This document shows positions 1 through 64,000 of a DNA stretch of 64,000 nt, one piece after another (the first letter of the stretch is position 1; the number at the start of each line of letters is the position of its first letter). The stretch spans positions 1-64,000 of the forward strand of contig JAJPKO010000050.1 in assembly GCA_021323655.1 (NCBI GenBank), in the 5' to 3' direction. The notes beneath the pieces were generated by a model. That model saw nothing but the letters and a program-made list of their open reading frames with translations. It was not told the DNA's origin and ran no database searches. Made by a program: the position numbers and the translations under genes. Source of the DNA: Acidobacteriaceae bacterium (lineage in GTDB: Bacteria; Acidobacteriota; Terriglobia; Terriglobales; Acidobacteriaceae).

Positions 1-133
1 CAGGCAAACCCTCAACCAGTAGGAGATACCGGGTGCCTGGGCCAATCCAGCCCCTGCGCACCCCGCCCCAAATAAACCGCAACTCCCATCAGCTCAGGAC
101 TTTACCAGCAAACCAGGGGGTACTCAAAGCACA
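1..133. other. left-edge sequence without a recognisable gene
   Basis: The first 133 bases follow the stop codon of the minus-strand methyltransferase. I see no convincing reading frame, RNA gene or terminator here. Confidence 0.4.
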
Positions 134-1395
134 CTACTCAACGCGACAAATCAGGCACTTCAGGTACTCCGTCTCCGGAATCGTCAGAATCACAGGATGG
201 TCCTGCGCTGCGCCGCGCCGCTCGATCAATCGCACTCTGCGTCCAGCATCTCCGGCGGCAGCAGCCACCGCTTCCTGAAATTCCGCCAGCGGCACATGGT
301 GTGAGCAGGAACAGGTCACCAGCACGCCGCCCGGACGCAGCATCTTCATCGCGCGCAGATTCAGCTCCTTGTATCCACGCAACGCTCCGTCCACCGCCCG
401 TTTTGATTTGGCAAAGGCAGGCGGATCCAGCACAATCGTGTCAAACATCGTGCCCGATGTGCTCCAGTCCCGCAGAAGATCAAAGGCATTTGCCTCGATC
501 CAGTCCACGCTGCATCCTTTCAGCGCCGCCTCATTCGCCGCCAGGTTTTGCTCCGCCACTTCCAGTGCGGCGCGCGAGACGTCCACTCCCGTCACCTGCC
601 GGCAGCTTCGCGCCAGATGCAGCGCAAATCCCCCCTGATACGTGCATACGTCCAGCGCCTCGCCGAATGCGTAGCGCGCCGCGCCGCATAGTTCTCGCGC
701 TGGTCAAGAAAGGCCCCGGTTTTCTGTCCGGCGTTCGCATCGTAATGGAAAGTAAGTCCGTTCAGCAGAAAGTTGGTCCGGGTCAGCGGGTGCTCCGCAT
801 CTTTGGCAAACAGTGGGGCCGCCGAAGGCGCGCTCATCCGCTCCAGCTCACGAATGCGCGCATCAGGCCGCTCGATAATGCTGGCCGGGCCCAGCTCTTC
901 TCGCAGCACATCCGCAATCACCCTCCGCACAGGCTCGCGATCGTGCGCCCGCGTCAGCAATTGCAGAATGATGAGATCACCGTACTTGTCAGCAATGACT
1001 CCCGGAAGCGCATCCGCCTCGCTGAAGACCAGCCGGCACGCATTCGTCTCCGCACTCAACAGCGGCTTTCGCAAAGCAATAGCGCTCCGCAGGCGCTCCC
1101 GCAGCAGATCCAGCCACTGCGCTTCTTCAATCAGCTCGCTTGAAACCAGCCGCAGCGCAATTTGCGAAGCAGCACTGTAAAGCGCCGTCCCCAGCAGAAT
1201 GCCGCGCTGGTCAGCCACCGCCAGAAGGCTTCCCGCCTCACCCGTGATCTCAACAATGTCCGACTGATACACCCAGACATGCCCGCCGCGAAGCCGGTCC
1301 GCCGCGCGGCGCGACACAATCGCTGCGGAAACATTCATCTCATTTTTTCGATTCGCTTCAGAAGATTTGGGCGCGCGGCGGGACATCTGTTTCAT
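134..1395 (-). CDS. class I SAM-dependent rRNA methyltransferase, RlmI/YccW-like, frameshifted
   Basis: The family methylates a cytosine at C5 in 23S rRNA. The N-terminal part (from MNVSAAIVSRRAADRL, ATG at 1338) is a PUA-like domain, followed by the linker and the GQKTGAFLDQREN motif that opens the Rossmann methyltransferase domain. Directly after QRENYAA the frame is lost. The correct continuation (YAFGEALDVCTYQGGFALH, then VTGVDVSRAAL and the catalytic-type LDPPAFAKSK and TCSCSHH segments) is in another frame and runs to the stop at 134. One base is missing in the GC-rich run at about 674-687. Everything on both sides is intact and family-like, so a sequencing or assembly error is as likely as a real inactivation. 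Starts at 1395, 1386 or 1338 are possible and none has a clear ribosome-binding site. I am confident of the family but not of the exact rRNA target. Confidence 0.8.
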
Positions 1396-1480
1396 CTTCG
1401 CACAAAGAAACTGGCCCTCGAAAAATCCGCATAACACGCCCCTCGTGACCCACCCCATCCTTCCCGGCATATAATCAGAT

Positions 1481-3730
1481 ATGGCAACTGCGCAAAGCGC
1501 GTCGGTCCAGCCCGCGTCACCACCGGCCCCGCACGATCCTTTTGCGCCCCAGTTCAAAAAGCTGATTGCCACCGTCCGCGCCAACCGGCCCAACGACGAC
1601 ACCGAGATCATCCGTAAGGCCTGGGAGTTCTGCCTGGAACACCACAAGGGCCAGAAACGGGCATCCGGCGAACCCTTTGTCCTTCATCCGCTTGAGGTCG
1701 CCATCGTCCTCGCCGAGATGAAGCTCGACTCCACCGCCATTGCCGCCGGCCTCCTGCACGACGCCGTTGAGGACACCCCCGTCACCACCGCCGAAATCTC
1801 CGCGAAATTCGGCGAGCAGGTCGCGCACATCGTCGAAGGCGTCACCAAGATTGACAAAATCCAGTTCGCCAATAAGGAAGACCGCCAGGCCGAGAACGTC
1901 AGAAAAATGCTCCTGGCTATGGTCAGCGACGTCCGCGTCGTCCTCATCAAGCTCGCCGACCGCCTCCACAATATGCGCACGCTCGAGCACCTCCCGCCAG
2001 AAAAGCAGCTGGGAATCGCACGCGAAACACTCGATATCTACGCACCGCTCGCGCACCGTCTGGGCATGGGCAAAGTCCGTGGCGAACTGGAAGACCTTGC
2101 CTTCCGCTACGTGGATCCATACGCCTATCAGCAGGTACAGGATGCCGTTGAGGCCCGCCGCAGCGAAGGCGAACAGTTCCTCACCGGAGTCGAGGCCCTG
2201 CTTCAGGAAAAGCTGCGCGAAAACAACATCAAGGCGCGCATGGAATGGCGCATCAAGCGCCTCTACAGCATCCAGCAGAAGCTCATCAAATCGCGCATTA
2301 ATGTAGACCAGGTCTATGACCTGCTCGCCCTGCGCGTCATTACCAACAGCGTGCAGGACTGCTATGCCGTCTTCGGTTTGATTCACAGCATCTGGCGCCC
2401 CGTTCCCGGCCGCATCAAGGACTTCATCGCCATGCCGCGGCCCAACCTTTATCAGTCGCTGCACACCACCGTCATGGGTGAAGGTGGACACCAGTTCGAA
2501 GTCCAGATCCGCACCGAAGAAATGCACCGCATCGCTGAAGAAGGAATCGCCGCGCACTGGAAATACAAGGACGGGTCACCCATCAGCGCCCGCGACGAGC
2601 AGCGCCTGGCCTGGGTCCGCCAGCTCGTTGAGTGGCAGCGTGAAATGAGCGATCCCAACGAGTTTCTTTCAACGCTCAAAATAGATCTCTATCCCGAAGA
2701 GGTCTACACCTTCACGCCCAAAGGCAAGGTCGTCGTCTTGCCCAAAGATGCAACGCCGCTCGACTTCGCCTACTCCATCCACACAGAAGTAGGCCATTCC
2801 TGCGTCGGGGCCAAGGTCAACGGCCGCATGGTTCCGCTGCGCTCCCGCCTGCGCAATGGAGACATCGTTGAAGTCGTCACCCAGAACGGCCACACGCCAA
2901 GCCGCGACTGGCTCACCTTTGTTAAAAGCTCCCGCGCTCGCAACAAAATCAAGCACTGGCTCAATGAACACCAGCGTGAGCGCGCCATCGAAATCGGCAA
3001 GAAGCTGCTCGAACGCGAGGCCCGCAAGTACAAGGTCTCGCTCTCAAAATTTGAAGAGTCTGATTACGAGCGCGTCGCCAAAGACTACAGCATGGCCACT
3101 CCAAACGACCTTCTGGCCTCTGTCGGCTTCGGCAAATACTCCGCACGTCAGGTTCTGAACCGCCTCGCTCCCGGTTCCACTTCCCAGCAGGCGCCGGAAA
3201 CCGAACCGGCCGTCTCCACCACCGGAGTTTCCGACACGCTCAGACGTGTCTCCCGCGCCAGCGCAGACTCTCTGCAAGTAGAAGGACAGAACGAGCTCCT
3301 CGTCTACCGCGCACGATGCTGCAATCCCATTCGCGGCGAAGAAATCATCGGCTACGTCACCCGCGGTAAAGGTGTCGCCGTCCATGCGCGGAGCTGCCCC
3401 AACGTACAGAACCTTCTCTATGAGTCTGACCGCCGCATCTCGGTCGAGTGGGCACGCACTGCGGATGAAGTACAGGGTCGTAAAACAACCTATCCCGTGC
3501 GCCTCACCGTTTACTGCGATGACCGCGCCGGCATGCTGAAGGAAATGACCGCCGTCATCAGCGATGACAACACCAATATCCGTTCCGTAGATTCCAAGCC
3601 CGGCCCCAACAACGACGCCACCGTCGAGTTCGTAGTAGAAGCAGAAGATGTCCGCCACCTGGATCGCCTCGTTCAGGGGCTCAAGCGTGTCCCCGGTGTC
3701 CGCGACGTGCAGCGCTCCCAAAAGCTGTAG
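1481..3730 (+). CDS. rsh: RelA/SpoT-type bifunctional (p)ppGpp synthetase/hydrolase
   Basis: A 749-residue long RSH enzyme that makes and degrades the stringent-response alarmone (p)ppGpp in the cytosol. Domains in order: HD hydrolase (about 45-200) with the metal-ligand pairs H69 and H93-D94 (LLHDAVEDT); synthetase (about 240-350) with the family segment NLYQSLHTTV and an EVQIRT strand; TGS (about 400-460, YTFTPKGKVVVLPK); a Cys-containing zinc-finger region with YRARCCNPI; and a C-terminal ACT domain (PVRLTVYCDDRAGML). The intact HD box and synthetase motifs suggest a Rel/SpoT-like bifunctional enzyme rather than a hydrolase-dead RelA. Upstream lies the divergent methyltransferase, only 85 bases away. 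The ATG at 1481 lacks a strong Shine-Dalgarno. The first 20 residues are Pro/Ala-rich and probably disordered. Confidence 0.97.
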   Translation: MATAQSASVQPASPPAPHDPFAPQFKKLIATVRANRPNDDTEIIRKAWEFCLEHHKGQKRASGEPFVLHPLEVAIVLAEMKLDSTAIAAGLLHDAVEDTPVTTAEISAKFGEQVAHIVEGVTKIDKIQFANKEDRQAENVRKMLLAMVSDVRVVLIKLADRLHNMRTLEHLPPEKQLGIARETLDIYAPLAHRLGMGKVRGELEDLAFRYVDPYAYQQVQDAVEARRSEGEQFLTGVEALLQEKLRENNIKARMEWRIKRLYSIQQKLIKSRINVDQVYDLLALRVITNSVQDCYAVFGLIHSIWRPVPGRIKDFIAMPRPNLYQSLHTTVMGEGGHQFEVQIRTEEMHRIAEEGIAAHWKYKDGSPISARDEQRLAWVRQLVEWQREMSDPNEFLSTLKIDLYPEEVYTFTPKGKVVVLPKDATPLDFAYSIHTEVGHSCVGAKVNGRMVPLRSRLRNGDIVEVVTQNGHTPSRDWLTFVKSSRARNKIKHWLNEHQRERAIEIGKKLLEREARKYKVSLSKFEESDYERVAKDYSMATPNDLLASVGFGKYSARQVLNRLAPGSTSQQAPETEPAVSTTGVSDTLRRVSRASADSLQVEGQNELLVYRARCCNPIRGEEIIGYVTRGKGVAVHARSCPNVQNLLYESDRRISVEWARTADEVQGRKTTYPVRLTVYCDDRAGMLKEMTAVISDDNTNIRSVDSKPGPNNDATVEFVVEAEDVRHLDRLVQGLKRVPGVRDVQRSQKL

Positions 3731-3753
3731 AAGCTATCAGGTTTGGGTAGAAG

Positions 3754-3773
3754 CATCGGCCTGAAGGCCGATG
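3754..3773 (+). terminator. hairpin after rsh, possible terminator
   Basis: An 8-bp perfect stem CATCGGCC/GGCCGATG with a TGAA tetraloop starts 23 bases after the rsh stop. No run of T follows in either direction, so it is a candidate terminator or mRNA 3'-end stabiliser rather than a proven intrinsic terminator. A second weaker stem (CTTCAA/TTGAAG) lies about 10 bases downstream. Confidence 0.4.
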
Positions 3774-3873
3774 AAAGCTGCTTCAAAAATTGAAGGCCTT
3801 GGCCCCGGATTTCGCTTCAAAACCATATATATGAGGACCGGCTTTCGCAACTCTCCTTCAATGAAACAGCCGC

Positions 3874-4353
3874 CTATATCACATCGTTGAAGGCGCCGCG
3901 GAAAAGCTCGTATTCCGCCTTTTTGTCTTTTTCAAAATAGATAGCGAGGACGTCGAAACGTGTGGAAAGGTCTTTTTGCGGAAGCTGGCGCAGGTAGTGT
4001 CTGGCCAGCCGGCGCAGTGTGCGGCGTTTGTCCTCGTCTACCGCGGCTTCTGCTGTGGCTACATCGCGCGTGGTGCGTGTTTTCACCTCAATAAAACAGA
4101 GCGTGTCACCGTCCCAGCCGATAAGGTCGATGTCCCCGCGCAGATGGGCCGAGCGCCACCCTCGCGCTGTAATGATGTAGCCATGGCGGCGCAGATAAAA
4201 GTATGCGGCGAGTTCACCACGGCGGCCGGTGGCCAGATGCTTCGGGCCTTTGCTGCGTCGCGATGCAGCCAGGACAAATGCTTCCAGCAGTTTGAGACGC
4301 GTACGTTCAAGCACAGGCATCTGCTCCAGATTTTCTCCGAGCGCAGCCCACAC
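3874..4353 (-). CDS. yraN: YraN family (UPF0102) endonuclease-fold protein
   Basis: A 159-residue protein. From about residue 42 it has the hallmarks of UPF0102: GRRGELAAYFYLRRHGY, then a GDIDLIGWDGDTLCFIEVKTR segment, which is the D...ExK core of the restriction-endonuclease-like fold. The last part (VDEDKRRTLRRLARHYL) is also typical. The N-terminal 40 residues extend beyond the usual family start. The next in-frame Met, at residue 12, would still leave an extension. It follows the PLC-like gene by 12 bases on the same strand and is probably the last gene of that transcript. Biochemical function in the family is not settled. Confidence 0.9.
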   Translation of the reverse strand: MWAALGENLEQMPVLERTRLKLLEAFVLAASRRSKGPKHLATGRRGELAAYFYLRRHGYIITARGWRSAHLRGDIDLIGWDGDTLCFIEVKTRTTRDVATAEAAVDEDKRRTLRRLARHYLRQLPQKDLSTRFDVLAIYFEKDKKAEYELFRGAFNDVI

Positions 4354-4365
4354 GCCTGCAGAAAA

Positions 4366-5415
4366 TCACTGTCCGGGGCGCTGCTTCACTACACTTTGGT
4401 GATCCCCTCCGTGCTCACGGATAAATTTGCCAAGAAGCTCATATTGGTCGCTCGCAATGTAGTCCACACCTGCTTCGAGAGCGGCCTTCCAGCGAAGCTC
4501 TGCCGCGCTGAGTGAGCCGAAGTCATACCCGCTGAACCATCCATGGCAGCTCAGGTCCTGCTTGCTGTCTACGCCATCCAGTGTGTAAAAGCGGATCCAC
4601 AGGCCATTCTGATGCGCGTGTTCGACCAGCGCCCGCAGGCGCAGATTGTCCGTCTTTGTCCAGGCCCCGGCGTTGTTCTGGCCGCCCTGCTCTACCACGC
4701 TCCAGGGGTTGTTCCACCAGCGGCGGTAGTTGTTGGCACGCTCAGGTTCAAGGACTTCCGGCGCCGCCATCGGGTCTTTCTCATTGGTATGGGCAGCGCC
4801 AAAGACGAGGATCTGGCCGTCGACAGGAGTTTCGCCGTAGAAGACCTTCTCCTGCGCATCAGACTCACCCGTGAGCACAAGGATAGGGCGCACAATGAGC
4901 GGCTCGATTTTTGATTCGTCTGCGGTGCGCGGAGCGGTGGTAATCCAATCACGATATTCCTTCAGCAATGCCAGCACGGCCCGAAGATGCTCCGGCTCTT
5001 CAGTTTTGAAGTCCAGATTCAGCGTGATGATCGGCCAGTCGCCGCGATTGCCCTCTTTCAGCGCCTTCTCCACAATCGGGCGGACGCGCTCAAAAAAATA
5101 TTGTTTCATCGTCGGCTCGTGCCCACTCATGGGAACGCCGTGCGTCACCACAGACCATGATTTGCCGGTCTTCGGATCGGTGTACCAACCCAGGTCCTGC
5201 TCAATGGCAAGCGGAGTGCCTGCTGACAGGGCGCGGTCTATGCGATCGCTCCACCATTCAAAGTATGGGTAGCAGTTGTGTGCATCCATCACGGAGCGTG
5301 CACCAGGGCGGGCAGCATTCTGCGCATGGAGACTTGAAGTGAAGAGGAGTATTGCAGCCGCAAAAAACAAACCTTTCGCGCCGCGCAGGGTGACAGGATT
5401 TTTTTGCAGGCTCAT
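4366..5415 (-). CDS. secreted PLC-like/GDPD-like phosphodiesterase family protein
   Basis: A 349-residue protein with a clear signal peptide (hydrophobic stretch about 13-28, cleavage near SLHAQ). The mature part starts with DAHNCYPYFEWWSDRIDRAL and continues with TPLAIEQDLGWY, ending with WIRFYTLDG and GVDYIASDQYELLGKF. This layout (an N-terminal H-N pair, an acidic E.D pair, strands of a TIM barrel, and a terminal D..Y segment) matches the PI-PLC-like/glycerophosphodiester phosphodiesterase superfamily, close to the AIM6-like branch. Substrate is unknown. Its start codon overlaps the stop of the upstream PHP gene by four bases (ATGA), so the two are translationally coupled and both are predicted to be exported, which suggests a joint role in extracytoplasmic phosphoester turnover (inference). 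Confidence 0.75.
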   Translation of the reverse strand: MSLQKNPVTLRGAKGLFFAAAILLFTSSLHAQNAARPGARSVMDAHNCYPYFEWWSDRIDRALSAGTPLAIEQDLGWYTDPKTGKSWSVVTHGVPMSGHEPTMKQYFFERVRPIVEKALKEGNRGDWPIITLNLDFKTEEPEHLRAVLALLKEYRDWITTAPRTADESKIEPLIVRPILVLTGESDAQEKVFYGETPVDGQILVFGAAHTNEKDPMAAPEVLEPERANNYRRWWNNPWSVVEQGGQNNAGAWTKTDNLRLRALVEHAHQNGLWIRFYTLDGVDSKQDLSCHGWFSGYDFGSLSAAELRWKAALEAGVDYIASDQYELLGKFIREHGGDHQSVVKQRPGQ

Positions 5416-6893
5416 TTGTTTTCCGAGTAGTTCAGGTAGATGGGGTTCCCCAGCAAAATCAGCTTGCCCTCCGGCGTAATCACGTCGGGGCGCAACCAGT
5501 GCTTTTTGCCGTCAGCAGGAAAGACAAGCGTCACTGCCTGCTCATGTTTCGCAAGGCTCGCGGTGAGCGAGTCTACCGGTTTCCCGTCGAGCAGGAAGCG
5601 GAGGCGCAGGCCCTCACAGGCAGTAACGTGCGCCATGATTTCAATTTTCGAATTTTCCGGAGCGGCCAGAGTATCGCCCATCATTGCCTTAGCGCTGCCG
5701 TCTTCGGCGGAAATATCAAGCAGGCGATCGCGCGAGGCGCTGAGGTCAATAAAAACGTGGCCCTTGCGAATCGCATCGAGCAGCGAATGCACAGAGAGGT
5801 CATCGGCATAGACAACTGTAGTTGGGCTGCCAATGGCATTTTTTGAGCCTGGCGGCAGCTGCGCGTTGTGATTATCGCTACCCCCAATGGCCGTTACGCG
5901 CAAACCTTGTTTCAGGTATCGTTCCCAGAAGCCCACACTGGAGTGCGGACCATATTCATCGCCGCCATTGACGGCTTCCATCACGTGAATGAGATGCGGG
6001 TTGGTGGGCTGCTTCGGTGTCCATCCGCACCCCATGCACTCCTCTCCGGTTGGCGCATTGGGGTGATTAATAGAGAGGACGGCCCCCATCTTCTCTGCGC
6101 GCTCAAAGAGGGATTGCGCTGTGGTGGTGTCCCCCACGCGGAAATCGAAAAACTGCGTGGGCCCAAAAAGATTGGCGTGCCCCCAGAATGTGGTGATCTC
6201 GCGCCCGGGAATAAAGAGCAGCTTGTCAAAATAGGGTTGCAGTTCGCGCAGGGCATCGTAATGCGAGTCCGTGTTGTGGTCGGTTACGGCGATGAAGTCC
6301 AGTCCGCGCCCACTTGCAGCTTCTGCCGTAAGGAAGACCGGGCATGGGACCCTGCGGCCGCCCTGGCTCGTGCAGCTCCCGTCGCTGTGCCCGGTGTGCA
6401 TGTGCAGGTCGCCACGAAACCACGCAGGGCCGCTGCGCAACGGCTGGTCAGTGAATGAGCCGACACCATCGCTCCGAGTGAAGAAAATTTCCGCGTCGTA
6501 TTGCGAAGTCACGCCGGGACGAATGTTCGGGACGCCGATAATGAGCTTCCATGTTCCGGGAACGATCGGGCCAGGCAGATACGACAGGGTAGCGTTGGTC
6601 TCGCTGATCGTAAACGTGCTCTTATTCCCCCCGCTCCATCCGCGAAAACGCCCGGGATCGAAGATTCCCAGATCGAGGGTAGTGTGCTGTTCGCGTCCCG
6701 TGTAGTGAAATGTAACCGTTATGGATACAACTCCACGGGGAACATCGAAGGGCGCCATCACATAAGTATTATTTTGATTGCCGGAAATGGTGCCGTGCAG
6801 CGTGATGTCTGGTTTAGCCGAAGATTGCCCGTATGAAGTTGCCGCGAGCAGAGTGCAACCGAGAGCGGCGAGGGCGAAGCGTTTGATCATCAT
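5412..6893 (-). CDS. CehA/McbA family metallohydrolase, PHP domain, exported
   Basis: A 493-residue protein starting at the ATG pair at 6893/6890 (MMIKRF), which gives a normal signal peptide ending near ATSYGQ. An N-terminal beta-sandwich of about 130 residues (HGTISGNQNNTYVM ... FFTRSDG) precedes a PHP domain that begins with the metal-binding RGDLHMHTGHSDG. It continues with GLDFIAVTDHNT, FIPGREITTFWGHANL, SINHPN and IGGSDNHN, which are the successive metal ligands of the PHP fold. CehA/McbA members hydrolyse aryl esters or phosphoesters; the substrate here is unknown. It is coupled by a 4-base overlap to the downstream PLC-like gene. No Shine-Dalgarno is visible. Confidence 0.88.
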   Translation of the reverse strand: MMIKRFALAALGCTLLAATSYGQSSAKPDITLHGTISGNQNNTYVMAPFDVPRGVVSITVTFHYTGREQHTTLDLGIFDPGRFRGWSGGNKSTFTISETNATLSYLPGPIVPGTWKLIIGVPNIRPGVTSQYDAEIFFTRSDGVGSFTDQPLRSGPAWFRGDLHMHTGHSDGSCTSQGGRRVPCPVFLTAEAASGRGLDFIAVTDHNTDSHYDALRELQPYFDKLLFIPGREITTFWGHANLFGPTQFFDFRVGDTTTAQSLFERAEKMGAVLSINHPNAPTGEECMGCGWTPKQPTNPHLIHVMEAVNGGDEYGPHSSVGFWERYLKQGLRVTAIGGSDNHNAQLPPGSKNAIGSPTTVVYADDLSVHSLLDAIRKGHVFIDLSASRDRLLDISAEDGSAKAMMGDTLAAPENSKIEIMAHVTACEGLRLRFLLDGKPVDSLTASLAKHEQAVTLVFPADGKKHWLRPDVITPEGKLILLGNPIYLNYSENK

Positions 6894-7003
6894 CAGGAAG
6901 AAACAATTGTAATCAAAATGAATTGTCATCGAGGCGCAGGCGAAGGACCTGTTGTTTTTACACTTTGGTCTGCTCTCAGGGGCCAGGAACTCGCTCGGTG
7001 GGC

Positions 7004-7031
7004 ACCTACGTCTCGATCTCGAGACGTAGGT
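7004..7031. terminator. near-perfect 28-bp palindrome between receptor gene and PHP gene
   Basis: ACCTACGTCTCGA pairs with TCGAGACGTAGGT: 13 matched base pairs around a 2-base centre. It lies about 40 bases past the stop of the minus-strand receptor gene (7071) and upstream of the PHP gene (start 6893). There is no T-tract on either strand, so a terminator role is only one possibility; a dimeric protein-binding site would also fit. Confidence 0.4.
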
Positions 7032-7070
7032 TTGCAGCACCTTCCGCTACTATCATGCCTGTGGAGTCTA

Positions 7071-10000
7071 CTAGAACGATAACCGCAGCGCGAACTGCAT
7101 CACGCGTGGATCACCGGAGAGCGATGTAATCTGCCCTGCCGATCCACTGGTGATGTTCGTGCCAGGCTGCCCGAACTCCGGCGTATTGGTTACGTTGAAG
7201 ACCTCCCAGCGGGCCTCAATATTGAACCGCTCGATCGGGATTTCGCGCATCAGTGCTGCGTCAAACACATTGATGTGCGGGCCAATGAGCGTGTTGCGTC
7301 CACTGTTGCCAAACTGGCCCGAAGGCGGCGCGGCATAGGCATCCGTCAGGTTTGAGGCCATCTGTTTGCAGGCACTGTTTTTCGAGATGTAGTACCAGCA
7401 TGCAGGGTCGCCCACGATATGCGGCTTGCCTACAACAAACGGCGTGGCTACAGCAAAGCCATACGGATCAAGCGCATTGGCCAGGGTACCACCCGAATTT
7501 ACAGTAAACGGATGCCCCGAGTAGAACGTGTACACACCCGAAGTGCGAAAGTCCCCAAGGATCCATGAGAGCGGCCCATGGTTCAACATGGTTTTGCCAT
7601 GACCGAAAGGCAGCTCATAAACATAGCTCAGCGAAACTCGATTGCGAATGTCGAAATCGCTGTTTCCATACCACATCGAAGGATTGCGTCCATTCGGCGC
7701 GTCGCCGGAATTGCTTTCCAGCTCTTCCGGAACATCATCCAGACTGTGCGAATAGGTGTACGCGGCCTGGAAGCTCAGCCCGTTTTGAAAGTGACGATTG
7801 AGGCTGGCCTGAAGGCCGTTGTAATTGCCATAGCCAATCGCATCGGTGTACTCAATTTGTCCAAAGTTCGGGTACGGAACCACCGGCACGGTCTGTCCGG
7901 CACTGTTCTTTGTGTACTGCACCGCATTGCCCATAATCAGCGGCTGGTTGTAATCGCGGATGATGTCAAGATGCGTGGACTTGGTACCGACATAATCCAC
8001 CTCGGCGGTCCAGGCTGCACCGATGGCTCGCTGAATGCCGAAGCTCCACTGCTGCACATACGGCGTTGGATCATTCGGGTTCATCGAGCGGATGTGAAAG
8101 GCCGTAAGATTGCTCAGGTTGATGGTAGAAGGATCAAGGTAATTCGAGGGAAAGCCCTGCTGCGCAATCATGACTGGAGTCGTAGAAGTAGATGCTGCCG
8201 ATTGCGTCTTGTTGATCAGGAATGGCGGGTTCAGCGAGAGCTGGTCCTCACTCCCATAGCGCTCAAATACGGTGTAGTAGATGCCGTATCCACCGCGTAC
8301 AACGGTCTTCTGGTCAGGCGAGTAGGCAAAGCCAATACGCGGACCAAAGTTCTTGTAGTTCGGGTGGACCAGGGCGCGCGACTTCAGTCCGCCGGAGCGT
8401 GCGAACACCAGGGCGCCAGCAGCGGGATCGAAGTTGGCCATCTGGTCTTTTGCATTCAGCGCGGGCGTGGCAAACTCATAGCGCAGGCCCAGATTGAGCG
8501 TGACCTTTGGCGTGACCTTCCAGTCATCTTCAAAGAAGCCGGAGAGCATCCACAGGCGCTGGTCCACAAAGTGCACATTGGTCAGCTGGTTGGACTGCAC
8601 AAGCCCTAGCAGGCCATCAGCATAAGGAAAGCCCGTGTTGGAAACGCACTGGCTGGACGCATTCCGCTGGCAGGTGAACTGCCCATTGAACGTGAGATCG
8701 CCGCGCATTCCCGGCTCATCCTGAAACAGGTTACGCATCGGCAAATAGAGCGAAGCGCCAACTTTGAACGTGTGCGTACCGTGCGTAAGTGAAAGCGTGT
8801 CGTTGTATTGGAACTGCTGCGGCACCTGCTGCTTGGGCAAAAAATCCGGTGAGCCGAGAAACGCTCCAATGGATCCGCTAAAATTGGTCAGCGGCACGCC
8901 GCCGCCCACAGCAGGATTAATCGGAATGCCGGGAACAAAGTTGCCAGCATACTGCGTCAGCGCAAATGGGTCCTGCTCAGCAAAAGCATAGTTGCGTACC
9001 CATCCAAATCGGAAATCGTTCACCAGGCTGGGGCTGAAGATACGTGTCCAGCCAATAACCAGGCTATGGTTCTTGAGCTTCTGGCGCCCCCATGCCGATG
9101 TGCTGCTGCCGTCGGCAAGCCCGCCCAGGTAACCTGGGATAAAGCGAAAACGGTTGGAGTAGTTATAGCGCGCAAAAACCGTATCGTTAGAAGAAGGCGT
9201 CCAGTCCACGCGCCCGTCATAGCTGTCTGTGTTGTCCTGCGCAAGCGCGTTACGGAAGTAGTTATTGGTCTCAGGCGTCAGCCCATTCACAGTAACATTG
9301 GGTTGCGGGAAGAGCGCGATCAGTTTAGCCACCGCAGGGTCAATACGCGTGGAAGGGATCTGGTTATTCGCAAATGGCAGTCCGGTCTGTGGATCATAAA
9401 TGGTGGGATACTTGATGCCCACCAACGCGCTGGTTGCCGGGCTAAAGTCGCCAATACGCTCATTCGGCAACGGCACAGTAGAGGTACGCGTCACGCCTTG
9501 CTTAATGCGCGTGCCCTCATAGTTAAAGAAGCCGAACAGCTTGTTCTTGATGAACGGCCCGCCAAGGCTCCCCCCAAACTGGTTCTGATTATTTTCCGGC
9601 TTACGTTGGCCGTGCTGCTTGGTAAAGAAGTCCGTCGCGTCAAAGTACTGGTTGCGTACATATTCATAAGCAAGACCGTGAATTTCATTCGTCCCGCTCC
9701 TGGTGTTCACGGAGACCACCGCTCCGGGCGACCGCCCATACTCAGCCGAGTAAGGATTGGTAATGATGTTGAATTCCGCAATCACGTCTACAGACGGATG
9801 CGCAGCCTCAGTGCTCAGCTCCTGCACGTTTTCTGAAAAAGTGTTGTTATCAATGCCATCCAGAATGAAGTTGTTCTGCAGCGAGTGCACGCCATTCACG
9901 TTGAAGTCGCCAACGCGGCCTGCGGAAGTAGCGCCGCTCTGCTGTGTGAAGCGTGAAATCTGCACGCCAGGCACTGTGCGCAGCAGGTCGTCCCAGTTCC

Positions 10001-10466
10001 GCAGATACAACGGCGTCTGCTCAATCGTATGTGAAGTAATCACCGTGCCAATCGAAGCATCGTCCGGCGAAAGCCCTTGTGCCTGTGCCTGGACTTCCAC
10101 GGTCTGCTGCGCAGATCCAACCTGAAGCGAGAAGTCGCGACGACCCTTTTCTGCAACATTCAAAGTTACAGTTTCTTCCACCGCGTTAAAGCCAGACGCC
10201 TCAACACGCACGGTGTACTGGCCAATGGGCAGGTTTTGGAAGGAGTAATAACCGGCATTGTCACTCTGGACGGTCCGGTCATATCCCGTCGCAGAATTCG
10301 TAGCTTTTACGGTTACATTCGGAATGGCCGCGCCGCTGGGATCGGTGACCAGGCCAGTCAGGCTGGCCGTATTCACCTGCGCGGGAAGACCGGTTACAAG
10401 AAAAAGCAACAGCGCGGCAACAAAAACGTAACGATACCACGATGGCAAACAGGAACTTTTCATCAT
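7071..10466 (-). CDS. TonB-dependent receptor with carboxypeptidase-regulatory-like domain (Oar-like)
   Basis: An 1131-residue outer-membrane protein. Signal peptide about 1-30 (VAALLLFLVTGLPAQ). A CarboxypepD_reg beta-sandwich covers about 33-115 (LTGLVTDPSGAAIPNVTV, GYYSFQNLPIGQYTV), followed by a plug domain (about 140-240, NWDDLLRTVPGVQI, NNFILDGIDNN) and a long beta-barrel ending in an aromatic residue (MQFALRLSF). This architecture is greatly expanded in Acidobacteriota and resembles myxobacterial Oar. Ligands are usually unknown, with glycans often suggested. An AGGAGG box at 10470-10475 lies only 3 bases from the first ATG (10466) but 6 bases from the second (10463), so translation may start at Met2. 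It is flanked by nothing that identifies its substrate. Confidence 0.95.
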   Translation of the reverse strand: MMKSSCLPSWYRYVFVAALLLFLVTGLPAQVNTASLTGLVTDPSGAAIPNVTVKATNSATGYDRTVQSDNAGYYSFQNLPIGQYTVRVEASGFNAVEETVTLNVAEKGRRDFSLQVGSAQQTVEVQAQAQGLSPDDASIGTVITSHTIEQTPLYLRNWDDLLRTVPGVQISRFTQQSGATSAGRVGDFNVNGVHSLQNNFILDGIDNNTFSENVQELSTEAAHPSVDVIAEFNIITNPYSAEYGRSPGAVVSVNTRSGTNEIHGLAYEYVRNQYFDATDFFTKQHGQRKPENNQNQFGGSLGGPFIKNKLFGFFNYEGTRIKQGVTRTSTVPLPNERIGDFSPATSALVGIKYPTIYDPQTGLPFANNQIPSTRIDPAVAKLIALFPQPNVTVNGLTPETNNYFRNALAQDNTDSYDGRVDWTPSSNDTVFARYNYSNRFRFIPGYLGGLADGSSTSAWGRQKLKNHSLVIGWTRIFSPSLVNDFRFGWVRNYAFAEQDPFALTQYAGNFVPGIPINPAVGGGVPLTNFSGSIGAFLGSPDFLPKQQVPQQFQYNDTLSLTHGTHTFKVGASLYLPMRNLFQDEPGMRGDLTFNGQFTCQRNASSQCVSNTGFPYADGLLGLVQSNQLTNVHFVDQRLWMLSGFFEDDWKVTPKVTLNLGLRYEFATPALNAKDQMANFDPAAGALVFARSGGLKSRALVHPNYKNFGPRIGFAYSPDQKTVVRGGYGIYYTVFERYGSEDQLSLNPPFLINKTQSAASTSTTPVMIAQQGFPSNYLDPSTINLSNLTAFHIRSMNPNDPTPYVQQWSFGIQRAIGAAWTAEVDYVGTKSTHLDIIRDYNQPLIMGNAVQYTKNSAGQTVPVVPYPNFGQIEYTDAIGYGNYNGLQASLNRHFQNGLSFQAAYTYSHSLDDVPEELESNSGDAPNGRNPSMWYGNSDFDIRNRVSLSYVYELPFGHGKTMLNHGPLSWILGDFRTSGVYTFYSGHPFTVNSGGTLANALDPYGFAVATPFVVGKPHIVGDPACWYYISKNSACKQMASNLTDAYAAPPSGQFGNSGRNTLIGPHINVFDAALMREIPIERFNIEARWEVFNVTNTPEFGQPGTNITSGSAGQITSLSGDPRVMQFALRLSF

Positions 10467-10695
10467 GTGCCTCCTGGGGAAAAAAATGACGCAGATATAA
10501 AAATGCTAAAGAGTAACTCTGAACGAATAATAAAGACAAAGTGAACGCAGGATGAAAATCGTGAAGATGTCCTTAAAACAGACTTCTGAAGAAGTCCGCC
10601 ATTGAAAGGGCGTGACTAACGACCCATCAGGCTTGATGGACCTGCGCAGTTTGGCACACTGAGGACGAAAAAGTCCTCCCCAGGGCTTCACTTCG

Positions 10696-10965
10696 TCACT
10701 TTAGATATGCCCGGACCAAACCAATCAGGTCCTCCGCCAATTCCGAAGGAAGAGGCGAGTTCTTCTCCGTCATATGCAGACGGACATGGTCTTCCAGCAC
10801 CTCAGCCATGAGGCTGTTGATGCCGCCACGCACGTTGGCCAACAGCATCAGTACGTCAGCGCAATCGTCTCCCTGGGTAAGAGAACGCTCGATGGCATCT
10901 ACCTGTCCGCGAATGCGCCGGATGCGCGCGACCAGCTTCTGCTTTTCTTTTTCAGGATGGCTCAT
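10696..10965 (-). CDS. RcnR-like metal-sensing repressor (CsoR/RcnR/FrmR family)
   Basis: An 89-residue all-helical DNA-binding protein (KLVARIRRIRGQVDAIERSL; MAEVLEDHVRLH; C-terminal LIGLVRAYLK). The positions that define the metal ligands in this family read His3, Cys35, His60 and His64. That is the set used by RcnR for Ni(II)/Co(II), whereas FrmR has Cys35/His60 with other residues and CsoR has C-H-C. Assignment to nickel or cobalt is inference from those four residues. Its ATG overlaps the panC stop by four bases (ATGA), so it is translated with panC. No RcnA-type exporter is near. The overall sequence is also FrmR-like, so formaldehyde or another metal remains possible. Confidence 0.85.
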   Translation of the reverse strand: MSHPEKEKQKLVARIRRIRGQVDAIERSLTQGDDCADVLMLLANVRGGINSLMAEVLEDHVRLHMTEKNSPLPSELAEDLIGLVRAYLK

Positions 10966-11807
10966 GCTTTCAATATAGTGTTATCAATCAAGCGCGTGCT
11001 GCCGACAAATGCGGCCACAGCAAACAGCGTACCGCTGCTCACCTCGTCAATCTCTTCCAGCGTGTCCGGATCTACCGCCGTAATGTAATCAATCCGCACC
11101 GATGGCTCCGCTGCAAGAACCTCTCGCGCAGCCGCAGTTAATTTTCTGGAAGACATTTCACCGCAGGCAGCCAGCTCCTCCACTCGCTTTAGGGAGCGCG
11201 AGAGCACCAGCGCCTGCCTGCGCTCTTCCGGCGACAAATACCGGTTACGGGAGCTCATCGCTAGTCCATCCGGCTCGCGCACGATCGGACAAACCACAAT
11301 CTGGGCCGGAAAATTCAGGTCGCGCGCCATCTTGCGCAGAACAGCAACCTGAGCGGCATCTTTCTGCCCAAAATACGCCTTGTGTGGGCAGACGATGTGA
11401 AACAGCTTGCTGACTACCGTAGCCACTCCACGAAAATGCCCCGGACGCGAAGCTCCATCCAGCCGCTCGCTCACGCCCTCCACATGGACAAAGGTGCTCG
11501 TTCCCGCCGGATACATCTCCTCTGCCGCTGGAGCGAAAACCAGATGGGCGCCTTCTGCTTCCAGCAGCGTACAGTCCTGCTCAAAGCTGCGCGGATACTT
11601 TGCGAAATCCTCATTCGGCCCAAATTGTGTCGGGTTCACAAAGATGGAAACTGCCACAACGTCGCACTCGGCCTTCGCCGCACGCACCAATGAGAGATGC
11701 CCTTCATGCAGCGCGCCCATCGTGGGCACGAAGCCGAGAATGCGTCCTTCTCTCCGCAACTGCGCGCACACCGATTGTGTTTCCTGTACGGATTTGAAAA
11801 TAAGCAT
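10962..11807 (-). CDS. panC: pantothenate synthetase
   Basis: A 281-residue ATP-dependent ligase that joins D-pantoate and beta-alanine to make pantothenate (vitamin B5, for CoA). The start at 11807 gives MLIFKSVQE. Nucleotidyl-transferase signatures are all visible: VPTMGALHEGHLSLVRAA (HxGH), FVNPTQFGPNEDF, YFGQKDAAQVAVLR, and SSRNRYLSPEER (the KMSKS-like loop). It follows panB by 79 bases in the same direction, and its stop overlaps the start of the RcnR-like regulator, so panB-panC-regulator is probably one transcript. Confidence 0.96.
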   Translation of the reverse strand: MLIFKSVQETQSVCAQLRREGRILGFVPTMGALHEGHLSLVRAAKAECDVVAVSIFVNPTQFGPNEDFAKYPRSFEQDCTLLEAEGAHLVFAPAAEEMYPAGTSTFVHVEGVSERLDGASRPGHFRGVATVVSKLFHIVCPHKAYFGQKDAAQVAVLRKMARDLNFPAQIVVCPIVREPDGLAMSSRNRYLSPEERRQALVLSRSLKRVEELAACGEMSSRKLTAAAREVLAAEPSVRIDYITAVDPDTLEEIDEVSSGTLFAVAAFVGSTRLIDNTILKA

Positions 11808-11886
11808 GGTTATTCCAAACGATTGTCGTCCGCAGCTTGGCTTACGAACGCAGGCCATCTGGCTGTTCTTCGCAGAGTTCGCGCCC

Positions 11887-12783
11887 TTAAGCCTTCCGGC
11901 GCAGCGGAGTGGCTGTTTCAAACGCGCCGCGCACTTCCTTCGGTAAGTGGTAGCTCTCTTCCTCGCCTGGAAATGCGCGCTGTTCCACATCCCGCACATA
12001 TCCATCAATCGCCGAGCGGAACAGAGCGGCCGCATCGCCGTACTGGCGCACAAATTTCGCGGGCCTAGCAAAGGTAAGATTCACCAGATCGTGAAAGACG
12101 AGGATCTGCCCGTCACAATCCGGCCCGGCTCCGATCCCGATCGTGGGAACACTCAGCCGTTGTGTGATGTGCTGCGCCACTTCGCGCGGCATCCCTTCGA
12201 GCACAATCAGCACGGCACCAGCAGCCTCCAGGGCAAGCGCATCCTTCAGCAGTGCCTCGGCGGCCGTCAGCGACTTGCCCTGGACCCGGTATCCGCCCAT
12301 GCGATGGACCGACTGCGGCGTCAGGCCCAGATGCCCGATGACGGGTATCTCCGCATCCGTAAGGCGCTCCACCAGTTCGGCCCGGTTGGCTCCGCCTTCA
12401 ATCTTTACCGCCTCGGCCCCGGCTTCCTTCATAAAGCGGGCAGCGTTGGTCACGCCTTCCTGCACGCTTACGTGGTAGGAACCATACGGCATGTCCGCCG
12501 CCACAATGGCATGTTTTACCGCTCGCCGAACAGCGCGAACATGATGCAGCATCTCTTCTACTGTCACCGGGAGAGTCGTCTCGTATCCCAGGACGACCTG
12601 GGCCAGCGAATCTCCCACAAGAATCAGGTCCACACCGGCCTCGTCCACCAGACGTGCTGTGGCGTAGTCATACGCAGTCAGCGCGGAAATAGGCCTGCCG
12701 GCCTGCTTTTTCTCTTGTAGTGTCTGGAATGTAACTTTGGCGCGAACCGCCGAAGCAGGACTACAGAAGTTGCTTACACTCAT
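11887..12783 (-). CDS. panB: 3-methyl-2-oxobutanoate hydroxymethyltransferase (ketopantoate hydroxymethyltransferase)
   Basis: A 298-residue enzyme that transfers a hydroxymethyl group from 5,10-methylene-THF to alpha-ketoisovalerate, the first step of pantoate synthesis. Motifs seen: ALTAYDYATARLVDEAGVDLILVGDS, VAADMPYGSYH, AVKIEGG, IPVIGHLGLTPQSV and TIGIGAGPDCDGQILVFHD. I chose the ATG at 12783 because GGAGA sits 6 bases upstream (12790-12794); a longer frame to 12849 lacks family similarity. Divergent from the symporter gene. PanE is not in the window. Confidence 0.96.
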   Translation of the reverse strand: MSVSNFCSPASAVRAKVTFQTLQEKKQAGRPISALTAYDYATARLVDEAGVDLILVGDSLAQVVLGYETTLPVTVEEMLHHVRAVRRAVKHAIVAADMPYGSYHVSVQEGVTNAARFMKEAGAEAVKIEGGANRAELVERLTDAEIPVIGHLGLTPQSVHRMGGYRVQGKSLTAAEALLKDALALEAAGAVLIVLEGMPREVAQHITQRLSVPTIGIGAGPDCDGQILVFHDLVNLTFARPAKFVRQYGDAAALFRSAIDGYVRDVEQRAFPGEEESYHLPKEVRGAFETATPLRRKA

Positions 12784-13005
12784 GTATGGTCTCCAGTGCA
12801 GCTCCCACTTTGGGGATGCTACCCGAACATCTTCAGAATATACGCCCACATGTTCCGGGGAACAAGTCGCTTATGGTACTCCCATACAGACCAGCAGTAG
12901 CATAAGCTATCGCTAAATACCCTTCAGAAGGCAGTTCCCTTTAAGCTGTAAACCTGTATATACTGCCTTCACACACACCAGAGATTCAGCAACAGGAAGA
13001 ACCCG

Positions 13006-14946
13006 ATGCCGCTTACCCTTACCGACTGGCTTGTCATTGCCGGATATCTGCTTTTCAATCTGCTGATTGGCCTCTACTACCGCAACAAAGCCAGCGGTTC
13101 CACAGAAGACTTTTTCGTTTCGGGGCGCGATGTCTCCTGGTGGCTCGCCGGGACCTCCATGGTTGCCACCACCTTTGCCGCCGACACGCCCCTCCTTGTC
13201 TGCGGACTAGTGGCCACGCAAGGCATCTCAGGCAACTGGATATGGTGGAGCCTCTGCCTCAGCGGTATGACCACCGTCTTCTTCTTCGCCCGGTACTGGC
13301 GGCGCGCCGAAATCCTTACGGACGTGGAGCTGGTCGAAATCCGTTATGGGGGCAAGCCGGCGGCCTTCCTCCGCGGCTTCAAAGCCATCTACCTCGGCCT
13401 CTTCATGAACTGCTTCATCCTCGGATGGGTCACCCGCGCCATGGTGGACATCATTGCCGTCGTGCTCGGTCCGGTCATCGCGCAGGACAGAGTTCTGACG
13501 CTCTCCATTGGCGGGCACGCGCTTGCGCACTATACTCTTGGCGACCCGCGCCACACTGCACTGGCCATCTGCATTTTCATACTCGTTCCTTTCACCGGGC
13601 TTTACACCTTCCTTGGCGGCCTCTGGGGCGTGCTCGTCACCGACCTCTTTCAGTTCGCGCTCAAGATGGCGATGATAGTCGTCCTCGCCTGGATCGCCGT
13701 CGTAGACCTGGGCGGCATGCACGCGCTGAAAGCCCAGCTCTCGATCGTAGACGCAGCCACCCGCGTCGCAGGCCAGCCTACTTCAAACGTCCTGTCGTTC
13801 CTGCCCGATTTCCATACAGGCCTGGTCACCAACCATATCTGGACCCTCCCCCTGCTCACCTTCATGATGTACATCGGCGTGCAGTGGTGGGCTTCCTGGT
13901 ACCCAGGCGCCGAGCCGGGTGGCGGCGGATACGTGGCCCAGCGTATGTTCAGTGCTAAAAACGAGCAGCACTCGCTCGGCGCAACGCTCTGGTTCAACAT
14001 TGCGCATTACGCCTTGCGTCCGTGGCCGTGGATTGTGACCGGACTGGTGGCGTTAGCGGTCTATTCTCCGCATGGAGGGCTGCATCCGAGCGCTGCTTTT
14101 GCCGCAAACCCGCAACAAGGCTACGTCATGGTGCTGCGCGACTATCTGCCTCCCGCGCTGCGCGGACTCATGGTCGCCGCTTTTCTCGCAGCCTATATGT
14201 CCACTATCGGAACGCAGCTCAACTGGGGCACTTCTTATCTGGTGAATGATTTTTACCGCCGCTTCTGGGTGCGGCAAGGCAGTGAGCGCCATTACGTCTT
14301 TATCAGCAAAATCATCACCGTCATTCTGGTTCTCGCCAGCGGATATGTCGCCAGTAAGCTCACGTCCATCAGCGCCGGATGGGAACTCGTCCTGAACCTC
14401 GGCGCCGGAACAGGAGCGGTCTATATCCTGCGCTGGTTCTGGTGGCGCGTCAATGCCTGGAGCGAGATCTCTGCCATGTTGGTCGCCGCTATCGTCGCTA
14501 TTGCCCTTGAGCACGTACACTTCGCCGGAAACGATGCCGTCGTCTTTGCCAAATCTACTTTGATCACCGCCGGCATCACTACCATCGCCTGGATTGCTGC
14601 AACCTTTCTCACCCGTCCGGAAAAAGAAGAGACGCTGCTCGCCTTCTATCGCCGCGTCCTACCCGCAGCTTATGGATGGAAGCACATCGCCGCATTGGCC
14701 CCCGATCTGCCGCAGGTGCGCGACTTCGGTCCCAACGCCTTCGACACCGTCATGGGCTGCATCCTGGTCTATGGGACCCTCTTCGGCCTGGGCAAATACG
14801 TTTTCGGCAACTGGATCGAAGGCACCATTCTGCTGGCTCTTGCCGCCATCGCCGGATACCTCATCAAGTGGGACCTCACCCGCCGCGGGTGGGAGACCCT
14901 CTCCGGGGTGAAGATCAAAGAGGCCCCTGTCACCGAAAGCAGATAA
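13006..14946 (+). CDS. sodium:solute symporter family protein (SSS/SLC5)
   Basis: A 646-residue polytopic inner-membrane protein. The N-terminus (DWLVIAGYLLFNLLIGLYY, then GSTEDFFVSGRDVSWWLAGTSM and TFAADTPL) is the canonical start of the SSS family, with the unwound TM1 that binds substrate and Na+. About 13-15 hydrophobic segments follow, ending with a positively charged tail. The segment WWASWYPGAEPGGGGYVAQRMFSAKNEQH is partly typical of sugar/amino-acid-type SSS members found in Acidobacteriota and Planctomycetes. Substrate cannot be assigned. AGGAAG lies 8 bases before the ATG. Confidence 0.9.
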   Translation: MPLTLTDWLVIAGYLLFNLLIGLYYRNKASGSTEDFFVSGRDVSWWLAGTSMVATTFAADTPLLVCGLVATQGISGNWIWWSLCLSGMTTVFFFARYWRRAEILTDVELVEIRYGGKPAAFLRGFKAIYLGLFMNCFILGWVTRAMVDIIAVVLGPVIAQDRVLTLSIGGHALAHYTLGDPRHTALAICIFILVPFTGLYTFLGGLWGVLVTDLFQFALKMAMIVVLAWIAVVDLGGMHALKAQLSIVDAATRVAGQPTSNVLSFLPDFHTGLVTNHIWTLPLLTFMMYIGVQWWASWYPGAEPGGGGYVAQRMFSAKNEQHSLGATLWFNIAHYALRPWPWIVTGLVALAVYSPHGGLHPSAAFAANPQQGYVMVLRDYLPPALRGLMVAAFLAAYMSTIGTQLNWGTSYLVNDFYRRFWVRQGSERHYVFISKIITVILVLASGYVASKLTSISAGWELVLNLGAGTGAVYILRWFWWRVNAWSEISAMLVAAIVAIALEHVHFAGNDAVVFAKSTLITAGITTIAWIAATFLTRPEKEETLLAFYRRVLPAAYGWKHIAALAPDLPQVRDFGPNAFDTVMGCILVYGTLFGLGKYVFGNWIEGTILLALAAIAGYLIKWDLTRRGWETLSGVKIKEAPVTESR

Positions 14947-15055
14947 AAACAGCGCCAGCCCTCATGATCGGCACGGCACTGTGAGCTCCGGCGCACAACG
15001 AAAGGGCTTCCTCTGCGGGCGTTTTGCTCGCTCTGAGCGATAATGGAACCAGCCA

Positions 15056-16156
15056 ATGCGCCGTTTTCTTTCGTTCCGCGATTTTGACTGGACCCTGCTT
15101 GGGTTCGTCATGGCCCTTTCTATCATTAGCATTCTGGAAATTTACAGCGCCACGCTCCACACCAAGTTCGTCGGTTTTCACAAAATGCAGATTCTCTGGC
15201 TGCTGGGCGGCCTCGCGGCCATGTTTACCCTTTCCGTCATTGATTACCACCGCCTGCTTGACTGGATCCACTGGATCTATGGCTTCTGTATCGTCTCTCT
15301 TGTAGCCGTCCTCGCCGTGGGAACAAAAGTTCTGGGCGCGCGCCGCTGGATCAAACTTCCTGGGGGAGTGCATTTCCAGCCCTCCGAGTGGGTCAAGCTG
15401 GTGCTCATTGTGGCCGCCGCGCGCTATTTTGCAAATCTCGCCGGAAGGCAGCTCACATGGCTCGACATCTTCAAGGCCATCGGCATGGTTGCTGTCCCTA
15501 TGCTGCTGGTCCTCAAACAGCCTGACCTCGGTACCGCGCTCACGTACTCCCCGGTACTCATGGTCGGTCTCTTCCTGGGCGGTATTGACTGGAAGAAGGC
15601 GGGCATTATCCTACTCGTCTGTCTGCTGGCCGCCGGTGTGGTCTGGAAAAGCGGCAAGGTGCTCAAGCCTTACCAGAAGGCGCGCCTCACCAGCTTCATA
15701 AATCCCGACGCGGACCCGCGCGGCTCCGGCTACCAGATTCTCCAATCCAAAATTGCCGTAGGCGATGGCGGCGTCTTTGGCCGGGGCGCTACCAAGGGCA
15801 CTCAGACCCAGGGCGATTTCCTCCCGATCCCCTATACCGACTTCATTTTCGCCGCCTACTGCGAGGAACACGGTTTTATCGGCGCGATCATCGTCCTGCT
15901 GCTATACTTTTTAATATTGATGCGTTTGATCCAAAACGCTCAAACAGCCGCCGACCTGCCGGGAACGCTCATTGTGATGGGCGTGGTGGCCGTCCTGATT
16001 TTTCAGATTACGGTCAACATCGGCATGGTGATCGGGCTGATGCCAGTCACCGGAATCCCTTTACCATTAATGAGTTATGGGGGATCATCGGTGTTGTTCA
16101 CGTTTCTCGCTCTCGGCATGGTGATGAATGTCCGCATGAGCCGCTTCGTGAACTGA
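15056..16156 (+). CDS. rodA: rod-shape-determining peptidoglycan polymerase RodA (SEDS)
   Basis: A 366-residue membrane protein of the SEDS family, the glycan-strand polymerase of the elongasome that works with the class B penicillin-binding protein PBP2. About ten TM helices are visible. Signatures: GARRWIKLPGGVHFQPSEWVK, PDLGTAL (with the catalytic-type Asp), SGYQILQSKIAVGDGGVFGRG, DFIFAAYCEEHGF and the C-terminal GIPLPLMSYGGSSVL. In many bacteria rodA ends an mreBCD-mrdA-rodA cluster and is followed by rng, as here; the upstream mre/mrd genes are replaced by a symporter gene. Length and motifs are complete. Confidence 0.96.
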   Translation: MRRFLSFRDFDWTLLGFVMALSIISILEIYSATLHTKFVGFHKMQILWLLGGLAAMFTLSVIDYHRLLDWIHWIYGFCIVSLVAVLAVGTKVLGARRWIKLPGGVHFQPSEWVKLVLIVAAARYFANLAGRQLTWLDIFKAIGMVAVPMLLVLKQPDLGTALTYSPVLMVGLFLGGIDWKKAGIILLVCLLAAGVVWKSGKVLKPYQKARLTSFINPDADPRGSGYQILQSKIAVGDGGVFGRGATKGTQTQGDFLPIPYTDFIFAAYCEEHGFIGAIIVLLLYFLILMRLIQNAQTAADLPGTLIVMGVVAVLIFQITVNIGMVIGLMPVTGIPLPLMSYGGSSVLFTFLALGMVMNVRMSRFVN

Positions 16157-16482
16157 AAAGGCGCAGAAGTTTTTGCGGCTTTCGCCTGCTCGCGAAAGTC
16201 AGAAGGAAGTTTAAGGAATTTAATTATTTAGCCGGCCTGAGGCGGATCGCCCTGCCGGTCAGGACCAAGGAATGAGCGCGCTGAGACGGGTAACGGCCCC
16301 GCCAGACACATTGGCTGAAGTGGTCACAAAATCTCTGCGCCCAGATCGCCTTCCCGAACTCAACCAAAATCTTCACGGACCACGTCGGTCCCCTGAACTC
16401 TGGTGGAACACGGCAATCTCATCGTCATCTCTGGTCTCGTCCGGTTTTCCGGTGTGATCTGCCTCGGCTGTAAAGAGGCAGC
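16157..16482 (+). other. long leader between rodA and RNase E/G gene, structured
   Basis: The 326-base gap has no convincing gene. It contains several self-complementary stretches: GGCG-GAT-CGCC inside CCTGA...TCAGG (about 16236-16265), GTGGTC...GACCAC (about 16320-16385), and a hairpin directly in front of the start codon of the next gene (see separate entry). It is probably the 5' untranslated leader of the RNase E/G gene, possibly with an embedded small RNA. Confidence 0.35.
16459..16482 (+). promoter_or_regulatory. hairpin enclosing the RNase E/G ribosome-binding site
   Basis: CTGCCTC (16459-16465) can pair with GAGGCAG (16475-16481) around a 9-base loop, one base before the ATG at 16483. 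The only Shine-Dalgarno-like run (AAAGAGG, 16472-16478) is half inside the 3' arm. Folding would therefore hide the ribosome-binding site. Autocontrol of RNase E through its own leader is established in enterobacteria; here it is inference. Confidence 0.4.
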
Positions 16483-19430
16483 ATGTCAAAAGAAATATGC
16501 ATTTCCAGCACGCCGCATGAAACACGGCTTGCGATTTTAGAAAACGACCAGCTCGCTGAGATTTATTACGAGCGGGAAAATGAATATACCCTCGCCGGGT
16601 CCATTACAAAGGCCGCGTGACTCGCGTCCTGCCCGGTATGCAGTCCGCCTTTGTAGACCTTGGTCTGGAGCGCGACGCCTTTCTCTACGTCACCGATTTC
16701 CTCGAAGAACAGGAAGACTCCGCCGACTTTGAGCGCCTCAGTATGCCCCAGCCGCGGGAGGAGAAGGACCGCACACCTCATGTCCAAGAAGCAGACCAGC
16801 CGCAGTATGAATCCCATGAAGCCGAACAGGCCCCTGAAGGGACGCGCCGCTGGAAAGGCCGCCGCGGGCGTCGCGGACGTGATGGCCGTCCGCAGCATGC
16901 CTCCGGAGGCAACGGCCAGCAGAGAATGCCGCAGCCTTCGTCGACGGAATCGTGGGAGTCTCCCGAGGCTGTAGAAGAAAGCATCGCCGCCGAACCAACC
17001 CCAACGCCCGAGCATGGCGCTCCCGGCGGAATTCCCGCGACACACATCCCGGTGCTTCTGCCCGGCGAGTCACTCTCCAAGTACGGCGGAGGGCCAGCCG
17101 CATCGTCAGCGCCGGAAAAGCCAGCCGCACCTCGCCGTGTGTACACCACCTCCAAGCCTTCCACTTTGATTGAAGGCCCTATTGAGTGGAGCGGAGGCGA
17201 CCTGCTTCCCGGCGAATCGCGCGCATGGCGCTCCTCTCAACCTGCCGGAGAGGCCACAGCAGCCGTCGTGCCGGAGGTCCCCGAAATCCACCATGAGGAA
17301 GCCGTCGAGGCCTTTCCTGAAGCCGCCACTCCTGAAAGGGTGGAAACATCCGCTCCGGAACCTGCAGAAGATCCAGCAAACAAGACCCACGAGATCGTCT
17401 CGGCACCTCCAGCTGCTGCGGAAGCTCTGGCAGAAGCCGTCCCTGCTCCCGACCAGCAAGAGACAACCGGGCACATCGAAGAAGCTCACGAACATCAACC
17501 GAAAGAAGCCGGTGTCGCATCCTTTCCGCCTGCTTCTGGCGCGACAGATGAGCTTTCAGAAGTAGTCGAGCACGTGGAAGAGACCCACGAGTACGAGCCG
17601 GAGGAGGCAGAGGCTTCTCACCGCATAGATGTTGCCCCTCCCAGCGAGTTCCGCATCTCCACGCCATTGGAGGAAACGGAGCCAGAGCAGCACGACGTTC
17701 AGGAAACTGCTGCCGCTCAGCCCGAGTATGAGGTCGAGTATCAGGAAGAGGAGCAGCCATCTGCACCTGCGGAAACCGCGGCAGAAGAAGAGGAGCACCA
17801 TGCTCATCCCTTCGCTCCCGGTGCAGGCCTTCTCGAAGAAGAAGTGATTGATGAAGAAGAGTACGACTTCGAGCCCCTCCAGGCGCATGCCGATGAGCAG
17901 GACTTCGAGGACCTCGAAGAGCAGACGCTCGACCATGAAGAAAATGGCGCAGATCTCGGCGCCATGGTCCGCGACCTGCACATCAACCAGCGCGTGAATT
18001 TTGGCCCTGAAGGCGCTCTGGCGCAGGAGACCGAAGAAGAAGAAGAAGAAGAATGGCCCGTCGAAGCAACTGAAGAAGACGTGGAGGAAGGCGCGGAAGA
18101 GGAAACAGAAGAGCAGCCGCAGGAGCAGGCGCACCCGCAGCGCGAGCGCCGCCGCACCCGCGGACGCCATGGCCGTCGTCGCCACACCGGCGGTGGAATG
18201 CGTCGCGCCACCGCGCAGGTCGCGGACATTCCAGCCATCACCGAGCTGCTGAAGCCGGGGCAGGAAATCCTTGTTCAGATTGCCAAGGAACCTATCGCAA
18301 AAAAAGGCGCCCGCATTACCAGCCACATCGCGCTACCCGGACGCTTCCTGGTCTTTATGCCCACGGTCAATCACGTTGGGGTCTCGCGCAAAATTGCCTC
18401 CGACGACGAGCGTTACCGCCTCAAGCGCATCCTCATCAGCGAAAAGGGCACGGCATCGGGCGGCTTCATCGTCCGCACTGCGGCCGAAGGCGCCAGCGAA
18501 GATGAACTGCGCGCTGACCTCCGCTTTCTCATCAATCTCTGGAACGACATCAAGCAACGCTCAGACGATGCTAAGGCGCCTGCGCTCATCTATCACGATC
18601 TCAACCTGGTGGAGCGCGTGTTGCGCGACCAGGTCAGCGAAAGCTTCTCGACCATCTGGGTAGACAGCGAGACTGAATACGAGCGCGTTGTCCGCTTCCT
18701 CAATCGCTTCCAGCCCGCGCTGGTCCGTCGCGTCAAGCTTTATACAAAGGAGATGCCACTCTTTGAGCAGTTCGGCATACAGGACGAAATCTCCAAGGCG
18801 CTCAAATCGAAGGTTTGGCTCAAGTCCGGAGGCTCCATTGTCATCAACCAGACTGAGGCCCTGGTCGCCATTGATATCAACACCGGCAAGTATGTCGGCA
18901 AGACGGCCCGTCTGGAAGACACGATCCTGAAGACCAACCTCGACGCCATCCCTGAGATCGTTCGCCAGATTCGCCTGCGCGACCTGGGCGGAATCATCGT
19001 CATTGACTTTATTGACATGGACGAGCGCAGGAACCGCCAGAAGGTGATGCAGGCCCTCGAAGAGGAGCTGAAGAACGACCGCGCTCCATCAAAGGTCCTT
19101 CAGTTTAATGACTTCGGCCTAGTCGCCATCACTCGCAAGCGTGTGAAGCAGTCGCTCGAGCGCACTCTGAGCGTACCCTGCTACATCTGCTCAGGCACCG
19201 GAATGGTGAAAAGCCCGGTCACGGTCTGCAATGAGATCTACATCGAAATGCGCAAGATGCAGAAGCACCTGGAGCGCAACGATGTCCTGCTGCGTGTACA
19301 TCCGGAAGTGGTGAAGTCACTCAAGGCCAACAACGCGCGCTGGCTGACTGAGATGGAAGAGATGACAGGCAAAACCATCATCGTCAAAAGCGACCCCACC
19401 ATCCACCCCGAACAGTTCGACATCCACTAA
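16483..19430 (+). CDS. rng: ribonuclease E/G with giant acidic insertion in the S1 domain; one-base frameshift near start
   Basis: An endoribonuclease for rRNA/mRNA processing. The N-terminus (MSKEICISSTPHETRLAILE, ATG 16483) runs in frame to GSI, then needs one added T at about 16604-16605 to continue into YKGRVTRVLPGMQSAFVDLG. As written, the first frame stops at 16619, and the remaining frame could only start internally. The S1 fold is split: its first half ends near LYVTDF, its second half starts at ELLKPGQEILVQI, and about 505 residues rich in Glu, Pro and Ala lie between them. After that come the RNase H-like part and the catalytic DNase I-like domain with AIDINTGKYVGK and IIVIDFIDMD (the two metal-binding Asp). 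The Zn-link VPCYICSGTG follows. No C-terminal degradosome scaffold follows, so the 3' side is RNase G-like. The frameshift may be a sequencing error because the gene is otherwise intact. Total about 982 residues after correction. Confidence 0.9.
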
Positions 19431-19439
19431 CCCATCATG

Positions 19440-19472
19440 CCCGGCGTGCGCGGCTTTCGCACGCCGGGTTGA
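19440..19472 (+). terminator. strong terminator-type hairpin after RNase E/G gene
   Basis: An 11-bp perfect GC-rich stem, CCCGGCGTGCG / CGCACGCCGGG with a 7-base loop (CGGCTTT), starts 9 bases after the stop. Only a short TT follows, so it is an intrinsic-terminator candidate without a good U-tract. Confidence 0.6.
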
Positions 19473-19551
19473 TGCAGACTTGTTAAAGAAACCCAATTAT
19501 TCCTATATCTAAGAGCCGGCGGTGAAATATGGCCGCAAAAGTCCTCCACAA

Positions 19552-20268
19552 TCATCCCCAGGCATCCACAGTCACAAAGCGGACTCCCTCAGCCAGTGCC
19601 TGTCTCACCAGGGTTGCCGTAGCTGCCACCGTATGACCCCGGTCCTGCCCTATGCCTGCCTGGCCACCATCATGCAGCAGCAGATTCGAACCGGCTCCGC
19701 GTCGCCGGTTGCGGGCGATTCCCTTCCTAAGATTGGCCAGCACCGCATCCGCCGTCGTTGCCTTCCAGTCGTACCCCATCACATTCCACAGCACTGGCGT
19801 CAGGCCAAGCTCCCGCGCCGCACGCAGAACGTCAGGGCGCCGCGCACCATGCGGCGGACGAAAGTACTGCACCCGCTCATCCAGCGCGTCTTCAATGGCA
19901 GCATTACAGCTCCTCAGTTCCTCCAGCACTCGTTTCGGCGATTGGAATAGCAGCACAGGATGCGTCATCGTATGGTTGGCGACAAGATGCCCGGCCTCGC
20001 GGATCGCGCGCACAATCTCCGGACGCTGGCGCACAAAACGGCCAATCAGAAAGAACGTGGCTCGCACCTCGTACTTCGCCAGAACATCCAGCAGGTGCCG
20101 GGTGTGCGGATCGTTGGGTCCATCGTCGTAGGTCAGCGCGAACTCGGCTGCATCCGGACCGCCGATAATGGCGCGGCCAAAAATCTGCGAGGTCGGCCAC
20201 ATGGCCGCATAGGCATAACCTCCGGCAGCCAGAGAAACGGCACCGGCAGTAGCAATCGTGGCAAGCAT
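19552..20268 (-). CDS. polysaccharide deacetylase family protein (NodB/CE4), membrane-anchored or exported
   Basis: A 238-residue protein when started at the ATG at 20268, which has GGAAG 5 bases upstream; a longer frame to 20412 lacks support. An N-terminal hydrophobic stretch (LATIATAGAVSLAAGGYAYA) acts as signal or anchor. The NodB domain shows all CE4 motifs: TYDDGPNDPHT (two Asp), NHTMTHP (HxxxxH metal ligands), RPPHGARR, WNVMGYDW and the C-terminal LLLHDGG. These enzymes deacetylate N-acetylglucosamine units of peptidoglycan or chitin-like polymers outside the membrane. Stands alone between convergent and divergent neighbours. Confidence 0.9.
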   Translation of the reverse strand: MLATIATAGAVSLAAGGYAYAAMWPTSQIFGRAIIGGPDAAEFALTYDDGPNDPHTRHLLDVLAKYEVRATFFLIGRFVRQRPEIVRAIREAGHLVANHTMTHPVLLFQSPKRVLEELRSCNAAIEDALDERVQYFRPPHGARRPDVLRAARELGLTPVLWNVMGYDWKATTADAVLANLRKGIARNRRRGAGSNLLLHDGGQAGIGQDRGHTVAATATLVRQALAEGVRFVTVDAWG

Positions 20269-20443
20269 GACTGCTTCCAGTGTAGACGGCCGGGGATGGC
20301 TGAAATTTAAGATAGACACACCTGCCTTCCGAGTGATGACGGGAGCGGGAAAAAATCCAGGCTTTCTGCCTGGGAACGCTTCATTTTTTAGAATGATGAC
20401 GTAGATACCCAAAACATGATATCTTCGCTTTTTATTCGTCTAT

Positions 20444-21097
20444 ATGGCCAACCTCTTCGAGCAGCCCCGTTTCATTGCGGTAGAAGGCCCCATCCGCGTA
20501 GGCAAATCCTCGCTGGCGCAGTTACTCGCTGACCGTCTTCATGCGCGCCACATCGTGGAGCCGGAAAATAATCCCTTTCTCGACCGCTTCTATCATGGAG
20601 AGCCGGGCATGGCCTTTGCCGCGCAAATGTGGTTCCTGAAAGAAAGGCATGAGCAACTGAGTCATGCGAAATCATCAGATGGGCCGGTCATTTCTGATTA
20701 CATTTTTGAAAAAGACAAGATATTTGCTTACGTCAATCTCAGCGACTCTGAACTTGCTCTCTACAACCGCTACTATCAGCAACTACGGGAGGACATTCCT
20801 GCTCCAGATCTGGTGATCTACCTCCAGGCCACGCCCGAGGTACTCAAGACCAGACTCAGGCGCAAAGGAATTCCCGAAGAACGCGCCATCAGCGATGGAT
20901 ACATTGAGCAGCTCGCCGCCGCATATGAGCACTTTTTCTTCCACTACACGGCCAGCGATCTGCTCATTATCAATACGTCAGACATTGATTTCGTGAACAA
21001 CAATCGCGATCTGCAACTGCTGCTCAAACGGCTCTCTGAGCCGGTAAAAGGCACGCAGTATTTTCTGCCGCTCGAAGGTACCACACCTACTTCCTGA
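20444..21097 (+). CDS. deoxynucleoside kinase family protein
   Basis: A 217-residue kinase of the dNK/dGK-dAK family that phosphorylates deoxynucleosides for salvage. P-loop GPIRVGKSS (15-23), then VEPENNPFLDRFY (substrate-site Glu), WFLKERHEQL, SDYIFEKDKIFA (the catalytic DR/D-Y-type segment) and the Arg-rich LID RLRRKGIPEER. In many bacteria related proteins sit beside folK. It converges on the neighbouring gene and overlaps it by 11 bases. The exact nucleoside is not predictable. Confidence 0.88.
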   Translation: MANLFEQPRFIAVEGPIRVGKSSLAQLLADRLHARHIVEPENNPFLDRFYHGEPGMAFAAQMWFLKERHEQLSHAKSSDGPVISDYIFEKDKIFAYVNLSDSELALYNRYYQQLREDIPAPDLVIYLQATPEVLKTRLRRKGIPEERAISDGYIEQLAAAYEHFFFHYTASDLLIINTSDIDFVNNNRDLQLLLKRLSEPVKGTQYFLPLEGTTPTS

Positions 21098-21911
21098 TCT
21101 TGCTCGCCAGCCCATCCACGTTGAAGCCATCGGGCGGAAGCGGTACGTTATACGCGGCCTTGTACACGTAGCGCTGGTTCGTCTCATCTCCGTTATGGAA
21201 GCGCGTAATGGTAAACGGGGTAGGAATACCGTCTATGGTGTGGTAATCGTCGTATTCTTCCACTTCTTCATTCTTGTCTTTGTAGACCGGGTCACGCCAT
21301 TGGAACGTGCGCCGCAGCGGAAGGTGCGTGTCCGCATCCATCTGGATGGTCACCGAATCATTCGCGGATGAAATCAGCGTCACCTGGTCCGCAAGATGCC
21401 GCTCCGCAAGCGTCTGGCCCTCGTACAAATACATGGTTCCGGGGTCTTTCATCCAGACCTTCACAATCGTCTCAATCGAATGGGCACGCCGCCGGATGAA
21501 ATCATCCACCTGGTCCTTCGGCATCGGGCTCTTACCCCGGTATGTGATCTCCCAGCCCTGCTGTCCATCAAAAATCTCGATCACATCATGCTTCTTGCTT
21601 AAATCCACGCGGTCCTGGCTGGGAAACACATGCCACCAGTAGAAATCACCAATCATCCCTGTCGGCTTTCCCTGATAAAACCCGGATGTCCGCCCTTCAA
21701 TGTAAGTGTTTTGCAGACTGAGCCAGCGCTCCCCGCCCATCGCCTGAATCATGGCATTGAGAAGATCATGCGCCTTTTTTGCACCCGCATCCTGGGCGAA
21801 TGCATGGCCTGCCCCCCAGAACATTGCCATACTTAGTGCTGTCACTTTGAGGAGCGCAGCGACGCAGGGCCTGCTTTTTTCTTTCCAACTGAAGCGTAGA
21901 ATCACTCTCAC
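21087..21911 (-). CDS. exported protein of unknown function, outer-membrane-lipoprotein-sorting-like
   Basis: A 274-residue protein with a signal peptide (LLKVTALSMAMFWGAGHAFAQ, cut before DAGAK). The body has a start like LolA-fold proteins (AHDLLNAMIQAMGGERWLSLQNTYIEGRTSG), alternating strands, WEITYRGKSPMP, and ends with DGIPTPFTITRFHNGDETNQRYV, a pattern common in acidobacterial periplasmic LolA/LolB-like proteins. No catalytic motif is recognised. Its ATG overlaps the SDR stop by four bases (21908-21911), so it is coupled to the oxidoreductase. Its 3' end overlaps the convergent kinase gene. Confidence 0.6.
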   Translation of the reverse strand: MRVILRFSWKEKSRPCVAALLKVTALSMAMFWGAGHAFAQDAGAKKAHDLLNAMIQAMGGERWLSLQNTYIEGRTSGFYQGKPTGMIGDFYWWHVFPSQDRVDLSKKHDVIEIFDGQQGWEITYRGKSPMPKDQVDDFIRRRAHSIETIVKVWMKDPGTMYLYEGQTLAERHLADQVTLISSANDSVTIQMDADTHLPLRRTFQWRDPVYKDKNEEVEEYDDYHTIDGIPTPFTITRFHNGDETNQRYVYKAAYNVPLPPDGFNVDGLASKIRK

Positions 21912-22678
21912 CCCACCAGAACTGCACCGCCATTTACATTGACGATCTCACCGCTCATAAAGCCTGCAAAGGGCGTACACAGGAACAGGATTGGCCCCGC
22001 AATCTCCCGCGGACTTGCCACTCTTCCCAAGGGAATCGTCGCGAGAATCTTCTCCCGCGTCGCGGGGTCATTCAGTGCCGAGACAGACATGTCCGTCGCC
22101 ACCCATCCCGGAGCCACACAGTTCACATATATACCTTCGTGCGCCAGCTCACTGGAAAGGCTCTTCGTAAGGCTGATGATTGCGCCCTTGGTCACAGCAT
22201 AATCAGCGTGAAACGCCTCGCCGCGCTGACCTGCCGTCGAGCTGACCAGCACAATATGCCCACCCGCCCCCTGCTGCTTCATCTGCGCAACGGCCGCCTG
22301 CACCAGCCCGAAGACGCTGTCCAGATTCACAGCCAGCGTCCTGCGCCACTGTGCGCCGCTCATCTGAGCAATCGAAACATCCTCCAATGGCCAAATTCCG
22401 TGGTTCACCACCATGCAGTCCAGTTTCCCGAATGCGGCCACCGTTTTCTCTATCAGCGCGTGCCCGTCCTCGGGCGAAGACAACTCCTGCTCAAAGGCAG
22501 CCACCCTGCTGCCGCACGATGCCTTCAGCGATTCCGCCTCCACCTTTGCCGAGCGATAGTTGAAGGCCACCTCCGCTCCGGCGCCATGAAACAGGCGCAC
22601 ACATTCCGCGCCGATTCCGCGCGAACCACCCGTGATCAGCGCCACCTTGCCTGCAAGCGAAAGCGTAATTGGACTCAT
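21908..22678 (-). CDS. short-chain dehydrogenase/reductase (FabG-like SDR)
   Basis: A 256-residue classical SDR. NAD(P) site TGGSRGIG (17-24), NHGIW (the NAG-type motif), catalytic Ser in VLVSSTAGQRG, and Tyr-Lys in YAVTKGAI, followed by CVAPGWVATDM and a C-terminal SGEIVNVNGGAVL. The sequence resembles 3-oxoacyl-ACP reductases, but no fatty-acid genes are nearby and such proteins act on many alcohols. The ribosome-binding site AGAGGGG is very close to the ATG. It is the first gene of a two-gene operon with the secreted protein. Confidence 0.9.
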   Translation of the reverse strand: MSPITLSLAGKVALITGGSRGIGAECVRLFHGAGAEVAFNYRSAKVEAESLKASCGSRVAAFEQELSSPEDGHALIEKTVAAFGKLDCMVVNHGIWPLEDVSIAQMSGAQWRRTLAVNLDSVFGLVQAAVAQMKQQGAGGHIVLVSSTAGQRGEAFHADYAVTKGAIISLTKSLSSELAHEGIYVNCVAPGWVATDMSVSALNDPATREKILATIPLGRVASPREIAGPILFLCTPFAGFMSGEIVNVNGGAVLVG

Positions 22679-22782
22679 CCCCTCTTTCGAACTCCGTGCA
22701 AACTATTGAAAACAGGAAACTTACAAAATCATGCCATGCAAAGTATAGATAATAAGGCACTTTCAGGTAAAGTCTTGCTATT

Positions 22783-22815
22783 AAAGAGAAAACCCGCCAA
22801 TTTCCAGGCGGGCTT
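22783..22815 (-). terminator. intrinsic terminator of the pilin-like gene
   Basis: Read on the minus strand: stem CCCGCC/GGCGGG with an 8-base loop, followed directly by TTTTCTCTTT. It is located 58 bases past the pilin stop and fits a classical rho-independent terminator. Confidence 0.75.
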
Positions 22816-22872
22816 CTGAATCTCCTATTTTTATTTTACCGGAGTGGATGTAAATCATCGGCCCATGATTTG

Positions 22873-23427
22873 TTACTGAATGGGAACGGTGCAGTTGGTG
22901 CCGCCTGCCGGGTCGGCCTTGATTTCTCCGGTCATGTCAATACAGAAGCCACGGTGTCCGGTTTTGCCGACGGCCTGGGGGACGGCGGTGGCTTCGTAGC
23001 TGGTGTACATGTCCTGATTGTTGACTGTGGTCTTCTGGCAGTTGGTGATGTTGAAGGTGTAGCCGGCCTTCGACCCGGTCGAGAGATCGTGCTGGAGGAG
23101 CTGGGCGCTCTGGGCGCTTGGCGGTCCGGCGCTGGTATCGCCGCCGAGGGCCTGCAACGAGCAGGCGAATCCATTGGCCGGATAGTTGGTCTGGTACTGG
23201 ATTTGTGCCTGATAGATGGCGCGCAGGGACTGGATGGCCGAGGTCTCATTGGCCTGGCTGCGGAGGTTGAGCATGTTGGGGATGGCGATGAGCATGAGGA
23301 TCAGCATGATGGAGATGACGATCAGGAGCTCCATCAGGGTGAAGCCGGCCTGTCGCCTGCGGCGCGAAGGAGGCTTGTGATTCAGCAGGGCGAAGATGAG
23401 TTTGTGCATGGGTCGAGATACTTCCAT
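22873..23427 (-). CDS. type IV pilin-like protein (prepilin)
   Basis: A 184-residue major-pilin-like protein. A 28-residue basic leader (HKPPSRRRRQAG) is followed by FTLMELLIVISIMLILMLIA: cleavage by prepilin peptidase after Gly28, N-methylated Phe, Glu at +5. The spine helix then leads to an alpha-helix (SQANETSAIQSLRAIYQAQIQY) and a C-terminal globular part with several Cys (for example in FACSLQ, TNCQK, GFCID, TNCTV) that could form disulphides. No assembly genes are near. Met7 (23409) is an alternative start; neither start has a good ribosome-binding site. Confidence 0.85.
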   Translation of the reverse strand: MEVSRPMHKLIFALLNHKPPSRRRRQAGFTLMELLIVISIMLILMLIAIPNMLNLRSQANETSAIQSLRAIYQAQIQYQTNYPANGFACSLQALGGDTSAGPPSAQSAQLLQHDLSTGSKAGYTFNITNCQKTTVNNQDMYTSYEATAVPQAVGKTGHRGFCIDMTGEIKADPAGGTNCTVPIQ

Positions 23428-23519
23428 TGTCGAGAGAAATGCTAAATGAATAAGACGCAGGAAGCCAGCAGAGTGCTCGGGGGCAGGGCGAACACACCAC
23501 GCCTAACGAGGCCAATCCC

Positions 23520-23639
23520 TCAGAAGACCTCCCTGATAGCTGAATGAACAGGTGACGAGGCAATTCTTTTGTCGCGGGTAATTTAAAGCCTGCGGTGTAT
23601 GGCATCGGGGACGTTGCGGACCTGTATTATTCGAGACAT
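23520..23639 (-). pseudogene. relic of a FitA/VapB-type antitoxin gene
   Basis: An ATG at 23639 opens MSRIIQVRNVPDAIHRRL and then meets TAA (23583-23585). Those 18 residues match the start of FitA-like ribbon-helix-helix antitoxins (x-IQVRNVPD-x-HRxLK). The next expected segment (KARAAxEGMSLSxYL in the family) can be seen, degraded, in a neighbouring frame as KLPATKELPRHLFIQL. No PIN-domain toxin partner is present. The rest of the 342-base gap 23428-23769 holds only the presumed promoter region of the pilin gene. Confidence 0.4.
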
Positions 23640-23769
23640 GCTGCCGCTGTCTCAAAATGGCACACATCCACATCGGCGTAGTGCGGGTCGCAGAAGGATT
23701 GCGCGGCACATTGCTAAAATCCATCTGCGGAGGTGTGCCATAGGTATCAGGAGTGGTGATGCTTGATGT

Positions 23770-25851
23770 TCATTGGCCTACATATTTTTCCATCCACTTG
23801 AGTTCTTCGCGCACTTTGATGTAGCCGTGCCATGGATTTTTATCCAGGGGATGACCTTCGCCGGGGAAGACAAGAAACTGGTGGGGAATGCCTAGCTGGC
23901 TGAGGGCGCGCTCCATGAGCACGTCTTCAAGATAACTTACGCGAATATCCGCATCTCCTCCCACCAGGTGGACCGGCGTTTTTACTTTGTTGAACTGGAA
24001 GAGCGCTGCTTCTGACTGATAGAGCTCGGGATCGTCCCAGGGTTTTCCGCCGAGGTACCACGCATCATCGAATGTCTCGTCGTCATTGCCCCAGTTGGCG
24101 GCGTGTTCCACTGCGCCGGCGCCGGTAACGGCGGCCTTGAAGCGCGTGGTCTGCGTAATGAGCCAGTTCGTCATGTATCCGCCATAGCTGTATCCGCCAA
24201 TGGCGAGGCGGTCCGGATCGGCGATGCCATCTTTTACCAGCGCGTCTACGCCTTCGAGAATGTCCTTACCGGGACGCGAGACCAGATGCGGTGCGATATC
24301 AAGCATGAACTTGTCGCCATATCCGCTGGAGCCGCGGTAATTCGGGCGGAAGACCAGCCATCCATTGGCTGCTGCGAGAGTGGCCCAGTCGTACCAGTCG
24401 GCGCCAAAGCGATTGCCGTCTGCATCGGCCGGACCTCCGTGAATGAGGGTGAGCATGCGCAGATGTTTTGCGCCCTTTTTACCCAGCGGATAAATCAGGA
24501 CACCTTCGACCTGGGTGCCATCGTCAGCCTTCCAGCGATAGGCGTCCCACTCCGGCTGCGCGCGCTCATGGAAGATAGGATTGAACTGCGTGATTGCTTT
24601 AGCCTGCGGCAGCGCACCGGGGTCATCGGCGAGAAAGACCTGGGTCGGGTCGGTAATGGTGGAATGCAGGACAATGATTTTGTGCGAATGCAACGCAGCC
24701 TGGATTCCCGAATATGTGCCTGCTGTTCCCTTGAGCGGCTCCGCATGGCTTCCGGCAATTTTGTAGAGTTGCTGCTGTGTACCGGTGAGTCCGGCGGCAA
24801 TGATGGTCCCATTGTCTGTGACTGCATAGTCTTCGAGCGAGCCGGTGAAGTCGTCGCCGAGTCTGTCTACCTTTCCGCTTGCCGGATCTACGGCATACAA
24901 GCGGCCCTGCACGTCCTGATACTTGCCTTCGAGTGAGCCGGCTGCGGCACGCACATTGAAGTAGAGGCGCTTTCCATCGGGACTCCACTGCAAACCGCTT
25001 TCCACGGCCTGATTGTGCGTCAATTGGCGCGCCTCTCCACCATTGGGGCTGACCAGATAGATTTCATAGGCCTCGGGGCCTTCCATGCGGCGCGAGACGG
25101 TCCCGGTCTCAAAGGCTACTTCGCCTGCGGAAGCAGCAATTTCGGTAACTGAGCGATCGTTCTTTGCCAGTGTCTGCGCGGCTGCCGGGAGTGGATGCTC
25201 CTCGTCCTGCTTCTTCTTCTGCGGTGCTGGTGTTTTCCGGTTCTCTTCGATGGCGGCCTGCAATGGAATGGCGAGCAGAAGATCGCCGCGGTCCTGCTCG
25301 CGCCAGCGCACTACGTCTTTCCACTCCTGCTTTTGCGCGTCCTCCTGTGCTTTGGTCAGAGGCTGCTGGACGGAGAACAGAATTTTCGTTCCGTCAGACG
25401 ACCAGGCAAAGGCGTGGGCTTCCAGCTTTTCTGTGTAGAGGGGAAACGCTTCTCCGCCCGAGGCGGCGATGATCCAGACGCGCTCGGGGCCTTCTTTGCT
25501 GCTCTTGTCCTCGGAATCATCTTCGGCCAGCGGGCGCGAAGAGAGGAATGCCACATAGCGCCCGTCAGGCGACCATGCGGGCTGGGAGTCATTTCCGGAC
25601 TGCGTCAGCGGCGTCAAGGCGCCTGTCTTTTCCTGCCACAGCCAGAGATCATCGCGGAAGCGGTTATGTTGCCAGTCGGGAGCACCGGTCCACACGACGA
25701 CGGAGCTTCCGTCCGGCGAAATCTTTGCCGAGTGAATTTCCGTCGTGTTCATAAATTCGTCGAGGGTAATAGAGGGCCTGGCAACCTGTGCTTTGCCCAA
25801 CTCCAGGAAGCTGCACACACAAAGAAAAATTCCCATCGTCCGAAGCATCAT
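23770..25851 (-). CDS. S9 family peptidase (prolyl-oligopeptidase/acylaminoacyl-peptidase type), exported
   Basis: A 693-residue serine peptidase. Signal peptide about 1-22 (MGIFLCVCSFLELGKAQ). The N-terminal half has WD40/TolB-like beta-propeller repeats (SPDGSSVVVWTG, SPDGRYVAFLSS, SPDGKRLYFN). The C-terminal alpha/beta-hydrolase contains LIHGGPADADGNRF, RPNYRGSSGYG, and the nucleophile GGYSYGGYMTN. The acid is in GGDADIRV and the His is in PGEGHPLD. It probably degrades peptides in the periplasm. The ATG at 25851 is preferred over the TTG at 25866 because AAAGGA lies 6 bases upstream. A Lys/Pro-rich linker (PAPQKKKQDEEHPLP) interrupts the propeller. Confidence 0.93.
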   Translation of the reverse strand: MMLRTMGIFLCVCSFLELGKAQVARPSITLDEFMNTTEIHSAKISPDGSSVVVWTGAPDWQHNRFRDDLWLWQEKTGALTPLTQSGNDSQPAWSPDGRYVAFLSSRPLAEDDSEDKSSKEGPERVWIIAASGGEAFPLYTEKLEAHAFAWSSDGTKILFSVQQPLTKAQEDAQKQEWKDVVRWREQDRGDLLLAIPLQAAIEENRKTPAPQKKKQDEEHPLPAAAQTLAKNDRSVTEIAASAGEVAFETGTVSRRMEGPEAYEIYLVSPNGGEARQLTHNQAVESGLQWSPDGKRLYFNVRAAAGSLEGKYQDVQGRLYAVDPASGKVDRLGDDFTGSLEDYAVTDNGTIIAAGLTGTQQQLYKIAGSHAEPLKGTAGTYSGIQAALHSHKIIVLHSTITDPTQVFLADDPGALPQAKAITQFNPIFHERAQPEWDAYRWKADDGTQVEGVLIYPLGKKGAKHLRMLTLIHGGPADADGNRFGADWYDWATLAAANGWLVFRPNYRGSSGYGDKFMLDIAPHLVSRPGKDILEGVDALVKDGIADPDRLAIGGYSYGGYMTNWLITQTTRFKAAVTGAGAVEHAANWGNDDETFDDAWYLGGKPWDDPELYQSEAALFQFNKVKTPVHLVGGDADIRVSYLEDVLMERALSQLGIPHQFLVFPGEGHPLDKNPWHGYIKVREELKWMEKYVGQ

Positions 25852-25937
25852 TCTGGTTCCTTTCAAACCAACCTATTGTAGAGGCAGGATGCTTCCTCGC
25901 GGCATGAGGAAGAGAAAATTTTCTGAAAGAGAGGTAC

Positions 25938-27026
25938 CTACTTTTTTTCGCGGTTCATAGGAACCACCTGCACGGTGGCGTCGCGCACTTCAGTAAGAAA
26001 GCGATTGATGACGGAGCCGCGCAGAAGAACATCAAATCGCGAGCGCGCCGACTGGCCGAAGATGACGTGTGAGATGTTTTCCTTTTTGGTGAAGTTAATC
26101 AGCGCGTCGGCCACATTGGTATCGTCCAGCACGACCACCTTTGCTCCCAGGTCGCGGGCCATGCGCTGGTATTCTTCGAGGCGATGGCGCGCCTCGGGGT
26201 CTGTGTGCGCGTGGTCTCGTTGCTTGTTCACATGGACGGCATACCAGTTTGTGGCCAGGCGTCCGGCGATGCGCGCGCCGGTACGGATGATCCTTTCTGT
26301 TCCGGGGCGCGCCGAGATGCAGACCATCACCTTTTCGGGAATGGGCGCCTGTTCGAGCCCCTGCGTGCGACGGTATTCGGAGGCTGCGGTACTCACCTGT
26401 TCCGCGGTGGTACGCAGCGCCAGCTCGCGCAGCATGTTCAGATTGCCCTTGCGGAAGAAGTTGGCGAGCGCCTGTTCTACTTTTTCCGGCGCGTAGATCT
26501 TTCCTTCGCGCAGGCGTCCACGCAACTCTTCAATCGTGACGTCTACGTTGACCACCTCATTGGCGCGCTTGAGGAAGCTGTCCGGAACGGTCTCGCGGAC
26601 CTGGGTGTTGGCCGAGCGCGAGACCGCATCATTCAGCGTTTCCATGTGCTGAACGTTGATGGACGTCATTACGTTGATGCCGGCATCGAGCAGCTCCAGC
26701 ACATCTTCATAGCGCTTGCGGTTGCGCGAGCCAGGCACATTCGTATGCGCCAGCTCATCCACAATGCACGTGTGCGGATGACGCGCGAGAATCGCGTCCG
26801 GGTCCATTTCCCTGAGGGTGACGGAGCGATAGATGACTTCTTTGAGCGGAATGATTTCCAGATCGCCGATGAGCGCTGCCGTGTCTTTGCGCCCATGCGT
26901 CTCAATCAGACCGATGACCACATCCACGCCTTGCTGCTTCAGCAGGTTCGCGTCTTCCAGCATGCGGTAGGTCTTGCCGACTCCGGGAGCGGCTCCAAGA
27001 TATACGCGTAGTTTTCCGCTGCTCAT
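25938..27026 (-). CDS. stand-alone KdpD N-terminal sensor protein with UspA domain
   Basis: A 362-residue cytosolic protein equal to the N-terminal part of KdpD without membrane or kinase domains. The KdpD domain (about 5-215) has the Walker A GAAPGVGKTY, Walker B TCIVDELAHTN, and the conserved RKRYEDVLELLDAGINVMTSINVQH (broken here as RKRYEDVLELL and NVQHMETL). A universal-stress domain follows (about 230-355) with VMVCISARPG and GQSARSRFDVLLRGS. In full KdpD these parts sense K+, ATP or c-di-AMP and tune the kinase. It starts one base after the kinase stop (TGA-g-ATG), so the two are a split KdpD. No kdpFABC or kdpE is in the window, so potassium regulation is not shown. Confidence 0.9.
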   Translation of the reverse strand: MSSGKLRVYLGAAPGVGKTYRMLEDANLLKQQGVDVVIGLIETHGRKDTAALIGDLEIIPLKEVIYRSVTLREMDPDAILARHPHTCIVDELAHTNVPGSRNRKRYEDVLELLDAGINVMTSINVQHMETLNDAVSRSANTQVRETVPDSFLKRANEVVNVDVTIEELRGRLREGKIYAPEKVEQALANFFRKGNLNMLRELALRTTAEQVSTAASEYRRTQGLEQAPIPEKVMVCISARPGTERIIRTGARIAGRLATNWYAVHVNKQRDHAHTDPEARHRLEEYQRMARDLGAKVVVLDDTNVADALINFTKKENISHVIFGQSARSRFDVLLRGSVINRFLTEVRDATVQVVPMNREKK

Positions 27027-27027
27027 C

Positions 27028-28845
27028 TCAGCCTACCTCCACTTCATGCCGGGGCGCAGTGGGAGACGCAATGGGCAGGGTAAAGCTGAAGGTGGTGCCC
27101 TGACCGAGGCGGCTTTCTACGGACACCTGACCGCCCAGCGTTTCTACCAGACGGCGCACGAGCGCAAGGCCGAGGCCGGTGCCGTCAGAAGAGCCTCTAC
27201 TGGCGAAGCGGCCAAAGATGTTGGGCAGACGCTCGGCCTCAATGCCGCGTCCGCTGTCCTGTACAACGAACTGGATGCGGTCCTTTAATTCGGACGCCTT
27301 GAGACAGATTTCGCCGCCTTCCGGCGTGTAACGCAGAGCGTTTGAGAGCAGGTTGTCCATGATGCTGCGCAGGGCGCGGCGGTCGGCATTCACAAAGGAA
27401 AGGTCGGCAAATGCCTGAACCTCAATTTCAATGTTTTTCTCGCGCGCCTTTTCCCGAAAGCGATGATAGGCGTCTTCCAGCACATCAATCGGGCGCAGGC
27501 GCTCGATCTTCATCTCACGGCGGCCTGTGTCGAGTTCAGCCACTTCAATCAGGTCGGCCATGAGGTCATCGAGCCGTTCGGCTTCCTGATTGGCGTCTTC
27601 CAGAATTTCAAATTGCAGGGGACGCAGCTCTCCGGCATGTCCGCGCGTGAGCGCATAGAGGGCAAGGCGCAGGCGCTGCAAGGGATCACGCAACTTCTGC
27701 GAGGCGACGGAAAGGAAGCGCGTCTTGAAGCGGTCAATGTCGCGCATCTCCGTCACATCTTCAAGCACGGTGACGGCACCGAGCAGCTTTCCATCGGCAT
27801 CACGCATGGGCGCGGTCCGCAGGCGGTAGCTTCGCTCGGCGCTGCCGATGCGTATGGGCAGCAGCGCAGCCTCGCCTTCTCCGGTGGTCGCGCGCTGCAT
27901 GGAAACGGCATTGCGCACGGCGTTCAGGATCTTGTCCCCGCCCGGCGTGTTGGCCAGGGCCATGCGGTCGGACTTGCCGAGCAGCTCGGTTGCTGCCTGA
28001 TTGAGCTTAAGCACGTGCCCTTTGGCATCGGTGACAATGACAGGTTCAAAGATGGAGTTGATGATGGCGTCACTCAACTGCTGCTCCATCTGGCGGCGGC
28101 CGGATTCGGTCTCGCGCAGGTCGCGCAGGCGGATGGCCATGCGATTGATCTCCGTGCCGAGCGCGCCGAGGTCGTCGTTCATGGTCCATTCAATGCGCCG
28201 GTGCAGGTCTCCATGGCCGATCTGCTGCGCTGTTCTGGTGGTGGCACGGATGGGCCGGATGACCAGAAATGCCGTAATGGAAGAAATGGCGAGGGCCACG
28301 AAGAGGCTGAATCCGGAAATCGCGATCAGGCGCGCGCGCAGCATGGAGCGTTCATGGTCGAGATCAGCCATGAGAGAAGCGCGCTGCAAAAACAGATTGC
28401 GCAGATTGTCGGAAAGCCCCTCATCAATGTTGTCCAGTTGAGGGCGAAAGACATTGCCTGCCAGGTCGCGCCACGCATCCTGATGGTTCAGGTCATCGCG
28501 GAGCCGCTCCACGACCTGCTTGTGTCTTTGCGCCAGCGCACTTAAAGGTGGCGCCTGTGTATGCGCGGCCGCGACAAAGCGCTGCTCGGTCACTTCAGCC
28601 TGTGCCAGAAGCTGGTTGTAGATGGGGCGTTCCGGGTGTGACGCCAGGGTACCGGTGAGCACCTGTTCGCGAGCCAGCGAGGCCTGAATCTGCGAGAGCG
28701 CGCTTACGGCGGAATCCTCGGCCTGCTGCTGCTCGTCGAGCGCAGAGAGATGCACGAAGGAGTGGCGCACGAGCATGCCCAGTCCGCCAACCAACGCAAT
28801 CAGGAGCAGGAATCCGAGGATTAGTCTCTGATAAAGGCCCAGCAT
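27028..28845 (-). CDS. membrane histidine-kinase-like protein (HAMP-PAS-HATPase) lacking the H-box His
   Basis: A 605-residue protein: TM1 about 7-27, an extracytoplasmic four-helix-type domain about 30-170, TM2 about 173-195, HAMP about 196-250, PAS about 255-365, DHp and HATPase. The catalytic ATP-binding boxes are complete: N-box DNLLSNALRYTP (497-508), G1 DSGRGIE (530-536), F-box, G2 GTGLGLAL (555-562). The H-box reads FLSVASQKLRDPLQ: position 383, normally the phospho-accepting His, is Gln (CAG at 27697-27699). It cannot autophosphorylate in the standard way. Followed at one base by the KdpD-like sensor. No response regulator is adjacent. Confidence 0.9.
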   Translation of the reverse strand: MLGLYQRLILGFLLLIALVGGLGMLVRHSFVHLSALDEQQQAEDSAVSALSQIQASLAREQVLTGTLASHPERPIYNQLLAQAEVTEQRFVAAAHTQAPPLSALAQRHKQVVERLRDDLNHQDAWRDLAGNVFRPQLDNIDEGLSDNLRNLFLQRASLMADLDHERSMLRARLIAISGFSLFVALAISSITAFLVIRPIRATTRTAQQIGHGDLHRRIEWTMNDDLGALGTEINRMAIRLRDLRETESGRRQMEQQLSDAIINSIFEPVIVTDAKGHVLKLNQAATELLGKSDRMALANTPGGDKILNAVRNAVSMQRATTGEGEAALLPIRIGSAERSYRLRTAPMRDADGKLLGAVTVLEDVTEMRDIDRFKTRFLSVASQKLRDPLQRLRLALYALTRGHAGELRPLQFEILEDANQEAERLDDLMADLIEVAELDTGRREMKIERLRPIDVLEDAYHRFREKAREKNIEIEVQAFADLSFVNADRRALRSIMDNLLSNALRYTPEGGEICLKASELKDRIQFVVQDSGRGIEAERLPNIFGRFASRGSSDGTGLGLALVRRLVETLGGQVSVESRLGQGTTFSFTLPIASPTAPRHEVEVG

Positions 28846-28898
28846 GAAGAATGGCTACAGGATACAGGGTATAGCCTATCTGTGCTTATCTGTGCTTT

Positions 28899-30314
28899 TT
28901 ACAGTACCTGCGAATTTACGTCCGGGTCGGGATGGAACTGCACTTCGCGCATGGCGTGGGCGAGTTCGCGGTTCTTCATAAACTGCTCCCAGACGAAGCC
29001 GGTGCGGAGGTTCTCGGCCATCAGTACGCTGATGCCCTGGTCAATGCCCAGAATGTCCGGCGCATACCAGTTGGCTTTGGGGTTGAAGGCGTCCACGAAG
29101 CCGTAGCGCGTCCAGACCCTGTCACCGTATTTCTCGCGCATATGCAGCAGAACGTGCGAGCACTCAGCGGGAAGAAAGGGCAGAGACCCGGCGCAGGCGC
29201 ACGGGACGATGGTTCCGTCCAGAGGGCCGATGGCTGGGGGGCCGCCCCATACGCGGTATCCTTCGCGGGAGTCAGAAGCGGTGATGCCCCAGAGGTCCTG
29301 ATCAATCCAGGAGAACTTGCTCCCGATGATCATGCACCAGAGCTGGTGGACGCGGGTGGCGGCAATGGAGTTGGTGAAGTAGTTGGCGTGCAGGTCGCGC
29401 TGATTGCGATAGTCACACCAGGCGTGCGCGTACTGGTGAATAAAGAGCGGAGCAAGTCCGCTGATGTAGTTGATACCGCCGAACTGCACCAGAGGGCGCT
29501 GGAGCGCATTCCAGGTCTCTGCCGGAATGGGATGCGTGGGCGAGCCGATGGCCAGCAGATACATGGTCATCAGCTCGGAGTAGATGTCCCAGCGGTGCTT
29601 GAGGAAGCCGAGGTCTGGCAGCCAGCCCATGGAAAGCGTTGTGCCGCCGTTGAGCATCCATGGCCAGTTAATGCGGCGGTAGAAGGTGGTGGCCAGCGCT
29701 TCGATGCGCGGATTGCCCTCAAAATATTGCCGGCAGGTGAGCACGCCGCAGAGCAGCAGAGCGGTGTCAATGGAGGAAAGCTCGCTGCCAAACATACGCT
29801 GGCCGCTTTCCATGTCAATAAAGTGGTAGAGAAAGCCGTGCTCGTGCGGGCACTCTTCGAGCAGAAAGGCCAGCGTTTTTTCGACGCGCTCTTCGCATTG
29901 CAGCTTCGGCAGATAGTTACGCTTTGAGGCGATGCAGAGAGCGGTGAGGCCGAATCCGGTGGCGGCGATGCTGGCCACCCTGCCGAGGGAGCGGCCTACG
30001 GCCGGAGCGCGGTCACGCACGAGGCCAGTTTTGGGGTGCGCCTCATTGTAGAAGAAGTCGCATCCCCGACCTTCGAGGTCGTCCAGAAGGGCGTCAGCCT
30101 GTTTGGAAACCTGAGTGAGCGGGCGGTTGATGAAGACGCCCACGCCTCGCTGATACTGCTGGGCCGCTTCGGCTTCTGTCTGTGGCTGCTGGCCGGGTTT
30201 TACCGGAGGCGGCTGCGGCTGGTTCTGCCCGATGGCTGGTACGCCCAAAGCCAGCATGCTGGAGGCACCGGCATTGCGCAGGAGATCACGGCGGGTTATG
30301 CGAGAACGTGGCAA
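28899..30314 (-). CDS. glucoamylase-like family protein (PF10091; GH144-type), Tat-exported
   Basis: A 471-residue protein with a twin-arginine-like leader (TRRDLLRNAGASSMLALG). The mature part is an (alpha/alpha)6-type glycosidase: DALLDDLEGRGCDFFYNEAHP, GLVRDRAP, SSIDTALLLCGVLT, WDIYSELMTMYLLAIGSP, WGITASDSREGYRVWGGPP, DGTIVPCACAGSLPFLP and RYGFVDAFNP. This series matches the glycoamylase-like family that includes GH144 endo-beta-1,2-glucanases; the exact substrate here is inference. A Gln/Pro-rich linker (about 30-48) follows the leader. It lies 53 bases upstream of the kinase gene on the same strand, suggesting that sugar uptake or degradation and the sensor pair may be co-transcribed. 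Confidence 0.82.
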   Translation of the reverse strand: MPRSRITRRDLLRNAGASSMLALGVPAIGQNQPQPPPVKPGQQPQTEAEAAQQYQRGVGVFINRPLTQVSKQADALLDDLEGRGCDFFYNEAHPKTGLVRDRAPAVGRSLGRVASIAATGFGLTALCIASKRNYLPKLQCEERVEKTLAFLLEECPHEHGFLYHFIDMESGQRMFGSELSSIDTALLLCGVLTCRQYFEGNPRIEALATTFYRRINWPWMLNGGTTLSMGWLPDLGFLKHRWDIYSELMTMYLLAIGSPTHPIPAETWNALQRPLVQFGGINYISGLAPLFIHQYAHAWCDYRNQRDLHANYFTNSIAATRVHQLWCMIIGSKFSWIDQDLWGITASDSREGYRVWGGPPAIGPLDGTIVPCACAGSLPFLPAECSHVLLHMREKYGDRVWTRYGFVDAFNPKANWYAPDILGIDQGISVLMAENLRTGFVWEQFMKNRELAHAMREVQFHPDPDVNSQVL

Positions 30315-30460
30315 AGCTCTACCAGAGTGATTTTAAAGGCAGTTCGGGGCCGTGGAGCCCCTCCCCCACTTTTGTACGAGAACCGTTTGTTTTCAATGAC
30401 TTACGAATTCATCTCTATATAGATATTGTTTATTTCCAAAGACTTACGCTGCAAAACACG

Positions 30461-30496
30461 AAGGGCATAGTCCGTTGGGATGCGACTATGCCTTTC
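30461..30496 (-). terminator. terminator-like hairpin after the outer-membrane barrel gene
   Basis: A 9-bp stem GGCATAGTC/GACTATGCC with an 11-base loop lies about 34 bases beyond the stop of the minus-strand gene ending at 30526. Reading that strand, a CTTCGTGTTTT run follows. It is a reasonable intrinsic terminator. Confidence 0.55.
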
Positions 30497-30525
30497 GTTG
30501 GCAGAATAACAGGGTTGTCAAGAGG

Positions 30526-31113
30526 TCAGAATCTGAGATATGCGCCCAGCATCGGTTCAGCGGTGTGGGTGAAGGCGCCGGTAGATGAAAAGGCGTGGGT
30601 CAGGTCTGGGGCGTGGTAGAGATTTCCGCGATACTGGAAGCGCAGGCCTAAGTGGGGGATGACGGTCCAGTCCACGCCCGCTCCATAGACGAAGACAGGT
30701 TTGGTTTCGCTGCGGCTGCCCGGCTGGTCGCTGTTCGGACGGAAGAAGATGAGGCCGCCTCCGGCGAGAACAAAGGGCTTGAGCATCAGGACGGGGAAGG
30801 AGACGACCCAGTCGGCGCCGACCTCATGGGCGTTGGCCTTAATGCTTTGCAGATTGTTGTAGTTCTGGTCGGCGCGGTTCCAGGAGTAGTTCAGCTCGTA
30901 ACCAACGAGCGGATTGGAGATGTGCCTCAGCTCCAGCAGGAACCCGGCGGCGTTCGAGGGGCTCTGGACGGTACCGTTGCCCTCGGTTGTTCCGCTGAAG
31001 GCGCCGTAGAAGCTGACTGCCGCGTCGGTTTGTGCGCGGGCGGAGATGGAAAGCCCGGTGATGATCAGGGTGAAAAGGAAAAAAGAGCGGAAGATGAACA
31101 ATAAAGGCCTCAT
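30526..31113 (-). CDS. small outer-membrane beta-barrel protein
   Basis: A 195-residue protein starting at the ATG at 31113 (MRPLLFIFRSFFLFTLIITG). A signal peptide ends near SARAQ. The rest alternates short amphipathic strands (VSFYGAFSG, GFLLELRHIS, VGYELNYSWNR, PFVLAGGGLIFF, VFVYGAGVDWTV, LGLRFQYRGNLY) and ends with MLGAYLRF, an aromatic C-terminus expected for BAM-inserted barrels. It looks like an OmpA/OmpX-type 8-stranded barrel common in Acidobacteriota; no binding partner can be named. An upstream frame extension to 31221 is not family-like. Confidence 0.7.
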   Translation of the reverse strand: MRPLLFIFRSFFLFTLIITGLSISARAQTDAAVSFYGAFSGTTEGNGTVQSPSNAAGFLLELRHISNPLVGYELNYSWNRADQNYNNLQSIKANAHEVGADWVVSFPVLMLKPFVLAGGGLIFFRPNSDQPGSRSETKPVFVYGAGVDWTVIPHLGLRFQYRGNLYHAPDLTHAFSSTGAFTHTAEPMLGAYLRF

Positions 31114-31531
31114 AGTGTTTACTTTGACGCAAAACGAGGAGGAAAAGCAGTATTGAATGAGGCACAAGCGTGTGAGAGACGGAAAACTGCATCCCGACTG
31201 TGTCCTTTTTAGACAGGGCAAAGCTGCGTGTCAGGCCAGGCTGACGCAACAGTAGTATTGGTCCGCAACCGGGAGATAAATCTTCAGGCATAAAACCATT
31301 TCGATACATCTGCGAATAAATTTATTTTTCGGGTATTGACGTGGGGATGGACCGGGGCTAATCTGAGCGCAATACGGGCCGAATTTTGGTGCATTCCGCC
31401 AATCCGACGCTCTGGCAGCCGCATCTAAAAGGTGTGGTGCCAATCCGTTTGATACCCGTTACCAAACCCCTAAAATTCACTTCTTGCATGTTGACGGCCT
31501 GGCCGGCAACAGGAGGTTGTCTCTCCGCTTG
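31114..31531. other. divergent intergenic region between barrel gene and phoH
   Basis: 418 bases with no convincing gene. It holds the phoH promoter (31336-31364) and a leader of about 160 bases before the phoH ATG, plus an unidentified promoter for the minus-strand barrel gene. An AGGAGG at 31511-31516 is too far from the phoH ATG to be ideal. Confidence 0.45.
31336..31364 (+). promoter_or_regulatory. predicted sigma70-type promoter of phoH
   Basis: TTGACG (31336-31341), a 17-base spacer and TAATCT (31359-31364). The -35 box matches consensus at 5 of 6 positions and the -10 fits TAnnnT. Transcription would start near 31371, leaving a leader of about 160 bases. Confidence 0.5.
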
Positions 31532-32542
31532 ATGAAAAAATCCCTGGAAATCACGCCTAACCTTGAGCCCCTTTTCGGGACCCGCGATGAAAATCTGAGA
31601 TTGATGGAAGATGGCCTGAGCGTGCGCATTGATCTGAAATCAGACGCCGTGCAGGTGGAAGGTCCGCAGGAGGGCCTTGCCCGTGTGGAGCGCATCTTTC
31701 AAGACTATGAGCACCTGCGCCGCAATGGTGTGAACCTGCACAATGGCGAGCTGAATGGAATGCTGCGCCTGGTGGTGGCTGATTCTTCGGTGACGCTGCG
31801 CGGGCTGGTGGAAAGCGGCAGGCAGCGGTCGGCGGGAATCAAGCGGATGGTGCAGCCGCGCTCGCTGAACCAGCGCCACTATGTGGAAGCGATTGAGCAG
31901 ACGGACATGGTGTTTGGCATTGGCCCGGCAGGTACGGGCAAGACGTATCTGGCGGTGGCGATGGCAGCCTCGGCACTGCTGGCCAAGAAAGTCAGTCGGA
32001 TAGTGCTGGTGCGTCCGGCGGTGGAAGCGGGCGAGCGGCTGGGATTTTTGCCGGGCAGTTTGCAGGAGAAGGTGGACCCCTATCTTCGGCCTTTGTATGA
32101 CGCGCTGTATGACCTGCTGGAGCCGGAGCGGGTGGACAAGATGCTGGAGCGCAACGTGATTGAAGTAGCTCCTCTGGCCTTTATGCGCGGACGCACGCTG
32201 AATGACTCGTTCATCATTATGGATGAGGCGCAGAACACGACCAGCGAGCAGATGAAGATGTTTCTGACGCGCCTGGGCAACAACTCAAAGGCAGTGATTA
32301 CGGGCGATGTGACGCAGATTGATCTGCCGAATCCGCGCAAGTCGGGATTGATTGAGGCAATGGGCGTGCTGGAGGGGGTGGATGGCATCCGCTTTATCCA
32401 CTTTGAGGATGGGGACGTGGTGCGGCACCATCTGGTGCAACGGATTATTCGCGCGTATGACAGTTTTGGGCGGGCGCAGCAGGAGCTCCCGCTGGGCATT
32501 CCGGCCACGGAGGAGACGCGCACATCACTGAAGCCGCAGTAA
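31532..32542 (+). CDS. phoH: PhoH family ATPase
   Basis: A 336-residue cytosolic P-loop protein (ATG at 31532; TTG codons upstream at 31484, 31517 and 31529 are in frame and could also serve). An N-terminal KH-like part is followed by Walker A GPAGTGKTYLAVAMA, VLVRPAVEAGERLGFLPG, the conserved LRPLYDALYDLL, Walker B DSFIIMDEAQN and ITGDVTQIDLP. Family members are linked to RNA metabolism and phosphate or stress responses; the exact activity is unsettled. It heads the phoH-ybeY-corC gene order found in many bacteria, in which YbeY matures 16S rRNA. The stop is 49 bases before ybeY. Confidence 0.95.
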   Translation: MKKSLEITPNLEPLFGTRDENLRLMEDGLSVRIDLKSDAVQVEGPQEGLARVERIFQDYEHLRRNGVNLHNGELNGMLRLVVADSSVTLRGLVESGRQRSAGIKRMVQPRSLNQRHYVEAIEQTDMVFGIGPAGTGKTYLAVAMAASALLAKKVSRIVLVRPAVEAGERLGFLPGSLQEKVDPYLRPLYDALYDLLEPERVDKMLERNVIEVAPLAFMRGRTLNDSFIIMDEAQNTTSEQMKMFLTRLGNNSKAVITGDVTQIDLPNPRKSGLIEAMGVLEGVDGIRFIHFEDGDVVRHHLVQRIIRAYDSFGRAQQELPLGIPATEETRTSLKPQ

Positions 32543-32591
32543 TTTGCGATAATTTTTCTGGGGAGGGCTGCTTTGGCCCTCCTCATTCTTC

Positions 32592-33083
32592 ATGATCCTG
32601 ATAGAGCCTGATGCCGATACTTCTGAAAACCGCAAGGCGCTGAAGATGCGCGAGCTGCGCAGCTTTGTGCGAAAGGCGACGAAAGCTGCGGGGCTGCATG
32701 GGGAAGTTTCCGTGCTGCTGGCGACGGACGCGAGTATTCGCACGCTGAACCGGGAGTTCCGGAAGAAGAACAAGGCGACGGATGTGCTTTCCTTTCCGGT
32801 GGACCCGGAGCATCCAGACCCCAGGGTAGCGGGCGACCTGGCCATTTCACTGGACACGGCGAGAAAGCAGGCGGAGGAGCATGGCCATTCCCTGCAAACG
32901 GAGCTGAAAATCCTGCTGCTGCATGGAGTGCTGCATCTGGCTGGATATGACCATGAGGCTGACACGGGGCAGATGGCGCGCAAGGAAAAGGCACTCCGGA
33001 CGGAGCTTGGCTTACCGGTGGGGCTGATCCAAAGAAGTCAGGTGGGGAGAAGTGCGGTGAAAAGCAAAGGCGGCGCGCGATGA
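32592..33083 (+). CDS. ybeY: rRNA maturation endoribonuclease YbeY
   Basis: A 163-residue zinc-dependent endonuclease for 16S rRNA 3'-end maturation and ribosome quality control. The metal motif HGVLHLAGYDH (H-x3-H-x5-H) is intact, as are LNREFRKKNKATDVLSFP and GDLAISLDTA. The C-terminus is extended by a basic tail (RSAVKSKGGAR). The stop overlaps the next ATG by four bases (ATGA, 33080-33083), so it is coupled to the CNNM/CorC gene. Confidence 0.96.
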   Translation: MILIEPDADTSENRKALKMRELRSFVRKATKAAGLHGEVSVLLATDASIRTLNREFRKKNKATDVLSFPVDPEHPDPRVAGDLAISLDTARKQAEEHGHSLQTELKILLLHGVLHLAGYDHEADTGQMARKEKALRTELGLPVGLIQRSQVGRSAVKSKGGAR

Positions 33084-34372
33084 TGTTTGCGGCCGCAGTG
33101 GCGATTGCGTTTTTGCTGGTGGTGCTGACGCTGGCCTCGTATGTAGACCGCATTTATTCGGAGATGGGCAAGTTTCTGGCGCGGGAGTTCCAGCAAAATC
33201 TGGATGCTTGGGAAGAGCTGGTGGAGCCGCGGATCGGGCTGAGCCGCGACCATCTGGCGATTTCCGCCGCGGTGCTTTCGCAGCTTTCCCTGGCGTGCCT
33301 GACGCTGCTGTTTGGAATGCTGCTGTTTGTGCGGAACTCGGCAGCGGACCGCGTGACGATTCCGGAGATTGCGCAGGCGATTTTTGGGGTAGTGCTGGTG
33401 ATTGTGCTGTTCAACCGGCTGCTGCCCTATGTGCTGTTTGTGCGCACGCGCGGGTTATGGGTGGCGCGGGTGCGGTGGTTTTTGCGGCTGCTGTTTTACA
33501 TGGTGCTGCCTGTGACCTTCTTTATGGGGTTCCTCTCTTCGATTGCAGCGCTGGTGGAAACTCCGAAGCGGGAGGAAGAGGATGACGCATCAGAGGCGGT
33601 AGAGGCGCTGATTGAAGCGGGCGAGGAAGAGGGCATTCTGGAGGAGAGTGACCGCGAGCTGGTGCGATCGGCGGTGGAGTTTGGCGACAAGGTGGTGCGC
33701 GAGGTGATGACTCCCAGGCCGGAGATGATTGCGATTGCGGGCCGGGAGACGCTGGAAGAGCTGCTGAAGCTGATTGAGAAGCATCCGGTGTCGCGCGTGC
33801 CGGTGTATGACGGATCGCTGGACCAGATTACGGGGATTGCCTTTGCGCATGACCTGCTGCGGATCCCGGATGACGTGGCGCGGACGCGGACGGTGGACAG
33901 TATTCAGCGTGAGGCGGCGTTTGTTCCTGAAACCAAGAAGGTAAATGAGCTGCTGCGCGAGATGCAGCGCGAGAAGCAGCACATGCGCATTGTGGTGGAC
34001 GAATATGGCGGCGTGGCCGGCCTGGTGACGATTGAAGACCTGCTGGAAGAGCTGGTTGGCTCCATTGCCGATGAGCATGAGACGGACGAGCTGGAGACAC
34101 CGAAGCGGGAGGGAGACGGCGCGTGGCTGGTGCCGGGGAGCCTGGAAGTGACGCGGCTCGAGGACCTGTACGGAGACCACTGGCAGATGCCGGAAGAGTA
34201 TGAAGCGACGACGGTAGGCGGGCTGGTGAGCGAGATTGCCGGGCGGATTCCGCTGCCGGGCGAAGTGGTGGAAGAAGACGGGCTGCGGTTTGAGGTGCTG
34301 TCTTCGACAGACCGGCTGATTGAGCGGCTGCGCATCTCACGCAAACAGGAAAACGCGGTCACGCCCGGGTAG
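33080..34372 (+). CDS. CNNM/CorC-HlyC family membrane protein
   Basis: A 430-residue protein. An N-terminal membrane domain (about 1-170, DUF21-like, with at least three long hydrophobic segments) is followed by a helical linker (EEDDASEAVEALIEAGEEEGIL). A CBS pair (VMTPRPEMIAIAG, SRVPVYDGSLDQITGIAFAHD) and a C-terminal CorC_HlyC domain (WLVPGSLEVTRLEDLYG, TVGGLVSEIAGRIPLPGE) complete it. Members are implicated in Mg2+/Co2+ efflux or homeostasis. It is the third gene of the phoH-ybeY operon. Its 3' end overlaps the convergent VKOR gene by 14 bases. Confidence 0.92.
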   Translation: MMFAAAVAIAFLLVVLTLASYVDRIYSEMGKFLAREFQQNLDAWEELVEPRIGLSRDHLAISAAVLSQLSLACLTLLFGMLLFVRNSAADRVTIPEIAQAIFGVVLVIVLFNRLLPYVLFVRTRGLWVARVRWFLRLLFYMVLPVTFFMGFLSSIAALVETPKREEEDDASEAVEALIEAGEEEGILEESDRELVRSAVEFGDKVVREVMTPRPEMIAIAGRETLEELLKLIEKHPVSRVPVYDGSLDQITGIAFAHDLLRIPDDVARTRTVDSIQREAAFVPETKKVNELLREMQREKQHMRIVVDEYGGVAGLVTIEDLLEELVGSIADEHETDELETPKREGDGAWLVPGSLEVTRLEDLYGDHWQMPEEYEATTVGGLVSEIAGRIPLPGEVVEEDGLRFEVLSSTDRLIERLRISRKQENAVTPG

Positions 34373-34754
34373 GACGCAGCGCGGCAATGATGGCCAGCAA
34401 CGTGATGAGGGCGATGATGGCCTGCGAGATGACACAGTAGAGGCACCAGACCTCAAGGATGCGCGCTTCAATACTGGTGAGATAAAGCGCGTAGGCGAGA
34501 CCGCCAAGTGAAGCGACCGCCAGCAGGCGGTAACGGCGGGCGAGTGCGAGGATGGCGAGGATGGCGTATCCGATGATGCCGATGGCCGCGACCGGAAAGC
34601 CGTGAAACATGGAGTAGCGGCTGTGGTTTACGACACCACAGTCCCAGTGCGCGTTGATGTCGCAGGGCTGCACGTCGGTCACATAGTGGACACGCAGGGC
34701 GAGCGTGGAGACGATGAGTCCGGCGAGGGCGAGGATGGCAATGATATAACGCAT
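34359..34754 (-). CDS. vitamin K epoxide reductase (VKOR) family protein
   Basis: A 131-residue four-helix membrane protein that reoxidises periplasmic disulphide catalysts using quinones (the DsbB analogue). Counting from the in-frame GTG at 34760, the loop cysteines are C33 and C41 (QPCDINAHWDCGVVNHS) and the quinone-site pair is C106-x2-C109 (WCLYC). The conserved Ser/Asn-rich loop and FPVAAIGIIGYA are present. The ATG at 34754 is preferred. It is divergent from a DsbA-like thioredoxin gene only 35 bases away, which strongly supports a joint oxidative-folding role. Confidence 0.92.
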   Translation of the reverse strand: MRYIIAILALAGLIVSTLALRVHYVTDVQPCDINAHWDCGVVNHSRYSMFHGFPVAAIGIIGYAILAILALARRYRLLAVASLGGLAYALYLTSIEARILEVWCLYCVISQAIIALITLLAIIAALRPTRA

Positions 34755-34768
34755 TGGCACCAGTCTAA

Positions 34769-34774
34769 TAGAAT
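34769..34774 (+). promoter_or_regulatory. possible -10 box in the tight VKOR/DsbA divergent gap
   Basis: TAGAAT matches TATAAT at 5 of 6 positions, 16 bases before the DsbA-like ATG at 34790. No good -35 is seen at 17 bases (ATAACG). The opposite gene starts 15 bases away, so promoters on the two strands must overlap or lie inside the opposite gene. Confidence 0.3.
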
Positions 34775-34789
34775 GAAATGAGAGACATC

Positions 34790-35392
34790 ATGCTGCGTTC
34801 TTTTCTTGCCCTTACTCTGGCTGCAATGGTAATCGCCCCTGCCGCTCGCGCGCAGTCGAATCCTCAGGAAGCCTTGAAGCCGCCGACGGGCGCGAAAGTG
34901 GCGATCATCGAATTTGCTGATCTGGAATGCCCGATGTGCGCGCATGAGAACCCGGTGCTGAAAGATGCGTCGGCGAAGTATCACGTTCCGTGGATACGGC
35001 ATGATTTTCCGCTGCAAAACCATCGCTGGAGCATGCTGGCGGCAATCAACGCGCGCTGGTTTGACGAGAAATCGAAGAAGCTGGGCGATGATTATCGCGA
35101 TGCGATTTTTGCCGATCAGATCAATATTCTGACGCCGGATGATCTGCGCAACTTTACGGAGAAGTTTGCCAAAGACCACGGCGTGGCGCTGCCGTTTGTG
35201 ATGGACCCGCAGGGCAAGCTGGCGGCGGAAGTAAAGGCAGATTACGAGCTGGGCATACGGTTGGGGATCCACCAGACACCGACGGCGTGGGTGGTGACGG
35301 ACAAGCATGGCGTGATCCACGCCGATGAGGTGAAGGACTTCAATAAGCTCTATTCCATGCTGGATGAAGCCGTGGCGGAAACGAGGAAATAG
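34790..35392 (+). CDS. DsbA-like thiol:disulphide oxidoreductase, exported
   Basis: A 200-residue periplasmic thioredoxin-fold protein. The ATG at 34790 is preceded by GAGAGA and gives a clean signal peptide (LRSFLALTLAAMVIAPAARA); an in-frame ATG at 34778 is possible. The redox motif is C-P-M-C in FADLECPMCAHENP, followed by a long helical insertion (DEKSKKLGDDYRDAIFADQI) and the cis-Pro segment GIHQTPTAWVV. This resembles DsbA/BdbD-type oxidases paired with VKOR. VKOR is divergently encoded next door. The stop lies 3 bases before the era start. Confidence 0.88.
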   Translation: MLRSFLALTLAAMVIAPAARAQSNPQEALKPPTGAKVAIIEFADLECPMCAHENPVLKDASAKYHVPWIRHDFPLQNHRWSMLAAINARWFDEKSKKLGDDYRDAIFADQINILTPDDLRNFTEKFAKDHGVALPFVMDPQGKLAAEVKADYELGIRLGIHQTPTAWVVTDKHGVIHADEVKDFNKLYSMLDEAVAETRK

Positions 35393-35395
35393 CCC

Positions 35396-36355
35396 TTGCG
35401 CTCTGGTTTTGTCTCAATTCTTGGCCGGCCGAATGTCGGCAAATCCACCTTACTGAACAAGCTCGTCGGCGAGAAGGTGGCCATTGTCACAAGCAAGCCG
35501 CAGACGACACGCACGCGTATCCACGGCATTCTGGAAGTTGCTGCGAAAAAGGGGAAGCATCCGGCGGCACAGATTGTTTTTGTGGACACGCCGGGGGTAC
35601 ACAAGCCGGAATCGTGGCTGGACAAGCGCATGATGCAGGAAGTGCATGATGCGCTGGAAAGTCGCGATGTTGTGTTGTTCATGGTGGATGCGACGCGGCG
35701 GCTGGAGTTTGCCGATGCAAAGAGCGAGGACGCGTTTGCGCTGGGGTTGATTCGGAAGCTGGATTGCCCGGTGTTTCTGGTGATCAACAAGATTGATCTG
35801 ATTGCGAAAGACACGCTGCTGCCGATGATTGCGGAGCTGAGCGCGCTGCATTCGTTTGCGGAGGTGATTCCGGTATCGGCACGCAAGGGCGATGGACTGG
35901 ACCGGCTGGTGGCGAAACTGGTGGAGCATCTGCCGGAGGGCGAGCGGTATTTTCCGAAAGACCAGTTTACGGACCAGCCTCTGCGCTTTATGGTGGCGGA
36001 GCTGATTCGCGAGCGGATTTTGCAGGAGACAGGCGAAGAAGTTCCGTATGCTTCGGCGGTGGTGGTAGAGCGGTTTGAAGAGCCGCAGCCGGAGGACAAA
36101 AAGCCGGTAACGCGCATTGCGGCGGCCATTTACTGCGAGCGCTCGGGGCAGAAGGCCATCCTGATCGGCAAGGGCGGGGCCAAGCTCAAAAGCATTGGAA
36201 CGAATGCGCGCAAGGAGATTGAGTCGCTGCTGGGAAAGCGCGTTTTTCTTGAGCTGCATGTAATTGTGGAAGAAGGCTGGCGCGAGCGGCGAGGGTTTGT
36301 TGAGTCTCTGGACTGGCGCAGGCAGATTGAAGAACTTGGGAAATGGGAAGAGTAG
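35396..36355 (+). CDS. era: GTPase Era
   Basis: A 319-residue ribosome-assembly GTPase that binds 16S rRNA. It starts at a TTG (35396), giving RSGFVSILGRPNVGKSTLL, the usual Era beginning; GAGGAAA lies about 9 bases upstream inside the end of the DsbA-like gene. G-motifs: GRPNVGKS (G1), TTRTR (G2), FVDTPGVHKP (G3), INKIDL (G4), VSARKGDG (G5). The C-terminal KH domain has AIYCERSGQKAILIGKGGAKLKSIG (type II KH GxxG). Era commonly follows ybeY-corC clusters; here the VKOR/DsbA pair intervenes. Confidence 0.96.
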   Translation: MRSGFVSILGRPNVGKSTLLNKLVGEKVAIVTSKPQTTRTRIHGILEVAAKKGKHPAAQIVFVDTPGVHKPESWLDKRMMQEVHDALESRDVVLFMVDATRRLEFADAKSEDAFALGLIRKLDCPVFLVINKIDLIAKDTLLPMIAELSALHSFAEVIPVSARKGDGLDRLVAKLVEHLPEGERYFPKDQFTDQPLRFMVAELIRERILQETGEEVPYASAVVVERFEEPQPEDKKPVTRIAAAIYCERSGQKAILIGKGGAKLKSIGTNARKEIESLLGKRVFLELHVIVEEGWRERRGFVESLDWRRQIEELGKWEE

Positions 36356-36472
36356 CTGGGCCATGCGGTTTGAGACTTTGGGAATTTCTTGTGCCCACCT
36401 GGGACGCGAAAATATTTCTTCGATTCGGTGCTATAAACGCGCCATTTTGTTTGAAGGAACAATAAAGACCAG

Positions 36473-37129
36473 ATGAAAGCCCGCCGGTCAATTTTAAGCG
36501 ATCTGCTGCTTTTCGCGTTCCTGTTGGCAGGACTTCACGGCGAGACCTCTACACCTCAGTCCTTTGCCGCGCAGATTGACAAGCACTACAACGCGCTTCA
36601 CTCCCTCTCGGTCCATTTCACGCAGAAGTACGACGGGATGGGGATGCACCGCAGCGAAAGTGGCATGCTCCTGCTGCGGAAGCCGGGCAAGATGCGCTGG
36701 ACCTACTCGAGTCCAGCAGGCAAGCTCTTCGTCCTTGACGGCCATGATGCTTACTTCTACTCGCCTGGCGATACGGAAGTGCCGCGCGTCCCGGCCAAGA
36801 AGCTCGATGATTTGCGATCTCCCCTGCGTTTTCTACTCGGGCACACGCAGCTGGAAAAAGAGCTGACCAACCTTCAGCTTGCTCCGGCAGAGAACGGCGC
36901 TTACACTCTTACCGGGGTCCCCAAAGGGATGGAGAAGCGCATCGCTTCGGTTTCCATTACGGCCAGCGCTGACGGAGCTATCCGGTCCATGCGCATTGAA
37001 GAGACTGATGGTGCCATCAACACCTTTCTCTTCAGTGGTGAAGTGCCAAACGCCCCTGCGCCGGACAGTGATTTCACCTTCCAGGCCCCCGTCGGCACGC
37101 ACATCGTGGAGGGAACACCTCCGGTTTAG
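36473..37129 (+). CDS. lolA: outer-membrane lipoprotein carrier LolA
   Basis: A 218-residue periplasmic chaperone that carries lipoproteins from LolCDE to the outer membrane. Signal peptide about 1-23 (LLLFAFLLAGLHG). The mature protein has the LolA half-barrel: AAQIDKHYNALHSLSVHFTQKY, a GMLLLRKPGKMRWTY strand pair (family W/R motif), GHDAYFYSPGDTEV, and a C-terminal FTFQAPVGTHIVEG. The plus-strand gene ends 9 bases before the stop of the convergent ABC permease gene. Confidence 0.88.
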   Translation: MKARRSILSDLLLFAFLLAGLHGETSTPQSFAAQIDKHYNALHSLSVHFTQKYDGMGMHRSESGMLLLRKPGKMRWTYSSPAGKLFVLDGHDAYFYSPGDTEVPRVPAKKLDDLRSPLRFLLGHTQLEKELTNLQLAPAENGAYTLTGVPKGMEKRIASVSITASADGAIRSMRIEETDGAINTFLFSGEVPNAPAPDSDFTFQAPVGTHIVEGTPPV

Positions 37130-37138
37130 CAGAATGCG

Positions 37139-38242
37139 CTATTCATAGGCGAGCGCATCAATCGGATCTTTGCGAGCTGCCTTGAGCGCCGGATACAGTG
37201 CTCCGAGAATGGACCCAAAAAACGCGATCAGGGCCGCGTTGACACGCCATCCCATTGTCAGCGGAAAGGGAATGGTGGGAAATTTGTAGGCCAGTCCGAG
37301 CTTGACCACGTAGGTAAGCGCGATGCCGAGAATAATTCCTGCAATGGAAACCAGCGCCGCCTCGCGCAGCACCACGTTGGTGATGTAGAAGCGCGATGCT
37401 CCGAGCGACTTGAGGATGCCGATTTCGCGCGTGCGCTCCATCACCGCGGTGTACATGGTCTGGAAGACCACGATGAAGCCCACAATTACGGCAATACCGA
37501 TCACGCTGTTCAGTGCGGGCGTAAAGCCGGGCAGGTGCTCGGGAGTCATCAGAGAGAGCCATTCCTGAATGGTCTGCACCTGATACTGCCCCAGGCCCGG
37601 CGTCGCCAGAATCTCCTGCCGGACAAGGTTCTGGTTGCTCAGGTCATCGCTCTTGATATAGAAAAGCGAAGCGTTGTCCGGGTTTCCCATGAGAGTGCCC
37701 AGGGTGTGGATGGGCATGAACTTGCGCCCTCCCTTGCCGTGCTCAACAATGCCGCAGATGCGGAAGGGATGGTTCTTGATGAGGATGGTGTCGCCCACAT
37801 GATGACCGTGGTCGGCACGGGCGAAGATGTCGTCCACAATTACATCGTTCGGCCCCTGGAACGGGCCGCCTTTCAGAAACACGAAGGGGCGCAGGGCGTT
37901 AAAGCTGTTGTAATCAATGCCCCAGAGGGTCTCGACCGAACCCGCAATATTGAAGTCGGTAATGACAGGCGCGGCGACGGCCACATGAGGCAGTTTGGCA
38001 ATCACATCTGCAATTTTGGCCGGAACAGGTGCCCCGCCAACACCTGAGACAAAGCTGGCGTTCGGCGGCCGGACAATCAGGTCCGCACCGATGCCGCCGG
38101 TCTGGTTTCTGGCATTGGAGACCTGCCCAATCATGATTCCGACAATTGAAAGAATCATGATGACTTCGACAGCTACGGCAAATACGCCGATGAGAGTACG
38201 CAAAGGGCGGTGCAACACATTGCCAAGGACAAGCTTATTCAT
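37139..38242 (-). CDS. ABC transporter permease, MacB/FtsX-type
   Basis: A 367-residue inner-membrane permease. An N-terminal TM (IGVFAVAVEVIMILSIVGIM) precedes a periplasmic MacB_PCD-type domain of about 220 residues (NQTGGIGADLIVRPPN, GIVEHGKGGRKFMPI). Three C-terminal TMs follow with the FtsX signature (TREIGILKSLGASRFYI) and an end ARKDPIDALAYE. These proteins work with an ATPase in mechanotransmission, lipoprotein release or efflux. No ATPase gene is adjacent in the window. It starts as the first gene on its strand after a 328-base AT-rich divergent region. Confidence 0.88.
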   Translation of the reverse strand: MNKLVLGNVLHRPLRTLIGVFAVAVEVIMILSIVGIMIGQVSNARNQTGGIGADLIVRPPNASFVSGVGGAPVPAKIADVIAKLPHVAVAAPVITDFNIAGSVETLWGIDYNSFNALRPFVFLKGGPFQGPNDVIVDDIFARADHGHHVGDTILIKNHPFRICGIVEHGKGGRKFMPIHTLGTLMGNPDNASLFYIKSDDLSNQNLVRQEILATPGLGQYQVQTIQEWLSLMTPEHLPGFTPALNSVIGIAVIVGFIVVFQTMYTAVMERTREIGILKSLGASRFYITNVVLREAALVSIAGIILGIALTYVVKLGLAYKFPTIPFPLTMGWRVNAALIAFFGSILGALYPALKAARKDPIDALAYE

Positions 38243-38570
38243 TCAGACATCCTGAGATGGAGCGTTCGCCGTCCATACATATGGAACGGGTAGTTAATCT
38301 ATAAAATTTGAGTGTAACAAAGGGAAAACTGCTGCCGATTAATATGCAAAATGGCTGAAAGCAAATTGTTTCAATTGGAACTGAGACCAGAATGGGGTTT
38401 TTACATTGAAACTCAGAGGAAAATATCTGATTTTGCTTTGACTTCAGCCGTCAGGAGTTTTATGGTTTGCACTAGAGGTTGGGCAAATTCCAACTCGAAT
38501 GACAATTGCTGTTTTTGATTTTTGAATTAAGATTTCAGACCCCAGAGAGTACCTGTATCGAGACAGCGGA
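38243..38570. other. AT-rich divergent intergenic region
   Basis: 328 bases between the ABC permease (minus) and the RodZ-like gene (plus), visibly richer in A and T than the flanking genes. I see no gene; it probably carries promoters for both directions. Confidence 0.4.
38438..38466 (+). promoter_or_regulatory. candidate promoter for the RodZ-like gene
   Basis: TTGACT (38438-38443), 17-base spacer, TATGGT (38461-38466): 5 of 6 and 4 of 6 consensus matches. The start codon is 104 bases further on. Not unique in this AT-rich gap, so only a candidate. Confidence 0.35.
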
Positions 38571-39050
38571 ATGGGTCAGTTCGGCGAAGATTTAAAAAAA
38601 GAACGGGAATCGCGCGGCGTCACCCTGGAAGCGATTACGGATGCTACAAAGATCAGCAGCCGTCACCTGCTGGCTCTTGAAGAAGAGCACTTTGACATCC
38701 TGCCGGGGGGCGTTTTCAACAAGGGAATCGTGCGCAACTACGCCCGTGTGGTCGGCCTGGATGAGGACGTCTGGCTAGACCGCTTTATGACCGCCTACCA
38801 GCAAAGCGGCCTGCTGAAAGACGACGATGTCCACTGGATCGAATTTGCGGAAAATGTAAGCAAAAACCGCCCCGAGGAGACGGACCGGCCCGGACAGCGC
38901 CTCCGCTGGACCGGCGTTGCCGTGTTACTGGTACTGCTCTCGGTACTGGGGTGGTTCGTCTGGCGCTACGTCAGCAACCGCATCACTGCGGCGAATGTGC
39001 ATAAGGGCCAGTCGGAGTCTTCCGCTGTGCTGGCGCGGACCGGCCCTTAA
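38571..39050 (+). CDS. RodZ-like helix-turn-helix membrane protein, short form
   Basis: A 159-residue protein. The N-terminal HTH_25 domain (about 1-75: GEDLKKERESRGVTLEAI, SSRHLLALEEEHFDILPGGVFNKGIVRNYAR) is the RodZ cytosolic HTH that contacts MreB. A linker, one TM (VAVLLVLLSVLGWFVWRYV, about 117-135) and only some 25 periplasmic residues follow. The DUF4115 domain of full-length RodZ is missing and there is no sign of a frameshift, so it is a naturally short form. Convergent with pheT. Confidence 0.8.
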   Translation: MGQFGEDLKKERESRGVTLEAITDATKISSRHLLALEEEHFDILPGGVFNKGIVRNYARVVGLDEDVWLDRFMTAYQQSGLLKDDDVHWIEFAENVSKNRPEETDRPGQRLRWTGVAVLLVLLSVLGWFVWRYVSNRITAANVHKGQSESSAVLARTGP

Positions 39051-39059
39051 AAAACAGTC

Positions 39060-39175
39060 GTGTCGCAATTTGAATTTCCAAATCCCTCGGAGGGCAAAGC
39101 GTCTTCTTTTTTGCTTTTATCGGCACGGCTAGTCTAAAAGCCGTGCCCCTTCAAAACTAACCCAAACTGCGACAC
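39060..39175. repeat. inverted-repeat element between convergent genes
   Basis: GTGTCGCAATTTG (39060-39072) and CAAACTGCGACAC (39163-39175) are inverted copies with one mismatch in 13. Between them is a perfect 9-bp hairpin GGCACGGCT/AGCCGTGCC (39122-39147) with an 8-base loop. It could be a bidirectional terminator, since pheT and the RodZ-like gene converge here, or a short MITE-like element; no target-site duplication is obvious. Confidence 0.45.
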
Positions 39176-39186
39176 AACCCAAGAAA

Positions 39187-41352
39187 CTACTCGCGCAGCT
39201 TGCCGCCAAGCTTCTGCAAAGCACCCATGACACTTTGTGACCAGCCCTGCAGCTCTTCTTCCTGAAGAGTGCGGTCCTGCGCCTGGAAGACCGTGCGCAG
39301 CAGCAGCGAAAAATGCCCCTGCGGAATGCGCTTGCCTTCCTTGTCGCGCAGGATTTCCTTTGGCTCCACGCGCTGCAGCTCAGCGATGTTGAGGGCGGCG
39401 AGCGCTTCGGCAATCTGTGCGTATGAGACCGAGTCGGCAAAGATGAAGGAGAAGTCGCGACGGACGGCCTGGAAGCGCGAAAGTTCACGCATGGTCGGCT
39501 GGCGCAGATCCTGCTTATAGAGGCGGTCGAGGTAAAATTCACCCACATAGACCGTCTGCTTCAGCTTGCGGGGCTGCGCCTCTTCCGGATGCAGCTCGCC
39601 GAAATACCCAATCGTCGCGCCATCTATAACGACCCGCGCTGAGCGGCCCGGATGCAGCCACGAGGGCATCAGTCCGGAGTCGGACGGGAAGCGGTCGAAG
39701 TAGAGCAGCTTTGACACGAACCTTGAAAGCAGTTGCTCGACTGTGCCCTTTACGTCGTAGAAGTCCACAGGGCGCGATGCCTGATGCGGGCCATCCAGGG
39801 GCAACCTGCCCGTAGCACCGATGGAGAGTGCTGGCTTCTCGTCTACCTTATCGGTTGAGCCGGAGAAGACAGTGCCCATCTCAAAGAGCATTACGTCTTC
39901 CACGTCGCGATTCAGATTGAGCGCGAGCATTGAGAGCATTCCCGGAGCGAGTGATGGCCGCAGCATTCCTGCTTCTTCGCTGAGCGGGTTGTCCATGGGT
40001 ACGGTAGAGTTCGGCTGCGGCGCAAATGTTACTGCATCAGTTGCAGAGCAGAATGTACTCGAAATTGCCTCTGTCCAGCCCAGTCCGAGTAAAGTACGCC
40101 GCACAACGGCTTCTTTCTCAGCGTAGGGAAGCTCGACGACAGCGCCGGTAAAAGAAGGCAGCGTGTTCTTAAAACGGTTGTATCCGTAGACGCGGGCGAT
40201 TTCTTCAATCAGATCAATCTCGCGCTCAAGGTCAAGGCGCCAGCTTGGGAGTGCGACTTCGTATTCTGCGCGCGAGGCTGTTGTTTCTACTGAAACCGCG
40301 CGCGAAGGATCAAGGTTCTGCGCCGGAGCGTTGTACGGCGTGCCGTTTTTCTTCAGCCTGCAACCGAGACCCGTAAGGATGGCCTCTGCGATTTCCGCGG
40401 TGATGCCCTGCGGGTCTTCCGTCGCGCCGAGAATGCGGTGCGCCTCACTCAGCGCGAAGCTGATGGCAGGCCGCCTGGCCGTGCGGGCCTCAGCTTCGGG
40501 AATGATGACGTCTACCAGATCACCCTCGACTTCGCCGCCGCTCTCAAGAATGATGCTGCTGACCAGCGCCGAAGCGATGGGCGGCGCGTTGAAGTCGGCC
40601 CCGCGCTCGAAGCGGTGCGAAGCATCGGTATGCAGCAGGTGGCGCCTGGAGCTGCGGCGGACTGTCCACGGATCAAACCACGCGGCCTCGACGAGGATGT
40701 TCTTCGTCTCTGGCGTAATCATCGAGTCCCATCCGCCCATGACTCCGGCGATGGCCAGCGCCTTTTTCTCGTCGGCCACAACCAGATCGTCCGGGTCGAG
40801 CGTGCGCTCAATGCCGTCGAGCGTGCGCAGCTTCTCGCCCTTGCGCGCGCGGCGGAGGATGATTCCACCTTCGAGCTTGTCGAGATCAAAGGCGTGTGTG
40901 GGATGCCCCATGGCCAGCGTGACGTAGTTGGTCGCGTCCACGGCGTTCGAGATGAGCTTCTGCTCGAGCAGACGAAAGCGCTCAGCGACAATGCCGGTGG
41001 ACTGCGTGATCCTCACATTGCGCAGCACACGCGCAGTGAAGCGCCCGCAGAGCGAGGGTTCCTCGATACTTACCGGAAACGGTTTGACGGTTGTCTTCGG
41101 GCCAGGAAGCGCAGTTTCCAATGGCTTTAATGCAATACCATAAATAATAGCCGCCTCGCGGGCGATACCGTAATGGTTCATGGCATCTACGCGATTGGTG
41201 GTGATGTCCATTTCGAAGAGCGAGCCGTTCTCTCCTAAATCAAAGATGCCCTCAACTGCTATGCCGCGTAAGGTGAGGTCGTCGGCAAGCTGGCGGTCGT
41301 CGGCCGACAGTTGCGGCAAACAGGAGCGCAACCATGAGCTCAATATTTTCAT
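39187..41352 (-). CDS. pheT: phenylalanine--tRNA ligase beta subunit, form without OB tRNA-binding domain
   Basis: A 721-residue subunit of the heterotetrameric PheRS. It begins MKILSSWLRSCLP and passes straight from the first 40 residues (LRGIAVEGIFDLGENG) to EMDITTNRVDAMNHYGIAREAA. The roughly 100-residue EMAPII-like OB-fold tRNA-binding domain (about 40-150 in the E. coli protein) is therefore absent. B3/B4 editing, B5, core and the C-terminal FDX-ACB anticodon-binding domain (SRFQAVRRDFSFIFADSVSY) are all present. The frame is uninterrupted. The start overlaps the pheS stop by four bases. Confidence 0.95.
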   Translation of the reverse strand: MKILSSWLRSCLPQLSADDRQLADDLTLRGIAVEGIFDLGENGSLFEMDITTNRVDAMNHYGIAREAAIIYGIALKPLETALPGPKTTVKPFPVSIEEPSLCGRFTARVLRNVRITQSTGIVAERFRLLEQKLISNAVDATNYVTLAMGHPTHAFDLDKLEGGIILRRARKGEKLRTLDGIERTLDPDDLVVADEKKALAIAGVMGGWDSMITPETKNILVEAAWFDPWTVRRSSRRHLLHTDASHRFERGADFNAPPIASALVSSIILESGGEVEGDLVDVIIPEAEARTARRPAISFALSEAHRILGATEDPQGITAEIAEAILTGLGCRLKKNGTPYNAPAQNLDPSRAVSVETTASRAEYEVALPSWRLDLEREIDLIEEIARVYGYNRFKNTLPSFTGAVVELPYAEKEAVVRRTLLGLGWTEAISSTFCSATDAVTFAPQPNSTVPMDNPLSEEAGMLRPSLAPGMLSMLALNLNRDVEDVMLFEMGTVFSGSTDKVDEKPALSIGATGRLPLDGPHQASRPVDFYDVKGTVEQLLSRFVSKLLYFDRFPSDSGLMPSWLHPGRSARVVIDGATIGYFGELHPEEAQPRKLKQTVYVGEFYLDRLYKQDLRQPTMRELSRFQAVRRDFSFIFADSVSYAQIAEALAALNIAELQRVEPKEILRDKEGKRIPQGHFSLLLRTVFQAQDRTLQEEELQGWSQSVMGALQKLGGKLRE

Positions 41353-42452
41353 GCAAACTGCTCCAGAAAGCGGGCATCGCCGGAATACAACAGGCCAATG
41401 TCGCTGATGCCGTATTTCATCATGGCAATGCGGTCTACACCCATTCCGAAAGCGAAGCCGGAAATCTTCTTCGGGTCGTAGGCGGGCTGCCTTTGCTGCA
41501 CAAACCCGAAGACTGCCGGGTCCACCATGCCGCAGCCGAGCAGCTCAATCCAGCCCGAGTGCTTGCATTTGCGGCAGCCTTTGCCGCCACAGAAGGGGCA
41601 ACTAATCTGCACGTCGGCGCTTGGCTCAGTGAAGGGAAAGAATGACGGGAAGAAGCGCGTCTTGACGCTTGAGCCAAAGAACTCCTTCATGGCGTGGTCG
41701 AGCGTGCCCTTCAGGTCAGAGAAGGTAATGTTCGTGTCCACGCAGAGGCCCTCAATCTGGTGAAAGATGGGCGAGTGCGTGGCGTCGGCCTCGTCGTTGC
41801 GGTGCACCTTGCCCGGAATCACAATACGTACCGGAGGCGGCTGCTGCTCCATGGTACGAATCTGCACTGGAGAGGTGTGTGTGCGCATCAGCAGGCGGTC
41901 GCGCAGCGGGCGGCGCTCCTGGTTGGCGATAACGAGCGTGTCCTGCGTGTCGCGCGCCGGATGCCCGGGCGGAAAATTCAGCGATTCGAAGTTGTAGTAG
42001 TCGGTCTCGACCTCTGGCCCCACACCGACCGAATAGCCCATGCGTTTGAAGACGGCGACCATCTCGTGCATGGTCTTGATGAGCGGATGCTCGGCCCCGA
42101 GCGCGCGGCGCGTTCCGGGCAGGGTGACGTCAATGGCTTCAGCATCGAGCGCGAACTGTGCGCTGGTCTCGGAGGCCCGCTCAAGGCGCTCTTCAATCAG
42201 CGCCTTGAGCTGGTTAAAGCGCTGGCCGAGGGGCTTTTTTGCCTCTGCGGGCGCGGACTTGAGCCACGCATCGCTGATGAGCTTGAGGCGACCCTGCTTG
42301 CGCCCGAGCCACAGGAGACGGAACTGCTCGACTGCATCGGGCGAACTGAGCAATTGCGCCGAGGACTCGACCTCGCGGGACAATTCGGCAAAGGCCTGAT
42401 CGAGTGCGGCCTCAGTGTAGCCGCCCAAGTGTGGAATAGCATCTTGCGACAT
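41349..42452 (-). CDS. pheS: phenylalanine--tRNA ligase alpha subunit
   Basis: A 367-residue class II synthetase catalytic subunit. The ATG at 42452 is chosen because AGAGA lies just upstream; seven further in-frame residues upstream are possible. N-terminal coiled coil (about 10-85). Motif 2: GKVHRNDEADATHSPIFHQIEG. The zinc-ribbon-like insertion CPFCGGKGCRKCKHSGW is typical of this branch, and motif 3 is GFAFGMGVDRIAMMKYG. Forms an alpha2-beta2 enzyme with the overlapping pheT product. Confidence 0.97.
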   Translation of the reverse strand: MSQDAIPHLGGYTEAALDQAFAELSREVESSAQLLSSPDAVEQFRLLWLGRKQGRLKLISDAWLKSAPAEAKKPLGQRFNQLKALIEERLERASETSAQFALDAEAIDVTLPGTRRALGAEHPLIKTMHEMVAVFKRMGYSVGVGPEVETDYYNFESLNFPPGHPARDTQDTLVIANQERRPLRDRLLMRTHTSPVQIRTMEQQPPPVRIVIPGKVHRNDEADATHSPIFHQIEGLCVDTNITFSDLKGTLDHAMKEFFGSSVKTRFFPSFFPFTEPSADVQISCPFCGGKGCRKCKHSGWIELLGCGMVDPAVFGFVQQRQPAYDPKKISGFAFGMGVDRIAMMKYGISDIGLLYSGDARFLEQFA

Positions 42453-42643
42453 GGTCTCTTTTGAGGATATCAATTGACGTAAGCCATAGCGATCATAATG
42501 GTTGATATTCTGGCGCTGCTGCGCGCTTCACAAGCCTGCTTCAGATTACCGGAGATAAAGACCTGATCGCGTTGCGCAGCAGATATCCCATCCTTACGCC
42601 GACAGAATTCCGGGCATGGCATGGATCGAGCGACCGAGGCCGC

Positions 42644-45190
42644 TTACTTGCGCTTCTTCTTCCTGCGGACAGCTTTTGGCGGCCCGGATTTTTTTGAGCG
42701 GCCTTGCTCCTGCTTCTTCGTTTTGCGCGATTTCTTTTCCGTCGCTGCAGAGCGGCCTTTACTGCCTGGGGCAGGCCCTTCCTCCAGAATGGAAAACTGC
42801 AAGCGGCGCTCTCTGGCGTCCACACGGTCCAGCACGACACGCACCCTTTGCCCGAAGGTAAATTTGCGGCCCAGGCGCTGGCCGATGATTTCGCGCGTGT
42901 TTTCGCGGTACGTGTAGTAGTCCCCGTCTGTCTGACCGAGGCTCTGGATGGGCACCAGCCCTTCGATGAAGAGATCATCGAGTTCGACGAAGAGGCCGTA
43001 CCGGGTGGGTGTCAGCACCATCGCGCTGAAGTCCTCGCCGATGCGGTCCTGCATAAATTTTACCTTCTTCCATTCGACGAGTTCGCGTTCGGCGTCGGCC
43101 GCGCGGCGCTCGGTCTCGCTGGTTTCCTGCGCAATGGCGGCGAGGGATGGACCGTCCAGGCCTTCGCCTCGGGCACGTTTATTTTCGCCGTGCCCGGTGC
43201 TCCTTTTGTTTCTTTCTGCAGATGCAGCGTGTGGCTCGCCAGGGAGGAGCTTGCCCTTGCCGCTCACGCTTTCGTCCAGAAGGGCCTTCGTAATGCGATG
43301 AACGATCAGATCAGGATAGCGGCGAATGGGTGAGGTGAAATGTGTGTAGCAGGGAGCGGCAAGCGCGAAGTGGCCTTCGTTCTTTTCGCTGTAGCGCGCC
43401 TGCTTGAGTGAGCGCAGCATCAGGTAAGAAAGGATGCGCTCTTCGGGCTTGCCTGCGATCTTCGCCGTCAGGCGCTGGTACATGCGCGGTGAAACGTGGA
43501 TGTCTTCCGGAATTTCGTGCTGGCGTGGAGTGCGTCCGCGCCCATGTGCATTTCGACGTTGCTCGCGGCGCTCGGACTTCGTCTGAAATTTACGGATGGG
43601 AAGGTTGCCGATGCCGAGGGAATATCCGAAAGCAGCCGCTGTCTCTTCAAATTCGACGATGCGCTTTGGCTCGGGCTCTTCGTGGATGCGGTAGATGGAA
43701 GCCACACCCTGCTGCTCAATCCAGGAGGCAACACACTCGTTTGCGGCGAGCATGAACTCTTCGATCAGGCGATGCGCCCAGTTGCGCTCGGAGCGTGAGA
43801 CGCTCTTCATGGCGCCGAACTCATCAAACTCAATGATTGGTTCAGGCAGGTCGAAGTCAATCGAACCGCGTCGTTCGCGTTTTTTGTTCAGAATTTGCGC
43901 AAGCTGGTGCATGCGCTCGAACTCCGGCACAAACTCACGGAACTCAGCTCGCGTGGGCCCATCACCTTCCAGAATGGCGTGGACCTGGGTGTAGGTCATG
44001 CGGCGCGCCGAGCGGATGACGCCTTCGGTGATCTCGTAGCTGAGCACGTCGCCGCGCGCGTCTATCTGCATGATGCAGGAGAGGACGAGGCGGTCTTCGT
44101 TGGGACGCAGGCTGCAAATGTCTGTTGAAAGCTCCTGCGGGAGCATGGGAATGGCGCGGTCAGGAAAATAGACAGAGTTGCCGCGCAGGCGCGCTTCAAG
44201 GTCGATCGCCGTGCCTTTGCGGACGTAATGCGCCACGTCAGCGATGTGGACCTGGAGCTCGAAGGCACCGTCGCCGTTGTCACGCACGAGGACAGCATCG
44301 TCGAAGTCGCGTGCTGTTTCGCCGTCAATGGTCACGATGGGCAGGTGGCGGAAATCGCGCCGTGCGGCAATGACTTCCGGATCGAGGAAGGCGATGCTGC
44401 GCGCCTCTTCGAGCACTTTCTCAGGAAAAATATGCGGCAGATGGTGCTTGCGGATGACGATCTCAACGTCTACGCCGAAATCATCTTCCGCGCCCAGGAC
44501 CTCAATTACCCGTCCGCGGGCGGCGCGGGACATCGTGGGCCATTCGGTGATCTCGACATCCACCACCAGGCCTTCGAGGTCATCGAAGCTGCGGCGTTTT
44601 GCTTCTTCTCCCAGAACGCGGTGCGGCGTGCGCGAGGTGCTTTCCGCATTAGGAAGTTCCATGCCGAAAGGAACAAGGATGGGTTGGGTCATGCGCTCGT
44701 CAAAGGGCGTGACGAGGTGGCCCTGTGCGTGTTCGCCGCGCGCGTAATGGAAGATGCCGACGACGGTCGGGTTCTTTCGCGTGAGCACGCGCAGGACACG
44801 TCCCAGCCTGCGGCCATCGGCGCGCGGAGGCAGCATCTCAACCAGCACCTGATCACCCTGCATGGCACCGCTCAGCTCGTTTGGAGGGATGAAGATGTCC
44901 TCGTCGCTGGTGCGGCTGCGGTCCTGCGGGCGGACAAAGGCGTATCCATCGCGGTGGAGGTCAATGCGGCCGGCGATGAGGTTGTCGCGCTGGGCCACGG
45001 TGCGGGGAATGCCCCAGTGGTCACGGTCGAGCCTGGTCAACTCGCCGCTGGCGGTCAGCCGGGCCAGTTGTTCGAGGAGCAGGCGGCGCTCGCGTCCTCC
45101 GCCCAGACCGAACTCGCGCACAAGCTGTTTGTATCCGGACTTTTGCCCGGGAGAGCGTTCAATCTGGCGCAGAAGTTCGCGGTCAGTCAT
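42644..45190 (-). CDS. rnr: ribonuclease R (RNase II/VacB family)
   Basis: An 848-residue 3'-5' exoribonuclease for structured RNA. The ATG at 45190 gives MTDRELLRQIERSPGQ; no Shine-Dalgarno is seen, and longer in-frame starts have no family support. Winged-helix N-terminus, two cold-shock domains (GRIDLHRDGYAFVRP, VGIFHY), and an RNB domain with the catalytic cluster IDGETARDFDDAV (288-300). After HFTSPIRRYPDLIVHR there is a hydrophilic insertion of about 50 residues (GEPHAASAERNKRSTG onward). An S1 domain and a Lys/Arg-rich tail ending RRKKKRK complete it. Divergent from the bactofilin gene. Confidence 0.96.
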   Translation of the reverse strand: MTDRELLRQIERSPGQKSGYKQLVREFGLGGGRERRLLLEQLARLTASGELTRLDRDHWGIPRTVAQRDNLIAGRIDLHRDGYAFVRPQDRSRTSDEDIFIPPNELSGAMQGDQVLVEMLPPRADGRRLGRVLRVLTRKNPTVVGIFHYARGEHAQGHLVTPFDERMTQPILVPFGMELPNAESTSRTPHRVLGEEAKRRSFDDLEGLVVDVEITEWPTMSRAARGRVIEVLGAEDDFGVDVEIVIRKHHLPHIFPEKVLEEARSIAFLDPEVIAARRDFRHLPIVTIDGETARDFDDAVLVRDNGDGAFELQVHIADVAHYVRKGTAIDLEARLRGNSVYFPDRAIPMLPQELSTDICSLRPNEDRLVLSCIMQIDARGDVLSYEITEGVIRSARRMTYTQVHAILEGDGPTRAEFREFVPEFERMHQLAQILNKKRERRGSIDFDLPEPIIEFDEFGAMKSVSRSERNWAHRLIEEFMLAANECVASWIEQQGVASIYRIHEEPEPKRIVEFEETAAAFGYSLGIGNLPIRKFQTKSERREQRRNAHGRGRTPRQHEIPEDIHVSPRMYQRLTAKIAGKPEERILSYLMLRSLKQARYSEKNEGHFALAAPCYTHFTSPIRRYPDLIVHRITKALLDESVSGKGKLLPGEPHAASAERNKRSTGHGENKRARGEGLDGPSLAAIAQETSETERRAADAERELVEWKKVKFMQDRIGEDFSAMVLTPTRYGLFVELDDLFIEGLVPIQSLGQTDGDYYTYRENTREIIGQRLGRKFTFGQRVRVVLDRVDARERRLQFSILEEGPAPGSKGRSAATEKKSRKTKKQEQGRSKKSGPPKAVRRKKKRK

Positions 45191-45462
45191 ACAATGAGAG
45201 TAGCCCTTTTTCCTCAGGACGATCTCAGCACGTTTTCCAGAAAAAGGTTGAGAATGGGGTGCATTTTTTATCCAACCCTGTTTAAGATGCAGACAGCAGC
45301 GCCGACTGCGCGGATTCGGGGGATTCTGAAGGTCCTCCCGAATGGGACGAGGTTCGACGTGCAAGACCTCCGCTGATGCGGGCAAGTACGGATGGGCGAG
45401 GGATTCCCACAGCCCCAGGCAGAGGCAAGAATCCAAGAGGAGCAGAAAGGAACATTAGTCAG

Positions 45463-45981
45463 ATGTGGAAACCAAACCAGACCGGAAACTCTTCGCCAAC
45501 CCCCAGTGAGCCAGTACGCCCGGCCGCGCCAGCAACCCCCAGCTACGAACAGAACGTGCGCAGCAATCCACCCGCGGCACCGTCCGCTTCCGCCGACCAG
45601 GCAACCATTGGCAAAAGCCTCATCATCAAGGGCGAAGTCACTGGTTCTGAGTCTCTCTACATTGATGGCAAAGTGGAAGGCTCCATCAATCTCCCCGGCA
45701 ACCGCGTAACCGTGGGCCGCAATGGACAGGTGACGGCGAACATTTCTGCCCGTGAAATCGTCGTCCTCGGCAAGGTCCGCGGCAACGTGAATGCCAGCGA
45801 TCGCGTGGACATTCGCAGCGAAGGTTCGCTCTCGGGTGATGTCGTCGCGCAGCGCATCTCGATTGAAGATGGCGCCTTCTTCAAGGGCGGCATTGACATT
45901 CGCAAGCCAGGCAATGAGAAGGCTGAAACCAAGCCGAACTCCGCTGCCACGCAGGAAACAGCGAAGGCCGTCACTGTGTAA
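45463..45981 (+). CDS. bactofilin
   Basis: A 172-residue cytoskeletal polymer-forming protein. The start MWKPNQTGNSS (ATG 45463, AAAGGA about 11 bases upstream) is preferred to the longer frame from 45376. A Pro/Ser/Ala-rich disordered head (about 1-47) and a charged tail flank the right-handed beta-helix core: IGKSLIIKGEVTGSESLYIDG, VEGSINLPGNRVTVGRNGQV, ARE(I)VVLGKVRGNVNA, EGSLSGDVVAQRISIEDGA. Bactofilins recruit cell-wall enzymes or organise polarity. A strong terminator follows. Confidence 0.93.
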   Translation: MWKPNQTGNSSPTPSEPVRPAAPATPSYEQNVRSNPPAAPSASADQATIGKSLIIKGEVTGSESLYIDGKVEGSINLPGNRVTVGRNGQVTANISAREIVVLGKVRGNVNASDRVDIRSEGSLSGDVVAQRISIEDGAFFKGGIDIRKPGNEKAETKPNSAATQETAKAVTV

Positions 45982-45999
45982 ACCGGCTTATCGCGTGGG

Positions 46000-46036
46000 A
46001 CAAAGGCCCCGGATGTTTTCGGGGCCTTTGTGCTTA
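46000..46036 (+). terminator. intrinsic terminator after the bactofilin gene
   Basis: An 11-bp perfect stem ACAAAGGCCCC/GGGGCCTTTGT (46000-46010 and 46021-46031) with a 10-base loop, 18 bases after the stop. The T-rich end of the stem and following TGCTT provide the tail. Confidence 0.75.
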
Positions 46037-46101
46037 TGAGATGACGGCGCCTGCAGGGTGATGGATACAAGCAGTGTTTTCCATGGCCCATAATCAAAGC
46101 A

Positions 46102-47004
46102 ATGGAAAATTACCGCCTGAAGGTATTTCGTGCTGTGGCGGCGCAGGCCAGTTTTCGCAAGGCGTCCGAGGCGCTACATCTGAGCCAGCCTGCGGTCAGC
46201 CAGCACATCCATGCTCTTGAAGAAGAGCTGGGCACGCGGCTTTTTGACCGCAGTGGAGCGCGCATTTCACTTACTCCAGCCGGAAAGCTGCTGCTTAAAT
46301 ACGCGGAGCGCTCGGCGCGCGTGCTCGATGAAGCGAAGACGGCGCTGCTCCGGCTGGAAGGCGAGGTCAGCGGCGCATTGCGATTAGGCGCGTCCACCAC
46401 GATTGCGCAGTACATTCTGCCGCGTATCCTCGGGGCCTTTCTAAAGGGCAATGCAAAGGTCACGCTCTCGGTCATCAGCGGCAATACGGAAGAAATCGTG
46501 TCCCTGCTGCTGAAGGACTCAGTTACGCTGGGCATGATTGAAGGTCCTCCACTCTCGAAGGAAGTGCATACAGAGAAATTTCTTGATGACCGCATGGTGC
46601 TGATTGCCCCGCGCAGCCATGAGTGGAGCGGCGTGGCAGGCGTGCCACTTGCCTCGCTGGAACAGGTACCCTTGCTTTTGCGCGAGCAAGGCTCAGGCTC
46701 GCGACGCGTTGTGGAGAAGGCCATACGCAAAGCAGGGTTGTCACTGAACCGGTTACAAATTGCCATGGAGCTGGACTCAACGGAAGCCATCATCTCTGGC
46801 GTGGAGGCCGGCCTGGGGCTGGGATTTGTTTCCGAATGGGCGATTGAAAAAGCGTTCCGGCTCGGCGCTGTTTCTCTGGTGCGTGTCAAGGGCCTGGAAA
46901 TTCGCCGCGAACTTACTCTGGTCCGGAAGACTGGACCGCTCCCAGAGGGCCCGGCCGCATCTTTCTGGCGATTTGCTCTTGCTCAGCATTCTGAAAGGAA
47001 ATGA
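46102..47004 (+). CDS. LysR-family transcriptional regulator (CbbR/YeiE-like)
   Basis: A 300-residue LTTR. N-terminal winged HTH (FRAVAAQASFRKASEALHLSQPAVSQHIHALEEELGTRLFDRS), linker helix, then a periplasmic-binding-like effector domain (ALRLGASTTIAQYILPRIL, VISGNTEEIVSLLL, VEAGLGLGFVSEWAIE). It precedes the YeiH-type putative exporter gene by 213 bases in the same orientation. In E. coli the LysR regulator YeiE lies next to yeiH and answers to sulphite; a similar role is inferred here from neighbourhood and similarity, not shown. Confidence 0.92.
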   Translation: MENYRLKVFRAVAAQASFRKASEALHLSQPAVSQHIHALEEELGTRLFDRSGARISLTPAGKLLLKYAERSARVLDEAKTALLRLEGEVSGALRLGASTTIAQYILPRILGAFLKGNAKVTLSVISGNTEEIVSLLLKDSVTLGMIEGPPLSKEVHTEKFLDDRMVLIAPRSHEWSGVAGVPLASLEQVPLLLREQGSGSRRVVEKAIRKAGLSLNRLQIAMELDSTEAIISGVEAGLGLGFVSEWAIEKAFRLGAVSLVRVKGLEIRRELTLVRKTGPLPEGPAASFWRFALAQHSERK

Positions 47005-47130
47005 TTCGCGCAAAGACTTTCCTGTGGCTGGAACGCCAGTGACTGGGTCAGGAACATAACGAAGCCTGCGAAGGGGACCACACCTGTGTTCGGCTGAAAT
47101 ATCGCGTGACGGATGTTGGCCCATATCCCA

Positions 47131-47146
47131 ATCGGTATGTTCCGAT
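47131..47146. promoter_or_regulatory. candidate LysR-type operator before the exporter gene
   Basis: ATCGG-TATGTT-CCGAT is a 5-bp inverted repeat with 6-base spacing, 72 bases upstream of the exporter start and downstream of the LysR gene. Its size and place suit an LTTR binding site; this is inference. Confidence 0.35.
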
Positions 47147-47217
47147 AAGCAAAACGAATCACACATCACAAACCACTCCTGGACGCAACAGGACCGGGCT
47201 GCGACGCTCAGGAGTGT

Positions 47218-48138
47218 ATGGCGAAACGTCTCTTTTTTACCGGAATTGTGCTGGCCGCCAGCGGATTGCTTTCGCCTCCGCTGGCGCTGGCTTCGGGGAC
47301 CGCCTATGGGCTTCTGCTTCGGAACCCGTATCAGCAGGACAGCCGAAATCTGGCGAAATTCCTGCTACAGGCTTCGGTCGTGTGCCTTGGTTTTGGCATG
47401 GACCTGCGAGAGGTCATTGAGGTTGGGCGCTCCGGCCTGCTCTACACCGCTGTGGGTATTGCATTTGCACTTGCGCTGGGAGCGATCCTGGGACGCCTGC
47501 TGCGCGTGGGCAGAACACAGTCTTTTCTCATCTCCGCGGGGACGGCCATTTGTGGCGGAAGCGCCATTGCCGCGCTCGGCCCGGTTACAAATGCTGATGA
47601 GGAAGAAATGGCCGTGTCACTGGGAACGGTCTTTGTGCTCAACTCCATTGCGCTGTTTACTTTTCCAGCTATCGGAGGCGCGCTGCACCTTTCGCAGACA
47701 CAATTTGGATTGTGGTCCGCGCTGGCGATTCACGATACCAGCTCCGTCGTGGGTGCGGCGGCGAAATACGGTGCTCTTGCCCTGGCGATTGGCACAACCG
47801 TCAAGCTGGCCCGTGCGCTGTGGATTGTTCCTGTGGCCCTGGTTGCCGGCGCTGTAAAAAAGAACGGCACACGTGTTCAGCTTCCCTGGTTTATTCTCTG
47901 GTTCTGCGCCGCAGCGGTGCTGAACAGCTATCTGCCTCAACTTCATGCCGCTTATGCTTCTGTTTACCGGCTGGGAAAGCTTGGTCTAGCCGTGACACTC
48001 TTCCTTATAGGAACGGGAATGACACGGCAGACGCTGAACGAAGCCGGGATCCGTCCGATGCTGCAAGGCGTTCTCCTATGGCTGATCGTCGCGTCTCTGT
48101 CGCTGATGGCAATTCTGCGGGGGCTGATTCATTTGTGA
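47218..48138 (+). CDS. YeiH-type putative sulphate exporter family protein (UPF0324/PSE)
   Basis: A 306-residue membrane protein with about ten TM helices arranged as in the YeiH/PSE family: ASVVCLGFGMDLREVIEVGRSGLLY, ISAGTAICGGSAIAALGPV (the conserved ICGGSAIAA loop), FALNSIALF-like VFVLNSIALFTFPAIG, AIHDTSSVVGAAAKYG, KLARALWIVPVAL and KLGLAVTLFLIGTGM. Transport substrate is not proven for the family; sulphate or sulphonate export has been suggested. It follows the LysR regulator, matching the yeiE-yeiH pairing. ATG directly follows CAGGAGTGT. Confidence 0.9.
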   Translation: MAKRLFFTGIVLAASGLLSPPLALASGTAYGLLLRNPYQQDSRNLAKFLLQASVVCLGFGMDLREVIEVGRSGLLYTAVGIAFALALGAILGRLLRVGRTQSFLISAGTAICGGSAIAALGPVTNADEEEMAVSLGTVFVLNSIALFTFPAIGGALHLSQTQFGLWSALAIHDTSSVVGAAAKYGALALAIGTTVKLARALWIVPVALVAGAVKKNGTRVQLPWFILWFCAAAVLNSYLPQLHAAYASVYRLGKLGLAVTLFLIGTGMTRQTLNEAGIRPMLQGVLLWLIVASLSLMAILRGLIHL

Positions 48139-48471
48139 AAGGCCGAATGCTGGAGTCAGGGCCCCCTCCCCTATCTCTGGCGTTTTCTTTATTTTTCAAC
48201 AACTTAGCAGGGGATCATCCCCCGGTATCCTACTGATTCCACAAGAGTTAAGTGCAATCTAGTGTTTTCAATAACTTACGAGGGGGTCTCCATAAAAATG
48301 CCCGCTCGGGGCGGGGTGTTCCGGAAATCTGGCTCTTAAGTTCAGGATATCAAAAGAGCCATAAATAACCGGCCCAAGGTATGAAGAAATAATTGCTTTA
48401 TTTTGTGTTATTTAGGCTCACAGTCTGGTCCGGAAGGGGTTGACAAGGATTTTCCACAGATGCCCTGGTTT
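48139..48471. other. intergenic stretch with repeated short motif and hairpins
   Basis: 333 bases without a gene. It holds two copies of a TTTTCAAnnACTTA motif (48193-48208 and 48265-48280), each next to a G-run, a GGGGATCATCCCC palindrome, a TGGCTCTT/AAGAGCCA hairpin (about 48330-48362), and the minus-strand terminator given separately. Confidence 0.4.
48293..48316 (-). terminator. intrinsic terminator, minus strand
   Basis: On the minus strand CCCGC-CCCGA-GCGGG is followed by CATTTTTATG. It lies about 155 bases past the stop of the 56-residue protein and would end a transcript that reads through from dnaK or starts at the small gene. Confidence 0.5.
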
Positions 48472-48642
48472 TTAATTCCAAACCATCTTGACCGGGATTG
48501 CCTCGATCCGGCAGGGCATGTCCGGGGCCACCCTCAGCATCTGCGCCTTGAATTTTTCCGCTTCCTCGCGGGTCTGGAACACGAGGGTGGTGTATACCTG
48601 TCCCGCTCGCAACTGTTCGCATTTCCAAAGGGTGTCAGTCAT
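48472..48642 (-). CDS. 56-residue conserved-looking small protein downstream of dnaK
   Basis: ATG at 48642, TAA at 48472-48474, with GGAG about 10 bases upstream. The sequence starts MTDTLWKCEQLRAGQVYTTL and continues VFQTREEAEKFKAQMLRVAP, ending IEAIPVKMVWN. It is compact, with two strands, a helix and a strand (beta-beta-alpha-beta), two Cys, and no low-complexity sequence. I recall similar small acidobacterial proteins but know no function. It lies about 100 bases after dnaK on the same strand, with a dnaK terminator between them. Confidence 0.6.
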   Translation of the reverse strand: MTDTLWKCEQLRAGQVYTTLVFQTREEAEKFKAQMLRVAPDMPCRIEAIPVKMVWN

Positions 48643-48670
48643 AGTTCAAGTACTCCAAGTCATACATCTG

Positions 48671-48716
48671 TATAAACACGCAGGGCGCGCCAACGTTTCG
48701 TGCGGGCACGCCCTGT
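48671..48716 (-). terminator. terminator of dnaK
   Basis: Minus-strand reading: CAGGGCGTGCC pairs with GGCGCGCCCTG (one G-U pair) around a 13-base loop, followed by CGTGTTTATAC. It is 23 bases beyond the dnaK stop. Confidence 0.65.
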
Positions 48717-48738
48717 TGTTGGTTCGAGCAAATGCCCG

Positions 48739-50664
48739 TTATTTCTTTTCGTCTACGTCAACGTACTCGGCGTCAATGACGCCTTCGTCTTTCTTCTCGT
48801 CTGTGGTGCCGGCTGCCGCCTCTGCCCCGCCCGTGGGAGCACCGGTGGCTGCGCCAGCAGCATTGGCCTTGTACATGGCCTCAGCCAGCTTGTGCGAAGC
48901 CGTTGTCAGCTTCTCGCGCGCTGCATTCAGCTCGCTGACAGAGGACGTGCCTTCAAGCGTCTTTTTGGCGTCGGCCAGCGCGGACTCAACATCGGCTTTG
49001 TCGCTGCCGGAGACCTTGTCGCCGCTCTCCTTCAGCATCTTTTCGATGTTGTAGACGAGATTGTCGAGCTGGTTCCGCGCTTCAACCTCCTCGCGCTTTG
49101 CCTTGTCCTCGGCCGAATGCGCTTCGGCTTCTTTCGCCATGCGCTCGACCTCTTCCTTGCTTAGACCTGAAGACGACGTGATGGTGATCTTCTGGTCTTT
49201 GCCGGTCGCGCGGTCCTTTGCCGTCACGTTTAGGATGCCGTTTGCGTCAATGTCGAACGTCACCTCAATCTGCGGCACGCCACGCGGGGCCGGAGGAATT
49301 CCGCCGAGCTTGAACTTGCCGAGTGTGCGGTTCTGGGCGGCCATGGGGCGCTCGCCCTGGAGCACATGCACTTCCACTTCCGTCTGCGAATCAGCAGCCG
49401 TTGAGAAGACCTCGGTCTTCTTGGTCGGAATGGTGGTGTTGCGCGGAATCATCGGCGTCGCCACACCGCCCAGCGTCTCGATGGAGAGCGTCAGCGGCGT
49501 CACGTCGAGCAGCAGGAGATCTTTCACCTCGCCTGACAGAACACCGGCCTGCACGGCAGCGCCAACGGCGACCACTTCGTCCGGGTTGACGCCCTTGTGC
49601 GGCTCCTTGCCGAAGAGCTCCTTGACCAGTTGCTGGATGCGCGGCATGCGCGTCTGACCGCCGACGAGCACGACCTCGTCAATCTTGCTTGCGTCCACGC
49701 CAGCGTCGGCCATTGCCTTCTTGCAGGGATCAACCGAGCGCTGAATGATGTCTTCGACCAGCTGCTCCAGCCTGGCGCGCGTCAGCTTCTTGACCAGGTG
49801 CTTGGGGCCGGTCGCATCTGCGGTAATAAACGGCAGGTTGATCTCGGTTTCGAGCGCGGTCGAAAGCTCAATCTTGGCGCGCTCGGCAGCGTCTTTCAGG
49901 CGCTGCAGGGCCATCTCATTGCCTTTCGAACGCAGGTCAAGCCCTTCGTCCTTCTTGAACTCGTCAATCAGCCATTCGACGATCCTCTGGTCAATATTGT
50001 CGCCGCCCAGGTGTGTATCGCCGTTAGTGGACTTGACTTCAATGACGCCTTCGCCGACTTCGAGAATGGAGATATCAAATGTACCGCCGCCGAAGTCGTA
50101 AACCGCAATGGTTTCGTCCTTCTTCTTGTCGAGACCGTAGGCCAGTGCTGCCGCGGTGGGCTCGTTGACGATGCGCTTGACGTCGAGGCCCGCGATGCGG
50201 CCCGCGTCCTTAGTGGCCTGGCGCTGCGCGTCGTTAAAGTACGCGGGGACGGTGATGACGGCTTCTGTCACCGAAGCGCCCAGGTAGTCTTCGGCGGCCT
50301 TCTTCAGCTTCTGCAGGATCATGGCTGAGATTTCAGGCGGCGTGAACAGCTTGCCGCCCACATCCACGGCCACGTGGTCGCCCTGCTGCACGACCTTGTA
50401 GGGGACCATCTTCATCTCGTCGTTCACTTCGCTATAGCGGCGCCCCATGAACCGCTTGATGGAATAAATGGTATTGTGAGGGTTGGTGATGGCCTGGCGT
50501 TTGGCCACCTGTCCCACAAGGCGCTCACCGCTCTTGGTAAAGGCCACGACGGAGGGTGTGGTGCGCCCTCCCTCTTCATTGGCGATCACCTTGGGTTCGC
50601 CACCTTCCATGACGGCAACAACGGAGTTCGTTGTGCCCAGATCAATTCCGATAATTTTTGCCAT
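48739..50664 (-). CDS. dnaK: molecular chaperone DnaK (Hsp70)
   Basis: A 641-residue ATP-dependent chaperone. The ATG at 50664 gives [20 protein letters not shown]. ATPase signatures: [61 protein letters not shown]. Substrate-binding domain with [18 protein letters not shown] and [18 protein letters not shown]. The helical lid is followed by an Ala/Gly-rich tail ending [10 protein letters not shown], like the EEVKDKK-type end. The usual dnaJ/grpE partners are not adjacent. Confidence 0.98.
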
Positions 50665-50727
50665 AAACGTGTGCCCCACTGCCTTCTGTGCTGTGGCTTA
50701 GAGTGCTTCCTGATACCAAGCTTCGCA

Positions 50728-50748
50728 CTTGAGTCCTTTATTGTCAAC
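50728..50748 (-). promoter_or_regulatory. HAIR-like inverted repeat upstream of dnaK
   Basis: On the plus strand CTTGAGT-N7-TGTCAAC: one perfect and one 4-of-7 half of the HspR box (CTTGAGT-N7-ACTCAAG). It is 64 bases upstream of the dnaK ATG. No HspR gene is recognised in the window, so this is a weak candidate. Confidence 0.3.
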
Positions 50749-50808
50749 TTATCTGATGCGAAAATTTACAGGTTGGATGCTGGAAGTTATTCATAATGTA
50801 AACCATTG

Positions 50809-50837
50809 ATTATAAATGAGATGCATTCATGGGTCAT
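50809..50837 (-). promoter_or_regulatory. candidate dnaK promoter
   Basis: Minus strand: ATGACC (50832-50837), 17 bases, perfect TATAAT (50809-50814). The predicted leader is about 135 bases and would include the HAIR-like repeat. Confidence 0.4.
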
Positions 50838-50961
50838 CGCCCTTCTGAGCTACTCAGCTACTCATTGACCAACGGTCCTGCCAGGCTGCGGCAGCAATGA
50901 AGTTTGGCCACTATCGTTCCGGTAGCATTCTTTTTGGTACAACTGGAGCAGGAGGCTGCGA

Positions 50962-51375
50962 ATGGCTCGTCCGGCGATGACGACGATCACGATTGATGGT
51001 GATAAGTTCGATGCGATTTCCACGCATGTGGGGTTTACGACAATTCACGACCATCATGGGCTTCCGCAGATGGGCACTCTGAAATGTTCGATTCAGTGTG
51101 TGGTCAACATGCATGACGATCACAACCTGCCATTTCCCACGCTGAACAAGCTGTTTGAATTGGCCAAAATTGTGACCAGGGACAAAATTAAAGACATCCG
51201 CATCGAATATTGGAAAGATGAAACCAAACAGGATGCGCTCTGCACCTATTCGTTTCGGGGTTGGATCAGCCATTTCAGCACGGACAGTGGCGAGGGCGCG
51301 AACCACCTGCTTACCATCACGTTGCAACCCGCGCTGGATAAGATGAACTTTATTGATGTGAGAATGGGGAATTAG
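50962..51375 (+). CDS. Hcp/TssD-like tube protein (type VI secretion-like), orphan
   Basis: A 137-residue protein with an excellent ribosome-binding site (AGGAGG 50950-50955, 6 bases before ATG). It is all-beta with one helix: TITIDGDKFDAISTHVGFTT, GTLKCSIQCVVNMHDD, the helix FPTLNKLFELAKIV, IRIEYWKDETKQDALCTYSF, and a final strand pair GANHLLTITLQPALDK. The order (N-terminal strands, one helix, then a W-K-D hairpin and long C-terminal strands) resembles Hcp/TssD tube proteins, especially short TssD forms. Similarity is by pattern only. It converges on an immunity gene (4-base overlap) in a toxin island; no other T6SS genes are visible, so it may act as a carrier for the toxin. Composition is AT-richer than the neighbours (about 48% GC in 51001-51060). 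Confidence 0.5.
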   Translation: MARPAMTTITIDGDKFDAISTHVGFTTIHDHHGLPQMGTLKCSIQCVVNMHDDHNLPFPTLNKLFELAKIVTRDKIKDIRIEYWKDETKQDALCTYSFRGWISHFSTDSGEGANHLLTITLQPALDKMNFIDVRMGN

Positions 51376-51668
51376 GCCAACAATTCGTTGATTTTCAGCA
51401 ACCATTCGCGCACGGAAAGGCCCCATCCTTCTGAGTCAATATCTGGGTGGAAAATCCTGACAAATGCACTCTTGATATGGGCATCATCGAATGCCGCCAA
51501 AAATTTCTGTATATCTTTTCTTAAACCATCGATCTCTGCTTGGGTTCCTTCCTTCCGGTAGAGCCCAACAATTTCCTCCAATGTATCTCCGTGTATATCG
51601 AAATCCTGATGGAAATACCCGCCGAGCAGCGATGCGAGGTTTGGATACTTATCGTCATAGATGTCCAC
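51372..51668 (-). CDS. CdiI_2-type immunity protein, copy 2
   Basis: A 98-residue acidic protein. The core LGGYFHQDFDIHGDTLEEIV followed by AFVRIFHP and REWLLKINELL matches the contact-dependent-inhibition immunity family CdiI_2 (GxYFHQDxD). It starts with GTG at 51668; no clear ribosome-binding site. It lies 29 bases after copy 1 and ends overlapping the convergent Hcp-like gene. Similarity to copy 1 covers the whole length, so the two arose by tandem duplication and have diverged. This copy may protect against a related but different toxin. GC is about 42% in 51421-51540, well below the surroundings. Confidence 0.75.
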   Translation of the reverse strand: MDIYDDKYPNLASLLGGYFHQDFDIHGDTLEEIVGLYRKEGTQAEIDGLRKDIQKFLAAFDDAHIKSAFVRIFHPDIDSEGWGLSVREWLLKINELLA

Positions 51669-51697
51669 GTGCGTAATACCCGCAGCTTCGGTGCCTG

Positions 51698-51994
51698 CTA
51701 CAGTAACTCATCTATTTTCAGCAACCATTGTTTAAGATCCATATTCCATGCGGCGGGAAGCACCCCTGGCTCAAAAAGCCGGACAAATGCCTGCTGCAGA
51801 TCTGGGCCATCGTACAGCCTCAAAAACCGGCGAATGTCAGATCGGGTACCCACGACATCTTCGGCAGGTGCGCCTTTCTTAAACGAAGAGACGATTTCTT
51901 CGAGCGAATTTCCCTCGATGTCGTAATCCTGATGAAACCACCCGCCAACGAGGTTAAATAGATATGGGAATTGTTCAGTGTAGGGTGCACTCAT
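51698..51994 (-). CDS. CdiI_2-type immunity protein, copy 1
   Basis: A 98-residue protein beginning MSAPYTEQFPYLFNLV, with VGGWFHQDYDIEGNSLEEIV, AFVRLFEP and KQWLLKIDELL, the CdiI_2 pattern. Its ribosome-binding site (TGAGGA) overlaps the toxin stop codon, and the ATG is 10 bases after the toxin gene, so toxin and cognate immunity are tightly coupled. Expected to bind and neutralise the RNase A-like domain of the upstream gene in the cytosol. Confidence 0.8.
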   Translation of the reverse strand: MSAPYTEQFPYLFNLVGGWFHQDYDIEGNSLEEIVSSFKKGAPAEDVVGTRSDIRRFLRLYDGPDLQQAFVRLFEPGVLPAAWNMDLKQWLLKIDELL

Positions 51995-52004
51995 AAAATT
52001 GTCC

Positions 52005-52865
52005 TCAGAGCTGGGGATAAGCGGTCAAAATAAAATAAACTTTTCCTGCTATATTGGTTTGCCTAAGAACAATCCGTACCTTGCTCATTTGCATCATTAC
52101 CCCCGAATCTCGTACAACGCCATAACCTACAGGACCAGAAGCTGAGTAACTAAAAGCAAATTTATTCTGCCCTCCGCTGTAAGCCCATGTGCGGATGCTT
52201 GCATCATTCGCGCGGAGTGCTTCCGAAATGACTTCTTCGGCTTCATGGATCGTAGTAAAGGAAGTGGCCGCTGGAATTCCGGGCTCGGCAGCTAGTCTGG
52301 CGCGTAGCTCGGCCTCTGTTTTTCCTATGTGCCTTTCAATCGTGTGCCCGCCTGCGGCTTCCTCTTCGGCGAGGTCCACGCCTGGCTTGGCACCTGCATC
52401 CTTCAGTACGATACGGCCAGTTCGAACTGCGGCGATTCGTTCAGCGGCAACAAGCGTAGCGGCGAATAGCGGCACAGCCGTATCCACCACTTGTCCAACA
52501 AGCTCAGCCTGTGATGCACTCGCTCCAAAATCCCTTGCCAGAGAAGTGGCAGCCTGAGAGGTAAGGGTCTTTTCCGGCTCGCCGCTCCAAAGCTGGCGAA
52601 AACCGGTTGAGACGGTATCACTTCCATGCACCATGAGAATTCCCCCGCCAGCCTTGGTCAGCATAGTCGGTTCAGGGGTCAGGAGAAGCGCCGAGGCACC
52701 GGCAAGCTCCAGAGCACCGCACAGCAGCTCCATCCCACCCCATATCCGGTTCATAGCAATCTCGGCAGGACTCAATTGTGCATGCGTCAGGACAGCTTCA
52801 AGTTGTACAGGAGACAAAATGAGTCTCAATCCCTCTTCGGTGTCCATAACCCAATATCTAACCAT
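52005..52865 (-). CDS. polymorphic toxin with C-terminal RNase A-like (CdiA-CT) domain
   Basis: A 286-residue protein. Residues 160-286 match the bacterial RNase A-like toxin domain (RNAse_A_bac): DLAEEEAAGGHTIERHIGK (His174, His179), AATSFTTIHEAEEVISEAL, FAFSYSASGPVGYGVVRDSG, VRIVLRQT, and the end YFILTAYPQL (Thr281, Tyr283). In the Yersinia CdiA toxin of this family a His near the domain start and a Thr/Tyr pair near the end form the active site. The N-terminal 150 residues carry two hydrophobic Gly/Ala-rich segments (about 42-62 and 72-86) and an LSPVQLEAVL start. They resemble pretoxin or translocation regions but match no delivery domain I know. No signal peptide. Met7 is an alternative start. 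The order toxin-immunity-immunity on one strand supports the call. Confidence 0.82.
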   Translation of the reverse strand: MVRYWVMDTEEGLRLILSPVQLEAVLTHAQLSPAEIAMNRIWGGMELLCGALELAGASALLLTPEPTMLTKAGGGILMVHGSDTVSTGFRQLWSGEPEKTLTSQAATSLARDFGASASQAELVGQVVDTAVPLFAATLVAAERIAAVRTGRIVLKDAGAKPGVDLAEEEAAGGHTIERHIGKTEAELRARLAAEPGIPAATSFTTIHEAEEVISEALRANDASIRTWAYSGGQNKFAFSYSASGPVGYGVVRDSGVMMQMSKVRIVLRQTNIAGKVYFILTAYPQL

Positions 52866-53022
52866 TCTTTCGGAAAATGTGCAGATTCCGGCGGTTTTTT
52901 TATGGGAGGCCCGAGCTTATAGCGCGGATTTTAATGGGGTTGTAAGTCATTGATTCTACAATCCATGAATCCAACCCTGCTGTTTTTGTATCTAAACCGT
53001 ATTCCGCTCGTTTGCTGCCCTT

Positions 53023-54573
53023 ATGCCCGAAAAAGAGGTCAATCCCTGGCTCATCGCCGTCTCGGTCATGCTGGCCACCTTCATGGAGGTGCTGGACACA
53101 GCCATTGCTTCGGTTGCGCTGCCCTATATTGCGGGTTCTCTTTCGGCCTCGACCGATGAAGCCACCTGGGTCCTGACCAGCTATCTGGTGGCCAACGCAG
53201 TGATTCTTCCTGCGAGCCACTGGTTTTCTCTTCGCTTTGGGCGCAGGCGCTTCCTTATCATCTGCGTGGTCATTTTCACGATTGCGTCGTTTTTCTGCGG
53301 GGCGGCACCTTCGCTGGGCTTCATTCTGATTGCCCGCGTGGTACAAGGCGCAGGTGGAGGCGCATTGCAGCCCCTGTCGCAGGCCATCCTGCTTGAGAGC
53401 TTTCCCCCGAGGAAACGGGCGGCGGCGATGGCGGTCTTCGCCTTCGGAGTGGTGGTTGCACCTATTCTTGGCCCGACGCTGGGCGGCTGGCTGACGGACA
53501 CGTATAGCTGGCGTTATGCCTTTTACATCAATATCCCGGTGGGGGCGCTGGCCATTTACATGATCAGCCGTTTTGTCCACGATCCGCCTTACATCAAGAA
53601 CGCGAAGGCCAGCCCGTTTGACAACCTTGGCTTTGGTCTTCTGGCGGTATGGACCGGCTGCCTTCAGGTGGTCCTGGACAAGGGGCAGGAAGACGACTGG
53701 TTTGGCGCTGTCTGGATCCGCTGGGCTGTGCTTGCCCTGGTGGCCGCCTTTGTCTGGTTTGTGATTCATTCGTGGCGCAAAAAAGATGCGCTGGTCAACC
53801 TGCGCACGCTGAAGGACTGGAACTTCGCCATTGGCTGCTCGCTGATGCTGCTGCTGGGCCTGAGCGTCTACTCCACCATTACCATGCTGCCGCTCTTTTA
53901 TCAGGAAGTGCTGGGCTATACCGCCTTTGCGGCCGGATTGGTGGTCGGGCCGCGCGGATTTGGCGCAATCGCCGCGATGCCGATTGTGGGCACGCTGGGC
54001 AGCCGGATTGATGCTCGCTATCTGCTTACCTTTGGCTTTGGGGTTTTCGGGGTCACGTCGCTGATCTTCGGCACGGTGACGCCGGACACCAGTCCCACCA
54101 CGCTGCTCTGGCCCATTATCATCACGGGCTTCGCCATGAGCTTTGTTTTTGTGCCCATCACCACGCAGGCCTACGCCACGCTCAAGAACGAGCAGATTGG
54201 CAACGCCAGCGGCATCTTCAACCTGGTGCGGAACATTGGCGGCTCCATTGGCATTTCACTCGCGCAGACCATGCTGACCCGGCGTGCCGACCTTCATCAG
54301 CACGATCTTGCTGGCGCGATCTCCCGTTCGAGCTACTGGCTCCAGCAGAATATCAACGGACTCACCAGTTACCTCAGCCATCGGACCAATCCGGCGAATG
54401 CGGCTGCGGCCAGCCAGATGCAGCTGTACCAGCAGCTGGGACACCAGTCCAAGCTCTGGGCCTTTGTGGATGTCTTCCGCTATATTGCTCTCACCTGCTT
54501 TGGCTGCACGGCCCTGGTCTGGATGTTCAGGAAGGTACGCCCGGGACGCAAGCCTCCTGTGGGCGCTCATTAA
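53023..54573 (+). CDS. DHA2-family MFS multidrug efflux protein (EmrB/QacA-like)
   Basis: A 516-residue proton antiporter with 14 predicted TM segments. Motif D1-like FMEVLDTAIASVALPYIAGSL, motif A RFGRRRFLI, motif B IARVVQGAGGGALQPL, motif C GPTLGGWLTDTYSWRYAFYINIPVG. All fit EmrB. It normally works with an EmrA adaptor and TolC, neither of which is in the window, so export may be to the periplasm only or the partners may be elsewhere. Starts 157 bases after the divergent toxin gene. Confidence 0.92.
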   Translation: MPEKEVNPWLIAVSVMLATFMEVLDTAIASVALPYIAGSLSASTDEATWVLTSYLVANAVILPASHWFSLRFGRRRFLIICVVIFTIASFFCGAAPSLGFILIARVVQGAGGGALQPLSQAILLESFPPRKRAAAMAVFAFGVVVAPILGPTLGGWLTDTYSWRYAFYINIPVGALAIYMISRFVHDPPYIKNAKASPFDNLGFGLLAVWTGCLQVVLDKGQEDDWFGAVWIRWAVLALVAAFVWFVIHSWRKKDALVNLRTLKDWNFAIGCSLMLLLGLSVYSTITMLPLFYQEVLGYTAFAAGLVVGPRGFGAIAAMPIVGTLGSRIDARYLLTFGFGVFGVTSLIFGTVTPDTSPTTLLWPIIITGFAMSFVFVPITTQAYATLKNEQIGNASGIFNLVRNIGGSIGISLAQTMLTRRADLHQHDLAGAISRSSYWLQQNINGLTSYLSHRTNPANAAAASQMQLYQQLGHQSKLWAFVDVFRYIALTCFGCTALVWMFRKVRPGRKPPVGAH

Positions 54574-54584
54574 AGACTGTCATT

Positions 54585-54671
54585 TGGTGCCGAAGAAGGG
54601 ACTCGAACCCCCACACCCTTGCGGGTACATGGACCTGAACCATGCGCGTCTGCCAATTCCGCCACTTCGGC
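54585..54671 (-). tRNA. tRNA-Leu(CAG)
   Basis: An 87-base class II tRNA on the minus strand. Acceptor GCCGAAG pairs with CTTCGGC; discriminator A and CCA are encoded (54585-54588 on the plus strand complement). The anticodon stem CATGG/CCATG encloses TTCAGGT, giving anticodon CAG. The long variable arm (TACCCGCAAGGGTGT) and T-arm GGGGGTTCGAGTCCCTT are typical of tRNA-Leu. Confidence 0.95.
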
Positions 54672-54781
54672 AAAAGGAAGGGAGTAAAGCAGTAATACTT
54701 AGATTACGAAGTGAGCGAAGATGTGTCAAACGGCCGACCCGGCTGTATCATCACACCCATAGAGGAACTATCGAGGAACTG

Positions 54782-55030
54782 ATGCCGAGGCCCACTGGAC
54801 TTCCACCGATTCCAACCGAACAGGCGATCCACCTTCGCCGCATGCTGCACGACCTGAGCAATGCGCTGGAGGTCATTCTGCAAACAAGTTATCTGCTTGG
54901 CACGGTGCAGCTTGAGGACCCGGCGAAGCAGTGGTACCAGATGCTGGACCAGGGCGTGAAACAGGCCACTCATCTGAACCGGGAGTTACGCGAATATGTC
55001 CGCGCGCAGAGTGAGGATGCAGCTGCGTGA
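54782..55030 (+). CDS. small DHp-like (histidine-kinase dimerisation-like) protein
   Basis: An 82-residue protein from the ATG at 54782, with GAGGAA just upstream. Helix 1 reads RRMLHDLSNALEVILQTSYLLG, which resembles the H-box of some kinases (H-D-L-x-N, His23). It is followed by a second amphipathic helix QWYQMLDQGVKQATHLNRELREY, the helical hairpin expected of a DHp domain. No ATP-binding domain exists. It could be a stand-alone dimerisation or phosphotransfer module or simply a helical hairpin. No partner genes. Confidence 0.5.
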   Translation: MPRPTGLPPIPTEQAIHLRRMLHDLSNALEVILQTSYLLGTVQLEDPAKQWYQMLDQGVKQATHLNRELREYVRAQSEDAAA

Positions 55031-55074
55031 ACGGGGAGCGTCCCAGGCCCTGGAGAGGCCCGGGACGGTTTGCA

Positions 55075-55503
55075 CTACACGAGTTTTGCGTCGAGTGTGA
55101 TTTCCGTGTTCCCTTTGAAGAGGCGGGAGATCGGGCAGCCGTTTTTGGCATTCTGCGCAGCCGTATCGAAGGCCGACTCGCTGGCCCCCGGCACCCTGGC
55201 GCGCGTGGACAGGTGGATCGCGGTCACGGTAAAGCCGGCATCGGTCTTCTCAAACCTGACAGAGGCCGTGGTCTCCAGTGACTCAGGGGTGAGATTGGCA
55301 TTGCCAAGCTGTGCGCTGAGCGCCATGGTGAAGCACCCGGCATGGGCGGCGGCGATCAGTTCCTCTGGATTGGTGCCCACTCCGTTCTCAAACCGCGTGG
55401 TAAAGGAATACTGAGTCTCTTTTAAAACACCGCTTTGGGTTGAAATTACGCCTTTGCCGTCTTTGAGGCTGCCTTTCCAGACAGCGTTCGCTGTACGCTC
55501 CAT
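55075..55503 (-). CDS. OsmC/Ohr-family thiol peroxidase
   Basis: A 142-residue OsmC-type enzyme that reduces organic hydroperoxides. Catalytic Cys57 is in HAGCFTMALS and Cys123 in NGCPISRLF; the start ERTANAVWKGSLKDGKG and NPEELIAAAHAG are family marks of the OsmC subgroup. A perfect AAAGGAG lies 6 bases before the ATG. Stand-alone gene. Confidence 0.93.
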   Translation of the reverse strand: MERTANAVWKGSLKDGKGVISTQSGVLKETQYSFTTRFENGVGTNPEELIAAAHAGCFTMALSAQLGNANLTPESLETTASVRFEKTDAGFTVTAIHLSTRARVPGASESAFDTAAQNAKNGCPISRLFKGNTEITLDAKLV

Positions 55504-55650
55504 AACTGCTCCTTTGTATTCGAGGATCTGGTGTGCGCTATGCGCGGGTCTGCGACCTTGAGGATATCAATGCCGCTCACTCTGCGTCGAATGCTGGTTT
55601 AGATGCGGCACACTACCGCTGGAGTAAATTTTTCGTTTAATCTTGGCGTG

Positions 55651-55830
55651 ATGTATCTGCAACAGCCAACCGAGGCACATGGCCCGGAACCGAAGCCTGA
55701 GCAGGAGCTGCCAGCTCAGCAGCACCATTCTGTCTATTGCCCGAATTGCTCCTCGCAGCTTTCCGGACATCGCTGCAAGCTTATCTGTAACCGCTGCGGT
55801 TATTATCTGAGCTGCGCCGATTATTACTGA
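55651..55830 (+). CDS. small zinc-ribbon protein
   Basis: A 59-residue protein from the ATG at 55651 (an in-frame ATG at 55603 would add 16 residues). An acidic, Gln/Pro-rich head is followed by YCPNCSSQL, HRCKLICNRCGYYLSC: two CxxC knuckles plus extra Cys, then ADYY. Such proteins recur in Acidobacteriota; function unknown. It ends 3 bases before the PLP enzyme gene and is probably co-transcribed with it. Confidence 0.75.
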   Translation: MYLQQPTEAHGPEPKPEQELPAQQHHSVYCPNCSSQLSGHRCKLICNRCGYYLSCADYY

Positions 55831-55833
55831 GAC

Positions 55834-56946
55834 ATGCCATCACCGAACGCCGGACTTATCGGAAAACAAGGCAGCCTGCGCGAGATCATGACTCCTGCGC
55901 TTGTTCTGGACCTGGATGCCTTTGAGCGCAATGTGCGCCGCTATCAACAGATTGTGGATCTCCATAAATTGCAGGCCCGGCCCCATGCCAAAAGCCACAA
56001 ATGCGCCGAAATTGCGCGCCGCCAGATGGCGGCAGGGGCTGTTGGCATCTGCACGGCCACGCTGCATGAAGCAGAGGCGCTTGCTGCCCGGGGGACCAGC
56101 AACATCCTGATCACGTCGCCGATCGTCGGCCAGGGAAAGCAAGACCGTCTGCTGGCCCTGCTGGAGCAAGGCATTACCCTCACCATCGTGGCGGACCATC
56201 CGGAGCAGATACCGTCCTCTGCATCGGAACACACCCTTCATGTGCTGGTAGACGTGGATCTGGGAATGGGCCGCACGGGAACGCGTGATGCGGAGTCGGC
56301 ACTCCGTCTGGTGGACACCATCAGCAACACGCGCGGACTGTCCTGGCAAGGTCTTCAGGCATACTCCGGGCAGGTGCAGCATATTGCTGATTTGAACGAG
56401 CGGTCGAAAGTGTATACGGACCAGCTTCGTTCCCTTGCTGACCTGATTATGGCGCTCGACAAGCGGGGCCTGAAACCGGCGACCGTCAGCGGCGGAGGAA
56501 CTGGAACACTCGCCATAGACTGCCGCGAAGGTATTCTTACCGAACACCAGGCAGGCAGCTACATTTTCATGGATGTTGAATACAACGCGGTGGCGCTGGG
56601 CGTGCAGGCAGCGTTTGAAACGTCTTTGTTCGTCTACAGCACCGTGATCAGCTCCAACGTTCCAGGGCAGGCCACTTTGGACGCGGGCCTGAAAAGCTTT
56701 GCGACGGACGGGCCCCTACCGCGTATTCGTGACGGAGCGCCTTCTGGAACGACGTACGCCTTCTTTGGAGATGAGCACGGGCGGCTTGCTTTTCCTGATG
56801 CAGACCACCGCCTGCCCCCTGGCAGTCTGGTTGCGCTGGAAACACCGCATTGCGATCCAACGGTGAACCTGCACGACTATCTGCACATTGCTCAGAATGG
56901 GGCCCTCGTGGACATCTGGAAGATTGACGCGCGCGGCTCCTGCTGA
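55834..56946 (+). CDS. DSD1-family PLP-dependent enzyme (D-threonine aldolase/D-serine dehydratase-like)
   Basis: A 370-residue fold-type III (alanine-racemase-like) enzyme. The PLP lysine is in RPHAKSHKCAEI (Lys53, the HxKxHK motif). VDVDLGMGRTGT, QAYSGQVQH, VSGGGTGT (phosphate-binding Gly loop) and DVEYNA follow. The C-terminal beta domain ends with the metal site ETPHCDPTVNLHDYLH (His and Cys ligands). Family members cleave or dehydrate D-beta-hydroxy amino acids; which one here is not predictable. Coupled to the preceding zinc-ribbon gene. Confidence 0.9.
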   Translation: MPSPNAGLIGKQGSLREIMTPALVLDLDAFERNVRRYQQIVDLHKLQARPHAKSHKCAEIARRQMAAGAVGICTATLHEAEALAARGTSNILITSPIVGQGKQDRLLALLEQGITLTIVADHPEQIPSSASEHTLHVLVDVDLGMGRTGTRDAESALRLVDTISNTRGLSWQGLQAYSGQVQHIADLNERSKVYTDQLRSLADLIMALDKRGLKPATVSGGGTGTLAIDCREGILTEHQAGSYIFMDVEYNAVALGVQAAFETSLFVYSTVISSNVPGQATLDAGLKSFATDGPLPRIRDGAPSGTTYAFFGDEHGRLAFPDADHRLPPGSLVALETPHCDPTVNLHDYLHIAQNGALVDIWKIDARGSC

Positions 56947-57025
56947 TCAGGATGGAACGCCGTCTATTTCCTGACTTGCTAAGAAAGGCATTCGCTGGCC
57001 TATACTTTTCAGGACGGCAGTAGCT

Positions 57026-57508
57026 ATGCAACAACGCGCCTCGCGCAAGAAAGAAACGGTCACGACAGTCATTCCCGACAAGCTGTACTTTCGCATCGGC
57101 GAAGTAGCAAAGCTGTGCCGCGTAGAAGCCTATGTGCTGCGCTTCTGGGAATCGGAGTTTCCGCAACTGAAGCCCAACAAGAGTGGGACCGGTCAGCGCC
57201 TGTACCGCAAGCGCGATGTGGAACTTGCGCTGCGCATCAAACGGCTTCTGCATGAGCAAGGCTACACGATTGCCGGAGCGCGTTCTGTTCTGCAGTCAGA
57301 ATTGCGAGAGGGAAAAAAACAGGAACATCAGCCGGAGCTGCCGCTCAGCAAACAGGCCGGTCAGAGCCAGGCGCAACTGCAACGGCTTCGAACGGAGCTC
57401 AAGGAGCTGCTGGGAATCCTCTCTTCAGATGCTCCGGCTGTTCCTCGCCCTCAACCCAGGCCCAGGAAAGTGCATACGCGCAACGCGCCGAATTTATTCG
57501 GGGAATAG
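57026..57508 (+). CDS. MerR-family transcriptional regulator
   Basis: A 160-residue DNA-binding protein. Winged-HTH residues about 20-95: [63 protein letters not shown]. The C-terminal part has a helix ([12 protein letters not shown]) and a basic Pro-rich tail, with no Cys for metal sensing. It resembles the MerR/HspR-like regulators found beside ihfA or pheST in many bacteria. Target genes unknown. Confidence 0.9.
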
Positions 57509-57513
57509 ACCTG

Positions 57514-57783
57514 TCATCCGCGCGCATGCGCTGGGACTTCCGGCTCGATTTTTCCAGCAGACATAAACCGCTCGACCGCCTGCATCACGCAGCCCTGTCC
57601 GCAGAGATGGTACATCTCCGGATTACGGCTTTCTGCCATGTTCCAGGGCAGCAGCGTAAACCGTTGATCGGGCTGGCCTTCTTCAAAGCAAGGGACATTT
57701 CCGAGGACAGCCATCCACCAATGGTTTGCACCGCCTTTTTTCTTGCCACAGATGTCGCATGTAAAAGAAACATCCCAGACCAT
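57514..57783 (-). CDS. small Cys-rich protein of unknown function
   Basis: An 89-residue protein with a CDICGKKKGGANHWW knuckle near the start and HLCGQGCVMQAVERFM near the end, so two Cys pairs could bind one zinc. The middle FTLLPWNMAESRNPEMY is polar. I recall related acidobacterial proteins of this shape, with no known role. It converges on the MerR gene with a 5-base gap. Confidence 0.65.
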   Translation of the reverse strand: MVWDVSFTCDICGKKKGGANHWWMAVLGNVPCFEEGQPDQRFTLLPWNMAESRNPEMYHLCGQGCVMQAVERFMSAGKIEPEVPAHARG

Positions 57784-57893
57784 GTGAGTCGGCCTCCGGA
57801 AAACTGGCGTAGGAATACAGTACCCCAGATGTATCTGAATTTCCTGAAAATTTATGGCAAAAATAGGAAAAACTTCTCAATTCTGCAGGGGGA

Positions 57894-58136
57894 TTGACTT
57901 TGACTGACCGGGCGCGCATCGTACAAACAGGTCCATCTGTGCAGTGCCCTGAATGCAATTCGCCGCACCTGCGGCTATCGAAATTCCGCTCGACGGATGC
58001 AGCGCACCTGCTGGCGTTTCGCTATCCGCTTCGCTGCCGGGAATGCCGCGCACGTTTTTTTGTGATGCTGCCCCGGGCCGTTAAGCTTGCCAGGAGGCAC
58101 AAGCATAAGCCGGAGCAGCACATGAGTGTTTCCTGA
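57894..58136 (+). CDS. small double-CxxC zinc-ribbon protein
   Basis: An 80-residue protein starting at a TTG (57894, or the next TTG at 57900) after an AGGGGG run. CPECNSPHLRLSKFRS and YPLRCRECRARFFVML give a classic C-x2-C/C-x2-C ribbon around a short helix. The tail is basic (KLARRHKHKPEQH). It resembles a widespread acidobacterial small-protein type; function unknown. It ends 1 base before the convergent CADD gene stop. Confidence 0.65.
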   Translation: MTLTDRARIVQTGPSVQCPECNSPHLRLSKFRSTDAAHLLAFRYPLRCRECRARFFVMLPRAVKLARRHKHKPEQHMSVS

Positions 58137-58137
58137 A

Positions 58138-58836
58138 TCAGCGCCGTGCCTGCCTGCCGCGCTCCACACCATCCAGCGCGAACCACAGAGATGCAGCAGT
58201 CTGCTCCACTGCATTCAATGCTTCCTGTTCGGCTTCCGGATTCCTGTTAAGCTCCCCGGCGATCAGCTCGCGCCACACGTTGGCATGGTGGACGTCTGCT
58301 GTCTGGTGCAAGGTGAAATATCGCGTCGTGGCCTTGTCCGCGCCATAGTGGTCCGTGAGGCCGCAGGCCTTCTCTTTGGCAATGGCCGGGACGCGCGATT
58401 CATATGCGTAAAAAGCGGCCAGCGCGGCCACCGGAGAACCCCTGCGCGCAACTTGGCGGAACCCTTCCATCAGGGCCCCAGTTTCCGGCTGAAGAGTCCG
58501 GGCTTTCACATCAGATGCCTCGGCGCCCATGCCCTTCGCGAAGTCCATCCACAGGTCGCTGTGGGCGCGGCCATCGGGCGAGGTAACGCCTTCCTCGTTG
58601 GCAAGATTGCTGGCCACCATGCGGCGCAGCGGGCCGTCTTCCAAACGCGCATGCAGAGCGCCAAGATAAGACGGAAACGCCGAAACATGGTGCCAGTATT
58701 CGGCGGCGTATTCGCGCAGGTCTTCGCGCGTCAGCTCGCCTGCTGTCCAGGCGGTGTAAAAGGGATGCTTCAGCAGGTTGTAGCGCTCGATGCGCTCTTC
58801 GGCCTGCGCAAAAAATCTGGTCGCGATGGTTTCCAC
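58138..58836 (-). CDS. CADD-family folate-metabolism protein (TenA/PqqC-like di-iron fold)
   Basis: A 232-residue helical protein. I start it at GTG 58836 because an AGGAGG (58843-58848) stands 6 bases upstream; a TTG at 58851 overlaps that box. Metal-site residues follow the CADD pattern: SNLANEEGV, the H of AHSDLW, FYAYESRVPAI, and YFTLHQTADVHHANVW. The chlamydial CADD protein makes para-aminobenzoate for folate; the same role is inferred. No other folate genes are adjacent. Also similar to TenA/PqqC, but the E-H-E-H-D-H order favours CADD. Confidence 0.85.
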   Translation of the reverse strand: METIATRFFAQAEERIERYNLLKHPFYTAWTAGELTREDLREYAAEYWHHVSAFPSYLGALHARLEDGPLRRMVASNLANEEGVTSPDGRAHSDLWMDFAKGMGAEASDVKARTLQPETGALMEGFRQVARRGSPVAALAAFYAYESRVPAIAKEKACGLTDHYGADKATTRYFTLHQTADVHHANVWRELIAGELNRNPEAEQEALNAVEQTAASLWFALDGVERGRQARR

Positions 58837-59037
58837 GGGCAGCCTCCTCAAAGGTGAGTTGTGGTTGTTTTTAAAGTTTCCCGGCAGCGGTATCCAAATA
58901 GGAAAACAGGTCCTACAATGAACTCGCAGCGGGCCGCCGGGTGTTCCGAATGTACTCCTCCTACGGGATGTAGACTGCGGTCGCCATGGGTCCCTTGCCT
59001 CTTGCGCTGATTCTACACGGCCACTTCGGAACCAGCT

Positions 59038-60300
59038 TCATGCCTCAATCACTGCTACTTTCGCCTTTTTTCCTACGCGGACGACGATCCGGGCGGGGCG
59101 ATTCCGCACTTCGATGAATCGCTCCGTCGTCGTGGCGCCATCCAGATTTACGCCTGCGGCAACCTGCTTTTCCGCCTCTGTGCGCGACGGTTTCATGCCC
59201 AGCGCGACCAGCAGCTTGGCGGTATTGATGCGGACCGGGGCGGAAATCTCTGCCGGAACTTCTCCCGCAGCTACGCTGGAAAGGGCGATCCTGGCTTCCT
59301 CGGTGATGGCGGCCGTATCTTTCTGCTGGAAGAGGCGCGACCACTGTTCTGCGGCTTCGCGCGCGGCGTCCTCGGAAGAAAACCCGGCGACGATGGTGTG
59401 CGCAAGCCGCTTCTTGGCCTCCATTGGATGCAGCGCGCCGCTCTGAACGTCTGCTCGCATCTTTTCAATTTCGGACTGGCGCAGGTCAGTGAGCAGGGTC
59501 CAGTAGCGCCACATCAGCTCATCGCTGATGGACATGAGCTTGCCGTACATTTCCTGCGGGGGCTCGTTCACTCCGACAGCGTTGCCAAGCGACTTCGACA
59601 TCTTCTGCACGCCATCGAGTCCCTCAATGATGGGCGTCATCAGAACAATTTGTGGTTCCTGGCCGAAGTCGCGCTGGAGTTCGCGTCCCGCGAGGAGATT
59701 GAATTTCTGGTCGGTGCCGCCAAGCTCCACATCGGCCTTCAGCGCGACGGAATCGTACCCCTGCATCAAGGGGTACAGAAGCTCATGCAATGAGATGGGC
59801 TGCTCATCCTGAAAGCGCTTGTGGAAGTCTTCCCGCTCCAGCATCTGAGAAACGGTAAACTTTGCGGCCAGCCGGATGACGCCTTCAAAGCCAAGCTTGT
59901 CGAGCCACTCGGAGTTGAAGCGCACTTCGGTCTTTTCACGGCCGAGAATGCGGAAGACCTGGTCGGTATAGGTCCTGGCGTTCTGCTGGATCTCGTCGCG
60001 TGTGAGCGGCTTGCGGGTGGCGGAACGGCCGGTAGGATCCCCGATGAGCGCGGTGAAGTCGCCCACCAGAAAGATGACCTGATGGCCGAGGTCCTGGAAG
60101 TGCTTGAGCTTGCGCATCAGCACGGTGTGGCCTAAGTGAAGGTCGGGCGCGGTGGGGTCGAAACCGGCCTTGACGCGCAGAGGCGTGCCGGTCTGGCGCG
60201 ATTTTTCCAGGCGGTCTCTCAAATCAGAGATGCGGATGATTTCAGCCGCGCCCTTTTCCAGGAGATCGAGCTGCTCTTTGACAGGAAGAAAGTTGGACAT
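59038..60300 (-). CDS. tyrS: tyrosine--tRNA ligase
   Basis: A 420-residue class I synthetase. The ATG at 60300 gives [17 protein letters not shown]. The HIGH signature is [13 protein letters not shown] and the KMSKS loop is [13 protein letters not shown]. Between them are [14 protein letters not shown] and the tyrosine-site segment [29 protein letters not shown], typical of the longer TyrRS branch. The C-terminal S4 domain ends [17 protein letters not shown]. Longer upstream frame not used. Confidence 0.97.
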
Positions 60301-60354
60301 TGCTGCATTCAGTATAAAGAGGAGTTCTGGTCCTCTGGCGCATAATAGTCTGCG

Positions 60355-61422
60355 ATGGACATTGAACAGTTGCGCAAATTTCTTCTGAAGCTGCCGCACG
60401 TGGAAGAGACGATGCAGTGGGGAGCCAGCCTCGTCTTCTGGGCAGGGAGCAAGGCCGTTGGAGGAAAGATGTTTGCGGTCGCCGATCTGGATGGCACCAG
60501 CAAAGGGGTCCTGTCATTTGCCGCCGGACCAGAGCGTTTCCATGAACTGCTGGAAAGGGAAGGCCTCATCCCTGCTCCGTATCTGGCGCGCGCTTACTGG
60601 GTCTGCATGGAACGCTGGAACATACTGCCGGAACGAGAACTGAAAGAGAACCTGACGCTCGCCTATGAGCTTGTCTTTGCCAAACTGCCGAAACGGACCA
60701 AAGATGCGCTTGCTACGTCAAAGCCAAAACCGGAAAAGCGAGGCGCCTCCGGGAGTAAAAAAACAGGAAAGCGTGATCAGCGCGGCCTGCTTCAATCTCA
60801 TGTACTATTCTCATCAGGAATGATTTTCTCGGCCGCTGAAATCGCGCAGAAACATGACCGCTTTACCACCCACTGGCATGAGCAGAGGCCCGGACTTCCA
60901 CCGGAGAGCTACGGCGCATTTCTGGATACGGTGATTGCGCAGCATCAGGCGAACTTTGAGCTGTGGCATACCGAGGACAAGGCCCGCATTCCCAACGCGA
61001 CCGACCACGACATTGCCGAAGTAAAACGCGCGATTGACCGCATCAACCAGCGGCGCAATGATCTTGCGGAACGCTGCGATGAGCTGCTGCTCGACCATCT
61101 GCGCACGCGCAACCTGCCCAATCCCGGGGCCGAGCTGAATTCAGAGAGCCCGGGACTTATGATTGACCGGCTTTCCATTCTGGCCCTGAAGCTGTTTCAT
61201 ACGCAGGAAGAGATCGAGCGGAAAGATGCTCCGGAAGGACACGCGGAACGCAACCGTCAGCGATACGCCATCCTGAAGGAACAGCGGGATGATCTGGTGG
61301 ATTGCCTGGACCGCCTTTGGCAGCAGACGCTTGCAGGACAGCGCCGATTCAAGCTCTATCGTCAACTGAAGATGTATAACGACCCGGCGCTCAATCCGGC
61401 AGTTTACAGATCTTCCAGCTAA
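60355..61422 (+). CDS. MmcQ/YjbR-domain - DUF4254 fusion protein
   Basis: A 355-residue protein in one frame. Residues 1-120 are an MmcQ/YjbR-like domain ([48 protein letters not shown]). A basic linker (about 121-145) follows. From Met156 (ATG at 60820) begins a complete DUF4254-type protein: [84 protein letters not shown]4254 proteins are normally separate; here the stop between the two is missing. Neither domain has a sure function. Confidence 0.75.
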
Positions 61423-61458
61423 AGCTGGCCCTGTGCCAAGGTCCAGCTTTTCGCCGCG

Positions 61459-62178
61459 TTACTTTACCTGAGCGTTGGGAGGGACAACGGCCACGGCCAC
61501 CTGCATCTGTGTGCCGTCCGGCAAATGCACATTTTTTCCCTTTGACGTAAAGGTGGCTGAATTCTGATCGTGGATATCACTCTTCAGCTCCACGCCGGGA
61601 ACACCCTGTTGCGCCTGGGTCTGATCCGGAACTCCCGTGCTGCCCATGCTGGGTGCTGACGGAGGAGGCGCGCTGGTGGTCTGCGCACCACCACCACTAC
61701 TGCTGCTGCCTGAGCCACCAGAGGGCGCCGGTGCTGCGACAGGGGCCGAAGGAGCGGACATGGGAGCTGCCGAGCCTCCGCCACTCTGGTCCATCATCAT
61801 GGCATTCATGGGCGGGGCGATCTGAACAATGGTGGCCTTGATGGGAAGCTGCTGTCCGTTTTTCAACTGCGCCTTGTCGAATGTGACCTGAATGACGGAA
61901 TCGCTCTTGTGCTCAGAGGGCTGCACCTGGTCCACATGGCCCATCAGCACGGTGTTTTTTGGCAGCTCAGGAGCGTCCGGTATTTTTACATCCTGCTGCA
62001 GTTTGGCGGTGACGGCATCTCCCTGCTTCGCTTTCTTTGCGTCGAGCGTGTGGTCGAGCGTCGCACGTGCCGGGGCCATCTGGATGGTCCTTGTCTGCTG
62101 GGGAGCCGGTACGTCCTGCGCATAGACGGTGCAGACGGCCATGGCACTCAAAATCCATGCACATGCACTGAACTTCAT
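61459..62178 (-). CDS. secreted protein with Ser/Gly/Pro-rich linker, unknown function
   Basis: A 239-residue protein with a signal peptide (FSACAWILSAMAVCTVYAQ) and a strong ribosome-binding site (GGAGAAGGAG, 8 bases upstream). N-terminal domain: ATLDHTLDAKKAKQGDAVTAKLQQD ... MGHVDQVQPSEHKSDSVIQVTF, a small beta domain often seen in acidobacterial exported proteins. It is followed by a 70-residue Ala/Pro/Ser/Gly linker and a short C-terminal beta stretch (NVHLPDGTQMQVAVAVV). No enzymatic motif. Confidence 0.6.
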   Translation of the reverse strand: MKFSACAWILSAMAVCTVYAQDVPAPQQTRTIQMAPARATLDHTLDAKKAKQGDAVTAKLQQDVKIPDAPELPKNTVLMGHVDQVQPSEHKSDSVIQVTFDKAQLKNGQQLPIKATIVQIAPPMNAMMMDQSGGGSAAPMSAPSAPVAAPAPSGGSGSSSSGGGAQTTSAPPPSAPSMGSTGVPDQTQAQQGVPGVELKSDIHDQNSATFTSKGKNVHLPDGTQMQVAVAVVPPNAQVK

Positions 62179-62230
62179 AGGCTAATCTCCTTCTCCTACA
62201 GTGGGAGGAGGAATTGGGGCTTTCTGTTGC

Positions 62231-64000
62231 CTATTGCACGGTCAATTGGACGGGCACGGTCTTCGTGAGTCCATCCAGAGTGGCATTGATGTTGATGGTG
62301 TAAGTGCTTGAAGGTGTTGAGCCTGAGGGTGGGGTACCCGAGCCGGAGCCGGAGCCTCCGCTGGCGCTGACCCCACAGGCCGTGGAAGCCAGAAGCGTGA
62401 CGGAAAGGATGCAGAAGAGCCACAGCCGCAGCAGGTTTTTGCGACTTCTGGAAATAAAGCAGAGACAAGGCAGAAAGGCGAAGGCCAGGGTCGTCATGCG
62501 CGGCCAGCGAAGAGCTGCATTCGTGCCGGTTCCGGTGGCGATGGTGACAGTGGCGGTCAGAGTGGCGGTGCCGGAGAGCGTTGCTACCGCAGCAAGGCCG
62601 GAGGTGCAGGTAGCATTCTGCGGGAGGCCGGAGCAGGCGATCTGGACAGGACCGCTGGAGCCGTTGACCGAGGCGATCTGCACCGTATACGCAGCCGACT
62701 GCCCATTTACGATGACCTGCGAGCTCTGCCCGGTCACAGCGATGGTGAAGTCTTCGCCGGTACCCTTCAGCGGCACGGAGTATGGCACGGGGAGCTGGCC
62801 AGCGCTGACCGTCAGTGTTCCCGTGCGCGATTGCGTCTGTGTGGGCGTAAAAGCAACGTCGAGCGTGCAGGCGCTGCCCACTGGCAGAGTTCCCTCGGAG
62901 GCACAGGAGTTGTCCGCGATCGCAAAATCGCCGGTGATGGCGAAGGCCAATCCGGTGAGTGCCACACCACCGTTGTTGCTGAGCGTAATGCGCTGCTTGC
63001 TGCTGGTGATATTGACGCCCTGTCCGCCAAAGTCTACGGACGTGGGCAGGAGTGTGACCCCGGCGGGAGCTACACCTGTGCCTGAAAGGGCCACCACTTG
63101 CGTACCTATCGCAGTGCCAATGCTCAGGTTTCCGCTTTCCGCGCCCGCTTGTTTTGGGGCGAAGGTCACAACGATGGCGCAGGAGGCGTGGCCGGGCAGC
63201 AGGCCGGAGCAGTTGTTCTGCGCGAGAAAGTCACCGCTGGGCACGACACTGATCTGCGCAAGCGTTGCGTCTCCCGTATTGGTCAGGGTGACCGTCTGAG
63301 GACTGCTTTGATTTCCGACGGTGACAGGTGTTGCGAAATTGAGGTTTGTTGTCGAGAGCTGCGCTGTGGCCTGCGTCTGCCCGTTGCCTGAGAGCAGAAC
63401 CACCTGCGTACTGGTCCCATTGCTGATGCTGAACGTACCGCTGCGTGCGCCCGATGCAGTGGGCGTAAAAGCAATGCGAACGGCGCAGGCAAAGTTTGGC
63501 GGCAGGGAAGTGCCGCAGGTGTTGGCAATGATCTGGAAGTCTCCGGAAATGGAGGGCGGCTGCAGATTCATGCTGACGCCTCCGGTGTTGGCAATGCTGA
63601 TGTCCTGCGTTGTGCTGGTTGTGCTCACCATGACACTGCCGAAGCTCAGGCTTCCCGGCGTAACCACCAGGGTGCCTGGAGCAAGCCCGCTGCCGGAGAG
63701 CGTGGCTGTAAGCTGGCCTCCGGGGAGATTGCCATAAACGATGAGTGTGCCCTGGATGGCGCCTGTCTGCTGCGGCGTAAAAGTGACCTGAATCTCACAG
63801 CTCTGTGCGGGCGCGATTGGCTGCTGGAGGCAAGTGTCGGTCTCAGCGAAACTTTGGCTGGCTGTGATGCTGGTGACCGCCAGCGAAATGCTTCCAGTAT
63901 TTGTGACGGTGATGGTCTGCGGACTGCTCGTGGTGTTCTGCGTTTGCCCTGAGAAGAGAAGCGCGATGGGCGTGAGCGTAGCCGTCGTTGACTGTGCGCT
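62231..64000 (-). CDS. choice-of-anchor D / ASPM-SPD-2-Hydin-type repeat protein, partial
   Basis: The reading frame enters from the right edge without a stop, so the N-terminus is missing. At least five immunoglobulin-like repeats of about 100 residues are visible, each with a pattern such as PGSLSFGSVMV ... ISIANTGGV ... FAIIANTCGTSL-like ... VRIAFTPTASGARSGTFSI, followed by LSGNG or LSGTG. Next come an Ig-like domain (AYTVQIASVNGSSGPVQIAC), a hydrophobic pair of segments (LAFAFLPCLCFISRSRK and LLRLWLFCILSVTLLAST), a Ser/Gly linker, and a final beta segment. This layout is a hallmark of large acidobacterial surface proteins with adhesion-like or structural roles. Confidence 0.85.
   Translation of the reverse strand, partial: SAQSTTATLTPIALLFSGQTQNTTSSPQTITVTNTGSISLAVTSITASQSFAETDTCLQQPIAPAQSCEIQVTFTPQQTGAIQGTLIVYGNLPGGQLTATLSGSGLAPGTLVVTPGSLSFGSVMVSTTSTTQDISIANTGGVSMNLQPPSISGDFQIIANTCGTSLPPNFACAVRIAFTPTASGARSGTFSISNGTSTQVVLLSGNGQTQATAQLSTTNLNFATPVTVGNQSSPQTVTLTNTGDATLAQISVVPSGDFLAQNNCSGLLPGHASCAIVVTFAPKQAGAESGNLSIGTAIGTQVVALSGTGVAPAGVTLLPTSVDFGGQGVNITSSKQRITLSNNGGVALTGLAFAITGDFAIADNSCASEGTLPVGSACTLDVAFTPTQTQSRTGTLTVSAGQLPVPYSVPLKGTGEDFTIAVTGQSSQVIVNGQSAAYTVQIASVNGSSGPVQIACSGLPQNATCTSGLAAVATLSGTATLTATVTIATGTGTNAALRWPRMTTLAFAFLPCLCFISRSRKNLLRLWLFCILSVTLLASTACGVSASGGSGSGSGTPPSGSTPSSTYTININATLDGLTKTVPVQLTVQ

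Follow-up and report, generated by a model that had tools for sequence, protein, structure and literature searches.

A Giant Disordered Insert in the S1 Domain of Terriglobia RNase E/G Carries a Conserved Peptide and May Act as a Degradosome Hub

The rne Gene of the Window and a Frameshift near Its Start

The DNA analyzed here, referred to as the window, is a 64,000-nucleotide stretch of an Acidobacteriaceae genome (assembly GCA_021323655.1, contig JAJPKO010000050.1, positions 1 to 64,000). An open frame at 16584–19430 (948 aa) encodes RNase E/G from within the S1 domain through to the end of the protein, and over 18333–19145 it matches PF10150 with 348.1 bits against a curated cut-off of 25.5 (E 5.7e-104), this being the one RNase E/G match that the profile search returned from the genome. 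The features of the gene, all on the forward strand, are as follows.

16483–16604, forward: conserved N-terminal segment MSKEICISSTPHETR...LAGSI, in another frame here and in frame with the rest in the relatives L059, L069, and L072
16604–16605, forward: position of a one-base frameshift relative to these three relatives (alignment)
16605–16700, forward: first half of the S1 domain, YKGRVTRV...FLYVTDF (open frame, structure match, alignment)
16701–18248, forward: S1-loop insert of 516 aa, acidic overall and predicted to be disordered (AlphaFold2 pLDDT mostly below 50)
16839–16889, forward: first Arg-rich patch, GTRRWKGRRGRRGRDGR (composition; motif sampler motif 1)
17049–17084, forward: conserved peptide PVLLPGESLSKY, copy 1 (motif sampler; 12-mer conservation test)
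17202–17228, forward: second, degenerate copy of the peptide, LLPGESRAW (insert parse)
17838–17873, forward: acidic motif EEVIDEEEYDFE (motif sampler motif 4, which blends in another acidic stretch from the start of other inserts)
17898–17933, forward: acidic motif QDFEDLEEQTLD (motif sampler motif 6, in 40 of 55 inserts)
17946–17996, forward: GADLGAMVRDLHINQRV, conserved among near relatives, a possible helix (alignment; short low-confidence AlphaFold2 helices)
18141–18197, forward: second Arg-rich patch, RERRRTRGRHGRRRHTGGG (composition; motif sampler motif 2)
18249–19427, forward: second half of the S1 domain, 5'-sensor, catalytic domain, CxxC link, and short C terminus (PF10150, alignments)

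The conserved N terminus of RNase E/G, MSKEICISSTPHETRLAILENDQ, begins at the ATG at 16483 in a frame that differs from that of the remaining gene. Alignment with three relatives (L059, L069, and L072) shows a single base, present in all three, to be missing from the window between 16604 and 16605; the assembled rne therefore shifts frame near codon 41 and has no intact frame from its N terminus. In L059, which belongs to the same genus, rne reads through without a break, and among the other 57 Terriglobia proteins the start is missing only from L048 and L083, both cut by contig ends. The frameshift, which comes from one assembly, reflects either an error in sequencing or a mutation that arose recently; as the protein is otherwise preserved, with 81% identity to that of L059, any break is suggested to be recent or false.

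The segments AIDINTG, VIDFIDM, and CYIC are retained in the window protein, and Asp-760, Asn-762, Asp-804, Cys-862, and Cys-865 (L059 numbering) are invariant across 11 aligned rows; we take the first three of these to be the catalytic residues and the two cysteines to be the zinc link of RNase E/G. The CPxCxGxG segment of RNase E is described as zinc-binding (PMC4245959).

A 516-residue Acidic Insert Interrupts the S1 Fold

In the window protein 516 residues separate FLYVTDF (ending at 16700) from LKPGQEILVQ (starting at 18249). An earlier note, made from the letters of this DNA alone, had placed an insertion within the S1 domain at 16705–18224, between LYVTDF and ELLKPGQEILV; the insertion is real and these limits are correct to within a few codons. 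In the structure match, query residues 5–39 match residues 42–76 of the E. coli RNase E chain 2vrt_A and residues 547–882 match 88–423, so that residues 77–87 of the E. coli enzyme (11 aa), which lie within its S1 domain (36–118), are replaced by 507 residues in the window.

The composition likewise agrees with the Glu/Pro/Ala-rich acidic segment that had been described (Glu 20%, Pro 10.5%, Ala 13%, net charge −86), as does the presence of two basic patches, one near the start of the insert and one at its end, which correspond to the two Arg-rich patches listed above. Charge is strongly segregated along the chain, the segregation over 20-residue blobs exceeding that of shuffled versions of this insert by 10.4 s.d. 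A hydrophobic-moment scan with thresholds that we set found no amphipathic membrane helix of the E. coli kind in the window insert. Such a helix had looked suggestive by eye in L052 and L070, and was dropped when the scan returned three weak candidates among 74 inserts, the window not being one of them.

Two AlphaFold2 models were considered, one of the ortholog L189 (mean pLDDT 62, pTM 0.55) and one of the window frame lacking the first 41 residues (mean pLDDT 56, pTM 0.39). The insert of L189 stays below 50 pLDDT almost throughout, with 61 at the LPGES peptide (residue 216), a short helix at 313–324 (pLDDT 62), and a longer one at 450–474 (pLDDT 76–81). The first half of the S1 domain is poor in both models. 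Foldseek found E. coli RNase E, its best E value being 4.7e-35, with a TM-score of 0.55 by target and an rmsd of 15.7, values which indicate that the arrangement of the subdomains is poorly modelled. In neither monomer model, both being blind to partners in trans, does the insert dock with confidence on the RNase E core.

The Insert Is Found throughout Terriglobia

The set for Terriglobia, a class of soil-dwelling bacteria, comprises 58 proteins (the window and 57 others). In 55 of these, from 11 families and with the window among them, both flanks of the insert were parsed; L048 and L083 end at contig ends, and L149 did not match the parsing expression. Every one of the 55 carries a long insert (311–793 aa, median 490), within proteins of about 800–1300 aa. 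Arg/Lys-rich windows occur in the first 35% of the insert in all 55 and in the last 25% in 52, and these Arg-rich segments are by their sequence putatively RNA-binding. The most acidic part lies in deciles 6–9, and charge segregation ranges from z 2.1 to 13.5 (median 8.8). A C-terminal tail is absent from every Terriglobia protein that reaches its C terminus (contig ends truncate L081 and L082); the window protein itself, with a Cext of −2, holds no scaffold in the C-terminal position.

Although the frameshift in the window might be taken to favor an assembly artefact, and close relatives lacking the insert had been named in advance as the sign of a misassembly, the insert is present in 55 of 55 Terriglobia, and the one-contig genome L059, whose protein is 81% identical overall to that of the window, bears the same motifs in an insert of 478 aa; an artefact is next to inconceivable as the origin of the insert. 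A second set, of named genomes, gave an LPGE-type motif in 21 of 22 Terriglobia-like loci, L171 having variants only, although this set overlaps the first (L162 equals L052 in length and motifs).

An RNase E/G match was obtained in 56 of 61 genomes (that of the window and 60 relatives). One genome, G025 (99% complete), yielded neither an RNase E/G by family search or by search with the L059 protein nor the LPGES pattern described below, possibly through true loss of rne or through an assembly gap.

A Conserved LPGES Peptide Lies within a Fast-evolving Insert

The earlier note had proposed a search of the insertion for short linear motifs, and this search revealed a conserved peptide, (I/V)LPGES(L/I)(S/A)KY; like the frameshift, it is absent from that note. 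In 55 inserts a motif sampler ranked PIVLPGESLSKY first, with a log-likelihood ratio of 1311 against 163–173 for three shuffled sets, a difference whose significance is overstated because the shuffle control ignores the shared ancestry of the proteins. The core [LM]PGE occurs in all 55 inserts and the strict form [LM]PGES[LI][SA]K[YF] in 46, the other nine lacking it. There are 1–3 copies per insert, and the best copy lies mostly at 25%–43% of its length.

To put no expression into the comparison, the window insert was divided into its 505 12-mers, each of which was matched against the 18 inserts from the ten other families. The best kept was PVLLPGESLSKY, whose best matches average 69%, against 41% (s.d. 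6) for all 12-mers and 62% for the best found elsewhere, in the Arg patches. This test replaces an earlier figure of 76% motif identity against 31% for the rest (772 cross-family pairs), which is inflated because the expression fixes LPGE beforehand. The remaining insert sequence, in contrast to the peptide, is fast-evolving.

At the level of DNA, a pattern for the peptide gave 53 matches in 42 of 61 genomes, with none for the reversed control. By their coordinates 46 of these lie within rne upstream of the catalytic domain, three lie in rne 5' halves on separate contigs (once in G006 and twice in G042), and four fall outside rne (G056, G033 C9, G057 C112, and G057 C147). The genome of the window has a single match, at 17058–17084. 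Some of the 19 genomes without a match still hold the peptide in rne (such as L062, with Met for Leu, and L075), since the pattern omits some codons and residues. Synonymous codons differ among the matches, which indicates that selection acts at the level of the protein. Within the genomes searched, the peptide is nearly confined to rne.

A Single Position on the Phylum Tree and a Second Peptide in a Sister Group

The phylum sample held 198 genomes, 173 of them with an RNase E/G match, and among the matches listed we read 40 loci from 32 families, a choice of our own that leans to long frames. Three states were seen in the loci read: no insert, an S1 insert, and a C-terminal tail. These were placed on a quick maximum-likelihood tree of 93 rows from which the S1-loop columns were excluded, an S1 insert being counted from a limit of at least 100 residues that we set. 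On this tree, which carries a long-branch warning and 23 open forks and does not include alpha-proteobacterial or plant rows, all 44 rows with such an insert fall on one side of a branch (SH-aLRT 94, narrowly missing the starred level). The C-tailed rows, 15 in number from 14 genes (L090 duplicating L134), form a separate clade (SH-aLRT 100, starred). Two changes, the fewest possible, account for the three states, against 39.1 when the labels are shuffled. The seven rows nearest to the S1-insert set have 0–64 extra residues.

These results divide the claim of the earlier note that the scaffold of the E. coli enzyme has here moved from the C terminus into the RNA-binding domain. A scaffold-like disordered region does lie inside S1, and the Terriglobia enzymes have no C-terminal tail, but relocation finds no support, as S1-insert and C-tailed proteins separate on the loop-free tree. 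On the simplest reading of the sequences, there was apparently one expansion of the S1 loop in a single-gene lineage rather than relocation of a C-terminal tail. Copy number agrees with this reading: one RNase E/G copy was found in each of the 14 non-Terriglobia genomes read that have an S1 insert of at least 100 residues, and two or three copies in the 14 genomes with a C-tailed protein; the single copy was nevertheless dropped as a hallmark of the S1-insert form, as families without an insert may also have one gene. A further form, with N-terminal scaffolds (extensions of 300–600 aa in several members of the phylum), was also withdrawn, since the open upstream frame in L128 looks like high-GC noise and an open frame was the sole support for the others.

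None of the other 19 S1 inserts read from the phylum contains the LPGE motif. Instead, [FLI][EQ]R[IV]xD[DE][ED] occurs in 12 of these 19 (19 copies, with 0.005 expected from shuffles) and in none of the 55 Terriglobia inserts, and all 12 proteins with this FERI motif fall in one starred clade of 14. Neither motif was seen in the 15 C-tailed rows (14 genes). This sister group, which includes L177 of the Pyrinomonadaceae, resembles Terriglobia in using the same S1 loop on the same side of the branch and in having Arg/Lys-rich windows towards the ends of the insert, and differs in its peptide, with the FERI motif in 12 of the 14 clade members. The FERIxDDE-like peptide is present in 1–2 copies (L115, L121, L126, L127, L141, L142, L146, L147, L172, L174, L176, and L177), and several of these peptides are followed by a helix-like stretch, KDA..Q..I.

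Proposed Function of the Insert

We consider it probable that the insert is an internal degradosome hub, in which the Arg patches hold RNA and the LPGES peptide docks a partner. Tethered beside the RNA channel formed by S1 and the 5'-sensor, the patches would hold RNA for the active site, the peptide would be the main docking site for a conserved partner, and the acidic stretch might keep the loop extended or compete with RNA. The loop would in this way perform, from within the RNA-binding domain, the role of the C-terminal tail in E. coli.

The main rival is a lid acting in cis, where the acidic segments or helices sit in the enzyme's own RNA channel, mimic RNA, and gate activity, with LPGES docking on RNase E itself. 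The helix of the Caulobacter S1 insert is reported to protrude into the predicted RNA site, where acidic residues could mimic RNA (PMC4245959), and the peak of acidity in deciles 6–9 of the Terriglobia inserts would suit such a role. The AlphaFold2 models give it no confident docking (pTM 0.55 and 0.39), although a monomer model at such depth is weak evidence, and LPGES is found in 0 of the 19 other S1-insert enzymes of the phylum, though their channel should be similar. We regard the lid as unlikely, albeit deserving of serious attention.

Less probable still, and by some distance, is that the charge blocks drive condensates with RNA, phase-separating in the manner of the C-terminal domain of RNase E in Caulobacter and docking nothing in particular. 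The charge segregation of the inserts (median z 8.8) is what such a driver would have, the PNPase of the same genome and of seven relatives with a recovered tail ends in a Gly/Arg-rich tail, and PNPase is stimulated by RNase E condensates according to PMC10412687; charge blocks, however, have no need of a conserved LPGES peptide. A neutral expansion of low-complexity sequence in a tolerant loop, for which the range of lengths (311–793 aa) and the biased composition could be adduced, is very improbable given that the motif is conserved across 11 families and that each of the 55 parsed proteins has a long insert.

Candidate Partners in the Genome

For a hub of the kind proposed, the genome offers one full PNPase and an RNase J. 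No RNase Y was found in it above the cut-off, a single 20-bit match remaining below. Twelve matches to the DEAD domain were obtained, the best of which, L235, is by its sequence a DEAD-box RNA helicase of 372 aa that ends at the helicase core. Docking in the manner of Caulobacter was accordingly rejected, since this best of the 12 matches lacks the C-terminal extension of the RhlB type that it needs.

PNPase is put forward as the first candidate partner for LPGES because the genome has one and because short peptides that bind PNPase have been acquired independently in RNase E (PMC4435900), although we think it rather doubtful that it will prove to be the partner. RNase J, a DEAD-box helicase, enolase, or a ribosomal or lineage-specific protein are further candidates. 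The PNPase gene of this genome (L234, C8:29484–31529, complement) encodes a tail of ~100 residues, acidic and then Arg/Gly-rich. Gly/Arg-rich tails are found in this genome and seven relatives (eight tails recovered from 30 loci, a ninth being broken), and six of the eight recovered tails, that of this genome included, hold an NFNR peptide (30 loci tried).

Comparison with Known RNase E Systems

Inserts in S1 are known as such, Voss et al. (2014) having described them in alpha-proteobacteria and plants with lengths of 50–150 residues (PMC4245959), against 311–793 in Terriglobia. The insert of Caulobacter crescentus RNase E is close in kind, as it too lies within S1, is charged and predicted to be disordered, and adjoins the RNA site, which it reaches (PMC4245959). 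It differs in that the Caulobacter enzyme also has a disordered C-terminal scaffold, where that of Terriglobia is tail-less, and in that its S1-containing fragment binds RhlB through a C-terminal extension of the helicase (PMC4245959), which L235, the best of 12 matches, does not have. The LPGES motif is not among the features of the Caulobacter insert described in the accessible portion of that paper (PMC4245959). 4OXP aligns from query residue 549 at chain position 167, compared with 88 in E. coli 2vrt (the right flank being the one aligned), so that the extra residues of 4OXP would precede the same point.

In Proteobacteria, degradosomes are scaffolded by regions of RNase E that are disordered, rich in Arg, and motif-bearing (PMC4435900, PMC11964227, PMC10412687). 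The Terriglobia insert shares with the E. coli type of C-terminal scaffold a great length, disorder, Arg-rich patches, and conserved microdomains amid fast-evolving sequence (PMC4435900). It differs in position, inside S1 instead of C-terminal, in lacking a membrane helix in the window copy, and in its motif, which is unlike the microdomains that the excerpted text of PMC4435900 names for RNase E of the E. coli type. No report of inserts in Acidobacteriota RNase E, or of LPGES in RNase E, was found among the open-access papers listed, as judged by their titles and abstract beginnings. A 2011 survey tabulated the RNase E of Fibrobacteres/Acidobacteria at a length of 511 aa and predicted no potential for a degradosome (PMC3071783), in contrast to the Terriglobia enzymes of about 800–1300 aa.

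What is new, then, is the class-wide giant S1 insert without a C-terminal tail, the single position of the S1-insert form on the tree within the phylum, and two lineage-specific peptides, LPGES and FERI, that look like docking sites by their sequence. It is quite possible, and we put it forward tentatively, that Terriglobia have a previously undescribed degradosome, built outward from S1 and held by a class-specific docking peptide, LPGES(L/I)SKY, and that the sister group uses another peptide at the same site, giving one hub with two exchangeable partner sockets that goes back to a single ancestral expansion of the S1 loop. The system would provide a clean case of a disordered hub arising within a folded RNA-binding domain, with sister lineages carrying different docking-like peptides at one S1-loop site, and the short LPGES handle makes the putative partner directly accessible to pull-down.

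The rne Leader

The leader of rne (16230–16482) is conserved between the window and L059, L069, and L072, and matched no Rfam family at the gathering threshold. A pairing CTGCCTC...GAGGCAG could mask the ribosome site right before the ATG at 16483, an indication that we consider weak. In 57 of 72 Terriglobia leaders the ribosome site is mostly paired in the best fold, that of the window having only one of four bases paired. Mean pairing of the leaders is 0.79 against 0.71 for shuffled upstream sequence, being higher in 51 of 72 and within the top 5% in 14 of 72. The sole Rfam match of the window at the gathering threshold is a tRNA gene at 54588–54671 on the minus strand.
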